This document shows positions 1 through 64,000 of a stretch of 64,000 nt of DNA, one piece after another. Position 1 is the first letter of the stretch, and every line of letters begins with the position of its first letter. Below the pieces are notes generated by a model. The model saw only the letters and a list, made by a program, of their open reading frames with translations. It ran no database searches and was not told the origin of the DNA. Source of the stretch: Gavia stellata (Eukaryota; Chordata; Aves; Gaviiformes; Gaviidae). The stretch is taken from contig NC_082600.1 in NCBI RefSeq assembly GCF_030936135.1, positions 26,853,943 through 26,917,942 on the forward strand. Direction: 5' to 3'. Both the position numbers and the translations under genes were made by a program.

Positions 1-1994
1 CCATGGCGTGTGCAGGTTTATGTGAGCGCAAGTGAACTGCAGCCGGACTGGCCAGCGAGCGAGGCAAGAGGTCTGCGTGCCAGCAGCTGCCGGGGGGCTG
101 CAGCCCCCCAGGGCTCTTGTGCCCGGTGCCAGCAACTGCAGAGACCATCTAAAACCAGCTACGGCAGGGAGCCACGGGCCTGTGTTTGTGTGTGTGCGCA
201 CCCATCAGGACTAGGGGTTCAGCCTGACAACTGGCTGGACCGGGGGACATGGGGCTGGAGCAGCCTCACATCTATCAGGCTATCAGCTCCAGCACCACTG
301 GCACCAAGCCCTGTCCCAGAAGTACATGACACCATCAGCTCTGCTGTCGTAGTGGCCCACAGCGCACCCAGCACAGGATGTCTGTGGGTGGGATGGCCAG
401 GAGGTGGCTGCCTGACCTTTAAGAAGTGTCCCTTGTGTTTTCCAAGCAAATCTGCATTACCAGCCCTTGCATGAGGGGGACCCAGGTGGGAGGGCATTGC
501 CACAGGTACAACCATTGCTCTTTGCGTTTGGGAGCACCATTCTGGCATGGAGCCACATGGGCTGCACCTGGCATGTGCCTGCTGCTCCTGCCCATGCCCA
601 GGAGATGCCACTGTAATGCACCAGCCTGAAAGGTGTCCAGTGGGAGCACCTGTCCCATGGCAATATTTGTATCTCTGCTAAGGAGGGGTTGGAGAGGACA
701 CATGCTATCAGAATCAGGAACATCAAATAGACCATCTCCTACAGGGACCAGGAGAGGTTTTTCAGCCCAGGGCTGCACAGAGATGGAGCCTTTTCCATTC
801 AACACTCACGGGCTGTGGCTTGTGGGGCAGAGGCCCAAACCCTCTGCTTTAACTTCGTTGGACCATAGCCTAACCAAGTCCCCTGAAAACTAAACTGAGT
901 GGCAAACCCCTTGGTCCTGACTGGAATGCAGCAAAAGGCTGTTTAGAGGATATACAGAAGACTGTGCAAAAACCTATCTGGGCACTGCCAGAGCTCAGAC
1001 AGCTCCCGCCTGAGCCTTGGCGGGAGTAGCTGAGCATTACATTTATGTAAATCCATCACTCTTCTGCTGCTGCCTTTGCTAGCTGCTTCTAGCATGCTTG
1101 GTTTCAAAGGGCACCTTATATTTCTCTTTCAAGCCAGCTGTTTTCATAGCAGCAAGTTTTACTGCAGTGTGGCCATTTGCCAGAGAAGGGCCATCACCTG
1201 CACCCGCACACTGCCAGCACTGCTGGAAGGTGCATGGCAAGTGGGTGAGAGTACCCCCACATGGAGATGAGCGCACAGGCTCTCCAGGTGAGCAAACAGC
1301 ATGAGATGCCTCTGGCTGGACCATATGATGTCCCATGGGCAGCTTTCACTGAGTACCAAAGATACCACCAAACTGATACTTGCAGGAGCCTGGAAATTCA
1401 TTACCATGTACACTCTGCAGAGAGAAATAAAGTCTCAAAGAGAGAAGCAGGCCCAGCAAGTGCTCTGCATCCTTTCAGCAGAGCTCGATGAGAGGCATCA
1501 TGTTCCTCAAAGTATAAAGATTGGCTCCTGACAGCAGCTGAAAAATGGGTTAGATCTGAGCCACTGCTGCAGGGTCTGGGCAGAAGGAAGCTCAGAGGGA
1601 CAGCTGCCCAGCTTCAAGGGCTGCACGCCAGGTGGTGGGAGCTGGGCCAGACACTGCTTTTCTCCACCAGCTTTGTTTCAGGTCCTGTCTTTACACATCC
1701 CTCTAGAGCACCTCAGCCAACAAGTCCTCCCAGGGCACCTCTTCGGTGCAGCACTGAGCTACTTCTTGCTTAACAATGGTCAGAGCTGCCTCCAAGGTTC
1801 CCAGCTTCCCCAGGGTGAATTTCCCTGGCCCATGGCTGCTAACACAGAAAACCACCAAAACCGGCTCTGGGATCAGCTCCACCATCCCACTCGGCCAGGA
1901 ATGCACCCGGCCTGCTCAGACCTGGCACATGCTGCCATGGTGCCAAGCTCTGGCCAGAGCCCACCATGGCCTGACCCAGACAGAGCACAGGAGG
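1..1994. other. JDP2 downstream flank, no gene recognised
   Basis: This stretch lies beyond the proposed JDP2 cleavage site. I see short frames only, no conserved domain, no splice-paired exons and no repeat I can name. A plus-strand AATAAA occurs near 1426 but nothing links it to a transcript. In mammals BATF follows JDP2 on the same strand; no BATF exon is visible here, so it would lie further left, outside the window. Confidence 0.6.
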
Positions 1995-2877
1995 ACAGCA
2001 TATGTAAAGGTAACATTTACTGAGAGATACAGAACTGAGTATTATGAAGGACATACATGGATGGAGAGGGTAGCAATACCACTGTGAAGGGCGGCTTTGA
2101 CCCCCTTCCCAGCACACCAGGGAAGGAGCCGGACGCTACCAGACAAGTAACACAATAGAGATAACTGTGGCATATGCATTTGTAACAAACAGACCATCAT
2201 AACATACATTTCTATGGGATCACATCTAGTGATTATATAAATCCATATAGAGATCGCTGTATAAAAACTTTGTAAAAAATACTTTAAAAAAAGTGTAAAA
2301 ATGTGCATTCAAAAGCACGGCCGACACGGACAGCTGGGCTGTAAACATTATACTGAGAGTGTGCTTGTGGGGGGCGCCTGCGCCACCGAGCCCCGACAGG
2401 CCTGCCCACCAGACGGGGCTGCATCAAGTGTTTGCGGTTCTTGGGTTCGGGTTTCCATCCGGAGCGTGCACCAGGAGTGGCAGCAGCCTCCGGGCAGGGT
2501 GCCAGCAGGCACTGCGCAGCTGCCACTCCTCCGCCTGTGGCCCCTGCTCCCCATGGGGCATTTGGTCCTCATGGGACGTGCTGCAGCATCGTGGGTCCCC
2601 GGGGCCGTAAGCAGGCTGACGGGCCGTGATGAGGTATCACAGGGAGGTTGCCCTCACCAGCGCCGCTAGCCCTGCTCCTGGGTTCAGCCTCAGAGTACAT
2701 GGTTGACAGGTTCCTGATCTTCTCTGTCCCCATATTTGTTTGGTCCATAGTTCCCAAGGAAGCCCACTGGGTCCTGGCTGTACCAGGCCTGGGTGCACAG
2801 TTCTTCATACAGTACATACATTAGAGACCCTGGAAGACCCTGCGCCACTGTCTCCTCCTCCTGGCCCAGTGCCACCT
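1995..2877 (-). other. JDP2: JDP2 3' untranslated region
   Basis: The region follows the JDP2 stop codon on the minus strand. Its distal part (about 2160-2310) is AT-rich, with A- and T-runs that contrast with the GC-richer sequence next to the stop, as is common in regulated vertebrate 3' UTRs. The end is set by a variant poly(A) signal near 2016-2021. Longer alternative 3' ends running further left cannot be excluded, because no canonical AATAAA was found on this strand in the first 2.9 kb. Confidence 0.6.
2016..2021 (-). terminator. JDP2: Candidate JDP2 poly(A) signal AGTAAA
   Basis: On the minus strand this reads AGTAAA, a known but less common poly(A) hexamer. Cleavage would fall about 15-25 bases further left. 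It is the best-placed hexamer I could find downstream of the stop; assignment is by inference only. Confidence 0.4.
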
Positions 2878-3063
2878 TCACTTCTTCTCTAGCTGCTCCA
2901 GCAGCGGGTTGGCTTCGCTCTCGGGCGTCTTGATGCTGTCTGTCCGCACGATGCAGGTGGGACGGTGCCGGTTCAGCATCAGGATCAGCTGCTGCCTCTC
3001 CTGTTTCAGCTCTTCTATCTGGGCCTTCAGCTCAGCGTTCATGAGCTCTAGACGCTCGGACTC
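2878..3063 (-). CDS. JDP2: JDP2 last coding exon: leucine zipper and C-terminus
   Basis: The exon follows an acceptor reading TTCTGCTAG and opens in phase 0 with Glu103. It encodes residues 103-163: zipper leucines 107, 114, 121 and 128, His135, the Thr148-Pro149 JNK site, and the terminal sequence ending LLEQLEKK before a TGA stop at 2880-2878. It continues into the 3' UTR. Confidence 0.96.
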   Translation of the reverse strand, partial: ESERLELMNAELKAQIEELKQERQQLILMLNRHRPTCIVRTDSIKTPESEANPLLEQLEKK

Positions 3064-6000
3064 CTAGCAGAACAGAAACACAACCACATGTGACTTTCCT
3101 CCAACGGGACAAGACACAAGGAGAAACAATTCAGCCAACAAGCCATCTCTGCTTAGTGCTGCCCCTCAGCCCCTGCAGCACAGGAGCAGCCTGAAGACCT
3201 GCCAAGGCACCACGTCCCTCCAGACAGTTCATCCCCAGCCCGGCTGCCTTGCGTTACCTAGTGCCACTGCAAGGAAATACACAGCCACCTCCTAGGACAC
3301 GTCTCTGCTGCACCACAGCAAACCCCCGGCCTGGCTGCTTTCCATGGTCTGGAAGGGTGTTTGGAAACAAACCTGCATTTAAGTTTTCACCCTCCATCTG
3401 CAAGGATCTGCCCTCGTGAAATGGCTCCTCATCCCCTGCTGTGTCATTTGCTCATGTCCCACCACTCCTTGCAGAAAAGCAGCAAGGTGCTGTAAGAGTT
3501 TTTCTGCCTTGGGGTCACAGGGGAGAATAGGGAAACCTTCCCTCTGAATGGGGAAACCTTCAGAAATTTGGGCAAGGGGCCAGCACGCTGTTGGCCCCTG
3601 TCCTGTGCCACTCTCCCACGGGTGCTCCTGTTCCAGCACTGAGGCAGGGACACTATTAGCCCTCTCTCCCCCAAGCCCAGAGCCCACCTCCAGCCCTCTC
3701 CACCCCTGGTACCATGGGCACAGGGATGCCTGTGAGCTCTGCCTGGACATGCACATGGTCACATAGTGTCCCTGCCAAGGTCCCCGCTCTGCCCTGGGAC
3801 AGATCAGGGCACCCACCCGCTGCAGGAACTCCGTCCTCTCCTTCTTCTTGTTACGACATCGCGCTGCTGCTACTTTGTTTTTTTCCCGGCGCCTTTTCCT
3901 CCTCTCCTCTTCCTCATCCAGCTGCAATGAGACGGAGAAGCCCAGGTCAGAGCCAGCAGGTGTGGGGCAGGGCAGGAGGTAGGGGTGAGCATCCGGCAAC
4001 CCCACGAGGGCTAGGAGAGGGGTGGCAGCCACCCATAATAGTGGCCACCAGTGACGTGGTCCAATCCTCACCAGGAACCAGGTGCACTGCTGCCACGGCC
4101 TCTAACTCCACTCTGTGGGGACACGGGGAGGGAGACCAGCTGGGGACCCGGCTGGCAGGGGACAGACAACTCTTTGCAGGGCTGCTCCCTCCCTGAGAGC
4201 GGGCAGAGACAAGGGGAATAAAGCCCCATTCCGCAAAGACGGGCACAGTTTGTCATACAGACATCTACGGGCACAGCTCTGTGAGCACAGTCATTCAAAG
4301 CATCACACATGCAGCCAAGGGCGAGAGGCAGAGAAACCTGAAAGACCCCCCAGCTGGGCCTGGCTGTTCCCCTTCTTCCAGTACATGGGACTGTCTGCTG
4401 CAGCTTCAGCGCTGGCCTAGTCACAGGGCCACCGCGGTAAGGTGGGGACAGGTCTCGCATCCCCTGTAAAGAAGCGGGTCACAGCAGTGCCTGCGGTGTT
4501 TGCCATGACTCAGTTGCTCTGTGCTGTCTGACTCAAACCACACAGGCCGGGCCAATAAGCCCTATGGGTTGGAAACCCATAATCAAAGTATTTAGGGATA
4601 TTTACTACAAAGCCCGTGTAAATGGCCTATCGCATACTTACATCTGAGAACCCAAACCAGCTCTTTGAAGAAAAATTGGAGTGCTGGAAAGCCCTGTGAA
4701 GTCAGCATCCAGGTTACACTTTGTAGCATGGCTAGAGAAGAAAAGGTCCCCAGTGCCTTCATCCACATTTGGCCTGGGACTCCAAAATTTGAGATGTCAG
4801 ACTGAACTGCCTCGTTCTTATCAACTGATACCTGACAGCACATATCTTTCCAAATGCAGTGGCAGCAACATTTGCTTTATGAGTACTTCCACAGCCTAAT
4901 TGCTCCTTATCTAAGGGCAGCTCCAGTCTGAGAAGGCAACTGCATCCTTCCCTTCATACCTCCCTAAGTCAGTGTGGTTGAGGGACACATCTCCCAGACA
5001 AGCCTCTCGCAGCACACACCATCTGAACAGCCTTGTTTCTCTAGCGCCTGGGCTTAGTGACCTCAAAAGGAAAGTCAGAGATTCCCAATGCCAAGGCCAC
5101 AAAGTGGTGGTGGGAGTGGGGGCCACCAGATTACCCCACATGTAGGTACACTGGTGGTGCCTGCAGGAAACAAAAGCTGCAGGTGCCATCGTCCACAGCA
5201 AACTGCACGCAGCTAACATTCACCGAGTCCAAAGACCACTAATCAAAACATCTCAATGTGATGTGCAAGGACAGGATGAAGCATTGACTTGGCAGAATGA
5301 AGGGGTACCTTAAGCAAGCTGCATGTCCAATATGCAGTATGCTTTAGAAGATGATGTCCAAGTTTTATAGCACTAATAGCTTTTGTATCTTCTCTACCTT
5401 ACTTCCCAAGCATTATACCAAAGTTGCTATTTTAGCCGGGGCTAAAATATTAAGCAAAGCCAGCACAAGCTATGCACAGACTTCCATAACGCCGGGCTGC
5501 CACCATTCCTTTGCCAAGGCAGTGCCATAGGGCATCATGCAGCACACTTGGGAGAACCAGGATGGGAACTGCACTGATGCCCCCAAGTCCAGTTAGAAAT
5601 GGCCAGCTCTCGCTACACCCACGTAACTCAGACGCGGCAGGCGTTAGCAGAAGTGACCAGGAAGGTCACTCACTTCTAACTCCACACTCTGCTGGCTTTT
5701 CCTCCTGGCAGAACCAGAATATCCCACAGAAAGGCACAAGCAGCTCTTACAAAATTTCCACACAGAGTTTAAGAGGAGGTGGACATCAGGGTAGCCACCA
5801 TTCCCCTCCGCACATTTACCAACCACTCATCTACCCCTTAGATAGCTTCTTGGCCTTTTAGTTCAAGGATTATTAGGAGGGTGCAGAGAGGGGATGGATG
5901 CTCACAGCTCCAAAGCTCAAGAAACACACTGCAAACTTTACTGCAAAGTACATCTTGGGTTGTAACAGGAACTGGAAGAACAAACAGTGACTGCACAAGC

Positions 6001-8907
6001 CTCATGGTGTCCCTGCGAACTGCCTGACACATTTCCATGCCCTGTTGCTCCATTCAGTGAGGGACAAAGAATAAGTGACCTGTTCCTGTCCCCTTCAGCT
6101 TCCCCTCCACCCCACAGTGGGCCCAGCAAAGGGCTGTGTCCTTTAGATGGGGTACAGAAGGAGGATGGCTCAGCACAGATAGCAGCAGCTTGAACTCTTG
6201 GCTCTGCTTTTTGACCACAGCTCCTCTAACTTCAAGAAAACCGGTTTCCCCGTCTCAGCTTCTGCTTGATTTCAGTTCAAAAAGGTGACATGGTCTTGGT
6301 GCTGGTGGTTAGGACTCTACTCAGAGTCACAAGGGACAGCGATGCTGTATCACCCCATAGCATGTTTCAGTAGCTGATCTCCAGGGGAGCCCTGTGGGTG
6401 GAAGGTCTGGGGTTGCCTCCTGAATTCAGTCAGCAGCATCAGGGACAGAGCTAATCATCAGCCTGAAGGGCAGGGCTCTGTCCCAGATGAAGCACCCCAG
6501 GTGGGTTTTGATGGCAGAGGAGCCCGGCAGCACCGGTCTCCAGCTGCCCCAAGAGGAGGGCAGCCTGCCCAGTGGGGCTGTCCACCACCCTGCGGGAAGC
6601 CAGTGCCCAGCACCCACTGGCTGGTTTTTGCGCGCAGTCCCAGGAGATGCTGGTCCCCCCAGCACAGCAGAGAAACCTGCCTGTGCCACAGCTCACGGGG
6701 AGCAGCCTGCCCTCCCAGGCGCCGCGCAGAGCATGGCATGCTGCTACCTAGTGTCCCCAGGCTCAGCTCCCTGGGAGAGGAAAGCAGCTGCAGGCTGCAT
6801 TGCAAAATTATGTGTGGGCAGCTTCTTGGCTACTCATGGGATAAGCAGCTACTGCTTCAGCTCCCCCAGACTTTTGCTGCAAAGCCTGTGCCAGGGGCAG
6901 CTCCATTTGCTGTCTTCAACTCCTCGGCTTCACAGGCCATGCAGGGGAGGAACCGTCTGCAGGGAAGGCAGCCATGCGGGGGCTGCCGGTGGATTTCCTC
7001 TTATCTTTCCTCCACATGGTGTCTCAACAACTGGCTTGGAGGACACTCGGCAATTCCAGTATCTGCTGTGAGGCAGAGCTTCCCCTGTCCCTGTTACGCA
7101 GAGGCCAGTGAGACCACATTCCCATGCCCGCTGAGCAAAAACAGCTGTTACCAGGCCAGCTCAGAGGTGCCTGAGACACCCCAGGAAAGGAGTTGTGCCC
7201 AGGAAGACAGCACAGCTACAGACTCCCTCTTTCTTCCCCAATCCATGAAGTGAGGTGGGCATTGCACCCTGTTCACTGCATGATACCCAGGCCAAGAGCT
7301 TGGGCAGCATTTGGCTTCAGCTGCCAACCCACGACTGCTTTGCCCATAGAGGGACCAAAGCCATTAGCACCTCCCAGGCCCTTCTGACAGCCTCCCACAG
7401 CATCCTAGCCTCAGCTCCTGCCATTGCGGAGCTGCCCAGTCCTTCCCTAGGTGATCTCCATGGGACGCTGCGCGAGCTGATCGGACACCCCTTTGAGCTC
7501 AGAGCTCCTGTGCAAAGTGATCAGATGGCCTCTATCGTACCAGTTCTCTCCACGGGAGTCCACCTCAAGGGGCTCCGGGGAAGGAACAGGCACCCTCCCC
7601 GCAGGTGGGCCTGGCTTCTGCTGAGCTTTTGCCATTAGAGTTGGGCCAAACCAAGTGTCAGCGTCATTTGGAGAGCGGGCTGCTCCCTGGAACTGATGTT
7701 TTACCCCCTTCAGCTCACAGCTCATCACGGGCAGCTTTTCACATCATCTAGCACCTCCTCGCTGACGTCTCCAGAGAATGCACGTCACCCCATCCTCACA
7801 CAGCATCATCTAAGGTATCCTCACACAGGAGCAAATGCACTGTCCAGAAGGGTTGTTTATTGGACCTTCTGACAGCAGCCACCGCCCTCACCAATGTGAG
7901 GTCTCTGAATTGATGGGTTCCCAGCTCCATCTGCAGGCAGTGGGAGGTGCAAACACTCACCACCAGTACTGCAAGTGTCAAGGAGTCAAAGACTGGACAA
8001 CCAACACATAAGACGACCACACAAGGAAAACACTGTGCAAGTGTCTCCCAAGTCCCTGCAGTCCGGTTCTGACATGCCAGCCTGCAGTACCGAGCAGAAG
8101 CTGCCCACCTTCCCCACCCCAGGAACCCCAAGGTGAAGCCAGGGCCCCCCCGAGCAGTGAGGCAGGGGCAGCCCCAGCCAGCAGCACCTGCGGCACAAGC
8201 TGAGTCACCACTGCCGCTCAGCACCACTCACCCACATGCCTCATCCCCGCGGGAAAGGCAATGCCAATGCCAGCAGCACCAAGGGCTCGCTGGCACCGGA
8301 GACAGGATGAAAGCATCGCACAAGCCCTCTGATGGGCTGCGTGGCTTCTCCTTTGGGTATGTACCCCAACCTAGGGACATGTTGGATGCACCAGACCCCG
8401 TTCCACAGGCAGGGTTTGAGTTCAGCTGGCTGCCAACAGCTGCGTAGGATCGGTCAGGTCTGGGACACTGAGGCCACCGCTCCCAGCCCATGCCACAGGG
8501 ACAGAAATTCAGGCACAGGGAAGAGGCAGCCAGTGGAGCAGCTGCCAACACGTGTGCACATCACAAAACAGGCAGCATGACATGCTTAGAAAACACATTG
8601 CTGGCCACGCTGGCAGGAAACCCAAGCACAGGCAGGAGAGAAACCCAGGCAGGTGCAGGAAACAGCCCTGCAGGGCTATCTGCAGGCAGCAGCCCCCGAG
8701 ACTCACCTCACTTTTCACGGGTTGGGGTCTCTTCCCAAGCTTCACCTCCAGGAAGTGGAGTGGTGAGATCATGGCCCCGATGTTGCGGATGTCAGCGTAC
8801 TTTAGCTCCTCGGCGGTCAGGGCTGTGCCAGGCAGTCCCGTCAAGGGGCCAAGCCCAGGCAGCGCGCCGGCCGTCAGGGACGGGTCGGGGATCTGCCCTG
8901 GCATCAT
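2878..8907 (-). CDS. JDP2: Jun dimerization protein 2 (JDP2), three coding exons, complete
   Basis: JDP2 is a nuclear bZIP repressor of the AP-1 family. It pairs with JUN, ATF2 and C/EBP-type partners on TRE and CRE sites and lacks an activation domain. Joining 8907-8707, 3921-3817 and 3063-2878 gives 163 codons plus stop, the usual JDP2 length. All junctions have GT/AG ends and are phase 0. Residues 1-67 are the family-typical N-terminus (MMPGQIPDPS to PVKSE). Residues 74-96 are the basic region with the N82-A85-A86-C89-R90 DNA-contact signature. The zipper has L100, L107, L114, L121, L128 and H135. Thr148-Pro149, the known JNK target, is present. The N-terminus separates it from ATF3, which shares the bZIP. 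Two adjacent ATG codons (8907 and 8904) could start translation; the first gives the standard length. No frameshift or missing key residue is seen. Confidence 0.97.
3064..3816 (-). other. JDP2: JDP2 intron between basic-region and zipper exons
   Basis: A short intron with a GTGGGT donor after Arg102 and a TAG acceptor before Glu103. It splits the bZIP domain exactly between the basic region and the zipper, the arrangement seen in FOS/ATF3/JDP2 relatives. Read-through from the upstream exon would add unrelated residues; nothing suggests this is used. Confidence 0.93.
3817..3921 (-). CDS. JDP2: JDP2 middle coding exon: basic DNA-binding region
   Basis: 105 bases, 35 codons, residues 68-102. 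It begins after a TTGCAG acceptor with Leu-Asp and a run of Glu, continues through the Arg/Lys-rich basic region with the AAARCR core, and ends at Arg102 with a GTGGGT donor. Phase 0 at both ends, so skipping it would keep the frame but remove DNA binding. Confidence 0.97.
4506..4535. promoter_or_regulatory. Pair of consensus AP-1 (TRE) sites in JDP2 intron
   Basis: Two copies of TGACTCA lie at 4506-4512 and 4529-4535, starts 23 bases apart. TGACTCA is the TRE bound by FOS/JUN and by JDP2 itself. Two exact 7-mers this close are unlikely by chance in a random stretch, though function is inferred. Confidence 0.5.
4563..4581. repeat. Perfect 8-bp inverted repeat with 3-base loop
   Basis: TATGGGTT, loop GGA, then AACCCATA. 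It sits about 30 bases from the AP-1 pair. No known role; it could be a binding palindrome or an RNA hairpin in the pre-mRNA. Confidence 0.6.
8201..8207. promoter_or_regulatory. Consensus AP-1 site in JDP2 intron
   Basis: TGAGTCA preceded by GC, about 500 bases downstream (in transcription order) of the first coding exon. Exact TRE core; occupancy is unknown. Confidence 0.35.
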
Positions 8908-8930
8908 AGCAGAGGAAACAGCTTCGTAGG
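8707..8930 (-). CDS. JDP2: JDP2 first coding exon (start codon and N-terminus)
   Basis: The acceptor CTTCCTCCAG ends at 8931, so the exon starts at 8930 with 23 bases of 5' UTR before the ATG-ATG pair at 8907-8902. It encodes residues 1-67 and ends with a strong GTGAGT donor after Glu67. The 23 upstream bases are open in frame with the ATG (seven codons), so a coding exon spliced in front could in principle lengthen the protein. Confidence 0.95.
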
Positions 8931-10404
8931 CTGGAGGAAGAGCGAGACATGGCCCATTACAACCCAGCTACAGGGCCTCACAACATGACACAAGCCAAGT
9001 TTTTTCTACAGTCCCATCACCTAATGGAGTGTGAACCAGGGAAAGCAGCTGCTCTTCCCCAGGGATGGCAAAGGCGAGGACTAAGCAGAGCCTGGGTGAT
9101 AGAAACCAAAATATATGAATCCTGCTAGGAAGGATATGCTGGCTGCAATGACAGTGATGTGGTCCCACGGACTACTACTTTTGGTACACCTTTCTCTGGA
9201 GTGCAGAAGATCAAGGTTTGCTCTTAAATGAGTTTTGATTAATATGTAGGTTATTAGGACAGGAAGAAAATGGCACAAAGAGGACCATAATATGCCTTAG
9301 GCTGGCTTTCTTCTGGGCAGGCGCAGCCCACTGGTCAGGGCTGGGACACAACACAGGGGGACCAGCAATAAAACCGCAAGAGAAAAACCTGCCACTGAAC
9401 AAACATCTCCCAGCACAGACATGAGGAAGTGAAGGTTGGAAGGGAGGGCAAATGGAGCAAGGTGCAAAAGGCTTCTTCTATCAGGAAAGAAAAAAAAATT
9501 GCAGCACAAGTGAGAATAGGATCGGGACAAGCTTTAGCAAGTCACTTATAGGCAGAAGAAAGGGAGTTACCAGGAAACGTGAAGAACAAGCGGCTAAGGG
9601 ATAAAGAAATAAAATTACACCTAAAATGGGAAGCCCATAGAGCTGGAGCTGTTTTATCAGCCAAAAATCAAAGGGAGCAGGTGGTTGTTGGCTACAGTGC
9701 AAGTACATCCCTGCTTGTATAACTGGCCTGGGACATTCACAAGTGACCCAGTTACAACATGCAGAGTCAACTTCTGTCCACACAGCAACCATTTCCCCCC
9801 CCCCTCAACTCAATCACATGTCCCAATGCTCTGCACTGCTCTCCTTGCTCTGCCCAGCCAGACTGGTCCCAGTCCACTCTGGGAGCCTCCAGACATCCAC
9901 CCCATCCTGCCCCTGTGCCAGAAGGCACCCATGCAGCAGGGAGTGGGACCAGCGATCTCAGGAGAGAGAAACAGGCTAATGGAGTGGACCCAAAATCTCA
10001 CTAAGCAGCTTCCCACAACCACTAAAGCCAGTCACAAGGCAGGATTCAATGAGCAGTTGGGCAAACTCATGGAAGAGGGGTCCATGAAAGACCATCAGTC
10101 ACACCAGTTTGCAAAACCCCCTGAAAGCTCTGGCACCACAACTGCCAGACCGAGGAGGTGCATTAAGCAAGGGGTAACATACACTTGCCCTGCTCTTTCC
10201 AAAGCGTCCACTCTCAGCTGCTGAGAGACCAGGTAACAAGCGGTGCAGACTTTTGGTCCAGGCAGTACAGCTGTGCTAAGCGGAGGCACACACACATTGT
10301 CAAGCCAGCTGCCACAGTTGCTCAGCACTTCCCATCCTGGGGTGACAAATCTATGTCAGTACCAGGCTGAAAACTTGAGTAAAGCTGCATGTGAGATAGG
10401 ATTG

Positions 10405-10495
10405 TTGGATCATGGAGTCACTGAACAGTTGAGGTGAGGAGGGACCTCTGGAGATAACCCCCCTGCTCAAGCAGGGTCAGTGGGAGCCAGTTGAA
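10405..10495 (-). mobile_element. CR1 LINE 3'-terminal fragment
   Basis: On the minus strand the segment resembles the CR1 3' end, with the typical words for 'CTGCTTGAGCAGGG' and 'CTCCAGAGGTCCC', followed by a degraded tail. Only about 90 bases are recognisable, and no coding part remains. CR1 elements insert as 5'-truncated copies, which fits. Confidence 0.75.
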
Positions 10496-13400
10496 CAGCG
10501 TTATTCATGACAAGCAGAGAAGTTAAGGATTTCTTGGCGCTGGCACATCTCTTTATCCAGGAGATTATTTGCTATATTTGTTAATGTGAAGGAACAGGAG
10601 ATGAGCAGCAGAAGGGAAGGAAAGCCAATCATACAGGTTAGTCAAGGGTAGAGAGGCTAATGCAAACTCTGCAGCTCCCAGCATGGGGGCTGTGCAAGCC
10701 GCACCGGCATCACAGACAAGGGGATTTGCATCAGAGTGCACCTACAAACTGCAATATGCTGTGAGCTGTCATACGCTCTAATCTGCCACTGAAGAGGTCC
10801 AGGTGTCAGCACGAGATGTCCCCGGCAGAGTTTGCTCACCAGACAGCAGCAGTGACCAACGGGACTTGAGCAAGAGCGTGGAAAGCAAATACAGCAAGCC
10901 TGTGACCGTAAAAAGGTGGTGAGCAGGAACCAAGCCCTCTGGCTCTGGTCATACTTCAGGAGGAGAGACCAGAAAGGGGAGAGCAGGCCATTGCTCATCA
11001 GTGCTGGTATGCAGGGGGAGGAAGCTGGGCCTGGGGGAGGTGATCTGCACAAGGACATTAAAGCCTGAAAAGGAGAAGATGGGAAAGATAGGAGAGATGA
11101 GTAACTTCTGAACTGAAGTGATACTACCTGATGAAACGGACTCCTGCCCATTTGGTGACAGGAGAGAAAGAGAAAATGCTTGGTAATGATACTTAAGCTC
11201 AGAAAAGACTCAACTCATTGAGATTGCAAGGATCTAAACTGATCCAAAGTATTCATTCTTCCATAGCTATCTCTAAACCAGATAGCTGTAATTCCACATC
11301 TGCAGTGGTTGCCTTGTATGGTGTCAGGGGATGCCCACTTCACAGCAGGGCTCTGAAGCTGCAGGCTACCTCCCTCCCCTTCCTTTCAGGGCTACTCACA
11401 GCTAAGATGCTTCCCTCCTCCAGAAACTGTGCACCATCCTACCCTAGGGTGCACTCCAGACAGAAAAATGCAAAAAGTTATTTGGGGACTGTGCCTAAAT
11501 CCCTACCATCTTCCTCAGAGACTGTCTCTCTACAGTAGGAAAGCTCCAGGTCAGTGAGGTGGCATGGCAAAGGGGAGGTGACTCCAGAGGCTCTTCCCAG
11601 GACATATTGCCACAGGACTCAGCTGCGTGGAGTTAAATTCATTTTGGGATAGCTGCATGCACTGCAGAGCTAGCTATTTCCCAGCCGCTGCCACTAAGAC
11701 AACATGCTGTGGCACTGGAGAAGAAGCCAGCAGGCCAGCTGCTGCACACCGCCTCACCAGCAATCCCATAGATGTCCATCCCCAGCTTGAACAGTCTGGG
11801 CTTAAAAAAAAAATAAAAATCAGTAGCTAAGGTATATGAACACCCTTTTGAAGTCTCCCTCCTGCAAACACCACGTGTGAGCTGCTACGGCACACACTGA
11901 TTTGGGGCCCTGATCCACCCTTTCACAGGCTTCAGGCTGGGAACTGACTTGAGCCGAGGACTGGATGCCTAAATCCATTCCGGACTTGGGGGACCTGGTT
12001 TTCATTTGTTGTCTTCCATCATGACATGCAGCTGACAGTATCCAGGTCTGCTAGATGACAGTCCAGGTCCTCAGCTAGATCAAATTCAGGGTCACTGCAA
12101 TTTATGAAATAAGAGGGAGGAGAAATCTGTTCTGCAGACTGTGGGACTACCTGGCCACCAAGTACCCCCCCTTGCAATCCTGAGCCAGGGGCAGCTCCCC
12201 AGGGACAACTGGCTAAAGATTTGAGAAAAAAAATTGTGTTTTGTCTGGCCCACCTTTTCCCTCTACCTCTTTGATCTGGTAGCTTACTATGCCTTGAAAT
12301 AGCTTCTGTACCAGTGTGACATCAGGCACAGGTTGGGGTGAAGGAGCTGGCCCAGTACCTAACATGCTCTAAAAACTTATCCTGGATCCAGGGACTGCAC
12401 TGCCAAAGCCCACATCACACCTGCATCAATGTAAACTAAATCTAAATCAAACCAAAGCACCAGGAGCCACCTGGAAGAACATGAGCCTGCGCATTAAGAT
12501 GATCTGAGAACTAGGGGGGAAGTGACTTCTACAAGCAAGATCTTGCTCAGGGGTCAGGAAGCTCAGAAGCATATTGAGAATTGCCAAGAGTCAGGCTGAG
12601 TTAGACCTTGGAGAGGAACTTAAACCATTCCCAGCAAGCCTATAACCACGGAAATAAGAAGGAAATTAGGAGAGACACCGTCCCTCTCTGCAGAGCAGGG
12701 GTGCAGTGACAAATCATCCCACCCAACCCTTGATGCCCCTCAGCCCCAGGTACTGTCACTCCCTGCTGATCAGAGGGACTCTCTTGTTCCACTCCTTTTG
12801 GCTCTTCCTCCTGTAAGAGTGGCTGTCCTTTCATCCCAAGTCCCAGATACTTTCACCTTCTTTTCTGGTTAACGCTAGAGGTAAGAAGTTGTACTTCGAT
12901 TGTGTCAAAAAAGCCAAGGCATGTAATTCTATTTACTATTTTGGTCTCCTTCCCAAGGCCGTTACCCTGGAAGATATTCACATGCCTGCCTATAGCTCCA
13001 GCATATTTCTACCACATTTGCATGGTAGGGCAGAAATAACTTTGAAGTTCAAGATCTGAGTTTGACCTTTAAGTTGCAGTTTTTCAATAGCCACATCTTG
13101 CTGGATGGAGTGAATATTGCTGGTGCCTTGCCAGTTCCTAATTCCTTTCTGGATATTCCCTTGCAGGGTTTGTTATTTCTAAGGCACATGAACCAACTCA
13201 CCTCTGTATTCCTTCACTTTCTAACACAGTGCTTTAGCTGGGATTCTTATTAGGTTTTTTTCCTTTTCATAACTGATTATCAACACAGTCTTTTTTCCCT
13301 CATTGCCAGGCAGTCTTTCAATGCCTCCTTACACAAGCTGAGAAACATTGTATCTTCAGTAAATCCTAGCTTTCTGGTGTTCTATGGCTGAACCACACAA

Positions 13401-16400
13401 TTCCTGCATTGTATCAGCTATACTTTTTCACATAATGAAGCCAACAGCAAACTAAAGCAGCGAGGGGAAAGAGAATGTGCAGTCTTACATCTGACATGGG
13501 GATCTGTGTGACGCCAGCTGCTCAAGTTTACATTCACCGTAGCTGTGCCTTCTGCACTGATGCTATTCATCATTTTGTGCTACGACATCAAGATGCTCCA
13601 GAGTGAATTAGGAGACAGAGAAAGCTTTCTTAAAACTTCAGTTCAGTGATGAGCAGCTTGTATCATTCAATGGTCTCTTCAGCAACTATCCTTACAGCAA
13701 AAATCTGGTCAACACATGATTTCATGGGTCAAAATTCAGTTTGTATTTCCTTAGCTTTGCCTCTACACTACCCTTGTTCTGGTTAAAATGCTGTAACACA
13801 AGACTTGACCTCTTGCCAAAATGTCTGTAAACCCTCCTAATTATTGCAGTCACTTTTGCATCCTCGCTTTGGCACTGTTCTTGTGGTCTCTGTCAACCTC
13901 AGGTCAAGCTCAGTTATTTTATCAGCAGTCTCATCCCCAAAAAGCTGACAACAGTACAGCTTCCTTTTTGCTCACCTTTTGCTGCATGTTTTCCATCAGT
14001 GACAAGTGTTTCTGTGCTTTGTCCCCCAGTTATGTCCTTATGGTCAACAGCCTGTGACACTGGTTGATTTAATATTTCTTAAAGGCAGTGCCCATTACTC
14101 ATATTTTTTCTCCTATTGCCAAGGTCTTATTTTCTGAAGGCCGTGACCTAGTAGGAAGAAGCTTTACCAAGTTGTTACTGTCCCATACAGTTGCTCAGCT
14201 TCCCCAGTGACACTGTCCCTGCATATCCTCCTATTCTTTCTCCTGCAGTTCTAATCTTCATCTGCTCAGGGGTTTTTTTTCTTCCCATACTGATTTTGCT
14301 GCTGCTTTTTCTGGGGACTCTGTTTGTTGGTTGGGTTGTTTTTTTTTTTTTAAGAAGCTGATGTTTGCACAGCAGTTACGGCATAAATCTAATATGTGTA
14401 GGCATAATCCACGTAACCCAGTGTCCCCAGGGGCTTGTACTCCAGTTGCTAGCCTGTATTCACACCCCTCCTGCCACCTCTTCACTGATATTCTTACCCA
14501 CAGACTACAACTGTCATAGGAATGCCTACCTGTGTTGAAATCATACATTCATTTCCCTGAGCAGAAACTGCCTTAGTTTGTATCCACTGTTCCCCCAGGA
14601 CCATCCTATACATCCTTGCTTATGCAGAGGTGCTGTTTGCTTCTTTATAAACCCAATGCAGTTCCTGCTGCATCAACAGCATCATCGTGCAGAGAGGACC
14701 ATGACATCCCAAAGCAGACTGCGACAGTCACACTTCAATTTAAAATGCCATTACTGTCTTATCTCTGCTCTCAGCTTCCTTGGCAAGTGAGGGCCATTTG
14801 CAACCTTATTTTCAATTTTGGTATCTATAAATCACAGTTTCTTCCAACATAAGCTATTTTACATGCTCTGACATCTGCAGTGGTTGGTCCAAGTACCCTT
14901 CCGATGCTCAGAGAGCCAGTCTAGCACCTAATATTGCCAGCCAGCAGATTCTGACACTCTAAATACCAGCATGTTTCTCTTTTGCCCATGTTAAGCGCTG
15001 GACTAAGGCAAAGTTTATCCTACCAGCCCTTCTCCATGCTGCCTGCAGAACCAAGGCCATGCTTGCCTTTTGTTGTCTCACTCCAGGTTTGACCTGGGTG
15101 CCTGCCATTACTTGTCAGCTGCCCTGCGCTGGAGCACTGCCGAAGTCTGCAAGCCACCATACAAGTGATCTTTGATCTCTTCATCAGTGTGTTAGCACTT
15201 AACATACTATTGCCATTTGTGTGTACTGTCTTGGAGCACCTAAGTCACAGCAATCAGCCTTTCATCTGCTCCTGGCCAACAGGCAATAGTTCTGCTTTGG
15301 AGATCAGAAGTAGTGTTACCATCCATGGGGAGCAACTTCTGGTTCCTTAAATTTTACCATGGCTTTATTGTCTTTTTTAATACTTTTAACTCCTGGCTAT
15401 CAAGTTTGCTCAGTCTATATGTCCTACATTGCATCTTTCTAGTTCCTTCTGTCGGCAGAAGGATGATTTATACAAAAGCCCTTTCCTGACACACCCAACT
15501 TCTCATGCCCCCAAAAATGTAACTTCCTGAACAAAGACAGGGCAATTGGCTATCACTCATTCTCTGAAGCACACATCCAGTTGCTTTTTTCCATCTGGAT
15601 TCTTCTGGCTAGGGAGACCACAGGGTGCTGAGGGTCCCTGGAGCCTACGGACCTTCTTCCACTTCAAGGTTCAGCCCCCAGTGAGTGTTGAGTTAAGCAC
15701 GATGAAGCTGAAAGCAGAAAACCACTACCCCATATTCCCAGTGCCACAAGTACCTAGCCATGCAATTACAGTTTTCTTCTGTTGACCAAAACATGCTACT
15801 CTCCCATTCCCAGGTAACTGCTGTCTGCTCTGGATGCATCTAATTTCAAGTAGTACCTTACAGCAGGTCACTCCATCCCCTGTCTAGCTTCTTCTGGTCT
15901 GCATTGTTAAAAGCAGTTAACTCACAGTACCAGTGCCAAAGGCCACACTGAACAGTATCAAAGTTATTTGCCAACCATCAGAACACAGCAGCAGCCAAGC
16001 CCTTTGGTTGTAACCAGTCTTTTCAGATACCCATACAGCAGTGCTGGCAAGCATGGACTTTAACAACAGCCTCTGTTCATTCATTCATCTGCTGAACCTC
16101 TTGATGTAGAGGAACCCACGACCTGTGGTGTACTGAAGAGCTGCAGTGACACCCACTGGGATAAAACTGTGCATGCCCCCTCTTTACTGAAGGCCTAACA
16201 TTACCTAGTGTGCCATAGCGTTCAGGGAGATTCCCCTTTATTTAAAGGCCAGTTTAAGGCACGATCACAGCATGGCTTACCAGGTTCGCTGAGCTGCAGC
16301 ATGCTACCCACTATAGTACCTCACTACCTCCACACTCCACTTTCATCCCAAGAGGGAGAAACAGCTCATGCAACCAGGTCCTGGGTTTGCAGGGCCAAAG

Positions 16401-17197
16401 AAGCATCTGTGCCCTTCCCACAGACACCTCCAGCTGCTGTTCTTGCTGTTCCCTTCCTCCCACGGGCAACCCCACGTGGTGGGAGAAGAGCTGCAGGGTT
16501 TGCGAACACCCTTACACATAATGTCATATCGCAAACTACTAAACTCCAGCAAGCGAGTGGACTGCAGGGCCACAATGCTAAAGAGAGGAAGGAGCTGTGA
16601 AGGACAGTTCCTCGGGAGATGGAAGTCTAAACCCACTTGTTGAGTGGGAACAGCCTGGCTCAGCCCTGCATGGCTAGTTTCACACAGATGGCAGGAGGAA
16701 CGTCCGAGTCATTCACAGACAGAAGGTTGTGAAAATTTTTCCAAAAACAGGAATGCAGAGAACCTTGCTGCCTCCCTCCTCTTCTCCATCAGGGATGCAC
16801 ACAGCTCCCTACACTGCACTCATGGGGCAGTCCAGAACAGCCAGTATCTCCTTGGCAGAAGTGCAGTTTTGCAGCCCCCACCCAGCTGAGTCCCCCCATC
16901 AGGCCCCCACACCTGCCTGTCCAATGCTTTGACTCCTTATCCCCATTATGAGGGGAGATAATGGTCCTCCAGTCCTCAGCTTTAGAAACAAACCCCTCTT
17001 TGCCATTAGCAAAGCAGTCAGCTCACAGTCCTTCTTGTTCCCCGAGCATTTTCCTCCATACCTTCACAAGGTAGCAAAAAGCTCTAGTTTAGCATTACAC
17101 TGCCCCCACCACTGCAATGCAGTGATTGACTTGTAAGCAACCTGTGACAGCAGGGTTTTGTACAGCACCTAGCATAGCAAGGCTCCTCTATTGCAAT

Positions 17198-17268
17198 AAT
17201 TAATTGCAATAATTGCAAAACAATGCAATTCATTATCACAGCATTATTATTAGAGATTGCAATTAATT
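17198..17268. repeat. AT-rich inverted repeat with clustered ATTGCAAT words
   Basis: The arms at 17198-17210 and 17256-17268 are 13 bases and perfectly complementary (core ATTAATTGCAAT), with about 45 bases between. ATTGCAAT or TTGCAA recurs several times within the block. TTGCAA is half of the C/EBP palindrome. The block is distinct from its surroundings. Confidence 0.6.
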
Positions 17269-18616
17269 GTGACAGACATTTAATAATGCTGCACCACCCA
17301 CTGGATGGCAGTCCAGAGCAGGAAGGTAAAAGCTCTCCTATTTCTGCCTGAAGCAGTTCAAAGGGATTTGGGGAGGAAGGAATATCCTGGTCTGAGCCAG
17401 TCTGCAACTCAGATACTGAGGTTAACAACTGACTTGTTGAAATCCCCCAGGACCTTCCATGACCACATGTGGTCAGGGCTGGAATCTTCAAGAGGACAAC
17501 CCTCCTCTAGTACAGAGCTCTGCCCTCAGGGGCCAAGGATGGCCTCAGAGATGAGAGGCCCCCTCCCTACAAACTCCCCAGAATTATGCCCTGAATGCCA
17601 GGGTCATCCACAAAGACCTCTAAGCCATACAAAGACCACCTCTGGCTAGTTTGCAACAGCCCTGCTCAGCTGAGAGGCCCATATGGACCTTCAGCTCCCT
17701 CCCTGCATGTTAAAATAGCCTGCAATGTTTGGATTGATACTCCAGACAGTCCAAGCAACTGAGAAATCCATGCAAGCAGCCAAAGACAGATGGCATCAGG
17801 TTTGCCATGCCCCCTCCTTGCTGCACAGGCACTGCAGGACACGTGCAGGCTGGCAAGGGGTCCATGCCACACACCATGGCTCTGCCTCCCTTGCTCTTGG
17901 GGCCAGGTCCACAGGGAAGAGCCTACTGCAGTGAAAAGAGCCTCTCAACAGCTTCACACTCTAGGCACTGTATGCTGCCAAGTACCTGGTCCAGGCAATG
18001 CAGTTGAAGTAACAAACACTAGCATGGGGAAGGAGATCCCAGAGCAGATGCTCAGTGCTGCCTGTGCTTGAGCAGCAGTAGGACACACTGCTCAGATGGA
18101 GAGGGCAGGAGGAGGCAAGAGGAGTGAGGGAGTATCTATTCTTCCTTGGCAAGGACCGCAGCACAGAGACCTTTGCATCCTGCAAGGAGAAAAATGCTCA
18201 GCCATGAAGAGGAGGGAGAAGCATCCATAGGTGTCTCAGCAAGGAGTCAGAGGCAGCAACCTGCATGTTAACTCTCAGTAGATCTTGTTAATCCCCCAGA
18301 CTCCAGAAACCTGGGACAACCAATCACTGCTTGACACAGGGACAGTTTGGATGGCGGCTCCTGCACCCACCCACTTATCCCCCAGATGGGCAGGGTTTTG
18401 CTTTTCTAAATCACTAGGAGTCATACTAAGAACCTGAACTCCAACAACTGGCATTCCCAGATGTCCCCACACAAGCACTCCCCAGCAAATTCCCAGGGCA
18501 GTCTCTGGCAACAGCCTCCAGATAGAGTTTTCATGCAAGTTTTCTCGAAACTAGCTAAAAAAATCCTGCTCTGAGCTGCAGAAGCATTTGTTTCTGCCGA
18601 GCTCTCGGAGTCCAAA

Positions 18617-18630
18617 CACACACACACACA
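18617..18630. repeat. Short (CA)n microsatellite
   Basis: About seven CA units in JDP2 intron 1. A potential length polymorphism; no other significance seen. Confidence 0.8.
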
Positions 18631-19136
18631 GTTTGGCAGTGGTTGTGTTCCAGGGCTGGTAATACAAGCCATGGAGCAGGCTGCCAAGACAAGCAATAGA
18701 ACGAGCCAGGCCCCGTTTCATTGGCCACCATACGCTGCATATGGCCCTGGAACCAGCCAGCACAGTGTTCTCACCCTCCTTGAAGGCATAGGAGACCCTG
18801 TGTTTTCAAATACACCTCCACAGGGCCTTCATTAAAGGAAAATGGAAACATAATGTGGCCCTTGCTCTCTTGGTATTTCTCCCTTTCCCCCAGTTTGCTC
18901 TCAAACCTATTTCCCTCCCATGGAAAAAGTGCCTCCTGGAGCAGACCGTGCAAAAGAATGCAACTTCCATTCAACTCCATGCCTGACTGCTAAAGCGGAC
19001 TTGGGACCGAGCGGTGGGGGAAACCTCCAGGGGCCGTTTCCTCCCCAGGGCCCCTCGGGCCGGAGGCACGGCTGGTCGCAAGGCCAGCCCTCCGCGCGGC
19101 ACACGCGGGGCGGCCGTGGGAGTCCGGACCCCTCAC

Positions 19137-19765
19137 CTGCGCGCCCAGCCGACAGGTGAAGCGGAGGCAGGAGGGCACCCGAAAGGGCGAGGGCCGCTCC
19201 CCACGGCCCCCGCAGCGGATCAGGGCGGGGGTAGCAGCCCAGTGCCACGCACCCCCAAAGGCAGCCCTAGCCCCCGCGCGTAGCTGGGTGCGGGGGCAGC
19301 AGCCCTGCTCTGAGCCGCCTGTGCGGCTCCGCCCGAGCCCGCCGGAGGGTCTCCCCACACCTCCGCCGTGCGCACGACCGCTGGCAGCCCGACCGCCTCC
19401 CCGCCCGGAGGGCCGGACCCTGCCCGCCGCCGCGGGGTGCCGGGATGCTCCTCCGGGCGCCCCAGCCCCCCGCCGCCGCTCCCCGCCGCGGAGCCCCGCG
19501 CCCCGCCCGCCCCCTGCCGCAATCGCGGCGCGCCCCCCGCCCGCGCCCGCACCCACCGTGCAGGGGGACCGGGCTGCCGGGTTGCCCGCGGGGCCCGGCC
19601 GCGGGCTGCAGGCTCAGCCCCGCCGCCTCCGCCGCCCGGCTGCGCGGCGCTGCCCCGACCCCCGGGCCCCGCCGGGTGCCGTTGTCGGTGCGGCCGCCGC
19701 CGAGGCGCCTTGGCCCGCCACCCCCCGCCGCCCCGGTACGCGCCTCCCGCAGGCTGTGGCGGGCG
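19137..19765 (-). other. JDP2: Predicted JDP2 non-coding first exon
   Basis: The minus strand has a TATA box at 19791-19797, so transcription should begin near 19765. A good donor, GCAG then GTGAGG, lies at 19140-19131 and would join to the acceptor at 8931. A second, weaker donor (ACG then GTGGGT) near 19556 would give a shorter exon. JDP2 genes commonly start with a non-coding exon in a CpG island. No ATG in frame with JDP2 was found before the junction, so the exon is probably untranslated. The boundaries are predictions. Confidence 0.5.
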
Positions 19766-19775
19766 GCGGGGTGGG

Positions 19776-19797
19776 TTGCATCAGCCCCGGTTATATA
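19776..19797 (-). promoter_or_regulatory. JDP2: TATA box with adjacent C/EBP-ATF composite element
   Basis: On the minus strand TATATAA lies at 19797-19791, followed eight bases on by TGATGCAA at 19783-19776. TGATGCAA is the C/EBP-ATF composite core bound by heterodimers such as ATF4-C/EBP. A TATA box inside a CpG island fits an inducible gene. The composite site lies between the TATA box and the expected start site. Confidence 0.55.
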
Positions 19798-19857
19798 GCG
19801 GCCCCTGGGCTGCGGGGAGGGGTCGGGAATGCGGAACCGGCCGGGCTGCCAGCGCCA

Positions 19858-19864
19858 CACGTCA
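19858..19864 (-). promoter_or_regulatory. JDP2: CRE-like site upstream of JDP2 TATA box
   Basis: TGACGTG on the minus strand, about 60 bases upstream of the TATA box. It matches the CRE half-site used by CREB/ATF proteins and, in mixed dimers, JDP2. Confidence 0.4.
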
Positions 19865-20300
19865 GGGAGGGCGGGGGAGCGGGGCCGCAGGGCCGCGGGG
19901 CGGGGAGCGCCGCGCAGGGGTGGGACCAGGCGGGCACCGGCACCCCGACATCCCGCACCCCGGCACCCCGCACCCGGCACCCTGCACCCTCCACCCCCAC
20001 AGGCCGGCATCCCCCTGTGCCCTCGTAGCCGGCAGCCCCGGCACCCCCCGGCCCCCTCCGCACCACGGAGCGCCGGCACCTCGCACCCCCGGCCGGGTGC
20101 GGGCCCCCTCCGCGCTCCTATTTGCGCTCCCCCCCGCTCTCCGCTCCGCGCCCCCCCGCGCACGCCAGGACTCGCTCCCGGGCAGCCCCGGCCACCCGGC
20201 CCCGTACCGCCGCAGCCCTGCCCGGGGCAGCCCGCAGGGGCAGGCTCCGTGCGGAGCCCCCGCTCCTCAGTCCTGCGCCCGGGAACAAGGAGGCAAAGGA

Positions 20301-23300
20301 CGAGAAGGAGTGGCCGGGGCTCCCCAGCGCCAACCCCACCTCATCCAGGGCAGCAAAGACACAGGGGCAGGGAGGGCTGCAGAGCAACCCCACCGCCCGG
20401 TGGGAAGCAAGCTCCTTCTCATCTCATCCCACCCCAGCCCAGCCCGGCCTGCTCACGCCCCACATGATGCTGTCTCCCCCGTACACTGGCCAAGGGCTGT
20501 CAGCCCCAGCTCCGCCAGCCCTTTGACTGCGATGGAGAGGAGCCAGGAGGAAGCAGAGGGGTCCAAGGCTGCTTTGGTCTTCTTCCCTTATCGTCACTGG
20601 GACATCCCAGGAGGGACATCGCCCGAGGCACAGGCACACGCGTGGTGCCCCATGCTCTAGCACCATGATGTCAGGTGGAGATCGCGGAGCAGGTGGCAGG
20701 CTGGGGCCTTCCTGATAACTTATTTGCATGGATTTGAATTGTCTCCTTCCTCTTCCTCTCTGACATTGGCCTCTTCACACCTGCATCTGCCAAACTGTTT
20801 TGGGAAGCAAAGCTCTGCACAGCCGCAGGGCCACGCTGAACCTGCCACAGGTACTGGATGCTCCAGTGCTGTTGCTCCTAAAGCATTTCAGGACAGAAAT
20901 GCTCCTTTTTCTTTGGAAAGAAAAGATACTAGAGCGGTTAGCAAAACCGCCGGGCTGAGTGGCACTACCCAGCTCCCTCTGCCTGAGCCTGTGCCCAAAG
21001 TAAACGGGGAAAGAGACGAGATGTGTCTCCCAAACAGGATGAACCACAGTGAGCAGCAAGTTCCTCTGAGACCACTTGCATGTCCCTGGGCCCTGTGGGC
21101 AGGTCATTAAAGACAAGAGGAGTCTGTCATGGAGCTGAGCGATCCTGCCATCTCTTTGACCTATCCTCCCCACCCATCCAGCTGCCCAGAGGCACCATCC
21201 ACCCTACCTTGTTTTCCTTCTCCTGCCTTGTCAGTCATTGTTTCTTTTTGGCATTCACCAATTCCATTTCTTTTCACCACTGACAATTCATGCTATTCAT
21301 CACCCACAAGATCTCACCACCAGCACTTCCAGCCTTGTCCTCTTCATCTGTGTCTCAGCAAGGGAAAGAGAATTCAATTGAGGAGCTGGGACTGACCAGG
21401 AACAGGGGACCAGAAACGCTGCGTTCAATATAGGATATACTCTACCCAAGTTGTCCTATAGAAATAGGTAACAGCCTGGCTTGACAGGACACTGCACACA
21501 TATCCTCATTCCTACTCTCCTCATGCTGTCGTTCTTTTACCTTTTGGTTTTCAGAGAGGCAGAATACTTTCTATAGACCTTTGCATACAAACCCAGTATT
21601 TCTTTAATCTTGGCCCCTCATCTTGGGGGGAAGGGAGAAATGCCAGCTGAGATGTATTTTTCCCAAATGCATTCCTTCACCTTCCTATATCAGATAGGAC
21701 AGACTTTTCTAATGCCTTAAGCTGGAAGGATCCCAATGTGGTTGACAAACAATCTCTCTAGCAATTCACACAAGCTGCCTTCAGGGCATGGCAGCTCCCT
21801 CACAACTGCTGCATCCTGAGGGAAGGGAGAGGGAAAACCAGGGGGATTTCAGAGGAGGCTGATGACCTGGCTGAGCAAGGTCCAGTGCAGCATGTGGTTC
21901 CTCCTGCAGCCCCTCCCTGCCCTGGGGAAGGTGGGAAAACGCCATTTTGCCTTCTCTGCTGGGGGCTGGAAGAAAGAGAGCTCTCCCTGCTCTGTCTTCC
22001 ACTGTTTTTCCCTTCTTCATGTCCCTTTCTCTAGTGGGCAGAGCTGGGAGATCTCATTGCAACATAGACAACTACAGCCCCAGCCTCGAGTACTGACCTC
22101 TTCATGGGTGCTCTTCGCCCCCAGCCAGCCCCCATGGGACGGGAGCAGGGATCCCACACCTACCAGTCTGTGTAAGACCAGCATTTGCAGCATGTTTGCA
22201 GTGCACTGATTTCAAAGCTGTGTGCCCAGGATTGTGCTGAAGAAGGTCGGGAAGCAGGGAGGAGAGGTTATAGCTGAATCCTGCCCTTCAGCCTAGATGT
22301 CTTTCCTTCCCTGCTTCCTCTCTGTGGGTCCTGGGGGCAGCTGAGCCCCCGTCATTATGATAATCCAAGTTAGTCCTAACTGGGACTTGTTTAACTTAAC
22401 TGTTGAAGAGCTAGTTCCAGGGAAGCATCCTTGTCGGGACAGTGCTTACGCACATGTTTAAAGGGATGAACTTGCATCATTCTTTCTTGAGTTGGGAACT
22501 CTAGTCTCACAGGGGAATTTTCCTCGTTCTTGCAGCCGCCTGTGCTTGAACTGTTCTTTTCCCAAGATGGGTTTTGCCTCATGTAAACACCAAACTTGTT
22601 TACTTTTCAGATAGTTTCATTCAGGCTAGAAAAGGTGTAAGAATTCGTTGAGAATTTGTGGCTTCAGTGGGTAAAAGTGAACAGAAAAGTCACCAACAAC
22701 TAACTGGCTGCTCGCTGAAGGATGCAGAGTGGTGGGGTAAACACGGCCGGCCCTACAAGGGCCAGTCAGTCTTGCCACTGCTGTGGAAACATGTGCTGAC
22801 AAACACAAATTAACCAAGTGGGAATGGCAGCATCTGCAATGGAGACAGGAACAGCTGAGAAAAAAGCAGAAGTTCCACTCCACAGAATGTAAAAAGCTGT
22901 CGGTACCTCGCCACTTGGAAGATGGCTTTCTCCTCAGACGAAAGGGATGATTTGCATATTTTTGTTCAAAATAAAGTGTGTGGAAGGTGAAGGCTCATGG
23001 ATGTGGAAACACAGCCCCTGCAACACAACACGGGACCAGAGAGTTATCAGGAACAGGGCAAACTCTAGTGCAAAACAGAGCTGCACCAGCACAGGAGTTT
23101 GATTACGAAGGAGTCGCTCTCAGTCCTTGGGAAAAGTCTTTGCTTTTCGCCTGCCAGCACTCATTTCTCTGCCTTCCCCATGTGGATGAATTGTGCGGCT
23201 CATCGGCCGGATTCAGGCCTAAGCCAGGATGCCACGTGACAGCACTGCAGCCGTCCTTGTCTTTCTCACCCCTCTCTTCTGGATTGTCTGGTGGCCCTCT

Positions 23301-24689
23301 CACAGCAGGAGTGGATGCTGCCTGGGGCAGGCCCATGTCCTCTGAAGGTGGGCAGGGGAGGCAAAGTCAGTACTGGTCCATCTTGCCAGGTTTCTCAGCA
23401 CCACTCTTGCTGTTACAGTCCTGTCCAAGGCACTGCGATGAGAGCCAGAGTGCTGACAAGGCTCCTGAGGGTCCCCGACATGTAATGTGCCAAGTCCTCC
23501 AAGCACACTGAAAGCATGTTTAAGACCCCGGCAATGATAGTCCTTTGCTTGCCCTCCGCACCCTCCTGATGCCACCATCAGTGGAGAAGAGCTCACAGTA
23601 ACCTCCCCGGGACATTCTTAGCCAAGAAAGCCAATGATGCACTAGACCTAAATATCTCTGTTGCATGTTCAAGCACAGTTTTATGTGCTTGATATTAATT
23701 AATATTCTAGGTCTAATCAGGATGTTAGCCACTCCAGCTCATCTCCTTTCTGTAACCTCTTCAGGGCTGACTAGCACAACAACATGCACATGGGACACGC
23801 CTGGCAGACATAAAGCCACATTGACCTCCTACATGTAAAATTCCCTCCTGCGTTGCCTCTCCGTGCAGGCTGACAGGGTTAATGATTCCCCTCCCACCCA
23901 CTGAGGCTCAGAGAGCTGTGCTGTGGCTCTGCCTAACTGGGATTCCTCAGACAGGCTCCTTGCTCCCACACTTGCCATGTAACATTTGCTACATGAAACA
24001 GTGCTTTTCATCTGTCACTCATCCACCTAAATCACCCAAATCCTCATGAATCTGCTTCTCTTTTCCTGATCTTTGCCTTCAGCATTAGGATTATCTGCAA
24101 TCCTGATGGTCGATACTGAAAACCATCCACTGAAGGATGCAACCTAGGACTCAAACATTCAAACTCCTGTAAGTCAGAGTACAGTACCTATCTGCAGCAA
24201 GAAAGAGCTTCAGCCTGCAGGGAAGGGTGGCGGTGATGCAAGTCAAGATGTAGCTGCCCTTCGGCCACCTCTGGCTGCATGTCACACCATCAGCTGCCAC
24301 GACACAGTTCTGATTTAGCTGTTCCCTTCATGCAACCCTACCTCATTTCTAGTCAGGTTTTTCTTTTAAAAAAAGTTACTTCCAGTCATTTTGCAGAATT
24401 GGGCTGGGGAGCAAAGAGACAAATCACATAAGCAGTAGGAGTGAGAGGATGGTAAACTACCTCCGAGTCACTGGGGCAAAGCAGCTGGGTCTGGGCTGGT
24501 GGCAGGGCTGAGACCACAGCAGTCACCACCACAGTGGTCAGACAGCGCCGTAATGGACACAGGCTGACGGGCTGATTGATCCCCAGGCTGCTTGTTTATA
24601 AAAACAGGACTGATTAGATACCGAGGCTGGCAAACGGTGTGCAAGAGCTTGTCTCTGACAGTGGTGGATCCTTAAGTTAAATAATCTTT
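20301..24689. other. Intergenic, no gene recognised
   Basis: The sequence upstream of the JDP2 island. Nothing codes for a recognisable protein. Exact octamers ATTTGCAT occur at 20722-20729 and 22950-22957, and a CACGTGAC E-box lies near 23234. An AGTTAG-TC-CTAACT dyad occurs near 22367. It could hold JDP2 enhancers, but there is no direct evidence. Confidence 0.55.
24593..24606. promoter_or_regulatory. Forkhead-like dyad
   Basis: TGTTTATAAAAACA contains a TGTTTA forkhead core with TGTTT/AAACA arms. A TGATTGAT word (PBX/HOX-like) lies about 20 bases to its left. Speculative. Confidence 0.25.
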
Positions 24690-25150
24690 ATGTTGGACAG
24701 TTGTGGAATAACCTCTCCAGAGAGGAATTTCCTTCTTATCTTTGTCAGTTATGCATTGGCTTAGACTTTGAAACATATAGTCTTTCCTTAAAAAGTTATA
24801 GTCCTATCTAATTCATACCCCTTCCCCATTTATCTTCTCTGTAAACTGACATGTTGTGTTCCTTGCAATCTCTGCTCGTGTGGAAGGGGCTTCATCTTTT
24901 TAGTAACTTTCTTTATCTGCCTGTATCTCTCCTATTTTCCCCAGCAAGGGTGATGAGGAGCACTCAGTATTCCAGCTGAAAGTCTACCCCAGACTCACTC
25001 AGTGGCATTACAATATTCTCTGGATTAGTTGCCATCCTACTACAAAGCCACCCCTGCATGGCTCCCAGAGACTAACTGCTCTGAGCCTTCAGGGCATTTG
25101 GTTTCTACTTCTTTGCAGTATTTCAGCAGTGCCAGCACAAATCACCTCAT
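24690..25150 (-). mobile_element. Decayed CR1/L3-like LINE relic, antisense
   Basis: The plus strand resembles the reverse complement of the 3' ORF2 part of old amniote CR1-like LINEs: phrases equivalent to 'stops pairing with TTCCTTCTTATC', 'GTGGCATTACAATATTCTCTG' and 'CAGTATTCCAGCTG' appear in the expected order. No open frame survives. Recognition is from memory of the family, so boundaries are approximate. Confidence 0.45.
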
Positions 25151-25919
25151 GGCCACTTAGCCTCGTCGAGAAGTTCCTGTGAAAGACACTGCTCCCGGCT
25201 TTTTGAAAATCCACGTCCTGCTGTTATTTCCTACAGCAGGAAACACTCCATAACTTCTAGCAGCTCCAGGAGCATGATTTTCCTTTGCAGAGTAAAGCAA
25301 GCTGCAGATCTCTCACTGCAATGTAGCAAATCAGGTGGGTGTGCAGAGGGAACCTGCAGAACCTTAATGAGCATCCCTGCAACTTACCTGGAATCGAAAT
25401 AAGACTCGTGTCCGCAATTTCTTGGGTCTCTCTGCCCTCCCCTATTTCTGCACACAGCTGCTGGTCTCTAGCACCCTGCTCCTCAGGTGCTGTGCCCAGT
25501 CCTGGGAAGTGTTGTTTTCTAAGACACCAGCCTTCGCTTCTAGAAATTCTCTCTGCCTGAGGGTGCCTTGTCTGTAGCAGCTGAGCTGCACTATTGGGGG
25601 GTGTATCTTTTTTTCTTTTTGGTATAGGAATTACTTAGCTTCTCTGCAGTGCCCTAAGCTTCCTTAGTTGCTCTGCTTTCTTCCCTCTTCCCAGAAAACC
25701 TGTCAGCCCTCTCCCTGACTTCCTACTTCAAACAGGCTGAAAGAAGGTCCTATAATTTTTTCTGGGTCTTTGTGCTTCACATTCTCTCCTTACCCGCCAA
25801 ATTCCCATCTAACATTTTCCCTGCTGCAGCCTGTGCTCCTACTGGCTGCTCTAGGCTTGGATGTTCATTTTCTGAAGGATCTCTTTGCCTTGAATAACCT
25901 CTCATGCCTTGTGTCCTAG
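25151..25919. other. Intergenic, nothing recognised
   Basis: Mixed-composition sequence without domains, repeats or paired splice sites that I can support. Confidence 0.5.
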
Positions 25920-26740
25920 GCAGATGGGGGGGTGGTTTCTTGCCTTCCTCTCGATATTGCTGTCTGCTGCAATATTGTTATTAATAAAAGAACCAATGAA
26001 AAAGCTCTCCTTGATATTTATCCAAAACTCTTTCTCTCCACAATGCCCTCTATCCTCCTTCCCCGTTTCATTCCTCCACCATCTCTTCCTTACCCCGCTC
26101 CCCTGTACACTTTGCTTTCTCACTTTCCTGACTTTCTTCATCCCTCCCCTTGTACTCCCTCCTTCTTTCACTGCCTCCCTTCTTCCCTCCCTCTCCTTGG
26201 CTCGGTATTCAAAATCCCTGCCCATAGCGACGAAAGGAAAAACAACAACACAACACTCCAGCCTGAGGAGGCCAGAGCACGGGATTCCTTCCGAGAAAAC
26301 TCAGAAACCAGGGAAAAGAGGGAAAGCAAACAGTGAGACCAGGAAGAAGTCTGAAGAGAGCAAGGGTATTTCAAGGGGGAGGGATGAGCTGGTATCTCAG
26401 GGAAACTTGGTGGGGTCTGAGACAAACACAGAGACAGGATCACAGGTCCAACCCAAACACAGCAGAACAAGTTCTGCTTTCTGGGGGGAGGAGCTGGGTC
26501 AGGAAGCCCAGCTCCCACAGAAAGAGGCCCAGTGCACAGTTATGCAAAGGACGGAGATAACTGTACAGATGGAGAGGAAAGAGAAAGCAGTGACTTGCTC
26601 TAGGGAGTGGATGGGCCAATGCCCTGGGCCACAAACAGGAGAAATCCCTGCAGTAGAGGGAGAAGGGCTGATTTCTCCCAGGATGGTGGGGAATTCTCCA
26701 TGCCAAAGGGAGACTGTGGGCCAGGGGCTGAAGGGTTAAT
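25920..26740. other. Strand-asymmetric block: pyrimidine-rich then purine-rich
   Basis: From about 26035 to 26215 the plus strand is mostly C and T; from about 26225 to 26740 it is mostly A and G. The purine half has few T residues and so few stop codons, which leaves an 831-base open frame beginning at a TTG. That frame has a hydrophobic start and a Lys/Glu/Gln-rich remainder that simply mirrors the base skew, with no recognisable domain. I regard it as non-coding. Confidence 0.6.
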
Positions 26741-27464
26741 ACCCCACAGGAGGGCCCTGGGGAATCCACTGTAAATAGGTGTGGTTTTCTCTGCAGCTCC
26801 AAGAGGCATTTTCTCTCTGTACCAGTCTGGACAGGTGAGAAATCGGAAGAAGTTGGAGCCTGTGCTTCCCACTAACACAAAGCAGGGCTGTTAGTACAGG
26901 TCTTGCTGTTTGTTTGCACACTCCAGCCTGGCTGCTTAACTCCATAGTACCCGGTGCCAGGAATCTCTGGCAGTCAGCATGGTGGTCCCCTGGGTACAAG
27001 CACCTGCCTGTTAATGGAAAGCCACAGATTAATAGTGCAGCACAAGGAGCCTTACTCATTGCAGAAAGGATAAATTCAGTGATAAGCAAAAGAGCCAGAT
27101 ACGGTATGCACAGGAAAGGCAACTCTCTTCCCTTCTCCTCCTCCCATATCTCATGGGCCTGCACGCCCTACCCCAGTACTGCACTTGGCCCTCCTTCCTT
27201 GCCCCATCACTCATGATCGCCCTCCCCAGGGCTCTGCCTTGCTTTCCCCATGCCACATCTCCACACCAAACTACAGGAATTTTGTTTCTTTCCACAAGTC
27301 AACCTCCTCACTTGCCCCAGGTCTGCAGCCTGCCTGCTGCTAGGCAAGGATGACCAAGAACCAAAGTTTTCTATCGCCTCTGCTCCGTTTTCCATTTTTA
27401 ATTCAGAACATTTGAACCTTGAGGATAATTTTCCCTTCTTCAAATGAATTTTAAACATAGCTGT
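26741..27464. other. Intergenic, nothing recognised
   Basis: No domain, repeat or splice-paired exon seen. Confidence 0.5.
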
Positions 27465-27700
27465 CTCCCAGAGAGGTAGAACTGGAAGAGACACTGGATC
27501 ACTAAATCCAGCCACAAGCTCTAACAGCATCACTTATATAATCCCCTTCATAAATTTACCAGGCTCAATCCTGAAACCAATCGGGGTTTTGCTCTCCCTG
27601 TTCCCACCAGAAAGCTGCTCAAGGATCCTACTGCTATGAAAGGAAGAAATATTCTGTTAATGTTGTCCAGCCTAGATTTACTCATTCCCGTTTGCTCTGG
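27465..27700 (-). mobile_element. Decayed CR1-like 3'-end relic, antisense
   Basis: Plus-strand order of phrases (GAGGTAGAACTGGAAGAGACACT, then 'ATCCAGCC', then 'TTAATGTTGTCCAGCCTAGATTT') resembles the reverse complement of an old reptilian CR1 3' end: tail, then terminal ORF2. Highly diverged. Confidence 0.4.
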
Positions 27701-30700
27701 CAATGAAAGACAGCACCCAAGCAGCAAAGTGCTGGAGAGGACATAAGCCTCAGAACAGAATTCAAACAAATAAGATTGAATCACAAAGAATAACGCTGAG
27801 GAATGAAAGCAGAACTGTTTGCAAAGCAATTAATTTTGGGCTTAGAAGTGCTGATTCCCCCAGCCATTTCAGATCCCAAAGGCTCCTCAGCCCTATAGAG
27901 TCTCCACATCTCTTTGATTCCCCAAGTACACATTAGAGCGATGATCCCACTGTGCCTCTGTACCAACAGCTCTTCTGAAAACTGCTTCCAGGAAAAGACA
28001 TTTGCATGAAGACCGATCCCCCACCCAGTTCCCCGAGTCCTACCTGGCACAGCTGCTGCCAAACTGCAGCTGAGCTTCAGCCCAGGAGAGCTGCAGGAAA
28101 GGAGAATACCAGTCTGCAGAGAGTACAAGGCATATATTTTCCAAAGTTCAATGTATAACATAGTAAAATGAGCTTACAGAGGGTTGAAAGCTTAAGGAGA
28201 GATACTACAAAGCCCTGGGAAACAGAAACGGCAGGTGTTGAACTTTTCTTCTGGCCGCCACTCATAGACACCACTGAAGTCATCAAGAAGTTGTTTATTT
28301 TAGGCTTTTGGTCAAGTTCTGTTTGTAAGAAGCCAAAATGGTGATGCTAGACACAAAGGCATGTCATATCCCAGCAGAAACATGGCTCCCCAGCTTACAT
28401 GGGTAGATACAGCCGGGCCACAGATACTTGCACTGAATCATAGATTCCTGTCATCCAATTGTGGATGAGGATAATGAGAAATACAACAGAAGAAATGGGG
28501 GAAACCATCTGCTCCTCTCACTTGATTGCACTGTGAAACTGTAGGCTCTGTTTGGGATAAAACAGCACTTATTTCCAAGGCAACAAATTGCAGTATCATA
28601 AACAACAGAGGACCAGGAGAAGCCTGCAGCTTGGAAGCTGAGAGAAAGAACGTCCTTTCTGGAGGCACAGGCAGCCTGCGCAAAGATGAGGCAGGACTCT
28701 GAGCTCTTGCCCAGGGCACTGGTTTTGCCAGTGCCACTGTTCTAGACCTCTTCCCTGCCCCTCCCAAGTACAAGGCACCCTTGTGGGAGGGCCCCCACCA
28801 GTGTCCCCGTCATCCAGTTGCATGTTGTCACAGTCACAGAGGTGCTAAGTTGCCTTCCAGCCTTGCAGGTGTATGTATCTACCACCTGACTGAAGGAACA
28901 GCCATAAAAACCATAGACACCAAGGGTCCTTTTGGTGCCCACTGCCTAGAGCTACAAATGGTTGTGACCAAGTCACATCAGAGAAGTTGTTGGGACAAAA
29001 CCCATGTATTCTGCTGCACCTGCATGTGACGAGTGCTCAAACCCAAGCAGGGGATCATAAAGCTGGCTCTGATGGCCTGACATGAAGAAGACAGAGCTGG
29101 ACAACTATAGGCTATGGCCCAGAGAGTCATAAAGTAAGCACAAACAGAACACGTTATATTGGCATGACTTGCTGCAGGATTGTCCCCCCTCCAGTGTGGT
29201 GACCCTTCCGGAGCATAGCTCCCAGGCTGGTGTAGAAAACAAAGTGCAGCTGGACCTGGGGGAGACCGAGGTAGATAACAGATGGAGGAATAAAACTGCA
29301 GCAGAAAGAGAAGCCTTCTTTAGGGGAGGAATGAGGCTGAGCAGGAGGAACAGGAGTGATAGGCATAAGTGACACTGATTTGGGTAAGCCACTGAGTGCT
29401 AAAGAGATAACGCCCTGCAGAAGAGCACAACCAGTCCAGGAGAAAAAGATAAAAAGGAGGAGATCTGGGCTATTTACTGGGGATGGAGTGTGTTCTCTGT
29501 GGGGCAGATGGACCAGCTAAGCACACTCATGGGGCTAAAATATGGGGTGCAATGAAGAGAGGGGAAGTTAGTGGGTGAACAGAGGGAAGCCAAACCGAGA
29601 AAAGGAAACAGGAGTGGGACTCCAATAACATTCTGCAGAAGCTGTAATCACAGGAGATATGAACTGCAGGGATTTTGACAGCTTAGGTGTCTGTTTAAAA
29701 TGCAGACTTGGGATCCAAAAGACCTGAGTAAATCGGTCTCTGTACATCCAGCTGCAGAATGGAGATGCCTTAAATACCAGGGAGCTTGAGGACCGGTATG
29801 CTTCTCTCCCACAGCAGCACTGCTGCAGTTCCTGAGATGCTCACCCCATGTCTCCCCAGCACTCCTGGGACTCTCATCACTAATGCGTAGCACAGGCACT
29901 CCCACGGTGGGGCCAGGTGAGTTCTGTTCCTACCCGGCAGAGAGCAGACCACAGAGCTGAGGAAAGCCACGCGGTGCAGAGGGCAGGAAGACAAGTAGCA
30001 GCGGGGTGGGGAAGCTGCCCTGGAAGTGTGCTGAAGACCTGTAGGTGAGAAGAGGGTCACACATACGAATGGACATGGGAGAAATCCCAGGAAGTGTCAG
30101 AGTGACATGGAGAAGGGTAAGGGACAGAGGTACCAGAGCTGACCTGCTGAGGCTGCAAAAGCAAACAGAAGAAACCCGAGAAACTGGACAACGAGAGAGG
30201 AAAGTGCAGGGCTTGTGGCTGCCCACGGAGAAGGGAAGACAGCTAGCCAGGGAGAAAGTGCAGTTGCTCACAGGCAACTTTACTGAAGGCTCCTCTGAAA
30301 AAGTCATTAGTAGCAGAGTCTCAGAGTGAGAACAGTTAATGAGTTACAGGAGAGATCCCAAGGCAGAATAAGGATGGGGCAAGCAAAAGATCCCATTGTG
30401 CAAGTTTTCAGTGGGGCAAACTACAACTCCCTGATGAGTCTGACAGTGGAACAAGGGGCAGAGGAGAGAAGCAGAATGCCATCCCTCAATACGCTTTGGC
30501 GATCTGCATGCTCTGGGGTTAATGGGCTGCCAATAGGGCCTGTGTGAGCCAGGACTGTTGTACAAGCTGGACTGGACTTTCCAGGAACCAAGGAAAAGCA
30601 CAAACTGCCTTTGTGACGTGGACAAAGCGTGTGTGGAACGGACAAATGTCTTGACTCATTCCAATTGATTGCCAGGAATCAGTTCCCCCAAAGGCTGGGG

Positions 30701-32744
30701 CAGATGCATCCCACATGAGACTGGATTCTCCACTGCCACCAATACATAGGAATTGTGAAACCAATTTTAGCCCATGGCAGCAAAAAGGACTCACTGGCCC
30801 CTTATGGGTCTATCCCCTGAGAAATGCAGTAACTCCATTTTAGAGCGGGAAAGGTTTCTGTCCTTCCTTTCCCTGCTCAATTCTTCAGTACAAACATCTT
30901 CCTCTGTGTACTCTTTGACTCCATCAGGGCTTCCTATTAACAGACACCACAAAAAAGGAAGTCTTCCTTTTGTGCAGTCAGCCCTGTGTCACTGCTGTTT
31001 GGATACGTGTTCCAGCAGTCCTGAGGAAATCCAGCCTGGGATGTGGCTAGATGCTGCAGAGTCGGATAACACAGCACACAGAGCCAATATACAGCTTGCC
31101 CTCAGGTGTGTGAGGGGTTAAGTCCACCAAGAAAATGCTTCTGCTGCTTAAACCAAAATTACTCTTTTTCTTCTCTTTTTTTTTTTTTGGCTTTTTTTTT
31201 TGTTGAGGAGTTCATGAAAAGGGGAAAAAAAAGCTGCTATTTGTTTTGCCCCTGCTGGAGCCATGAAGGGAGCTCTGCAGAGTGGACAGTACAGTCACTG
31301 TGGCATCGCAGCAGTGAGGGAGCTGAACCGGGAGCTGCGAGGTGAAGGTCCCTGTTTAACAGCTTTCCGTTTGTTTACCGAAAAAATATTGTTCCATCAT
31401 AAAAATTCCCAAAATAGTTCGCGTCTTGACAGACTGACTGGCAGCTGCCCAGCTCTGCAGGATCCTGCTAAATGAAAGGAAATAAAAAGAGCTAATCTGG
31501 TACCCATAGCCCAGTGCTTGCAGCTTGGGAATCTGCACAGTCTCAGGGCTCAGCTGCCCCAGTAGTTGTGGGGTAGGGTAGAGAGTCCTCTGGTCAAGGG
31601 GCTGGGTTTACTGATGGCAACAGCTTTTCCATGGGTGCTGGGCAGGCTGATGAGGAAGGCAGCACTCGCCTTACAATGAATGATCTGCTTCTGCTTTATT
31701 TTTATACCAAGTTTTTTTCCCCTCCACCCAGCTCTGTAAAGCTTTACCTTGACAAGAGAGGCTGCCCCACACTAATGGCTGTATCTCTCTGAGGTCTTCA
31801 ATTCCTAAGAGCTGTCAATGGCTCTTTTGGGAAAACTTTTCGTATAGACATCATTTTGGACCAGTGTAACTCCTGGCCAGCTAATGTATTGCTTGTTGCC
31901 GAGAAGATCTTAGGATGACAACCTACTGTTGCTGCAGATGACGGTGATCTTATTACACATAAATGGGAAGTGTCAAACAGCACATGGCAGCCAAGCCAAA
32001 GAGAGTCATCCTCTCTAGGAAGAGCAAAAGGCCACTATGAAGTCCTGCAGCCTGCTGCAGTGACCAAAGGACCATGCACACTGTGATTCACAACGCAGAG
32101 AAGCAGCAAACCCAGATTAGGTCATACAGAATTAGTAGCCTCAGTGGAAAGAACCTATCCTCGCCAAATTGCAGATGTCTCCCCAGCTGCAGAGTTAACT
32201 TCTCCATGGCCCTCATGGCACTCAGGGCAGGTCTGCTTTAGGGAGGGACAGGGCGAAATTTGCACTCCAGATCGTTCTCAGCATTGGCCTCATGGGACTC
32301 TCCATTCATTCCTTACACATTTTAGTACCCAGCCTCCAAACCAGGCCAGGCTCTAGCAACAGAGTTGGGGTAGCATAGAGGGATGACCATTCCCCCAGTG
32401 CATGCCCCCATTAGTGGTCTGCAAAGCCAGGCTGGCTGGTGCTGTAGGAAGGGTCAGGGTGTGCAGGGCCATGCTGGCTGTGGTGGTTTCTCTTCCTGTG
32501 GCGAGATCAGTTTGGCCTCCTGCTGCGGGACATTTCTGAGCAGTGTCACACCAGCTCAGCGGCCAGACATGGGAGATGTTTCAGTACAGGTGAGCTGAGG
32601 GCTACCCAAGCTTGCTTGGTTTAGGTACCCCTGTCACAAAAGAGAGGTGGGGCTGGTGGGAATGGGACAGCTGTTCAGCTCTCAGCCAGGCCATCCACAA
32701 GCCAGACAAAAGTGACAGGTGACATTGCTAATGCGTTTCACGTG
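27701..32744. other. Intergenic, no gene recognised
   Basis: About 5 kb of non-coding sequence. It includes an octamer ATTTGCAT at 28000-28007, a purine-rich stretch around 29270-30330, an AP-1 core TGACTCA at 30652-30658 with a TGACGTGG word about 40 bases to its left, and long T runs at about 31165-31201. Short open frames carry no domain. Confidence 0.55.
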
Positions 32745-32811
32745 ACTCTGAGGTTGGACTTGATGATCTTACAGGTATTTCCAACCGCAGTGATTCTGTG
32801 ATTCTGTGAGG
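32745..32811 (+). mobile_element. CR1 LINE 3'-tail fragment
   Basis: The segment runs from GAGGTTGGACTTGATGATCTT to a tail of repeated TGATTCTG units, the classic avian CR1 3' end. Only the last 65 or so bases remain. Confidence 0.85.
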
Positions 32812-35800
32812 TTCCTTTCATACTGCACATGGTGTGCATGCTGCCGGTTGGAGCTCCTTTCATCTATCTGTAGCACTTGGGAGAAAAGCTGACCACCAGT
32901 TTTCCACTGGAGGTACATGGCCATTGCAGGCTGGCTCTGTCACACATTGTCCCACTCTTGGCACTTGTTCTTGTGGTATATGATCCATTTCCATGTATTG
33001 AGTTTGTTCTGGGTGAGCCATGTGTGTTCTTACGATGGAAAATGGACCCAAGGGCGTTAGGTATTACTTCTGTCCTTTCAGCCTCAAGGACACAGGGAAC
33101 TGAACCCTTCACAGGATAAAGAAGAGGAAGACAGTCTTTAACTGAGGAAGGGCTATGGAGGAAGGGGAGGTATGGCTTGCACATCAAGGCAAGCTGGAAG
33201 CATCCTTGGAAGCCCCTATAAGCAACACACAATTTGAAGGCACCCCACATGTGCCAGGCCAGGCTGTGCTGGGTTGAGCCTGGGGGAACAGGGAGCCTCC
33301 GTGAGTTTCCAGCTGGATCTCCAAGCATGCTGTGCTCCTCCTGCCCAGGCTGGCCATCCCATCCAACTCAGCACCCACTGTTCACCCTCTGCACTCATCT
33401 CCCCCAAGTTTAACAAGTTCCTGGCAGGAGCACACTGGGAGTCTGGTTACTAGGAAAAGGCAGAAGGACTGGGGGAGACAAAGTGTCTCTGAAATGATGC
33501 AGCCTCTTTTGGGATAAGCATGGACAACAGTCTTGCTGATCTAGCTGTTGAAGTGCCTGATTCTTATAGTTTATTTTCCCTTTGTACTTGCTTCCCTGTA
33601 GACTATGAGAGCACACCTTGTGCAGATGTGGCTGTACTCCAACAAACCTGCTCCAGGATAAAAAGCGAATTCACCCACCAGCCCCTTTCTTGTCTGCCTT
33701 CCCTACATTTGCCTGTATCTCACATTCACACAGTCAAGTGCCCTCTGGTCTGACATTTCCATGAGGTTGCTGTAAGGCCAGGCTAGAAACTCCTCTCCTT
33801 CATCACTCACAAAGCTTGCTGGAGGACAGGGGCAGACCCCCGTGGATAGCATTCAGCCACTCTCAGCCGGGACCCTGTAAAGCAGCTGCCACCTCCCTCC
33901 TGCCCCTGCGGTGCTCCCAGGCCCTGAGTAACCCATTTCCTCTTCTGCTTGTGGGGCAGGTGATGCACGGGACTGATGCAGTTCTCCCAGCACCCTCTCA
34001 GTCATATTTTCCCTCTTATCTTATGACTACCACTTAGGAGATAATCATTGACAGGCCAAATAGGCAAGGGCACAAGCGAAGGGTGTTCCCCTTTCACATT
34101 TTAACACTCCAGGGCTGGCACTGCAGCCCATGCTAAACAAAACTCACATACTCCTCGATGTGATTGTCCATTTAAGACCCCACTCCAGCCCTTGGCTCAT
34201 ATTACAGAACAGCCCCCATCCAAAACATACATTTGACTGTCTGCATTCTTTGCTGGGAGATCCTTCCACTCCAAACAGCATGGGAGTTAAATAAAGCTAG
34301 GGGGGTTCTCTGGGATCCCACTGCCAGCAAATAGAGCACACAAGCTGATCATTTCCATACCAGACTCCTTCTCCTTCAAACTAAAAACCCCAGAGAAGGG
34401 GCCCAGGAATTGAACTTACCTCTGCTCTGAAGTATTGAGAGAACAAAAGCCTAAATACAGGCTTTATGGCTCAAGGATGTCAGCAGAACTCCCAGGTGCA
34501 CCCTGCCAGCGTCAGAAACCCTCCAAGTCCCACTCTGGTCATCCCCTGGCTTGTGCATTTGGTTGTTATCAGAGAACTCTAGCTCTTTATCAAGACTCCT
34601 TTTACATTATTTGTTATCATTACATGGCAAGTAATCAGACTTGTTATTACTAAGTGCTGTTCCCATGTTGCCAGATATGGGACTCCCACCCCCTCCCTGA
34701 GGAGACACAGTTCACTTCTAGGAAGTACTTTCCTGATGATCAGTCTAAATTTTCTCCTTTGTTAACATAACCCCCCTCTCCTCACAGATGTTTGGCGACA
34801 GCAATGCTTCCCCCACCTTAGTCATCTTTTGGCTAAACTGGTTAGCACTATGCTCAATCTATCTCCCCAGTCTGTCAACAGTTCCAATATCCCCAATTCA
34901 GATCACAATATTTGGTGAACTGTTCAGAGAAAGATTCTCACTCCCCTCCTCAGAGAAGACAATCACACTGACCTTTCCTGCAGCCATAACGCAACACAAA
35001 CCCCTTGCCTGACTTGCTCCCCACTGCTGTCCTTTGGGCTGCACTCCAAAAATTAGTGAAAGTTATTGGAAAGTCAATTCCATCTCTTATCTTTCTGTTT
35101 CCATAAGGGTAGAACCATGCTTGCTACCAAGCTGATGCTCATAAGTATAAACAAATTAACACAGTCCTTTTTCAGCCAGTCTGCAGACAAGTGTCCGTGC
35201 TGGAATAGGTGACTCCAGGACATGAGGGTTTATGAAAGCCATAGGGAAGGGTTGTTATCTGCCTTGCCCCTTCCTTGAATTGCCCACAAGGTTGGCTCTT
35301 TTGCGAGCAGGAGGGCGGGAGCTCCATGCTGATCTCATCCATCACAGATGGCAGAAGGAAGACCAGCCCATGATCTTGAGCACTGGGGAAGAGGGAAAGC
35401 AAGACTCTGTGCATTGGCAATGAGCAACTGGCTAAAAGAGAAAGCTCCCCCTATCAAGGCAGCTTAACAGGCCCTGCTTTCACTTGTTCTCAGAACGACA
35501 CACCAGCCCTGTCAGTCTGCAGGTCTTGCCGCATGAAGCTCTAGGGGAAAATATTTCACACACGTTCTCCACATTTTGATTTGAGCAAAATCACAAAGAT
35601 AATTGCCTAGTTCATGCAGTCACTGGTTGACATCATTCTTCATGCTCCTTGTGCCGTGCGAGGTATTGCTTACTTAATTCACGTTAACTGGCTCCAGCTT
35701 CAGGCTTCTCCTTCCCGCCCTCCCTCACAAGGATCCTGTGACAGTGGGTGGATCACGTTAAAACAGCAGAGCTGAGAGCAACTAAGCAATCTCTGCATGG

Positions 35801-38339
35801 TCTCGCTCCCCATCTCCAGAAAAGAGATGCCTTTTTAAGCAGAGGGGCTGCCGTATGCTGGCCACAGCCACAATGAACAGTCTTGTAGTCAAGTAGGCCT
35901 CCAGTGCAGGACTTGGAAGGTGCTCAGATGGGGGCTGGCAGTCATGCAGGGTAGCCAAGGGGTACGGAGAGCTGCAGAGAGCGAGCAGACGCAAAGGAGA
36001 AGTAGTATGGGAGAGCTCCTGCAGAACTTTTAATCTCTTTTTTGCATGCTCTGTGGCAGCACTGAAAGCAGCATTGCTTGTTGATCTCTTCTGGAAGTGG
36101 ATTAAGCAAAACTGCAGGATGGTATGCAGGGTTCAATGTCCTCGCAGGGAGCTCGTGCAGAAGAGCCACTGCTCTTGCACTCTCTGCCTTCAGTGCTCTC
36201 CACTACATGTGGTGGAGAGATGGCAGCAGCAAGAAGAAAAAAGAAAAAGAACTGTCCGTTTTGATGCCTGGTGGTGAATGAAAGCCATTTCCAAGCAGAG
36301 CGGTGGGGATGAGAAGAGGGAGCATTAATTCCTCTCCTTTACAGATTTGGAAAGGACTTGTGAACATTTCCTTTCCTGCACTCTGCTGTTAACAGTTCTG
36401 CAGGGTGATATCATTGGGGCCTTTTCCAAACTCAGACCGTCTCAGACATTACAACACCAGGTTTTGGCTGCGTATACATATCACCAGCTACACCCACTCC
36501 AGCCCCCTCCCTACAACACCCCCAGAGGGATCAGTGAACATCCCAATGCCAGACTCACCAGAGGTCTGCTCAGCATCTCAGCAGTCACAAGCCCCCAAGA
36601 ACTCATCCGCGGACACTGTACCTACACCTACTCAACTGCTCTTGAAATCAGCTCAGCTAAAAAAAAAACCCTAATTGCTCCAAAGAGTCTAACAGTCTGA
36701 GCCCCATTGTCATGAGAGCAAGCAGCTCATGATACCAGGCACCAAGGTGCTGATGGGTGGGTTGGAAGTGGAGAGAAAAAGGAGGAGAGCGGGTGCCTCT
36801 GAAGAACATCTCCAAACAGGCCATGGTCAATGCAAAGGTCTGTTTCCCTCATGCTGTAGAGCATGTGCTGGGGAAATCAACAGCTCCCTGTTGAAAACCT
36901 GATCTTGGCGAAGCCACTTGCAAGCTGGAGGAAGGAGAGCTGCTCTCCCTAGTCCTCAGCAGTTATGTGCTCAAGTTCTGCATTCTGGCAAGTTCACCTC
37001 TGTTGCACAGATCTTGCTAGCTGCAGCAGGGGAGTATTGCAGCTCTCCTCTATGTATGGTGGGGGCTCACATCCAAACTAGCTCTGCGCCAGCATAAAGA
37101 GGAAATGTCTCCACTGACATTAATGAAATTACTCCAGAGTGTCATGTTAGGCAGCCCAGTGAGAGTGAGAGCAGAATCAGATTATGTCGACATGTTGGAG
37201 ATCTGCAACCACAGAGCAGCCTACCAGCACAACAGACAAAAAACAGTGTCAGGGAAGAGGTTTTAGTTTCAATTTGTCCAAGAATCAGTTATTTAAAAAA
37301 TGCCTGAGCTGGGTTCCTCAAAATAGTGGGAGTTTTGCTTAGTGCTTACCCCGAGCAGTGTGTTAGCAACGCACTCAGGCCTTCTTCTGTAAAGAGCAAA
37401 AGTGCCAAAGGCAGAAGAAAAATAAACAAAGCAAATGCCTGGGCTGTTCCACCAGCCAGCCCAGATGTCGAATTTGCTGTTAATAATGCCGATGATTTGA
37501 GCTGCTTCCCCGCCTGCAGTCATGTCCAGGAAGGTGTGAGGAGCCCCTGGAGATGCAGACAGCATGTGCTCGAAGTGTGAGATGGTCCCCAAGTGGGTTT
37601 GCACGACAGCCTGGCAGCTCTCCTCTACAGATGTGCTCTGTCAGTATAAAACCTCCCAGGGCTGTCAGCCTGCTCCCGGCAGCCTCATCCACTCCTCCTT
37701 ATGCTTAAGGATCACAGAACTGCAAGGCTTTCTTCTGTTTACTGTAAGGAGATGTTGCCTGGATCCTTTTTGGATGGAAACTCTCTGCTACTTTGCTCTC
37801 TAGCAACCTTGGTCAAGGTTCCCCAGAACTTTTTCCAGCCCACCGGACAGTTTAGTTGCTCCAAAACAGGACTGGTTTGGTTCAAATCCAGTATTTGATC
37901 TAACGGCTCAGCTACATTCCTGCTAGGATATTGCCCTCAGTATCACCACTCAGCCTGTTTAGCAAGCAGTTCACGGATGAGAAAGACAAGTACATGCCAG
38001 CAGTTACTGGGTTCACCAAAGCAAACTAACCACAAAGGTCCAGAGCTGGCAGCCTTTAGTCAGGAAGAGATCTGCTCCTAAGGCTCTGCTCTGCCATCTC
38101 TCTGGCAGCTTTCTGCTGCTAGTGTTTCCCCTCTTTCTCTTCAGAGATTTATTTTGGTACTGACAGGGGCACTGCAAGGACTTGCTTTCCTTTCTCCCTT
38201 CTAAAGCACTTTCTTTTCTCTCTCTCCACCCTCTGTGTAGACAAGAGAGCCCATTTCCCTGCAGTGATTAATTCCTTTTGGCCCTTACAACTCAAAAAAG
38301 ATTTTCTGTTAATGCTGGTTTTGTCCTTCTCTGATTCAA
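32812..38339. other. Intergenic, no gene recognised
   Basis: About 5.5 kb without supported genes. Open frames near 32864-33328 and 36347-36700 have no known domains. Parts around 34700-34900 faintly resemble old CR1-like antisense sequence but are too diverged to call. Confidence 0.5.
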
Positions 38340-38560
38340 CATCCACAGAATCACAGAACCACAGAATCATTAAGGTTGCAAAAGACCTGTAAGATCATCA
38401 AGTCCAACCATCAACCCAACACCACCGTACCCACTACACCATGTCCCGCAATGCCACATCCACAAGTTCCTTGAACACCTCCCAGTGATGGTGACTCCAC
38501 CACTTCCCTGGGCAGCCTGTTCCAATGCTTTACCACTCTCTCAGTAAAGAAATTTTTCCT
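38340..38560 (-). mobile_element. CR1 LINE 3'-end fragment
   Basis: On the plus strand it starts with the tail ACAGAATCACAGAACCACAG, then the complement of GACTTGATGATCTTACAGG, then the terminal ORF2 region encoding (minus strand) the usual NRL-PREV-like end ahead of the last codons. Truncated at about 38560, so roughly 220 bases remain, with a stop-interrupted frame. Confidence 0.9.
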
Positions 38561-38807
38561 TGCATCATATAAAATGGCTCCAACCACTTCCCTTTGGGAA
38601 CATGGGTTAAAATCCAGCCTGAGTCCTCACAGTAGACACTCAGAGAAGGACATGGTGGGCAGGGGTAAAGGAAGGTACGTGACCCCAGTGGGCAGCACTG
38701 GCAAAAGCATTACTTCCCTGCTTTAAAAGGGATGTTGACCACTGGGGGATGGAGGAGGAAGAGAGACTCCGATGGCTGAGAGCTGCACTATTTGTCCCAT
38801 AGTAAGC

Positions 38808-39155
38808 TCAGCCTGTTTAGCCTCTCAAACAGAAGAAAGTGCCTTTATCCCACGGTAATCCCAGGGAGAAACATGGGGTACTCAAAAATTCTTTAATCTC
38901 CTGAAGAAAGGAAGAATGGGAACCACAGCCAGATGCTATAACCAGGCAATTTCTGATTAGAAATAAAACACTGTTTTGTAGCGTGTGGCTGATCAACCCA
39001 TGGACATGGCAGATTCCCTGTCTCCATTTGATTCTGCACTGAGGCTGGTTAACTTCCCAAAAGCACTGCTGGCAAGCACATATTATTGGGTGTGGGACAG
39101 GGGTAACTACATGAAATGAAGGGGCCAGTCTTATACAAGAGGTGAGGCTGGATGA
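38808..39155 (+). mobile_element. Decayed CR1/L3-like LINE 3' relic
   Basis: The plus strand opens with AGCTCAGCCTGTTTAGCCTC, followed by words equivalent to the old amniote CR1 3' end: 'ATTTCTGATTAGAAATAA', 'TGGTTAACTTCCC', and a near-terminal 'GAGGTGAGGCTGGATGATTGCC'. A 239-residue antisense open frame covers it, but it reads the wrong strand of a repeat and is not a gene. Confidence 0.5.
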
Positions 39156-42100
39156 TTGCCTGTCAAACCCGGGGAGTCTGTGAATTACCAGAGCTCTCGT
39201 TTTGCCTGTGGCATTTCTGTAAACCTGCCACTGGTGCTGGTTCAGTGCTGGCACGTGTCCTGGAAGCACACCTTCTCCAAGCTGCTCGTTGTTCCAGGTC
39301 TGCTGGAGACTGAATTTGCTCCCCCGCCTCTGGCAAGAAAGTTTCCTTGTATAACCTTGCAGAAGCAGGGAGCCTGGCGACCAGAGAGGGCTAGCTGCAC
39401 TCTCGAGCCACAGACAAGAGGCCACATGCTCCCGATTCAAACGGAGAGCGGGGTGGCTGGTCAAGGTGACCCCAGAGTCACAGAGCACAGACGATCCAGC
39501 AAACCAGCCCAGATGAGAAGCACTGCAGTCTGGCACAGATGAAGGAGGAACCCCCAGGGTGCGTAGTTAATCGCAAGGATCCACTGGCATCAGTTGTACA
39601 GCAGGAGATCAGCTTGCAAAACAGAGCTACAGCCCTTCCAGGGTAATGTGGTAAGATACTCCATAAGGCAAAAACTATGATTCCTGCCTGGGTAGGAGAT
39701 TGTTTATGCCAGAAAAATCCCATAAGGCTGTGGGCCCATGAACTTTCTCCACAGGCAGTACCCAAGGAAAACTTCACCTGCCATGTAGCACCCCCCTAGT
39801 CTTTGTTGTCCCATACACCTGAGGGAAGGGGACAGCATATATAGACCAGGCAGCAAGGACTTCCCAAGAACAGAAGCCATGCCACCTTGGAAACTTGCCA
39901 AGAGCTGGTGGGCTGCACCTAAATCCCCCCAAAGTCCCTCAGGATGGAGGTACCATTTTCAAGCTTCAAACCTGGTTAAAGAGGAGATTAGGATGCAGCC
40001 AACCAAGTGAGTCTCACACTCAGTGCATGAAGCTACAGAGGTTTATCTAAATCTTCACTCATGAGCACAGGCTGTCTAGCTTTCTTTCCAGAATTAAGAG
40101 CCACAAGCCGGTCTGAATAAGGATCTTGGAACAGAAGAAAACAGCTGGTGAGCCAATTTCCACATTGGTGTCCTTTGCCTTTGTACGCCTCTCCCACGCT
40201 GCATTAATCCTGGCTTTCTCTTCACACCTCTTGCCATCCCCTGCTCTGGCTAGCCCTGATGTATGTGCGTGCTGGCTGTCACACCAATGCGCACACCCTG
40301 TGTATACGGGTCACAGCTGCCAGACCAGGGTCCATACCAGATGCACTCTCCATGCCTCTCCCATGGCACAGTGCTGAATTGGGCCTGATTCTTCTGTCCA
40401 CCTGTAGAGCATGACAAAACCTGTAGAAATGTAACAATCTTGAAAATTTCTCCTCTTCTCTCAAATTTGGTTGAAACTGTCCAGCATGTTCAAAAGTTGC
40501 CAGAAGGGCCCTGTGGTAAACAGCATGGTTGCATAGGCTTCGTCACCTTGGGAAACCAGCCAGAAACAGCTGAGAGGCCCATACACTACATCCACAGCCC
40601 TATAGGTATCTTGCTGCAACAGGACATGGCGAGAAGCTGCCCTGTGCGCACAGAGCACAGGCAGCTGCTTGCCAGTGGTGCTTTGCTGCCTTTCCAGCTC
40701 GCCTGCACATTGTAACTTCTACAACAAATAAACTGCTTATTAAGCAGCGACCCCAGGTTTGTCTGGTTTTGGTGATGGTGGCCGTCGATCCTTACTGAGG
40801 TGATTCACAACTTGACACTATTTTCTTTGCTCCCCTTCTGTCTCCAGCCAGAGCGCCTGATATCCCTGGCTCCCAGCCAGGGTGCAGGGTGAGTGTCTCT
40901 CACTTGTTTATAGCTGGGCTGAGGGATGTTTAAACGAGGATGGTGATGGGAATCTTGGGAATTTCACAGCAGACATAACTGCAGCTACAATCCTCCCTGC
41001 AGCTGACAAGTACCACTCGAGTATAGAAAATTCTTTATCGAAAGACAAATCCATTGAGCAGCTACTTCTGGAAAGGAAGGCACTCTCAGGGAAATACTAG
41101 TTGCAAAGCAAATTTAAAAACCATAATCACTCACAGCCTGATCTCTAAAAGGCAGGAGACCAAAGCAACAGGAAAAACTGTGCATGCAGCTGCATGCTTA
41201 GTTGACACATGCAGCTACCGTGATTGCCTGCACAAAGAAACACTTTGATAGGAGAGAGAGAAAGAATCTGGCTCAGCCTCTGTGGCAAAAGCCCTTTGGA
41301 AAAGCAGGTCCATGCTGAAGCATGCAGACTTGGCTGTAATGGTGTCACAGTGCAAGTCCAGCTTTAAAATAAAAAATTCTCCAGTCATTCATTTAGTAAG
41401 GAAGGACTACAGATTATTACTAAAGCTGAAAGAATTTGTTTAGGTCCATGCTATATTTCACTGCGAATGTTTATTTTCTTTCAGCACTTCGTTCAGCTTG
41501 GACAATGACACCAAGCTAATTAGTTTCACATTTGTCCATACTTTTAAGCCCTTCTCCTTTGCAGGATTTCATGGCTGCAATACCAAGGTTGTAAGCATGA
41601 TGAGCAAAGGCACATTTGGTTTTTTTCGAGAAAGTCTTCACCTAGTCTTTTTTTCGATCATCAAGTGATTCCAATAAGTTTGCTACTAGCTAAAGCCTAC
41701 ACTGGAGGGCCAAAGCTGACCTGATCATGTCTTTCAAAAAAAAAAAAAATTACAACTGATGCCTAGCTTAAGAGACTGAAAAGCTTGCAAGCAGAAAAGC
41801 TCTTGCAATCAGAGGAAGAGGAATCAACTCTGATATGTTACAAAATTATTTTTAATGCCTTACTGTTAAAAGGTCCGTGGTATACTTGATGCTTGGAAGG
41901 GCACCAAATGCCGAGACCCAGCAACACCACTCAGATCTACGTTTCCAGTTCGAAATAACAAACACATTCAGGGTCTCTGAAGGACTGTCTGTTAATGATC
42001 CTTTTCAAAAAAGCATTTGGACTCCTTACAGGTTACAACTCTCAGACACAGGAGTTTGGGGAAAACCTGGACAAACGATTCACTGGAGTGCCTGAAGCTC

Positions 42101-44208
42101 CTTTTTGCATGGGCAGTTTTGTCTGAAAGTGCAGCTAAGCACTGGTTAGTGCTGGACTGCTTATTTTTTGGGGATGCAGCACTAAGCACAGGAGGCCCAG
42201 ATACATCACTGGCCACGAGTGCCTCGCACAGTACCACTTAAGAAAAGACAGAACCTGAAAGGCAGAAGGAGCTGGGCAGCCGCATGCTCTAACTCTGCTG
42301 AGTGTGTTCCCTGCACTGGCATCACCACTAACAGGAGCAGTGGCACAGCAGCCTGGGTGCTGAAACCTGGGTCACTTTCCAGGGTCCTGGGTTCACCTTG
42401 CCAGGGACCCATCATTGCTGGGGAACTCCTGGAGCAGAGCTGCGCTCCAGCTACCACATGGCACCCTCAAAGTGTCAACCTGGATCAGGCTTAGCCCAAG
42501 TAATTCCACAGGACAATAATGTTCTCAGCTGCCTGCTCCTCCCTGGACCCCCACCAAGGGGGTATACTCCCCATAAAAGACAATGTCACACCTCCTCTGC
42601 CCTCCTGAAATTACCCTGTACCAATTTTATTTTCTGTTCTCTCTGCTTCCTTCCCACATTCTGCCCCAGCTTCCACATCTCGTCTTCAGTAATTTCTACT
42701 GATGGACAGTCCTGTTACCCATCAACGCCAACCTTTTGAAGAGTAAAAGCCCCGTACAGCTGTATCACAAACAACCAGAGATCCTACACTGCATACATGC
42801 AAAATCCAGGGACCCAGCAATTGCTGCTCTGGTTACACACATCACAAGGGCTGATCCATACACTGCCAACAGCCACCTGCCTGCATATCAGCATGCTGGG
42901 GGCTACCACTGCTATTGCTTTACCACATTGCCTGGTGCCACAGCTCTGGCCAAATCACTCGGCTCAAGAGATTACTGACAACAGCAGTAGGGTTGGCAGG
43001 TCTTAGCAACTGGGTGCAGTGTCAGGGTGATGGGCTGCATGGTGAGACGAGTCCCAGTGACTTTGTAATGGCTGAGACTGGGGATAAGTTGGAAACAAAG
43101 TTTAACCTGAACTTCACAGTTGTGAGAATCTGCTGAAGCTCTAGAAAAAAGGGTCCTGCTGACTTGCCTGAAACCCCCTAAATCTTCCTCCTCTGCTGAA
43201 GGCTAAAATAAAGAAGAACAAGAAAGTGGGTTTCCTTTAGCAGAGAGCAAGAGACAAAATTCCCCCCAGAAAAAGTGCAGTATTTTCCACACTGGTGGCT
43301 GTCTCATCATGGAAAGACATCTGAGACACTTCATTAGTCACTGCCTGCAGCTTACGCCTCAAACATGTCCCCAAAGCAGTAGAGACCAAAAATACAATGA
43401 GAAAAGAGGAATCTCTGTATCTCCTCGAAAACGTGGAAATAACTGGAGTGGCAGTTTAGATGCCAGGCAAAGAATTTTCTTTGTATATTTTACAGGCCAA
43501 ACTTCTCTTCTCCAGTGCTATTTTCATCTGTAAATAAATCCTCCAAAACAAGGGCCAGATCCAGAACTGCACTACAAAAAAAAAGCCCAGAAGTCATTTT
43601 TTCAAACAGGTGTCTTTACTAGTAAGTCCAAATCCTGCAAATAATTTAAAGCTGCCCGTTCTCACTGGAGCTTCTCTCACAAGTTTGGAGATGCTCTGGT
43701 AAAGAAGCCCACATGCTGAAAGCTAGGCTGGATGTGAATACTCAAAGCCCTGCCAACTGCCCCCCTAAAGGGGGCTGCAAGTCTTCACTGGCAGGGTCAA
43801 CAGAGACCACTGGGAGGAGCCAGAAGAATGGAGAAAGCAGGAGGGATGGAAGAAGGTACTGCAGTGCCTGAAATATTTCTTTGCATCACTAACTTGCATT
43901 TTATTAAAATGTTAAGAACCAGTAAGGTACAGGACAGATACCCCCCTTTCAAATCTGCCCTAGACCCTAGTCTCCACATACAGCATCAATCCATACATGA
44001 GACAAACAAAAAATGCCAAGTATGGAAATGGCTGAGTATCTTTTCTGAACTGCAACAAAGGGCAAAATCACAATGCCAGAGTCTCCCAAGTTCCCTGGCA
44101 TTCTGTGGTTCTTATCTGTCATGCACACATCACTTCAAAATCAAGCAAAAAAATTGAACTTGTCCTTCCAGCTCTGGCAGAGACTCCATGTGAGAGTGCT
44201 GCCCTGGG
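39156..44208. other. Intergenic, no gene recognised
   Basis: About 5 kb with no supported gene, strong repeat or paired splice sites. A run of about 13 A lies near 41739-41751. Open frames are short and without domains. Confidence 0.5.
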
Positions 44209-45112
44209 AATCATAGAATCATGGAATCATTTAGGTTGGAGAAGACCATTAAGATCATCGAGTCCAACCGTTAACCTAGCACTGCCAAGTCCACCACTAA
44301 ACCGTGTCCCTAAGTGCCACATCTACATGTCTTTTAAATACCTCCAGGGACAGTGACTCAACCACTTCCCTGGGCAGCCTGTTCCAATGCTTGATAACCC
44401 TTTCAGTGAAGAATTTTTTCCTACTATCCAGCCTGAACCTCCCCTGGCACAACTTGAGGCTGTTTCCTCTTGTCCTGTTGCTAGTTGCTTGGGAGAAGAG
44501 ACCAACACCCACCTCTCTGCAACCCCCTTTCAGGTAATTGTAGAGAGCAATAAAGTCTCCCCTCAGCCTCCTTTTCTCCAGACTGAACAACCCCAGCTCC
44601 CTCAGCCACTCCTCATAAGACTTGTGCTCCAGACCCCTCACCAGCTTCGTCACCCTTCTCTGGACACGCTCCAGCACCTCAATGTCCTTCTTGTAGTGAG
44701 GGGCCCAAAACTGAACACAGGATTCGAGGGGCGGTCTCACCAGCACCGAGTACAGGGGCACGATCACCTCCCTGCTCCTGCTGGCCACACCATTTCTGAT
44801 ACAGACCAGGATGCCATTGGCCTTCTTGGCCACCTGGGCACACTGCTGGCTCATATTCAGCTGTCTGTCAATCAACACCCCCAGGTCCTTTTCCACCAGG
44901 CAGCTTTCCAGCCACTCTTCCCCAAGACTGTAGCGTTGCATGGGGTTATTGTGACCCAAGTGCAGGACCCGGCACTTGGCCTTGTTGCACCTCATACAAT
45001 TGGCCTCAGCCCATCGATCCAGCCTGTCCAGATCCCTCTGCAGAGCCTTCCTACCCTCGAGCAGATCAACACTCCCGCCCAACTTGGCGTCGTCTGCAAA
45101 CTTGCTGAGGAA
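44209..45112 (-). mobile_element. CR1 LINE, 5'-truncated, best-preserved copy
   Basis: On the minus strand the copy begins abruptly in ORF2 near 45112 at the Ser-Lys-Phe-Ala-Asp-Asp stretch. It runs through the C-terminal part of the reverse transcriptase protein and ends at 44209 in a tail of ATGATTC-type repeats. The reading frame from the truncation point to its stop at 44297 is unbroken, which marks this as younger than the other copies here. 5' truncation is the normal outcome of CR1 insertion. Confidence 0.93.
44297..45112 (-). pseudogene. CR1 ORF2 remnant (C-terminal reverse transcriptase)
   Basis: About 270 codons in one frame, without a true start. The FADD box near the truncation point corresponds to the second catalytic Asp pair of the reverse transcriptase (family consensus F/YxDD). 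Downstream lie the conserved [17 protein letters not shown] and [11 protein letters not shown] segments of CR1. The endonuclease and the first half of the polymerase are missing, so the product could not act alone in retrotransposition. No promoter is evident. Confidence 0.9.
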
Positions 45113-45364
45113 AGGGGTCTCCAGAGCCAGGCAGGCCTACCAGAGCAGCCGGATGACTTGGCAAGGGGGAAGCAAGACTCTGGTTTCTACAGCGGGTTAG
45201 TTCATCTATCCTGGCAGTCTACCCACGCCCAGCTCTTGCTTGGACGTCCCTCCTGTGACTGGTACAAGAAGAATTCCTGTAGAGCCAAGCCAGACTGCAG
45301 AACACACTGACAGAGCTGACAGGAGCAGCTGCCAGCCCCTGTTTTTCCCCAGGTAAGGTGAGTG
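45113..45364. other. Short unique segment beside CR1
   Basis: No gene seen. A good plus-strand splice-donor-like sequence CCCAG then GTAAGG lies at about 45350-45357, with a further GTGAGT immediately after it; no exon can be assigned. Confidence 0.4.
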
Positions 45365-45745
45365 CAGTGGGGGGGGGGCGGCTGGCTTTGTCCGTCCCGG
45401 GAGCCGCAGGCCTGCGCCCCAGTAACGCAGAGGGGCTCCAGCTCCAGGAGCGCCAGCACAAGCCCAGGCCACGCCGTCACCCCGCGTCTGTTCCTCCCCG
45501 CTGTTCGCCAAGGCCGAGTTAGACGAGATCTGCGCCAGAAACAAGCTAGGGCGGGGAAGCCCGGGCGGGAGAGGGGCCGGGACGCTGCCCGGTGCCCCCG
45601 CCGCCCGCCCGCTGCCGGGACCAGCCCCGACCGGCTGCACCCTCTACCGGCCGCGGCTCGCAGGCGCCACCGGGACCGCGGCGTCAGCAGCTCCCGCCGC
45701 CCTCAGCACCGCGTCCCGGGACTCCGTGACGCCACTTGTAACACT
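45365..45745. promoter_or_regulatory. Intergenic CpG island 1
   Basis: GC-rich, CpG-dense sequence starting with a run of about ten G at 45369-45378 and ending near a TGACGCC word at 45727. No coding exon recognised. It may be an alternative JDP2 promoter, an lncRNA promoter or an enhancer with island character. No clear minus-strand donor was found close by. Confidence 0.55.
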
Positions 45746-46961
45746 AAAACGGGCTAAAACAGGATGGGGGCGTGTGTCTCATGTCAGACACCACGAGTGT
45801 CACCACGTCCTGGACGCGGCACGCTAGAGAGCTGCGAACACCGACACCTCCAGTCAAGCCCCCGCCTTATCTCGCCTCCCACCTGAGCCAGGAGTGCTCC
45901 TGCAGGCAGGCGGTTTTCCTCCTGCCTGGTTTCCCCTTCCAGAAGAGCAACTCTCCGCAGCCACAGCTGTATCAGACCAAAGGCACTGCGTTTGTTCTCA
46001 CAACCACCGCAGGCTTTTAGCTTTTGTCACCAAATCTTCATTGCAGGGTACTCATCAAGCACAAAACCAGTGTGACTTGCTAAACCACAAGGCCCGGAGC
46101 TCACTTAAAGAGCAAACATCCTGCCATCGGACCAAGCGTTTTCATTTTGGTACGATAGCCTTCACCAGCACAAAGACTAAACCTTTGCTTAGGTACCTAC
46201 AATGCCTTCAGTGCTCCGCAGCCTCAAAACTGGATCCAAGGAGCTTCCAGAAAGGAAACAGGGCAACAAATATTTCAGAGAAGGCAAGGGAAACGGTCAT
46301 GAATCTTTTTCCTGGTGAGCTAACACCCACTACTTGATCAGCCCCAGCTTTCTGGGATGGTGGGGCCCCATACAGGTGCACAGCACTACCTGCAGCTGGC
46401 AAGCCATGGTCACTGCAGGACAACATGCTGTGATACACACGTTATCAGCCTCAACACAAAAAGATTTGCCTTTTTCCTCACCCCCCTTCTCACACAAGGC
46501 AACTTGTAATTCCCAGATGCAGCTAACAGCAGAGAGTCAGTTATCTGGAAATGACTGGTTGCGGTTTCAGGCTATGATAGATGGCACTCACTGGTAATCC
46601 TTCCCTCCCTCTCTCCATTAACACTCCTCCTCCCTCCAGTTACCAGAAAATGCAGCACTGCTTCCTTCTGCCCGCCCCTCTCTCCTCCCTCCAGGCTACT
46701 CCTTTGGAGAATTGGCTCCACAGCTGGATTGTAAAATAATCCAGCTGTTCCTATGACAACGTGCTGGCAGTGGGCAGAGATGACGCCAGCACACAGTGTT
46801 GGCCCATTCACTACCAACACCCAACTCTGTTTGTTTTGGTTTGGGATGCATTTGTTTTTCTATGTGGGCAGCTCTGCCGAGTACATTTCTGAAGGCCGGA
46901 GGGGCAGGAGGAGCCACAATCCCAGAGACGCCAAGAAAGTTGCTGGCTCTGTGATTTACCC
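45746..46961. other. Intergenic, nothing recognised
   Basis: No supported gene or repeat. A CT-rich plus-strand block lies around 46590-46700. Confidence 0.5.
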
Positions 46962-47129
46962 TTTTTTTTTTTTTTTTTTTTGCCCCGGCTCCATCTGATG
47001 TGAGGATCAAAACCCCTCCAGCAGTCTTGCAGCTGCACCCAATCTTTGCAAGACTTGATCCAGAGCCTGAGTTGAAAGGCACAGTGCAAGACTTTGCGTG
47101 TAAGGCTTCCACAGAAAAAAAAAAAAAAA
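46962..47129. repeat. T20 and A15 runs flanking a stem-loop
   Basis: Twenty T at 46962-46981 and fifteen A at 47115-47129 are separated by 133 bases. Inside, AGTCTTGCA (47023-47031) and TGCAAGACT (47047-47055) form a perfect 9-bp stem with a 15-base loop; TGCAAGACT occurs again at 47085-47093. The block could fold back on itself. It matches no repeat I know. Confidence 0.6.
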
Positions 47130-49284
47130 GCCTTGGGTAGAATCAATAGGGGCCACGCAGCCTTTATTTTAACATCTTGCCTGTCAGCAGAAGGATTGTA
47201 GTGTAGAGGAGGCAAAGAAAAACTTGCTCCTTGTGAAGCGTTAGCCAAACACCTGGCTGGACTAATCCAGCCTCTCCAGCTTTGATAGGAGCTAGCTCAT
47301 GTACCGAGGGACTTGAGCAGAGGCCATCAGCAGGAGCAGAAGGACCTTACTGTCCTGCTCAGCAAAAGGAGGAGGCTCCTCAGGTACTGCAGCTATTAGA
47401 CCTCCTCAGCAAAGCCCGCTCCTTCTGCGTCATTGCGATCATTCTGCAGACAACCATCTACAGCTCTGCAACTCCAATGACAGGGCTCCCAAAGGGAAGG
47501 GCAGGAATGTGCTGGACAGTCCTCAGGAGATGAAGCAATTTCCCTGGGACTAAAACCCTTCACTCACAAGGAAGCTCAGCACAGCAAAATGCCCCTGCTC
47601 CCAGCACCAACAAAATTAAAGACAGCATTTGTTACTGCCTGTACATTTCACTATGTCTCCATTTTTATTCTGAAGGTCTTAAAAACAGAGCAGGGCATGT
47701 AAGACAGGCAGGACTCTGTAGCTGCATAACTGCTAACAAACTGTTTCCTTTGAAACCCAGGTAATTGACCATCACTACAAGCCCAACAGTGGCCATTTCT
47801 GTTGCACGGCTGACTGCAATGACCAGGGCTCCCACTGCTCTGCTTTGAAGATGCTGAATGTCAGCAGATAGGGGTGAAGAAAGATGGTCCTCAGCGAGCG
47901 AAGAAAATAATGAAATTAGTTATGCTGGTTTTGAAGAGAGACCTCCATGGGCCACTCTGGAGACAGGACACAAATGGCCAATTAACCTAAGCAAGTGCAA
48001 GGAAGGGAATGTATCTCAAACTACACAGATTAGCTAATCTGATCTCTTGACTTCCCTTGTACCTGACAGTCTGCTATGTTCAGCTGCTCACCATGCCAGA
48101 TCAGAGAACCAACCCTGTGTAGTTTGAGAGTGTACTATACACTTTACCCAAACTCTTATCCAAGTCTTCCTCCCAACTTCCCTTCCCGTCACACAGGGAT
48201 TTCTGTTCTGATTCAAAAGATCAGAAATAAATGCCACGAGCCATATGTGGATAGGTCTTTTTTTCTTGCTATCCGTTTTTCAAGGACATAAGTAATTTAA
48301 TAGCAGTGCAGAAAGTTTTGAGGTACCTTCCACCAGGGCTGTATTTTCCTACCTTTTCACTTACTTTAGAAATCACCCCCAACTTATACACACAGCGCAA
48401 TATTTGAATATAACAAGCTCTACAGCCTCCTCTATATCCAAAGAGCCCTTCAGCCTCAGCGCCACCTGAACATCCTCTGCCAGCACAGTAATTACAGCAA
48501 GACACTCCTTCAAGGACCTGGCCTCTGTCGACTGTTCAGTACTGGGCTCTCTCAGTGGGCCAAGACAGGCTTAGCCCAAGATCTCCCTAAGTCCTTCCTG
48601 CAGAACACAGTTTGAAGAGTCAAAAAACAGACTTTGCAAAATAAACAAAAGCAAAGCTCTTCCCCTGACTCGCGTAGCCTGTAGAAGTCCAAGCTCCTTG
48701 TGTGCTGTGCTTTAGTCTTCAGCACTTTTCACAAGTGCCAGATCCCAACTCCACAATCTCTCTCAGACTTTTTACTATTTGCTAGGGCAAAATCTGATAG
48801 GAGGTTGCTGGGCCCCTGATCTGCATGGTGTTTACAGGAAGAGACCACTCTATCCAAAGCTTCTTAGGTCAACTATACTCAATATCAGCACATGTACATA
48901 TTTGAGAGGATTAAGAACAAGATTTCATCAAAAGGAATTTCAATTATCAGACCGCACAGCAGATACACAGCAAGGCAAAGGACTCTGAGAGCAAGTCTGG
49001 CCATGTATCAACAACCTGTCTGTTCCATTAAAAGTCTACCTGCCTACCTGGTCCTGCCCCGGGAAGCACCCTTGTGAGGCTCAGCAATCGTTGGAAAGCA
49101 GATGGGCGAGAGAGAGGAGGGCAGCCTGAGAGCAGTGTCAGTGCAGATGGGAGATGCGATCAGGTGAGTGACTGGGGTAGAGATTTTGTGGAGAGGACTG
49201 GAGAGTCTGTCTGGGGCAGCTGGCAAAGCAGGCTGCTGCACCGGGGGTGGAGCATCAGCCCTTTGGTTCTGACTGAGCCAGTAA
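47130..49284. other. Intergenic, no gene recognised
   Basis: About 2.1 kb without supported genes or clear repeats. Confidence 0.5.
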
Positions 49285-49647
49285 TTTAGATTGACTTTAG
49301 TGAGGCTCTCAACGCCATCTCCCCTAGTATTCTTACAGCCAAATTCCTGACATAGTCACTTGGGTACATGAATGGTTGGTTGAAAACTGGCTGGACCACC
49401 AAGCTCAAAGCTGATCAGCAGTACAAAGTCCAAGTGACAACCAGTGGAGTTAAGCAGTATATCTCTAAGGTTAATAACCCGTGATGCCTTTATTAACACC
49501 CTGAATGATGTGACAAAGCATATGGCCAGCCAATTCACACACAACACCAAACCAGGGGTAGTGGTTGATATACTTAGAGAGCAGGGCTACTACTTAGAGG
49601 AATCCCAATAGGCTGAATAAATGGCTGATAGGAACCTCATGAAGCTC

Positions 49648-49679
<32 letters not shown>

Positions 49680-49990
49680 AATGCAAAGTCCCCCACCTGG
49701 GAGGGAATAACTCCATGCAACTGTACAGGGTGCGTCCTGGCTGAGGAGCCACTTTGCTGAAAAAGTGTTTGGAATTTGTAAAAAGTTTGGGAACGCAGTG
49801 GGGGAACTCTTCAAAGCATCTCCCCAACATCCTGATTTTTTTACTGTGAGGGTGGTCAAACACTGGGCCAAGTTGCCCAGAAAGGCTGTGGAACCTCCGT
49901 TCCCGGCAACATTCGAAACCCAACGGGACAAGGCGGTGAGCAACACGCTCTTGTTGAACCTGCTCTGAGCCGGGGGCTGGAGTAAGGACC
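49285..49990 (+). mobile_element. Old, degraded CR1 LINE fragment
   Basis: The plus strand follows CR1 ORF2 order: a segment like 'GACTTTAGTGAGGCTCTCAACGCCATCTC' (Asp-Phe-Ser-Glu-Ala equivalent of the DFSKAFD motif), then 'CCTCATGAAGCTCAA', 'CACCTGGGAGGGAATAACTCCATGC', and finally the 3' end 'TGTGAGGGTGGTCAAACACTGG'. Many substitutions and gaps break the frame. The copy is interrupted by a long A run at 49648-49676. Confidence 0.85.
49648..49676 (+). repeat. A29 homopolymer inside a CR1 copy
   Basis: Twenty-nine consecutive A replace the position where CR1 normally reads 'AAGTTCAACAAGG'. It likely grew by slippage from a short A-rich part of the element, or an A-tailed insert was lost. It could also be an assembly artefact. 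Confidence 0.85.
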
Positions 49991-50129
49991 TCAGGGTCAG
50001 AGCATCCTGATTCAATGCTCCTCAACTAGAACTAGTGACTCCTGCTTTTCCCCCCAGTGCTCAGCTTCCCGGAGACCAGCAGGGAGCAGTGAAAGGCGAG
50101 GAATGAAGACCTACCCACCCGACCAGCAG

Positions 50130-50520
50130 CATTCCTGCAAGGCTGCAGAAGCGTGCCGGGACGGCCCGGGGCTGCCGTTAGGAGTGCCCGGCCCCGGGAG
50201 GCGGGGCAGGGCCCCGGCCAGCCGCCGGCCAACAGAGGGCACTGCGGGGTGCGCTGACCGGGCAGGGAAGGGGCACGGCCGGCAGCGCCCCGCCGGGGAG
50301 CGGACAGCCGGGCGCGGCCGGCGGCGGGAGAGCGGCGGCGACACGAGGCGCTGAGCAGCCGCCGGGAGCGCGGGTCTCAGGAGGGGCCTTGAGCGCAGAC
50401 CTGGCCGGGGCACGGAGAGGCTGGGGGGCGTGTTCTTCAGCCGGGGAGTCAGGTGGAGGGGGCTGCCCAGCCGGCTGCAGCCACGGGTGCCAGCCCGCCG
50501 CCCAGATGCCCAGTGACTCC
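50130..50520. promoter_or_regulatory. Intergenic CpG island 2
   Basis: CpG-dense, GC-rich block directly to the right of the old CR1 copy. It has long stop-free frames on both strands, none with a domain. A minus-strand donor-like sequence, CGGGTGGGT, is near 50111-50120, so a minus-strand transcript reaching toward JDP2 is possible. Role unproven. Confidence 0.55.
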
Positions 50521-51521
50521 CAAGATCGGCGGGCTATAGCTGCTGTAAGCATGGAACGTTGCTTGTTGCTTCAAGCGTCTGGGGCTGCAGGGTTCATGTT
50601 GCCCAACGCTCCTCCTTGATCTCAAGATCTAAACGCATGCTGAACAGAAACCGAAATTTAAATGCTTACATAACCACATGACTCCAGGCACTGGGATGAT
50701 GAAATCCCAAGCAGCACCAAGACTTCCACTGACACAGGACCTGGAGGGGGGACTGCCAAAACCCAGGAGACGCGGGCAGCCCTGTCCCACTTTACTGGAC
50801 AGCTTCGGTACAGCTCAGGATCGTGCTCACACCCATCATGCAGCTGAACACCAAGGCCACAAAGACATTTTCATGCTTCTGTCAGTTCCAGTAAAAACTA
50901 CAGCATACTGCTTTAAGCTACGGCACTTTATCCACAGGTGATAAGTATGGAAAATCAGACTTAGGGAAAAAAATCCCAGTGAATGGATGTCTCGGGACCC
51001 CAGAGACCTCAGTTTAGAGGTGGCTGCACCTAAAAGCACTGCCTCAGGGGTCTGACTCCTGTGTTGATGCAACGGGCAGGGGTGGTTTCAGGCATTCCCT
51101 TGTCAGTCTCTCCACCCTCTCTCCTGGCCTGGGTCAACACACCTCTTCCAGGGGAGGCAGAAAGGAATGGGAACTTCAGCTTTTGTCACTGGGCGTCGGG
51201 GAGCTCTGCACAAGCCCCTTTCCTCAGTCACTTGGTTAGCTAACAGCACTGGGGGCAGGGGAGGATACACACAGGCTCCTTTTTGTCTCCTTGGAGAGCT
51301 AGCAACCCACTACAGATAGCAAGGACGGTATTTTAAACTGCTAGTTACATCTGTCAGAGCATGTCATCCAGACCTTTGAGGTACTCATGCATATACCTAG
51401 AGATGTTTCTTACATCTGGAGTAGTTCCTTGCCACAAACCCTGTATGTTACCACTCAGCTGCTTTCACACACACCACCAATGCATTACTCCTCTATTCTC
51501 CCTGACTCAACTGATCCCACT
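50521..51521. other. Intergenic, nothing recognised
   Basis: No supported gene. A TGACTCA AP-1 core lies near 51503-51509. Confidence 0.5.
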
Positions 51522-51712
51522 GATCATAGACTCAATGCATCACATAGGTTGGAAGGGGTCACCTAGCCCAACCCTGCTCAAAGTGGGGCCGCTTAGAGCA
51601 GGCTGCTCAGCGCCTCAGCCAGTTGAGTTTTGATGACCTCCAAGGCTGGAGGTTCCACAACCTCTCTGGGCAACCTGCTCCAGTGTTTGACCACCTTCAT
51701 GGTAAAAAATTA
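51522..51712 (-). mobile_element. CR1 LINE 3'-end fragment
   Basis: The plus strand reads as the complement of the CR1 3' end: a worn tail, 'GGTTGGAAGGGGTCACC', 'CCCAACCCTGCTCAAAG', then 'CAACCTCTCTGGGCAACCTG' and 'CCTTCATGGTAAAAAATT'. About 190 bases; truncated. Confidence 0.9.
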
Positions 51713-54249
51713 CAATTTTAGCACACACTCTGAAAAGTCAGCACTCCAAACTGAATTTAGGCAAATCACTTACGTGCTCAATATGCTGTTCCATAGGCAT
51801 TTATACAGCTCTGTCAGCTACAGAGTCTGCTCCTCCCAATGCTCTCGTATTAGCATTTGACTGACCCTGCAGTAACTTTGGTCAGGGACTCAGACCAGCT
51901 GGAACTCAACCCTCCCACATAAATACATTTGTTGTGCCAGGGTAACTTCCTGAACCATTTCATTGAGAGGTCAGACAAGTAACTATGTAGAAGCCAGGAA
52001 GGAAACAGAATCACATGGATGGGAGCAGAGAAGATAGCAGGACCACACATGTAGATTGATTTAAGCTATCCTGAAACTAGTTTCAGTGCCTCGATTCACC
52101 TGGCTATTAAAACGGGATCACACTCTTCACCTGCTTCATATGGTTCTGGGGGACAGTTAATTGAGCCAGTGAAAAGCCGAGGTTGCCACCTTCAAGGCAC
52201 TCAGTGGCCTGGCACCAGCACATCAAAAAAAAAAAAGTCACCTGAAACACCAAGATAGACTGTAAGCAACAACTCTGACCCCCTTCTGACACAAGAAGAC
52301 TCTGCAATAACATAATGCTTGCCTGTGCAAGAGACCCTATTTTCCAAGGACCTGTCCAAATTTGGAGAATGAGCTCCCTAGGGACTAAGGACCCTTCAGT
52401 ACCTGCCCATCCAGACTGCAAGCTATGCTGCTTTCACGTGTAACGCCAACACACTGCAACACAAAATCCGCTGGGGAGAGGAGAGGGGAACAAACCACAC
52501 ATTTGCCTATTAGTCACATTTGAGGTTAATGGGAAAGTACTCAGATGCTGCTCTGAACGGCTCATGGTAAGCTGCAGAATAGAACAGAGCACTTCAATCA
52601 TTAGTGCCCATAAGGATCTCCAAAATCCTTGGGTGGAAATCATTATATGATAAATACTTTGTCCTCATAAACACAGGTGATTATTTCACTGCATGATGTA
52701 TCTTAAAAGGAAATACAAACCTTTGGTTAAGAGTCAGAGCTGGTCTTTACCACATTCTGTGCCTGATCACCTGCAGGGCACAATCTGTCATGCAATATCC
52801 AGTAATTAAGCTATATTTATGACAAGATTGGAAGCTGTGAAGTCATTCCCTGTGCAACTACACGTGCCTTAAATTAGCTGTGATAATCATTCTCACATGC
52901 ACGCAACAGTTCAGGCCTTTAGCAGCAGCCAATGTCTGATGTTACAACAGCAAGTGACAATGTGGCATGGAGAAGAAAAATGCTCCAGACTTTGGTCATA
53001 AAGTGGTTTGGAAAAAGGAGATTTTGCTGGGTTTTGACTGCATGGAGTTACACTCAATTCCACATATCCAGCAAATGGAATTGGTTGGCACTTCGATCAC
53101 AAACACACAACTATCACCGATTCCAGAACTGTCTTATTAATATCTAGTCTCTATAAGGAATCAGCAAATAAGCTGCATTTATTTTTGGCATGAAAATACT
53201 TGCACAGTAAAATGTTTCTCAAATTATAGGTTCTAAAAATTATGAAAAAAAAAACATTTCAATTCTGAAGTGCTGAAGCCCTCCTGGCAAAGATGACTTA
53301 TGCTTGCATTATATAATAATGCACCCTTTTGCATTATATATGCACCTCTTTGCGTTATATACAGGTTTATCAAGAAGCCATGTTAATCCTGCTCTGGTGT
53401 GAGGAGTGAGAGTCTTGCACTCCTGTAGTACCTTTCCACAACAAGGGCTAAAGCTACAATAAAAGCATTTTCATTAGGAAGGCGACTACAAGTTCAGGTC
53501 TTGACTAAATGTGCTGGGACTAAAAGCCAGAAGTGACGTGACACATTTGCCCCCAGCAGAGTCCCTAGGAACACAGAGGTATGTAGAGCATACATAAAAC
53601 TTCTCTCAAATAATTGTTCCTAATTGGGAACATCCCTTCTGGGGGAGGTGGCTTGTATGAGTATCATTCCGCAGTTCTAAAAGCTGTGGAAACCATCCCA
53701 TCAGCTTGCCATGCCCCTCAGCTCAGCCTGCAGACTGAAACAAAGATCTTGAAGACAAACAACCAGGTAGAGTAGCATGTTTCCTTGTGTGTTATCTCCC
53801 TGTATTTGATTTCAATTACAGCTACTTATCTACCTTGAAAAACATTAGTTCATGTTTCCCTTAAATCCCACCCAATATTTAGGATGCTTTGGGGGTAGTT
53901 TACCAAACACTGCAATCATCAGGATTCCTTCTGGAGCACTGAACACCTTATGCAACCCTTACAGTGAGAGGCAAATCCTCCTCTAAGCTGATGGATCTCG
54001 TTTATAGAGTGGTGATACAGGCAGTATCTACAACACCAAATGAAGCAGGGCCAGGAACTGTTCTGTGGTGGAAGGGCCAGGCCATACACTCACCACATCC
54101 ATGCTACACAGCACTTAGCCTGTGGTCACCTCCAAAGTACATGTGGTGTCCCTGTAGCCCTAAGGCATAAGTATTATTTGAGGGGTGTTATTTCAAACAT
54201 CCAGAACTGAAGAAACGAGGGCTGTGCTGCAGCCCAGAGGGGCAATTTA
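51713..54249. other. Intergenic, no gene recognised
   Basis: About 2.5 kb, AT-rich in its right half. It contains a three-copy tandem repeat, listed separately. No coding exon or other repeat was identified. Confidence 0.5.
53304..53361. repeat. Three spaced copies of TTGCATTATATA
   Basis: Copies start at 53304, 53329 and 53350; the third reads TTGCGTTATATA. The first two are followed within a few bases by TGCACC. The spacing (25 then 21 bases) shows an imperfect tandem duplication of a roughly 21-25-base unit. Confidence 0.75.
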
Positions 54250-55955
54250 GGGCATGAAGCTAAAGGATGGCATGAAGCTAAAGGAGAAGGCAGAGTTACT
54301 GAATGCCTTCTTTGCTTCAGTCTTCACTGCTCCGGCCAGCCCTCAGGAGTCCCAGATTTTGGAGGTAACAGAGAAAGTCTGCAAGAAGCAAGACTTTCCC
54401 TTGGTTGAGGAGGATCAATTTAGAGACCAATTAAGTAAACTGGACATGCACAAGTCCATGGGTCTTAATGGGATGCACCCGCAAGTACTGAGGGAGCTGG
54501 CAGAAGTCATTGCTGGGCCACTCTCCATCATCTCTGAAAGGTCCTGGAGAACAGGCGAGGTGCCTGAGGACTGGAGGAAAGCCAGTGTCACTCCAGTCTT
54601 CAAAAAGGGCAAGAAGGAAGACCCAGGAAACTACAGGCCAGTCAGCCTCACCTCCATCCCTGGAAAGATGATGGAACAGCTCATTCTAGGCGTCATCTCA
54701 AAGCATCTGGAGGAAAAGAAGGTTATCAGAAGTAGTCAACATGGATTCACCAAGGGGAAGTCATGTCTGATGAATCGGATAGCCTTGACTGGATGGATAG
54801 ACGAGGGGAGGGCAGTAGATGTTGTCTACCTTGACTTCAGCAAGGCTTTCGACACCATCTCCCACATCATCCTCATAGGCAAGCTTAGGACGTGTGGGTT
54901 AGATGAATGGACAGTGGGTGGATTGAAAACTGTCTGGTAGATAGAGCTCAGATGGTTGTGATCAGTGGCACAGAGTCTAGTTGGAGGTCTGTAACAAGTG
55001 GTGTTCCCCAGGGGTCAGTACCGGGTCCAGTCCTTTTCAATATATTCATCAATGACCTGGATGAAGGGATGGAGTGTGCCCTCAGCAAGTTTGCTGATGA
55101 CACAAAACTGGGAAGAGTGGCTGATGCACCGGAAGGCTGTGCTGCCATTCAGCGTGACCTGGACAGGCTGGAGAGTTGGGCAGACAGGAACCTTATGAAA
55201 TTCAACAAAGGCAAGTGGGGTACTGCACCTGGGGCGGAATAACCCCATGCATCAGTACAGGTTAGGGGCTGACCTACTGGAGAGCAGCTCTGTGGAAAGG
55301 GACCTGGGAGTCCTGGGGGACAACAGGATGACCATGAGCCACCAATGTGCCCTTGTGGCCAAGAAGGCCAATGGCACCCTGGGGTGCATCAAGAAGAGTG
55401 TGGCAAGCAGGTTGAGAGAGGTTATCCTCCCCCTCTACTCTGCACTGGTGAGGCCGCATCTGGAGTACTGTGTCCAGTTCTGGGCTCCCTGGTTCAAGAA
55501 GGACAGGGAGCTGCTGGAGAGGGTACAGCAAAGGGCTACAAAGATGATTAGGGGACTGGAACGTCTTTCTTATGAGGAAAGGCTGAGGGACTTGGGTCTT
55601 TTTAGTCTGGAGAAGAGAAGACTGAGGGGCCATCTTATTAATGCTTAGAAATACTTAAGGGGTGGGTGCCAGGAGGATGGGGCCAGTCTTTTTTCAGTGG
55701 TGCCCAGTGACAGGACAAGAGGTAACGGTCACAAACTTGGTCATAGGAAGTTCCATCTAAAGACTTCGTTACTGTGAGGGTGGTAGAGCACTGGAACAAG
55801 CTGCCCAGAGAGGTTGTGGAGTCTCCTTTGCTGGAGATATTCAAAACTCACCTGGTTGCATTCCTGTGCAACCTGCTCTAGGTGAACCTGCTCTGGCGGG
55901 GGGGTTGGACTAGATGATCTCCAGAGGTCCCTTCCAACCCCTATCATTCTGTAAC
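54250..55955 (+). mobile_element. CR1 LINE, 1.7-kb 3' portion
   Basis: The largest CR1 copy in the window. It begins inside ORF2 before the reverse transcriptase core, just after a 16-base tandem duplication of GCATGAAGCTAAAGGA. It runs through the polymerase and ends with 'GGTTGGACTAGATGATCTCC' and a short tail. It lacks the 5' UTR, ORF1 and endonuclease. Confidence 0.95.
54254..55646 (+). pseudogene. Broken CR1 ORF2 (reverse transcriptase)
   Basis: The reverse transcriptase is readable in three pieces: 54254-54940, 54907-55242 and 55247-55648. The frame shifts near 54920 and again near 55243, and a further TAG lies at about 55646. The first piece contains the VYLDFSKAFD catalytic motif and the HGFTKGKSC segment; the second contains the FADDTKL catalytic box; the third has the KDLGVLG-like and [10 protein letters not shown] segments. 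With these breaks it is not a functional gene. Confidence 0.93.
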
Positions 55956-58009
55956 TTGTTATACGCCAAAGCACAGAGGTGTGTTTGATAGGATGAAACC
56001 TGCTAGCATATTGCTGAGTGACCCCTTAGAGTGGAGGGAGCCTGGTTTCACACAGTCTTGCCTACTGCTCATTGGACATACGCTACCCTCTGAACAACAC
56101 CCAAGCACTATCTTGGAGATTGCTGGTTGACACAGGCCAAGACTGTTTCAGGGGCCAGGGTTATTACTATGTAGTACAGCAGGGTGGAAGATCAGCAGTC
56201 CAATGCTCAAGCTTGCTACCTACCCCCTTCGATTTAGCAGCACAGGCATAGCCAAGGAACCCAGGCTTGTGGCACCTGGAACTTGCTGACAAACAGCAGG
56301 GGGGAAAAAAAAAGGGGGGGAGGATGGGAGGATCTGAGACTCCCATGAATAGTTAAAGCTGTGAAGAGCTGAATTCTTTGAAAGTCTCAGAATGAAATCC
56401 TTATCTGTGCTGAAACCCCATTCTTGGCTTTGCACTCCACTCTTATGTAATGACAGCAAATTACTTTGGTTTCTCTTCCCTTGTGTCCTCGAGGTTAGTG
56501 ACACATCATCATTAGGTTACGTTACTATTTTAATTCAATTGCCATACCACATGCTTAAATGCTGTAACAGAGCTTGTCCTTCTTTCTGCTGTGTGCTACT
56601 AGCAACTGGTGTTTCTCCTACAATTAGAGTTCAAATGCTTCATAGCCGGAATTGCATCATTCTCATGCTGAAGCACCCACTATACTTCAGAGAAGTGTCA
56701 AAATAATGTTTTACTTAAAAACCCCAATAACCCGGTAATATCTGAATCCTGTACATTTCAGATTGTATGCTTTAGGACTGACACTGCTGCTGTATTTTAT
56801 GGCCTTTGCAATACCATTACATATTCAAAACAAATATTTAGTTTTGCAAACAAAACCAGATAAATACTGTATTATGAGTGGGGTTCACTTCCCTTATTCC
56901 CTAGCATGAGAAGATTCAAAGTGGGCTATTTAAAAAGAGCTAAATCCTTACCAAATGGAAGATGCGATGCAATCAGAATTAAAATTACTCCTTTAAAGTT
57001 GCAGCTGGTTGTCTTTAGCCAACAGGATCAAGTTACAAAACATTTGTATAAAACCAGAGCTCAAATATAATCAGTGAAGAGGAGCTGAAAATCTGTTGTT
57101 CTGCAGGCCAAAGATGCAGGGGGGAGGAACAGAACAAGAGCTCCATAATTGGGAATAATAAAGATACTTTGCCCACATGCTAGTTACGACCTTCTTTTGT
57201 TTTCCCATGATATCCTGTTGATATAATATCCAGGTCCCTTGTGGACATCCGCTGTTTCCAAATGAGAGAATGAGTGTTGTTAGTTTCACTTCAGCCCCTC
57301 ACCGGGTCACCAACCTACCTACTATGTCTGGAAAGCCTGCCGGAAGCAGCGTGAAAGAACAACCTTATCACTAAAAGATCTGAACGGATGAGGAGCACGG
57401 ACATATGAGATCACATCTTGTGGTAATTTAAACAAATTGCAAATACCATTACAATAAGGAAGCACAGAATAAGAGCAAAAGTTCAGCTAAATACTTACAA
57501 ACCCACACAGAAGTAGTCACAGTCGATTGGATCAAGCACACCTTTTCCCCCTCTCTGCTATCAGCCAGTGTCTTCTGACACTACCGGACAGCAACCACCC
57601 AAAGAAGGTTGTAAGGACAAAGTCAGGGTGTAGTGCTGTCTCCCCGCAGCATTCCCCAAGGCCCCAGAAATTTACAAAAATAAGGACTTCCACAGCCAAA
57701 GGGGATATTTTTTTATTTAATAGTCCTCATGAGCTTTTTCTTCTGTTTGTTTTCTGGACTTCTTTTCAGCTCAAAAAAACCCCTTGTAGTATCCACAAAA
57801 TCATGCAACAAGGTTTTCCACGAGTAACCACAATATGGAATGAGCAACCTCGTCAAGTTTGGGTTTATCCCACACTTTCCCCAAGTTTCATTTGATGTAC
57901 ATAATTCTTATGTTGAAAGAAACCTCCACTCCTCACTCGTGTCTCTGTAAGGCTGAAGAGGCCTAGTTAATTTACCTGTTTCTCACCCAGCAGCTGTTCC
58001 ACACCTCAG
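55956..58009. other. Intergenic, no gene recognised
   Basis: About 2 kb. It has a purine tract of G and A runs at 56297-56335 and a CArG-type word CCATAATTGG at 57143-57152. AT-rich in its centre. No coding exon recognised. Confidence 0.5.
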
Positions 58010-59160
58010 AACACCTATTTTCCTCTCTGCACCTCTTACGGTGCTCTATGTCCTTCTGAAGAGATCAGAACTGTACACAGCATTCAAAGCACTGGCACAC
58101 TGCAGATTTACCCCGTGCCATAATGATGCTCTCTGCTTTGTTCTCTAGCTCTCCTTTCGTACCTCCTAACATGCGATTTGCTCATTTACTAAGCCTTGAG
58201 CTGAGATTTTCACTAAACTATTACTACGCCAAGATCTTGTTTCTAAGTGATAAATCAGCTTCTAGGCTGTAGTTCCTGTACATTTGAAGTTAGGATTGTT
58301 TACCTCCCATTTCAAACACTTTACATTTATGTACAACAAATTGCATCACCCACTCACTTTGTATTGTGACATTTTACTAAAGTTCCTCTCAGACCACAGG
58401 GTCCAATTCAGATCCTTGTGGAACTTCACATATTGATTCCTTCCACCGAGAAAATGTTTTTGCTCTGTCTTACAGTAACCTGTCTTTAACCCAGTGTCAT
58501 CCACCCACGTGAAAACTTCTCTTATTCCATAGTTTCTTCAGAAGCCTTTGCTGATAGATTTTGTTGAATGCTTTTTAGAAACCCAGGTAGACGACATCAG
58601 CTGAATCTCTCGTCCACATGCTTGCCAACTCCTCACAGGACTCCAAACAACGTATGAGGCCAGGACTTCTCTTTAGAAAAGCTCTGCCAGCTCTCCTGGT
58701 ACACCATTTTCTCCCCACACCCACTAGTTCACCTTTTTAAACAGTTTTCATTAACTTGCCTGGTACAGATAACAGGCTCATTGCTCAGCAGCTATCCAGA
58801 ACTTCTCTAGCCACTTTTTTTTTTAATTGGTATATTAACTATGTTCCCATTCTCTGTTATCAAAGCGCTTCTAAATGCGATGTTACACAAAACCATTAGT
58901 AAACAGCTCAGCTATTTAAATCTTGACTTCTCTGAGAACTCTTGGATGAATATCATGCAGTCCAACTGCTCAGCGTTTTTTATTTTAGCTATTTGTTTCA
59001 TAACCTTTTCTACAGACACTTCAGCTTGAGCCATACCCCCTGACAAATCTTGCACAAAATTGAGTATAAGCACAGGAATCTTCTTAAGTTCCCCTACAGT
59101 GAGCACAGAACAAAATACTAATGTAATTTTTTTTCTAGAACCTTATCTCCTCTGAACAAT
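58010..59160 (-). mobile_element. Long decayed CR1/L3-like LINE relic, antisense
   Basis: The plus strand resembles the reverse complement of ORF2 of the old reptilian CR1-like LINEs. Recognisable phrases in order include 'GAGATTTTCACTAAACTATTAC', 'CAAGATCTTGTTTCTAAGTGATAA', 'TCAGATCCTTGTGGAACTTCACA', 'AACCTGTCTTTAACCCAGTGTCATCCA', 'TTGTTGAATGCTTTTTAGAAACCCAGGTAGA', and 'GAACTCTTGGATGAATATCATGCAGTCC'. No frame survives. The extent suggests a copy of more than 1 kb that pre-dates the bird CR1 bursts. It lies between the intergenic region and the FOS-side island. Confidence 0.6.
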
Positions 59161-59599
59161 CCATTAATTTTTGACTGTCCACCAGCTCCGAGAACTTTCT
59201 TTGGCAGGCTTCCTGCCCTATTTTGACCGAAAGCAGAAGAGTCAGATTTATTGGCAAAGTAGCAACAAAACAAATGACAAGAGAACCGGCAGAACAAGCG
59301 TTCAAGGATACAGGTGCACGGTCACCTGCTACACTGAAGTCAGGCTTCACAGGGTAGCTCTTGCACTGCAAGTGCAGTAAAAATGTGGTAATTCTTTTCT
59401 GTCACTTAATTCCGTATGGAGATAAAAGCTAATTGTTATTCTGCATTTTTTTATGTTAAGTCAAATTATATCACCCTTGATTTTCCACCATCACAGGTCA
59501 ATTCTTCCAGCCAAGAGCTGATCATGGACATTCGCAGCTGGAGAGGCGATGCCAGGGAAGCCTCGTTAAGGGCAGCGAGAGCTACATCCCGTTACCTAT
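59161..59599. other. Unique sequence left of the FOS-side island
   Basis: No gene or repeat recognised. Confidence 0.5.
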
Positions 59600-60560
59600 G
59601 AACCCATCTGGGACTCCACACGCAGCGCTGCGGGGCGCCAGGGACGCTCCCATTCCTCCCCCCAACACCTCACCCCCCACAAGGGGAGGAGAGGAGGTGT
59701 GACGGAGCCCACCACGCCTCGCCGGCCCACCGCAGGCGCGCACCTGCGAGGAGCCCCGCACGGAGCTCCGCCACGGGCTTCGCACCTTCTCCAGGCTGGG
59801 GCGAGGCTCTGAACGGGGGCCCCGGCTGTGGGGACGCTGTGGGGACGCTGCCGGGGCGGGGCCGGGCAGCGCCCGGGCGAGGCGGAGGAACACGGACGGC
59901 CGCGCGCCCCCCTCCCTTCTACAACCTTCCCGCCGCAGAGCCGCACGCGCTAACCGACGTCCAGCGCCCGCCACGGGAAGAGGGGCGCCGCCGCCTTGCC
60001 ATATATGGGCACGGCCGGAAGTACTTGCGTCATGGCGTTGGCTCGTAGCGTTTCCGCGGGGAGCGGGACGTCACGTCCCTGACGCGCCCGCCGCGCGGCG
60101 CCCTGGCAACCAAACAGTAAACACGGCGGCGGGCGCGCAGCCGCGGCGGCGGCCCCCGCAGCGCCGACCGGGCCGGGGCGACCCACCGCCCGCCTGAGGG
60201 GAGGCCGGCTGTGCCTGCGGCGGGGCGGGCCCGGGATCTGCGCCCCGGCCCCCGGGAGCCGCCCCACGGCCCCTGGCCGGCGCGAGGGGCCCGGAGGAAG
60301 GCCCGCCTCAGCCCCGCTCCGGGCCTCTCCGCCGCCCGCCGTTCACCCGGCTCCGTGAGAGGGCTCCGCGGGGCCGCGCTGGGGCTGGCCCGACGCCGGG
60401 AACCTCCGCGGTGATTTCAGGTATCGGCAGCGGTGCCAGCTCGGGCCCCTGCGCCCGGCCCTCCGGCCTGCGGGGGAGAGGGGCAGCCCCGCCGCGGCCT
60501 GGGGCAGGAGCGCTGGAGACGAGGGGTGAGCGGAGGGCGCACAGGAGCGTGTCGGGACCG
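59600..60560. promoter_or_regulatory. CpG island 3, about 3 kb downstream of FOS
   Basis: A strong CpG island of about 1 kb with sharp borders. It contains a tight cluster of SRF, ETS, C/EBP-ATF and CRE-like sites (59999-60079) and a CCTGGCAAC half X-box (RFX-like) at about 60101-60109. Donor-like sequences occur on the plus strand (TTTCAG then GTATCG near 60419; GTGAGC at 60526) and on the minus strand (GCAG then GTGCGC near 59745). It is not part of FOS or JDP2 as I can place them. A bidirectional promoter for unannotated transcripts, or a promoter-like FOS enhancer, are the main options. Long frames within it are GC artefacts. Confidence 0.7.
59999..60079. promoter_or_regulatory. SRE-like cluster: CArG, ETS, C/EBP-ATF and CRE-like sites
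   Basis: In order: CCATATATGG (59999-60008), a perfect CC(A/T)6GG SRF site; CCGGAAGT (60015-60022), a consensus ETS site six bases further on; TTGCGTCA (60025-60032), a C/EBP-ATF-type composite; and GGGACGTCACGTCCC (60065-60079), a 15-base near-palindrome holding GACGTCA, 7 of 8 CRE bases. SRF with an adjacent ETS factor is the ternary-complex arrangement of serum-response elements; with CRE sites it resembles immediate-early promoters. The ETS core points away from the CArG box, unlike in the FOS SRE itself. Confidence 0.6.
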
Positions 60561-62984
60561 CAGCTCCTGGCGCATCGAAGCAGTCCTGGATCCGCAGCAC
60601 CCTCCTCTATCCGGGGTTACTTTGCTGTGCAGCCCTTCTTCTTTCTGCTATAAACGTGTTGAAGGCTCTTCATGTTGTTTCACAGCTCTACTTCTTGTAA
60701 TTCGTAATAACAATTCCACTATTCCTTGCGTCGTGTTGCAGTTTCATTTGTAAGAAGTAATTACAGTACTGCCCTCAATGGGATCAGGAGCACAGGAGGC
60801 GTCAGAAATAATGCGCAAAAATAACGCGATCATTACCTGTTTGTCTTATCTCCTTCCATTGTTTTGTTTCAAAGCTTTGTACCGATATCTGTGTGATGTA
60901 TCAGATACAGCTTATAATTGAGGCACATGCATGTAACCCGTTCCAAGCAGAGATCGCTGCGTTACTCCCTCTCATGGCTCTGTTGAAGTTAGTGGCAAGA
61001 TTCCCACTGATTTAAGTGAGATTTCACACCAGAGTTCTTAAATGCTAGGAAGCAGATAAATCATATCCATGACATGTCATAAATTTTATCTAGCACATCC
61101 TGAATCCTGGATCATCCCAGGCTGAAGGCAAAGAGTAGGGCTGGAGCCTGGGGTTAAACGTAGCTAACGTCTCTCGTGTAGTGCCACCCCCGAGTTGACA
61201 TCATTGCGTAACAAATGCAAAAGCTGACACTTATACTTGGCATTTGCTGTCGCTGCTGTTAGAAAGAAAAGCCTCAGTTAGGCTGCAGGACTGCTGTCTC
61301 TCAGAATTCAGCACTAGATTTTGCTTTAACCTGTCCAGTGACCATGAGAGATAATGGGGCCAGGATCACTCCACCTACTTTGAGGGGACTGTATGGTATT
61401 TTGGGACTCTATAGACACCCTGCTCTTTTCTGCCTCTCTGCTGAACGTCTAGTGATTTCAACAGCATGCATGGGCTCTTTAAGACCTCTGAGTTTTCCAG
61501 CTCTGAACCTGATAGTCTTTCAGCAGAAGGCACATTGTGATTCCAGATTTACTGACTTCATGGGGTTACTTTTCAAGTAAGTCTCACTCTCTTGCAGCTA
61601 CACCTACATGACTGCTTCAGGGATCAGCGCTAGTGCATTTACTGCGTCTGGGCGTTGCCCTTGTAAACTTGAGTGGCTATGTGAAAGTAGCTGCTTCGCA
61701 GTGGGTGGCACCTCAGTAGGAACTGGGGTCATTCTTCATCAGTTGTCAGCGCTACCTCCAGCTTAGTGTTGAAAGATGGGAAGCCGCACGCATAATACTT
61801 GCTTTTGCACAGGGCAGGCTGTGTTGAGCAAGATGTGAAGCTGCAATACGCACTATTGAGATGAGGTACATCCTGTGCGTGTTCTGAATAGGGAAGGGGT
61901 GAAGAAAGCAGAGCCTGCTGCAGTGACCAGGAAACGTGGAGTTACACAAACCCAGGCCTGAACGCCAGAGAAACCTCCAGCCTGCAGAGATTGCCTGCGA
62001 CCAACAGTGTTGAGGTGGCCTTCAGCCGGACACACGTACCAATGCAGGTGGTGTCTTTGCCTCTACCTTGAGAAAGGAGTTCTCAAGAGCTGGAGTAACA
62101 GGGCTGGATACCATTGGGGAGGCCTCCCTGCTCTCATGGGATTCTTCACGCGTGAACATTAGGGAGGGAGCAGAGTAGTGCGCCGCACACAGAGGTAACC
62201 TGCCCCAGCAGCACATGTTTCACTGCACAAGCAGCAGGAATGAGAGAGCACAGTAACCCCTCTAAACTAACTTGGGAAGGAGAGGCCGTGTTACACAGAC
62301 CTCAGGGACAGAACATGTTCCCAGAGCATGTGGGCTGTTTGCCATGACTCATATTCATTCAAGGTCTGGGCTAGATTTAATAGAAAGTGGGGGGCAAGTG
62401 AAGGGTCAGTGTTCTGCTTATTCCACTCAATCCAAAGTGAAAAGAAAGGGTGTATGTCTCCTCTCACAGCCAGAAGGCAATACTCCGTAGCTGCTCTTAG
62501 AGGTGCCAGAACTCATCCAGAGGTACCCAGAGCCAGGGTGCATGTCCACTCCTCTCCAGGCAGGAGGAAGCTGGGCTGTTAAGCACATGCAAATGACTGG
62601 GTGGGCCCCAGGCTGGAGATGGCCTCCCTGATTCAGATACATGAACTCACCTGCCCTTTTTACCTCCTTTCCAGTGAGGCCTCCCACTCGTCCCTGAAAG
62701 GCCACAGCAGGTGACATGCAGAGGCACAGAGGAGCAGGAAGGGACCAGACCCAGACAGATCAGATGGGCACCACTGCCCACCAGAATGGGTGGGAAGGAC
62801 ATAGTCACAGCCAGCCCTGACTAACACCAGGGCAAGGACAGGTCCAGCCTTCAGGGTGTTCCCACCCCAGTGCGCCCTATGCCTCAGGCAGCTAGCACCA
62901 GTCTGCAGTTCAGTGGGAGGCTAGGAAACCCCTTTAGCGTCACAGGGAAGAGATGCAGAAGTTAACACAAGGACAGCTTCAGCA
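60561..62984. other. FOS 3' flank, no gene recognised
   Basis: About 2.4 kb between CpG island 3 and the FOS poly(A) site. No coding exon, no clear repeat. Two regulatory-type words are listed separately or in the findings (AP-1 at 62345, octamer at 62587). Confidence 0.55.
62344..62352. promoter_or_regulatory. Palindromic AP-1 site downstream of FOS
   Basis: ATGACTCAT is a full 9-base AP-1 palindrome, about 640 bases past the FOS poly(A) site. FOS is known to be regulated by AP-1 feedback and by enhancers on both sides of the gene; use of this site is inferred. Confidence 0.4.
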
Positions 62985-62999
62985 GTCAACTTAAATGCT

Positions 63000-63005
63000 T
63001 TTATT
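63000..63005 (-). terminator. FOS: FOS poly(A) signal AATAAA
   Basis: Canonical AATAAA on the minus strand, preceded by GACATTGTC and followed by AGCATTTAAGTTG, the same context as in the mammalian FOS gene. Cleavage expected near 62985. Confidence 0.93.
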
Positions 63006-63090
63006 GACAATGTCTCTGAACAATAATAAGCAAACAATGCTTAAGTTTCATCCAAATTCACTTTCCACATGTCAAAAGAGACCTCAAGGT

Positions 63091-63151
63091 AGAAAAAAAT
63101 AAAATAAAAATATAAATATCTGAGAATCCATCTTAATAAATAAATTAAAAA
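63091..63151 (-). promoter_or_regulatory. FOS: FOS AU-rich mRNA-decay element
   Basis: The minus strand holds AATTTATTTATTAAG (overlapping ATTTA pentamers with the TTATTTATT nonamer at 63143-63135), then GATATTTATA and a long U-rich stretch. This is the classic class I AU-rich element: it recruits decay factors such as the TTP/AUF1 families and limits FOS mRNA to minutes. Very strong conservation with mammals. Confidence 0.92.
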
Positions 63152-63773
63152 CACAATAAAAACGTTTTCATGGAAAACTTATGTCAGGACATTCAGACCA
63201 CCTCAACAATGCATGATCAGTAAAGTTACAATGAACATCAATGTAGAACTACAGTACATGGATATAGCTATTCATCTACCTACTAGAAAATAAAATAATC
63301 TTTTTCCCCCCCACATAAGATGGGTCATTGCTAAGTCATCAGAACACGATATTGCCAGGAACACAGTAGTTATTGTTAATCAGCTGCACTAGATACGAGT
63401 TGGAGATACCCAGCACCAGGTTAAATTCCAATCATTTAAAACCAAGAGATTAATTAGTTAATGCTAGTGATACTAAGGAGGGGAGGGAGTCACCTACCCA
63501 GCCATGTGGGACATGCTACAGACTACCAGCTCTCATGGATGGGCCACTGGGGACGAGACAAACTCCATGCGATTTGCTACATCTCTGGAAGAGGTATGAG
63601 GCCTCGGTGCGGGGCACTCTGCCAGCCCCCAGGGCACCAGGCCAGATGGGGCAGGGGGGTGGCGGTGGCGGGGCCCTCCCCAGGCCCAGGGAGCCCCATG
63701 GGGCACAGCGGCAAGTCCGTGGGGGTGCACGGGCAGGGGAGGGGCCCGGCAGGTCAGTCAATGCTGGAGCCCC

Positions 63774-64000
63774 TCACAAGGCCAGGAGGGTGGGGGAGCT
63801 GAGGGAGTCGGACGAGGGCTCGTTGCTGCTGCTGCCCTTCCGGTGTGCGGCAGCACAGCTGGGAAAGGCGTCCGCCTCAGGGTAGGTGAAGACGAAGGTG
63901 GAGGTGTAGGTGCTGGGGCAGGGGGTGCAGGTCACCACAGGGGTGCAGAGGGGCTCCAGCTCACCGGTGGTCCCGGTGCCCAGCAACTCCCAGTCCGACG
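63774..64000 (-). CDS. FOS: FOS proto-oncogene protein, C-terminal 74 codons (partial)
   Basis: FOS is the immediate-early bZIP protein that pairs with JUN to form AP-1. The window cuts the last exon; the frame is open from the right edge to TGA at 63776-63774. The visible part starts Ser-Asp-Trp-Glu and ends SSPTLLAL, the conserved FOS terminus. It includes the FTYP motif (DEF docking site for ERK), the RKGSSSNEP segment holding the serine equivalent to human Ser362 (RSK target), and the Ser-Pro equivalent to human Ser374 (ERK target). The stop-proximal residues are nearly identical to the mammalian protein; the region around FTYP is somewhat diverged. The bZIP domain lies outside the window. 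The gene runs toward JDP2 on the same strand. Confidence 0.97.

Follow-up and report, generated by a model that had tools for sequence, protein, structure and literature searches.

Near Fos, rat neurons have been described to possess three or more transcribed enhancers, and the eRNA of the downstream enhancer-3 increased within 7.5 minutes of KCl addition, with activation of this enhancer raising Fos mRNA (PMC7515708). Among the mouse Fos enhancers, 1, 2, and 5 were inducible, the first two lying approximately 18 and 38.5 kb upstream of the gene (PMC9106336), and downstream of the mouse gene, at 12 kb, RNAPII, H3K27ac, and a labour-induced eRNA were reported (PMC7384763). FAR591, a two-exon lincRNA arising downstream of rat Fos and running in the Fos direction, was reported to promote Fos (PMC10203311). 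These statements follow the available parts of the four reports. For birds, the main text of a chicken eRNA study does not mention FOS (PMC12652509), and among the papers listed by our literature search there was no report of the CpG island near bird FOS that is described here. The initial annotation had proposed this island as the best candidate for something new in the window (the whole stretch of 64,000 nucleotides of Gavia stellata DNA that was analysed). Because enhancers that lie downstream of FOS and make noncoding RNA have already been described in rat, mouse, and human, the island is not a new kind of element; novelty would lie in its being a CpG island that carries EGR-like sites and in its occurrence in a bird.

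The genome comprises 1.32 Gb, and the contig carrying the window 50.6 Mb. A region of 154 kb was scanned, consisting of the window, 60 kb rightward, and 30 kb leftward of it. The gene order across this region was BATF-JDP2-island-FOS-TMED10-NEK9, names which we assigned presumptively from characteristic peptide words located in the translations; the FOS protein translated from the DNA resembled chicken FOS. On the minus strand were found the bZIP exon of BATF at about −15.8 kb, exons of JDP2 within 2.9–8.9 kb, and the last exon and 3′UTR of FOS (62980–64000), a gene extending to approximately 65.7 kb, beyond the window; TMED10 (92.4 kb) and NEK9 (113.3 kb) lay on the plus strand. The stop codon of FOS was located near 63775 and an AATAAA near 63003, immediately beyond which we placed its poly(A) site. 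Its TATA box lay at 65739–65745, so that the 5′ half of the gene falls outside the window. The motif cluster studied here thus lay approximately 3 kb beyond this poly(A) site, at a distance of 5.7 kb from where FOS starts. Like the mammalian downstream Fos enhancer, the island occupies the FOS-JDP2 interval on the downstream side of FOS, and the order of these genes is the same in mammals. The interval between JDP2 and FOS also contained LINE reverse-transcriptase-like reading frames at 44297–45136 and 54251–55648, presumably of CR1 type, and two further CpG islands (45311–46020 and 50011–50640) in which no CArG, ETS, or TGACGT word was found, the former having two TGACGC-type words. Another CpG island, with three half-CRE words, was situated upstream of FOS, approximately 6.7 kb from its start (L005:8371–9390, corresponding to 72371–73390 in the window frame and hence beyond the window).

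The CpG island itself spans 59441–60750, with a GC content of 0.69, a CpG o/e of 0.92, and 145 CpGs, confirming the initial annotation in placing a CpG island beside FOS (minus strand). Our own criterion, with a minimum length of 350 bases, yielded 14 islands in the 154 kb; the CpG o/e of this one was the highest among them, and the motif cluster falls in the middle of it. A genome search with the 131-base core as query returned only the core itself, and one with the whole 1310-base island returned the island and a single 86-base stretch at 76% on contig C20; in this search, which skips very common words, the island was apparently single-copy. A dispersed repeat or duplicated promoter was therefore rejected, no second copy having been found with either query. 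As to the start of a coding gene, 10 ORFs of the region, picked from 387 listed, had no Pfam match, a comparison that short coding exons could escape. No Rfam family was found within the window at gathering scores, and no tRNA was detected. An exact 21-base search for stray vertebrate DNA in one other genome-contig collection gave 0 matches, a result uninformative on conservation. Orphan CpG islands acting as enhancers are a known class, and a 2017 paper by Bell and Vertino, cited in PMC12652509, is said, by its title, to concern orphan CpG islands. The island appears to resemble this class, as no coding start that we found lies at it.

All four words that the initial annotation had listed within 81 bases were present, base for base, at the positions given. 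The first, CCATATATGG (59999–60008), is a perfect palindrome and fits the CArG consensus CC[A/T]6GG, and CCGGAAGT (60015–60022, plus strand) lies 6 bases from it; together they provide the CArG box and the adjacent ETS core GGAA/T of a serum response element (consensus and ETS definitions as in the available part of PMC8541449). The third word, TTGCGTCA (60025–60032, plus strand), includes TGCGTCA, a 7-mer that is also found 3′ of the CArG box in the FOS promoter, and the fourth, GGGACGTCACGTCCC (60065–60079), forms an inverted repeat of 15 bases that contains CRE half-sites. A weak ETS-like word, GCGGAAAC, occupied 60050–60057 on the minus strand. Near the cluster, and additional to the words listed earlier, were a CRE-like half-site TGACGC (60080–60085, plus strand), an RFX-like half-site GTTGCCAG (60103–60110, minus strand), and a forkhead-like GTAAACA (60117–60123, plus strand). 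The full TGACGTCA was absent from the island.

Sites of this type were scarce in the surroundings. Ten CC(A/T)6GG boxes were found in the 154 kb; six had an ETS-like word near, two lay in a CpG island, and it was these same two that had a CRE-like word within 81 bases. A CArG box in a CpG island with ETS-like and CRE-like words within 81 bases therefore occurred twice, in the cluster and in the FOS SRE, and CCGGAAGT occurred only once in the 154 kb. Across the genome, CCATATATGG was counted 598 times and CCGGAAGT 15,055 times. We inspected 36 of the 598 CCATATATGG sites: 15 on contig C1, 20 within a longer word (the island included), and one in EGR1. Among the 15 on contig C1, which were the first listed and not a random sample, none was in a CpG island, none had a CRE-like word, and one had an ETS-like word. 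Islands of 1310 bases were also simulated under six models, 6000 each. Two models were derived from other islands, the FOS promoter among them, two from the present island after removal of the cluster, and two from the present island with the cluster retained. The strict trio did not appear within 81 bases in any of the 36,000 simulated islands, and the analytic estimate was 1.5e-6 to 1e-5 per island. All motif statistics were computed post hoc, after the cluster had been found.

A sceptical reading is that the motifs assembled by chance within a CpG island and have no regulatory role. Motif words by themselves never prove use, and approximately one pair of CCATATATGG and CCGGAAGT within 81 bases would be expected in the whole genome (598 × 15,055 / 1.32 Gb × ~145), so that the force of the observation rests on the trio, the island, and the address next to FOS jointly. 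It is this conjunction that stands against an accidental assembly, which we regard as very improbable; chance is a poor explanation of the cluster.

The promoters of FOS and of the EGR genes served as controls in the same genome. A PF11928 family search gave four matches in three genes, which we take to be EGR1 (L030), EGR2 (L031), and EGR3 (L032) from their upstream regions and N-terminal peptides. The 4-kb upstream regions of the three genes contained eight CArG boxes, all in CpG islands, six with an ETS-like word, four with a CRE-like word, and three with both within 81 bases. EGR2 had no CArG box with both partners, its CRE-bearing CArG having no ETS-like word within 81 bases. The combination of CpG island, CArG box, ETS-like word, and CRE-like word within 81 bases was accordingly present in the island, FOS, EGR1, and EGR3, although the ETS-like word of EGR3, CCGGATA, is weak and overlaps its TATA-like word.

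The 13-mer CCATATATGGGCA, common to the island and EGR3, had 23 sites in the genome vs. 2 for its reversed control. Twenty of the 23 loci were examined, the other three all being on contig C44. In 16 of the 20, GC content was 0.32–0.47; one of these (L046) had CRE-like words, six had ETS-like words, and none had both. The four GC-rich loci were the island (L043), EGR3 (L051), L040, and L052, and all but the last had both ETS-like and CRE-like partners. L040 had a GC content of 0.66 and a CpG o/e of 0.54, slightly below our island threshold. Its N-terminus had no match in NCBIfam or PDB sequences, and so the name EGR4, which we presume for it, rests on its N-terminal sequence and three zinc fingers. 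L052, on contig C41, carried CCATATATGGGCA at a GC content of 0.77 and a CpG o/e of 0.87, with neither an ETS nor a CRE partner.

The arrangement of the sites set the island apart from these promoters. Counted from the first base of the CArG box, a half-site [A/G]CGTCA started at exactly 16 bases in FOS, EGR1, EGR3, and EGR4, and in EGR2 a TGACGT started at 14 bases; to judge by the letters, a CArG box and a CRE half-site at set spacing in FOS (65995–66027) and EGR1-4 look like a composite immediate-early element. In the island, the CRE half-site was found at +28 from the CArG start, outside the 14 to 16 spacing, and the ETS site lay between the two. TATA words were TATAAAA in FOS and TATAAAG in EGR4, and TATA-like words judged by eye were GATATATAG, CATAAATA, and GATAAATG in EGR1, EGR2, and EGR3, respectively, near which no strict TATAAA was found. 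The plus strand of the island from 60009 to 60530 contained neither TATA[A/T] nor ATAAA. Like the island, the FOS promoter SRE packs a CArG box, an ETS site, and TGCGTCA into 33–34 bases within a CpG island. In FOS, however, the order is ETS-CArG-TGCGTCA, with the partners flanking the CArG box, whereas in the island it is CArG-ETS-TGCGTCA, with both partners on one side, and FOS combines its half-site at +16 with TATAAAA where the island has +28 and no TATA-like box. TCFs are said to tolerate ETS placements other than that in FOS. The nearest match at the level of words was provided by the proximal promoters of EGR3 and EGR4, which have the same CCATATATGGGCA in a GC-rich setting, followed by ACGTCA, with an ETS-like word near; unlike the island, they have the half-site at +16, a TATA-like word downstream, and a protein-coding gene to drive. 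In intron 1 of FOS (L005:1125–1132, minus strand), TGCGTCAG was observed, followed shortly by GACGTCAG, the 7-mer common to the FOS promoter and the island.

The suggestion that the cluster is of immediate-early promoter type thus held in part: the types of site were those of the FOS and EGR promoters, but the spacing (+28 instead of +14 to +16) and the lack of a TATA-like box were not. Because of these two differences the island cannot be described simply as another promoter of the FOS type, and given its different geometry it shares the site types of immediate-early promoters without being a copy of one.

An island of this composition might instead be the constitutive promoter of an unannotated lncRNA, driven by ETS and CRE/ATF factors, with the CArG box a bystander or a weak substitute for a TATA box. 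TATA-less CpG-island promoters commonly contain ETS and CRE words, and the island is TATA-less with a very high CpG o/e. Of each 6000 simulated islands, 136 to 284 acquired a CArG box by chance alone, and L052 exemplifies a GC-rich CCATATATGGGCA site that does without ETS or CRE partners. On the other hand, a CArG box as close to ETS and CRE words as in the cluster appeared in only 2 to 6 of 6000 simulations even when loose words were allowed, and the sole other CArG box in an island of the 154 kb was the FOS SRE. We consider a constitutive lncRNA promoter possible but unlikely.

Signals for a transcript leaving the island were sought in both directions, splice donors being scored with a home-made frequency matrix. 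Rightward, antisense to FOS, a possible donor GGG/GTGAGC at 60525 (60523–60531, plus strand) scored 7.6; leftward, in the FOS direction, possible donors within 59668–59788 (minus strand), with last exon bases at 59786, 59744, and 59674, scored 7.5, 7.7, and 8.0. On the same matrix the three donors of FOS scored 11.3, 10.9, and 6.2. The first AATAAA for a leftward transcript was at 59247–59252 (minus strand). For a rightward one, no AATAAA or ATTAAA occurred from 60080 to 63097, and five such words followed from 63098 to 63289, beginning with the AATAAA at 63098–63103 (plus strand), within the antisense of the FOS 3′UTR. GC skew across the island had no consistent sign and indicated no direction. 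Use of the CArG box as a leftward TATA box (TATAT at 60005) would be possible but was set aside as lacking support. The CRE half-site nearest to the CArG box of the island is on its rightward side, and in FOS and EGR1-4 the half-site is downstream along transcription. CRE-like words were also found before the CArG box in EGR1 (−52), EGR3 (−32), and EGR4 (−51), and the hint of direction is therefore weak. Donors, poly(A) words, and the side of the half-site are, as read from the letters, hints only.

One reading of these hints is an immediate-early promoter of a rightward spliced transcript, antisense and convergent to FOS and ending in or past the FOS 3′UTR. Such a transcript would have its half-site on the downstream side, as in FOS and EGR1-4 (14 to 16 bases), a donor at 60525, and a stretch free of poly(A) words before the five in the FOS 3′UTR, where a leftward transcript would already meet AATAAA at 59252. 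The CRE-like words preceding the CArG box in three EGR promoters speak against it, as do the missing TATA-like box, the weak donor, and the ease with which poly(A) words arise in an AT-rich 3′UTR such as that of FOS. In addition, FAR591 of the rat, a spliced lincRNA, is transcribed in the same direction as Fos, as stated in the available part of its report (PMC10203311). We judge a rightward transcript of this kind improbable, and its further consequence, that it would affect FOS by transcriptional interference or as an RNA, belongs to the same joint reading and is no less doubtful. Put more broadly, it would be a speculative proposal, and an improbable one, that birds have a second immediate-early start 3′ of FOS, within a CpG island of its own, which fires with FOS and whose convergent noncoding RNA ends in the FOS 3′UTR and feeds back.

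On balance, the island is probably a TATA-less orphan CpG island responsive to SRF, TCF, and CREB-ATF, with a role as a promoter-like enhancer of FOS that is itself transcribed into noncoding RNA, a reading to which its motifs and position point and which we hold with restrained confidence. SRF would bind the CArG box CCATATATGG, an ETS factor of the ELK/TCF type the adjoining CCGGAAGT, and CREB/ATF or C/EBP-ATF dimers TTGCGTCA and GGGACGTCACGTCCC. Upon ERK and Ca/cAMP signalling, the bound factors would recruit CBP/p300 and RNA polymerase II, and the island would then start to be transcribed into noncoding RNA, probably both ways, as is usual for the cores of CpG islands and enhancers. Acting over 5.7 kb, it would also increase the transcription of FOS. 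What we infer for the island is thus that it binds these factors, is inducible, is transcribed, and acts on FOS; its sites, which are of the types found in the FOS and EGR promoters, its position 3′ of FOS, and the failure to find a second copy are observations.

Several findings count against a promoter-like FOS enhancer. The word CCGGAAGT doubles as a housekeeping site of the GABPA type. Inhibition of CREB in rat neurons left Fos eRNA1 and eRNA3 unchanged, and tethering eRNA3 at the enhancer from which it arises brought no increase in Fos mRNA (available part of PMC7515708). According to the portions available of the respective reports, the human counterpart of the mouse region downstream of Fos has PR and JUND peaks, not SRF (PMC12157839), and in mouse fibroblasts SRF peaks were present at only 15% of 1,267 TPA-inducible remote sites (PMC5364370). 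The mammalian downstream Fos enhancers resemble the island in being noncoding and downstream of Fos, theirs being reported with induced eRNA. The island differs from them in lying approximately 3 kb beyond the poly(A) site and in being a CpG island with an SRF/ETS/CRE trio, no CpG island being mentioned in the available parts of those reports. Any RNA from the island would be similar to FAR591 in being noncoding and originating downstream of Fos; FAR591, however, runs in the Fos direction and, in the part of its report available, is described as driven by the glucocorticoid receptor.

Neuronal activity is routinely read out by the induction of FOS, birds included, and it is in rodents that the distal control of the gene has been elucidated. 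An 81-base candidate beside bird FOS, with sites matched to FOS, EGR3, and EGR4, allows the sharing of downstream FOS control between birds and mammals to be tested, and likewise whether an orphan CpG island can be an SRF-driven enhancer. Should the convergent reading be true, each stimulus would launch a noncoding RNA towards FOS that ends in the FOS 3′UTR.
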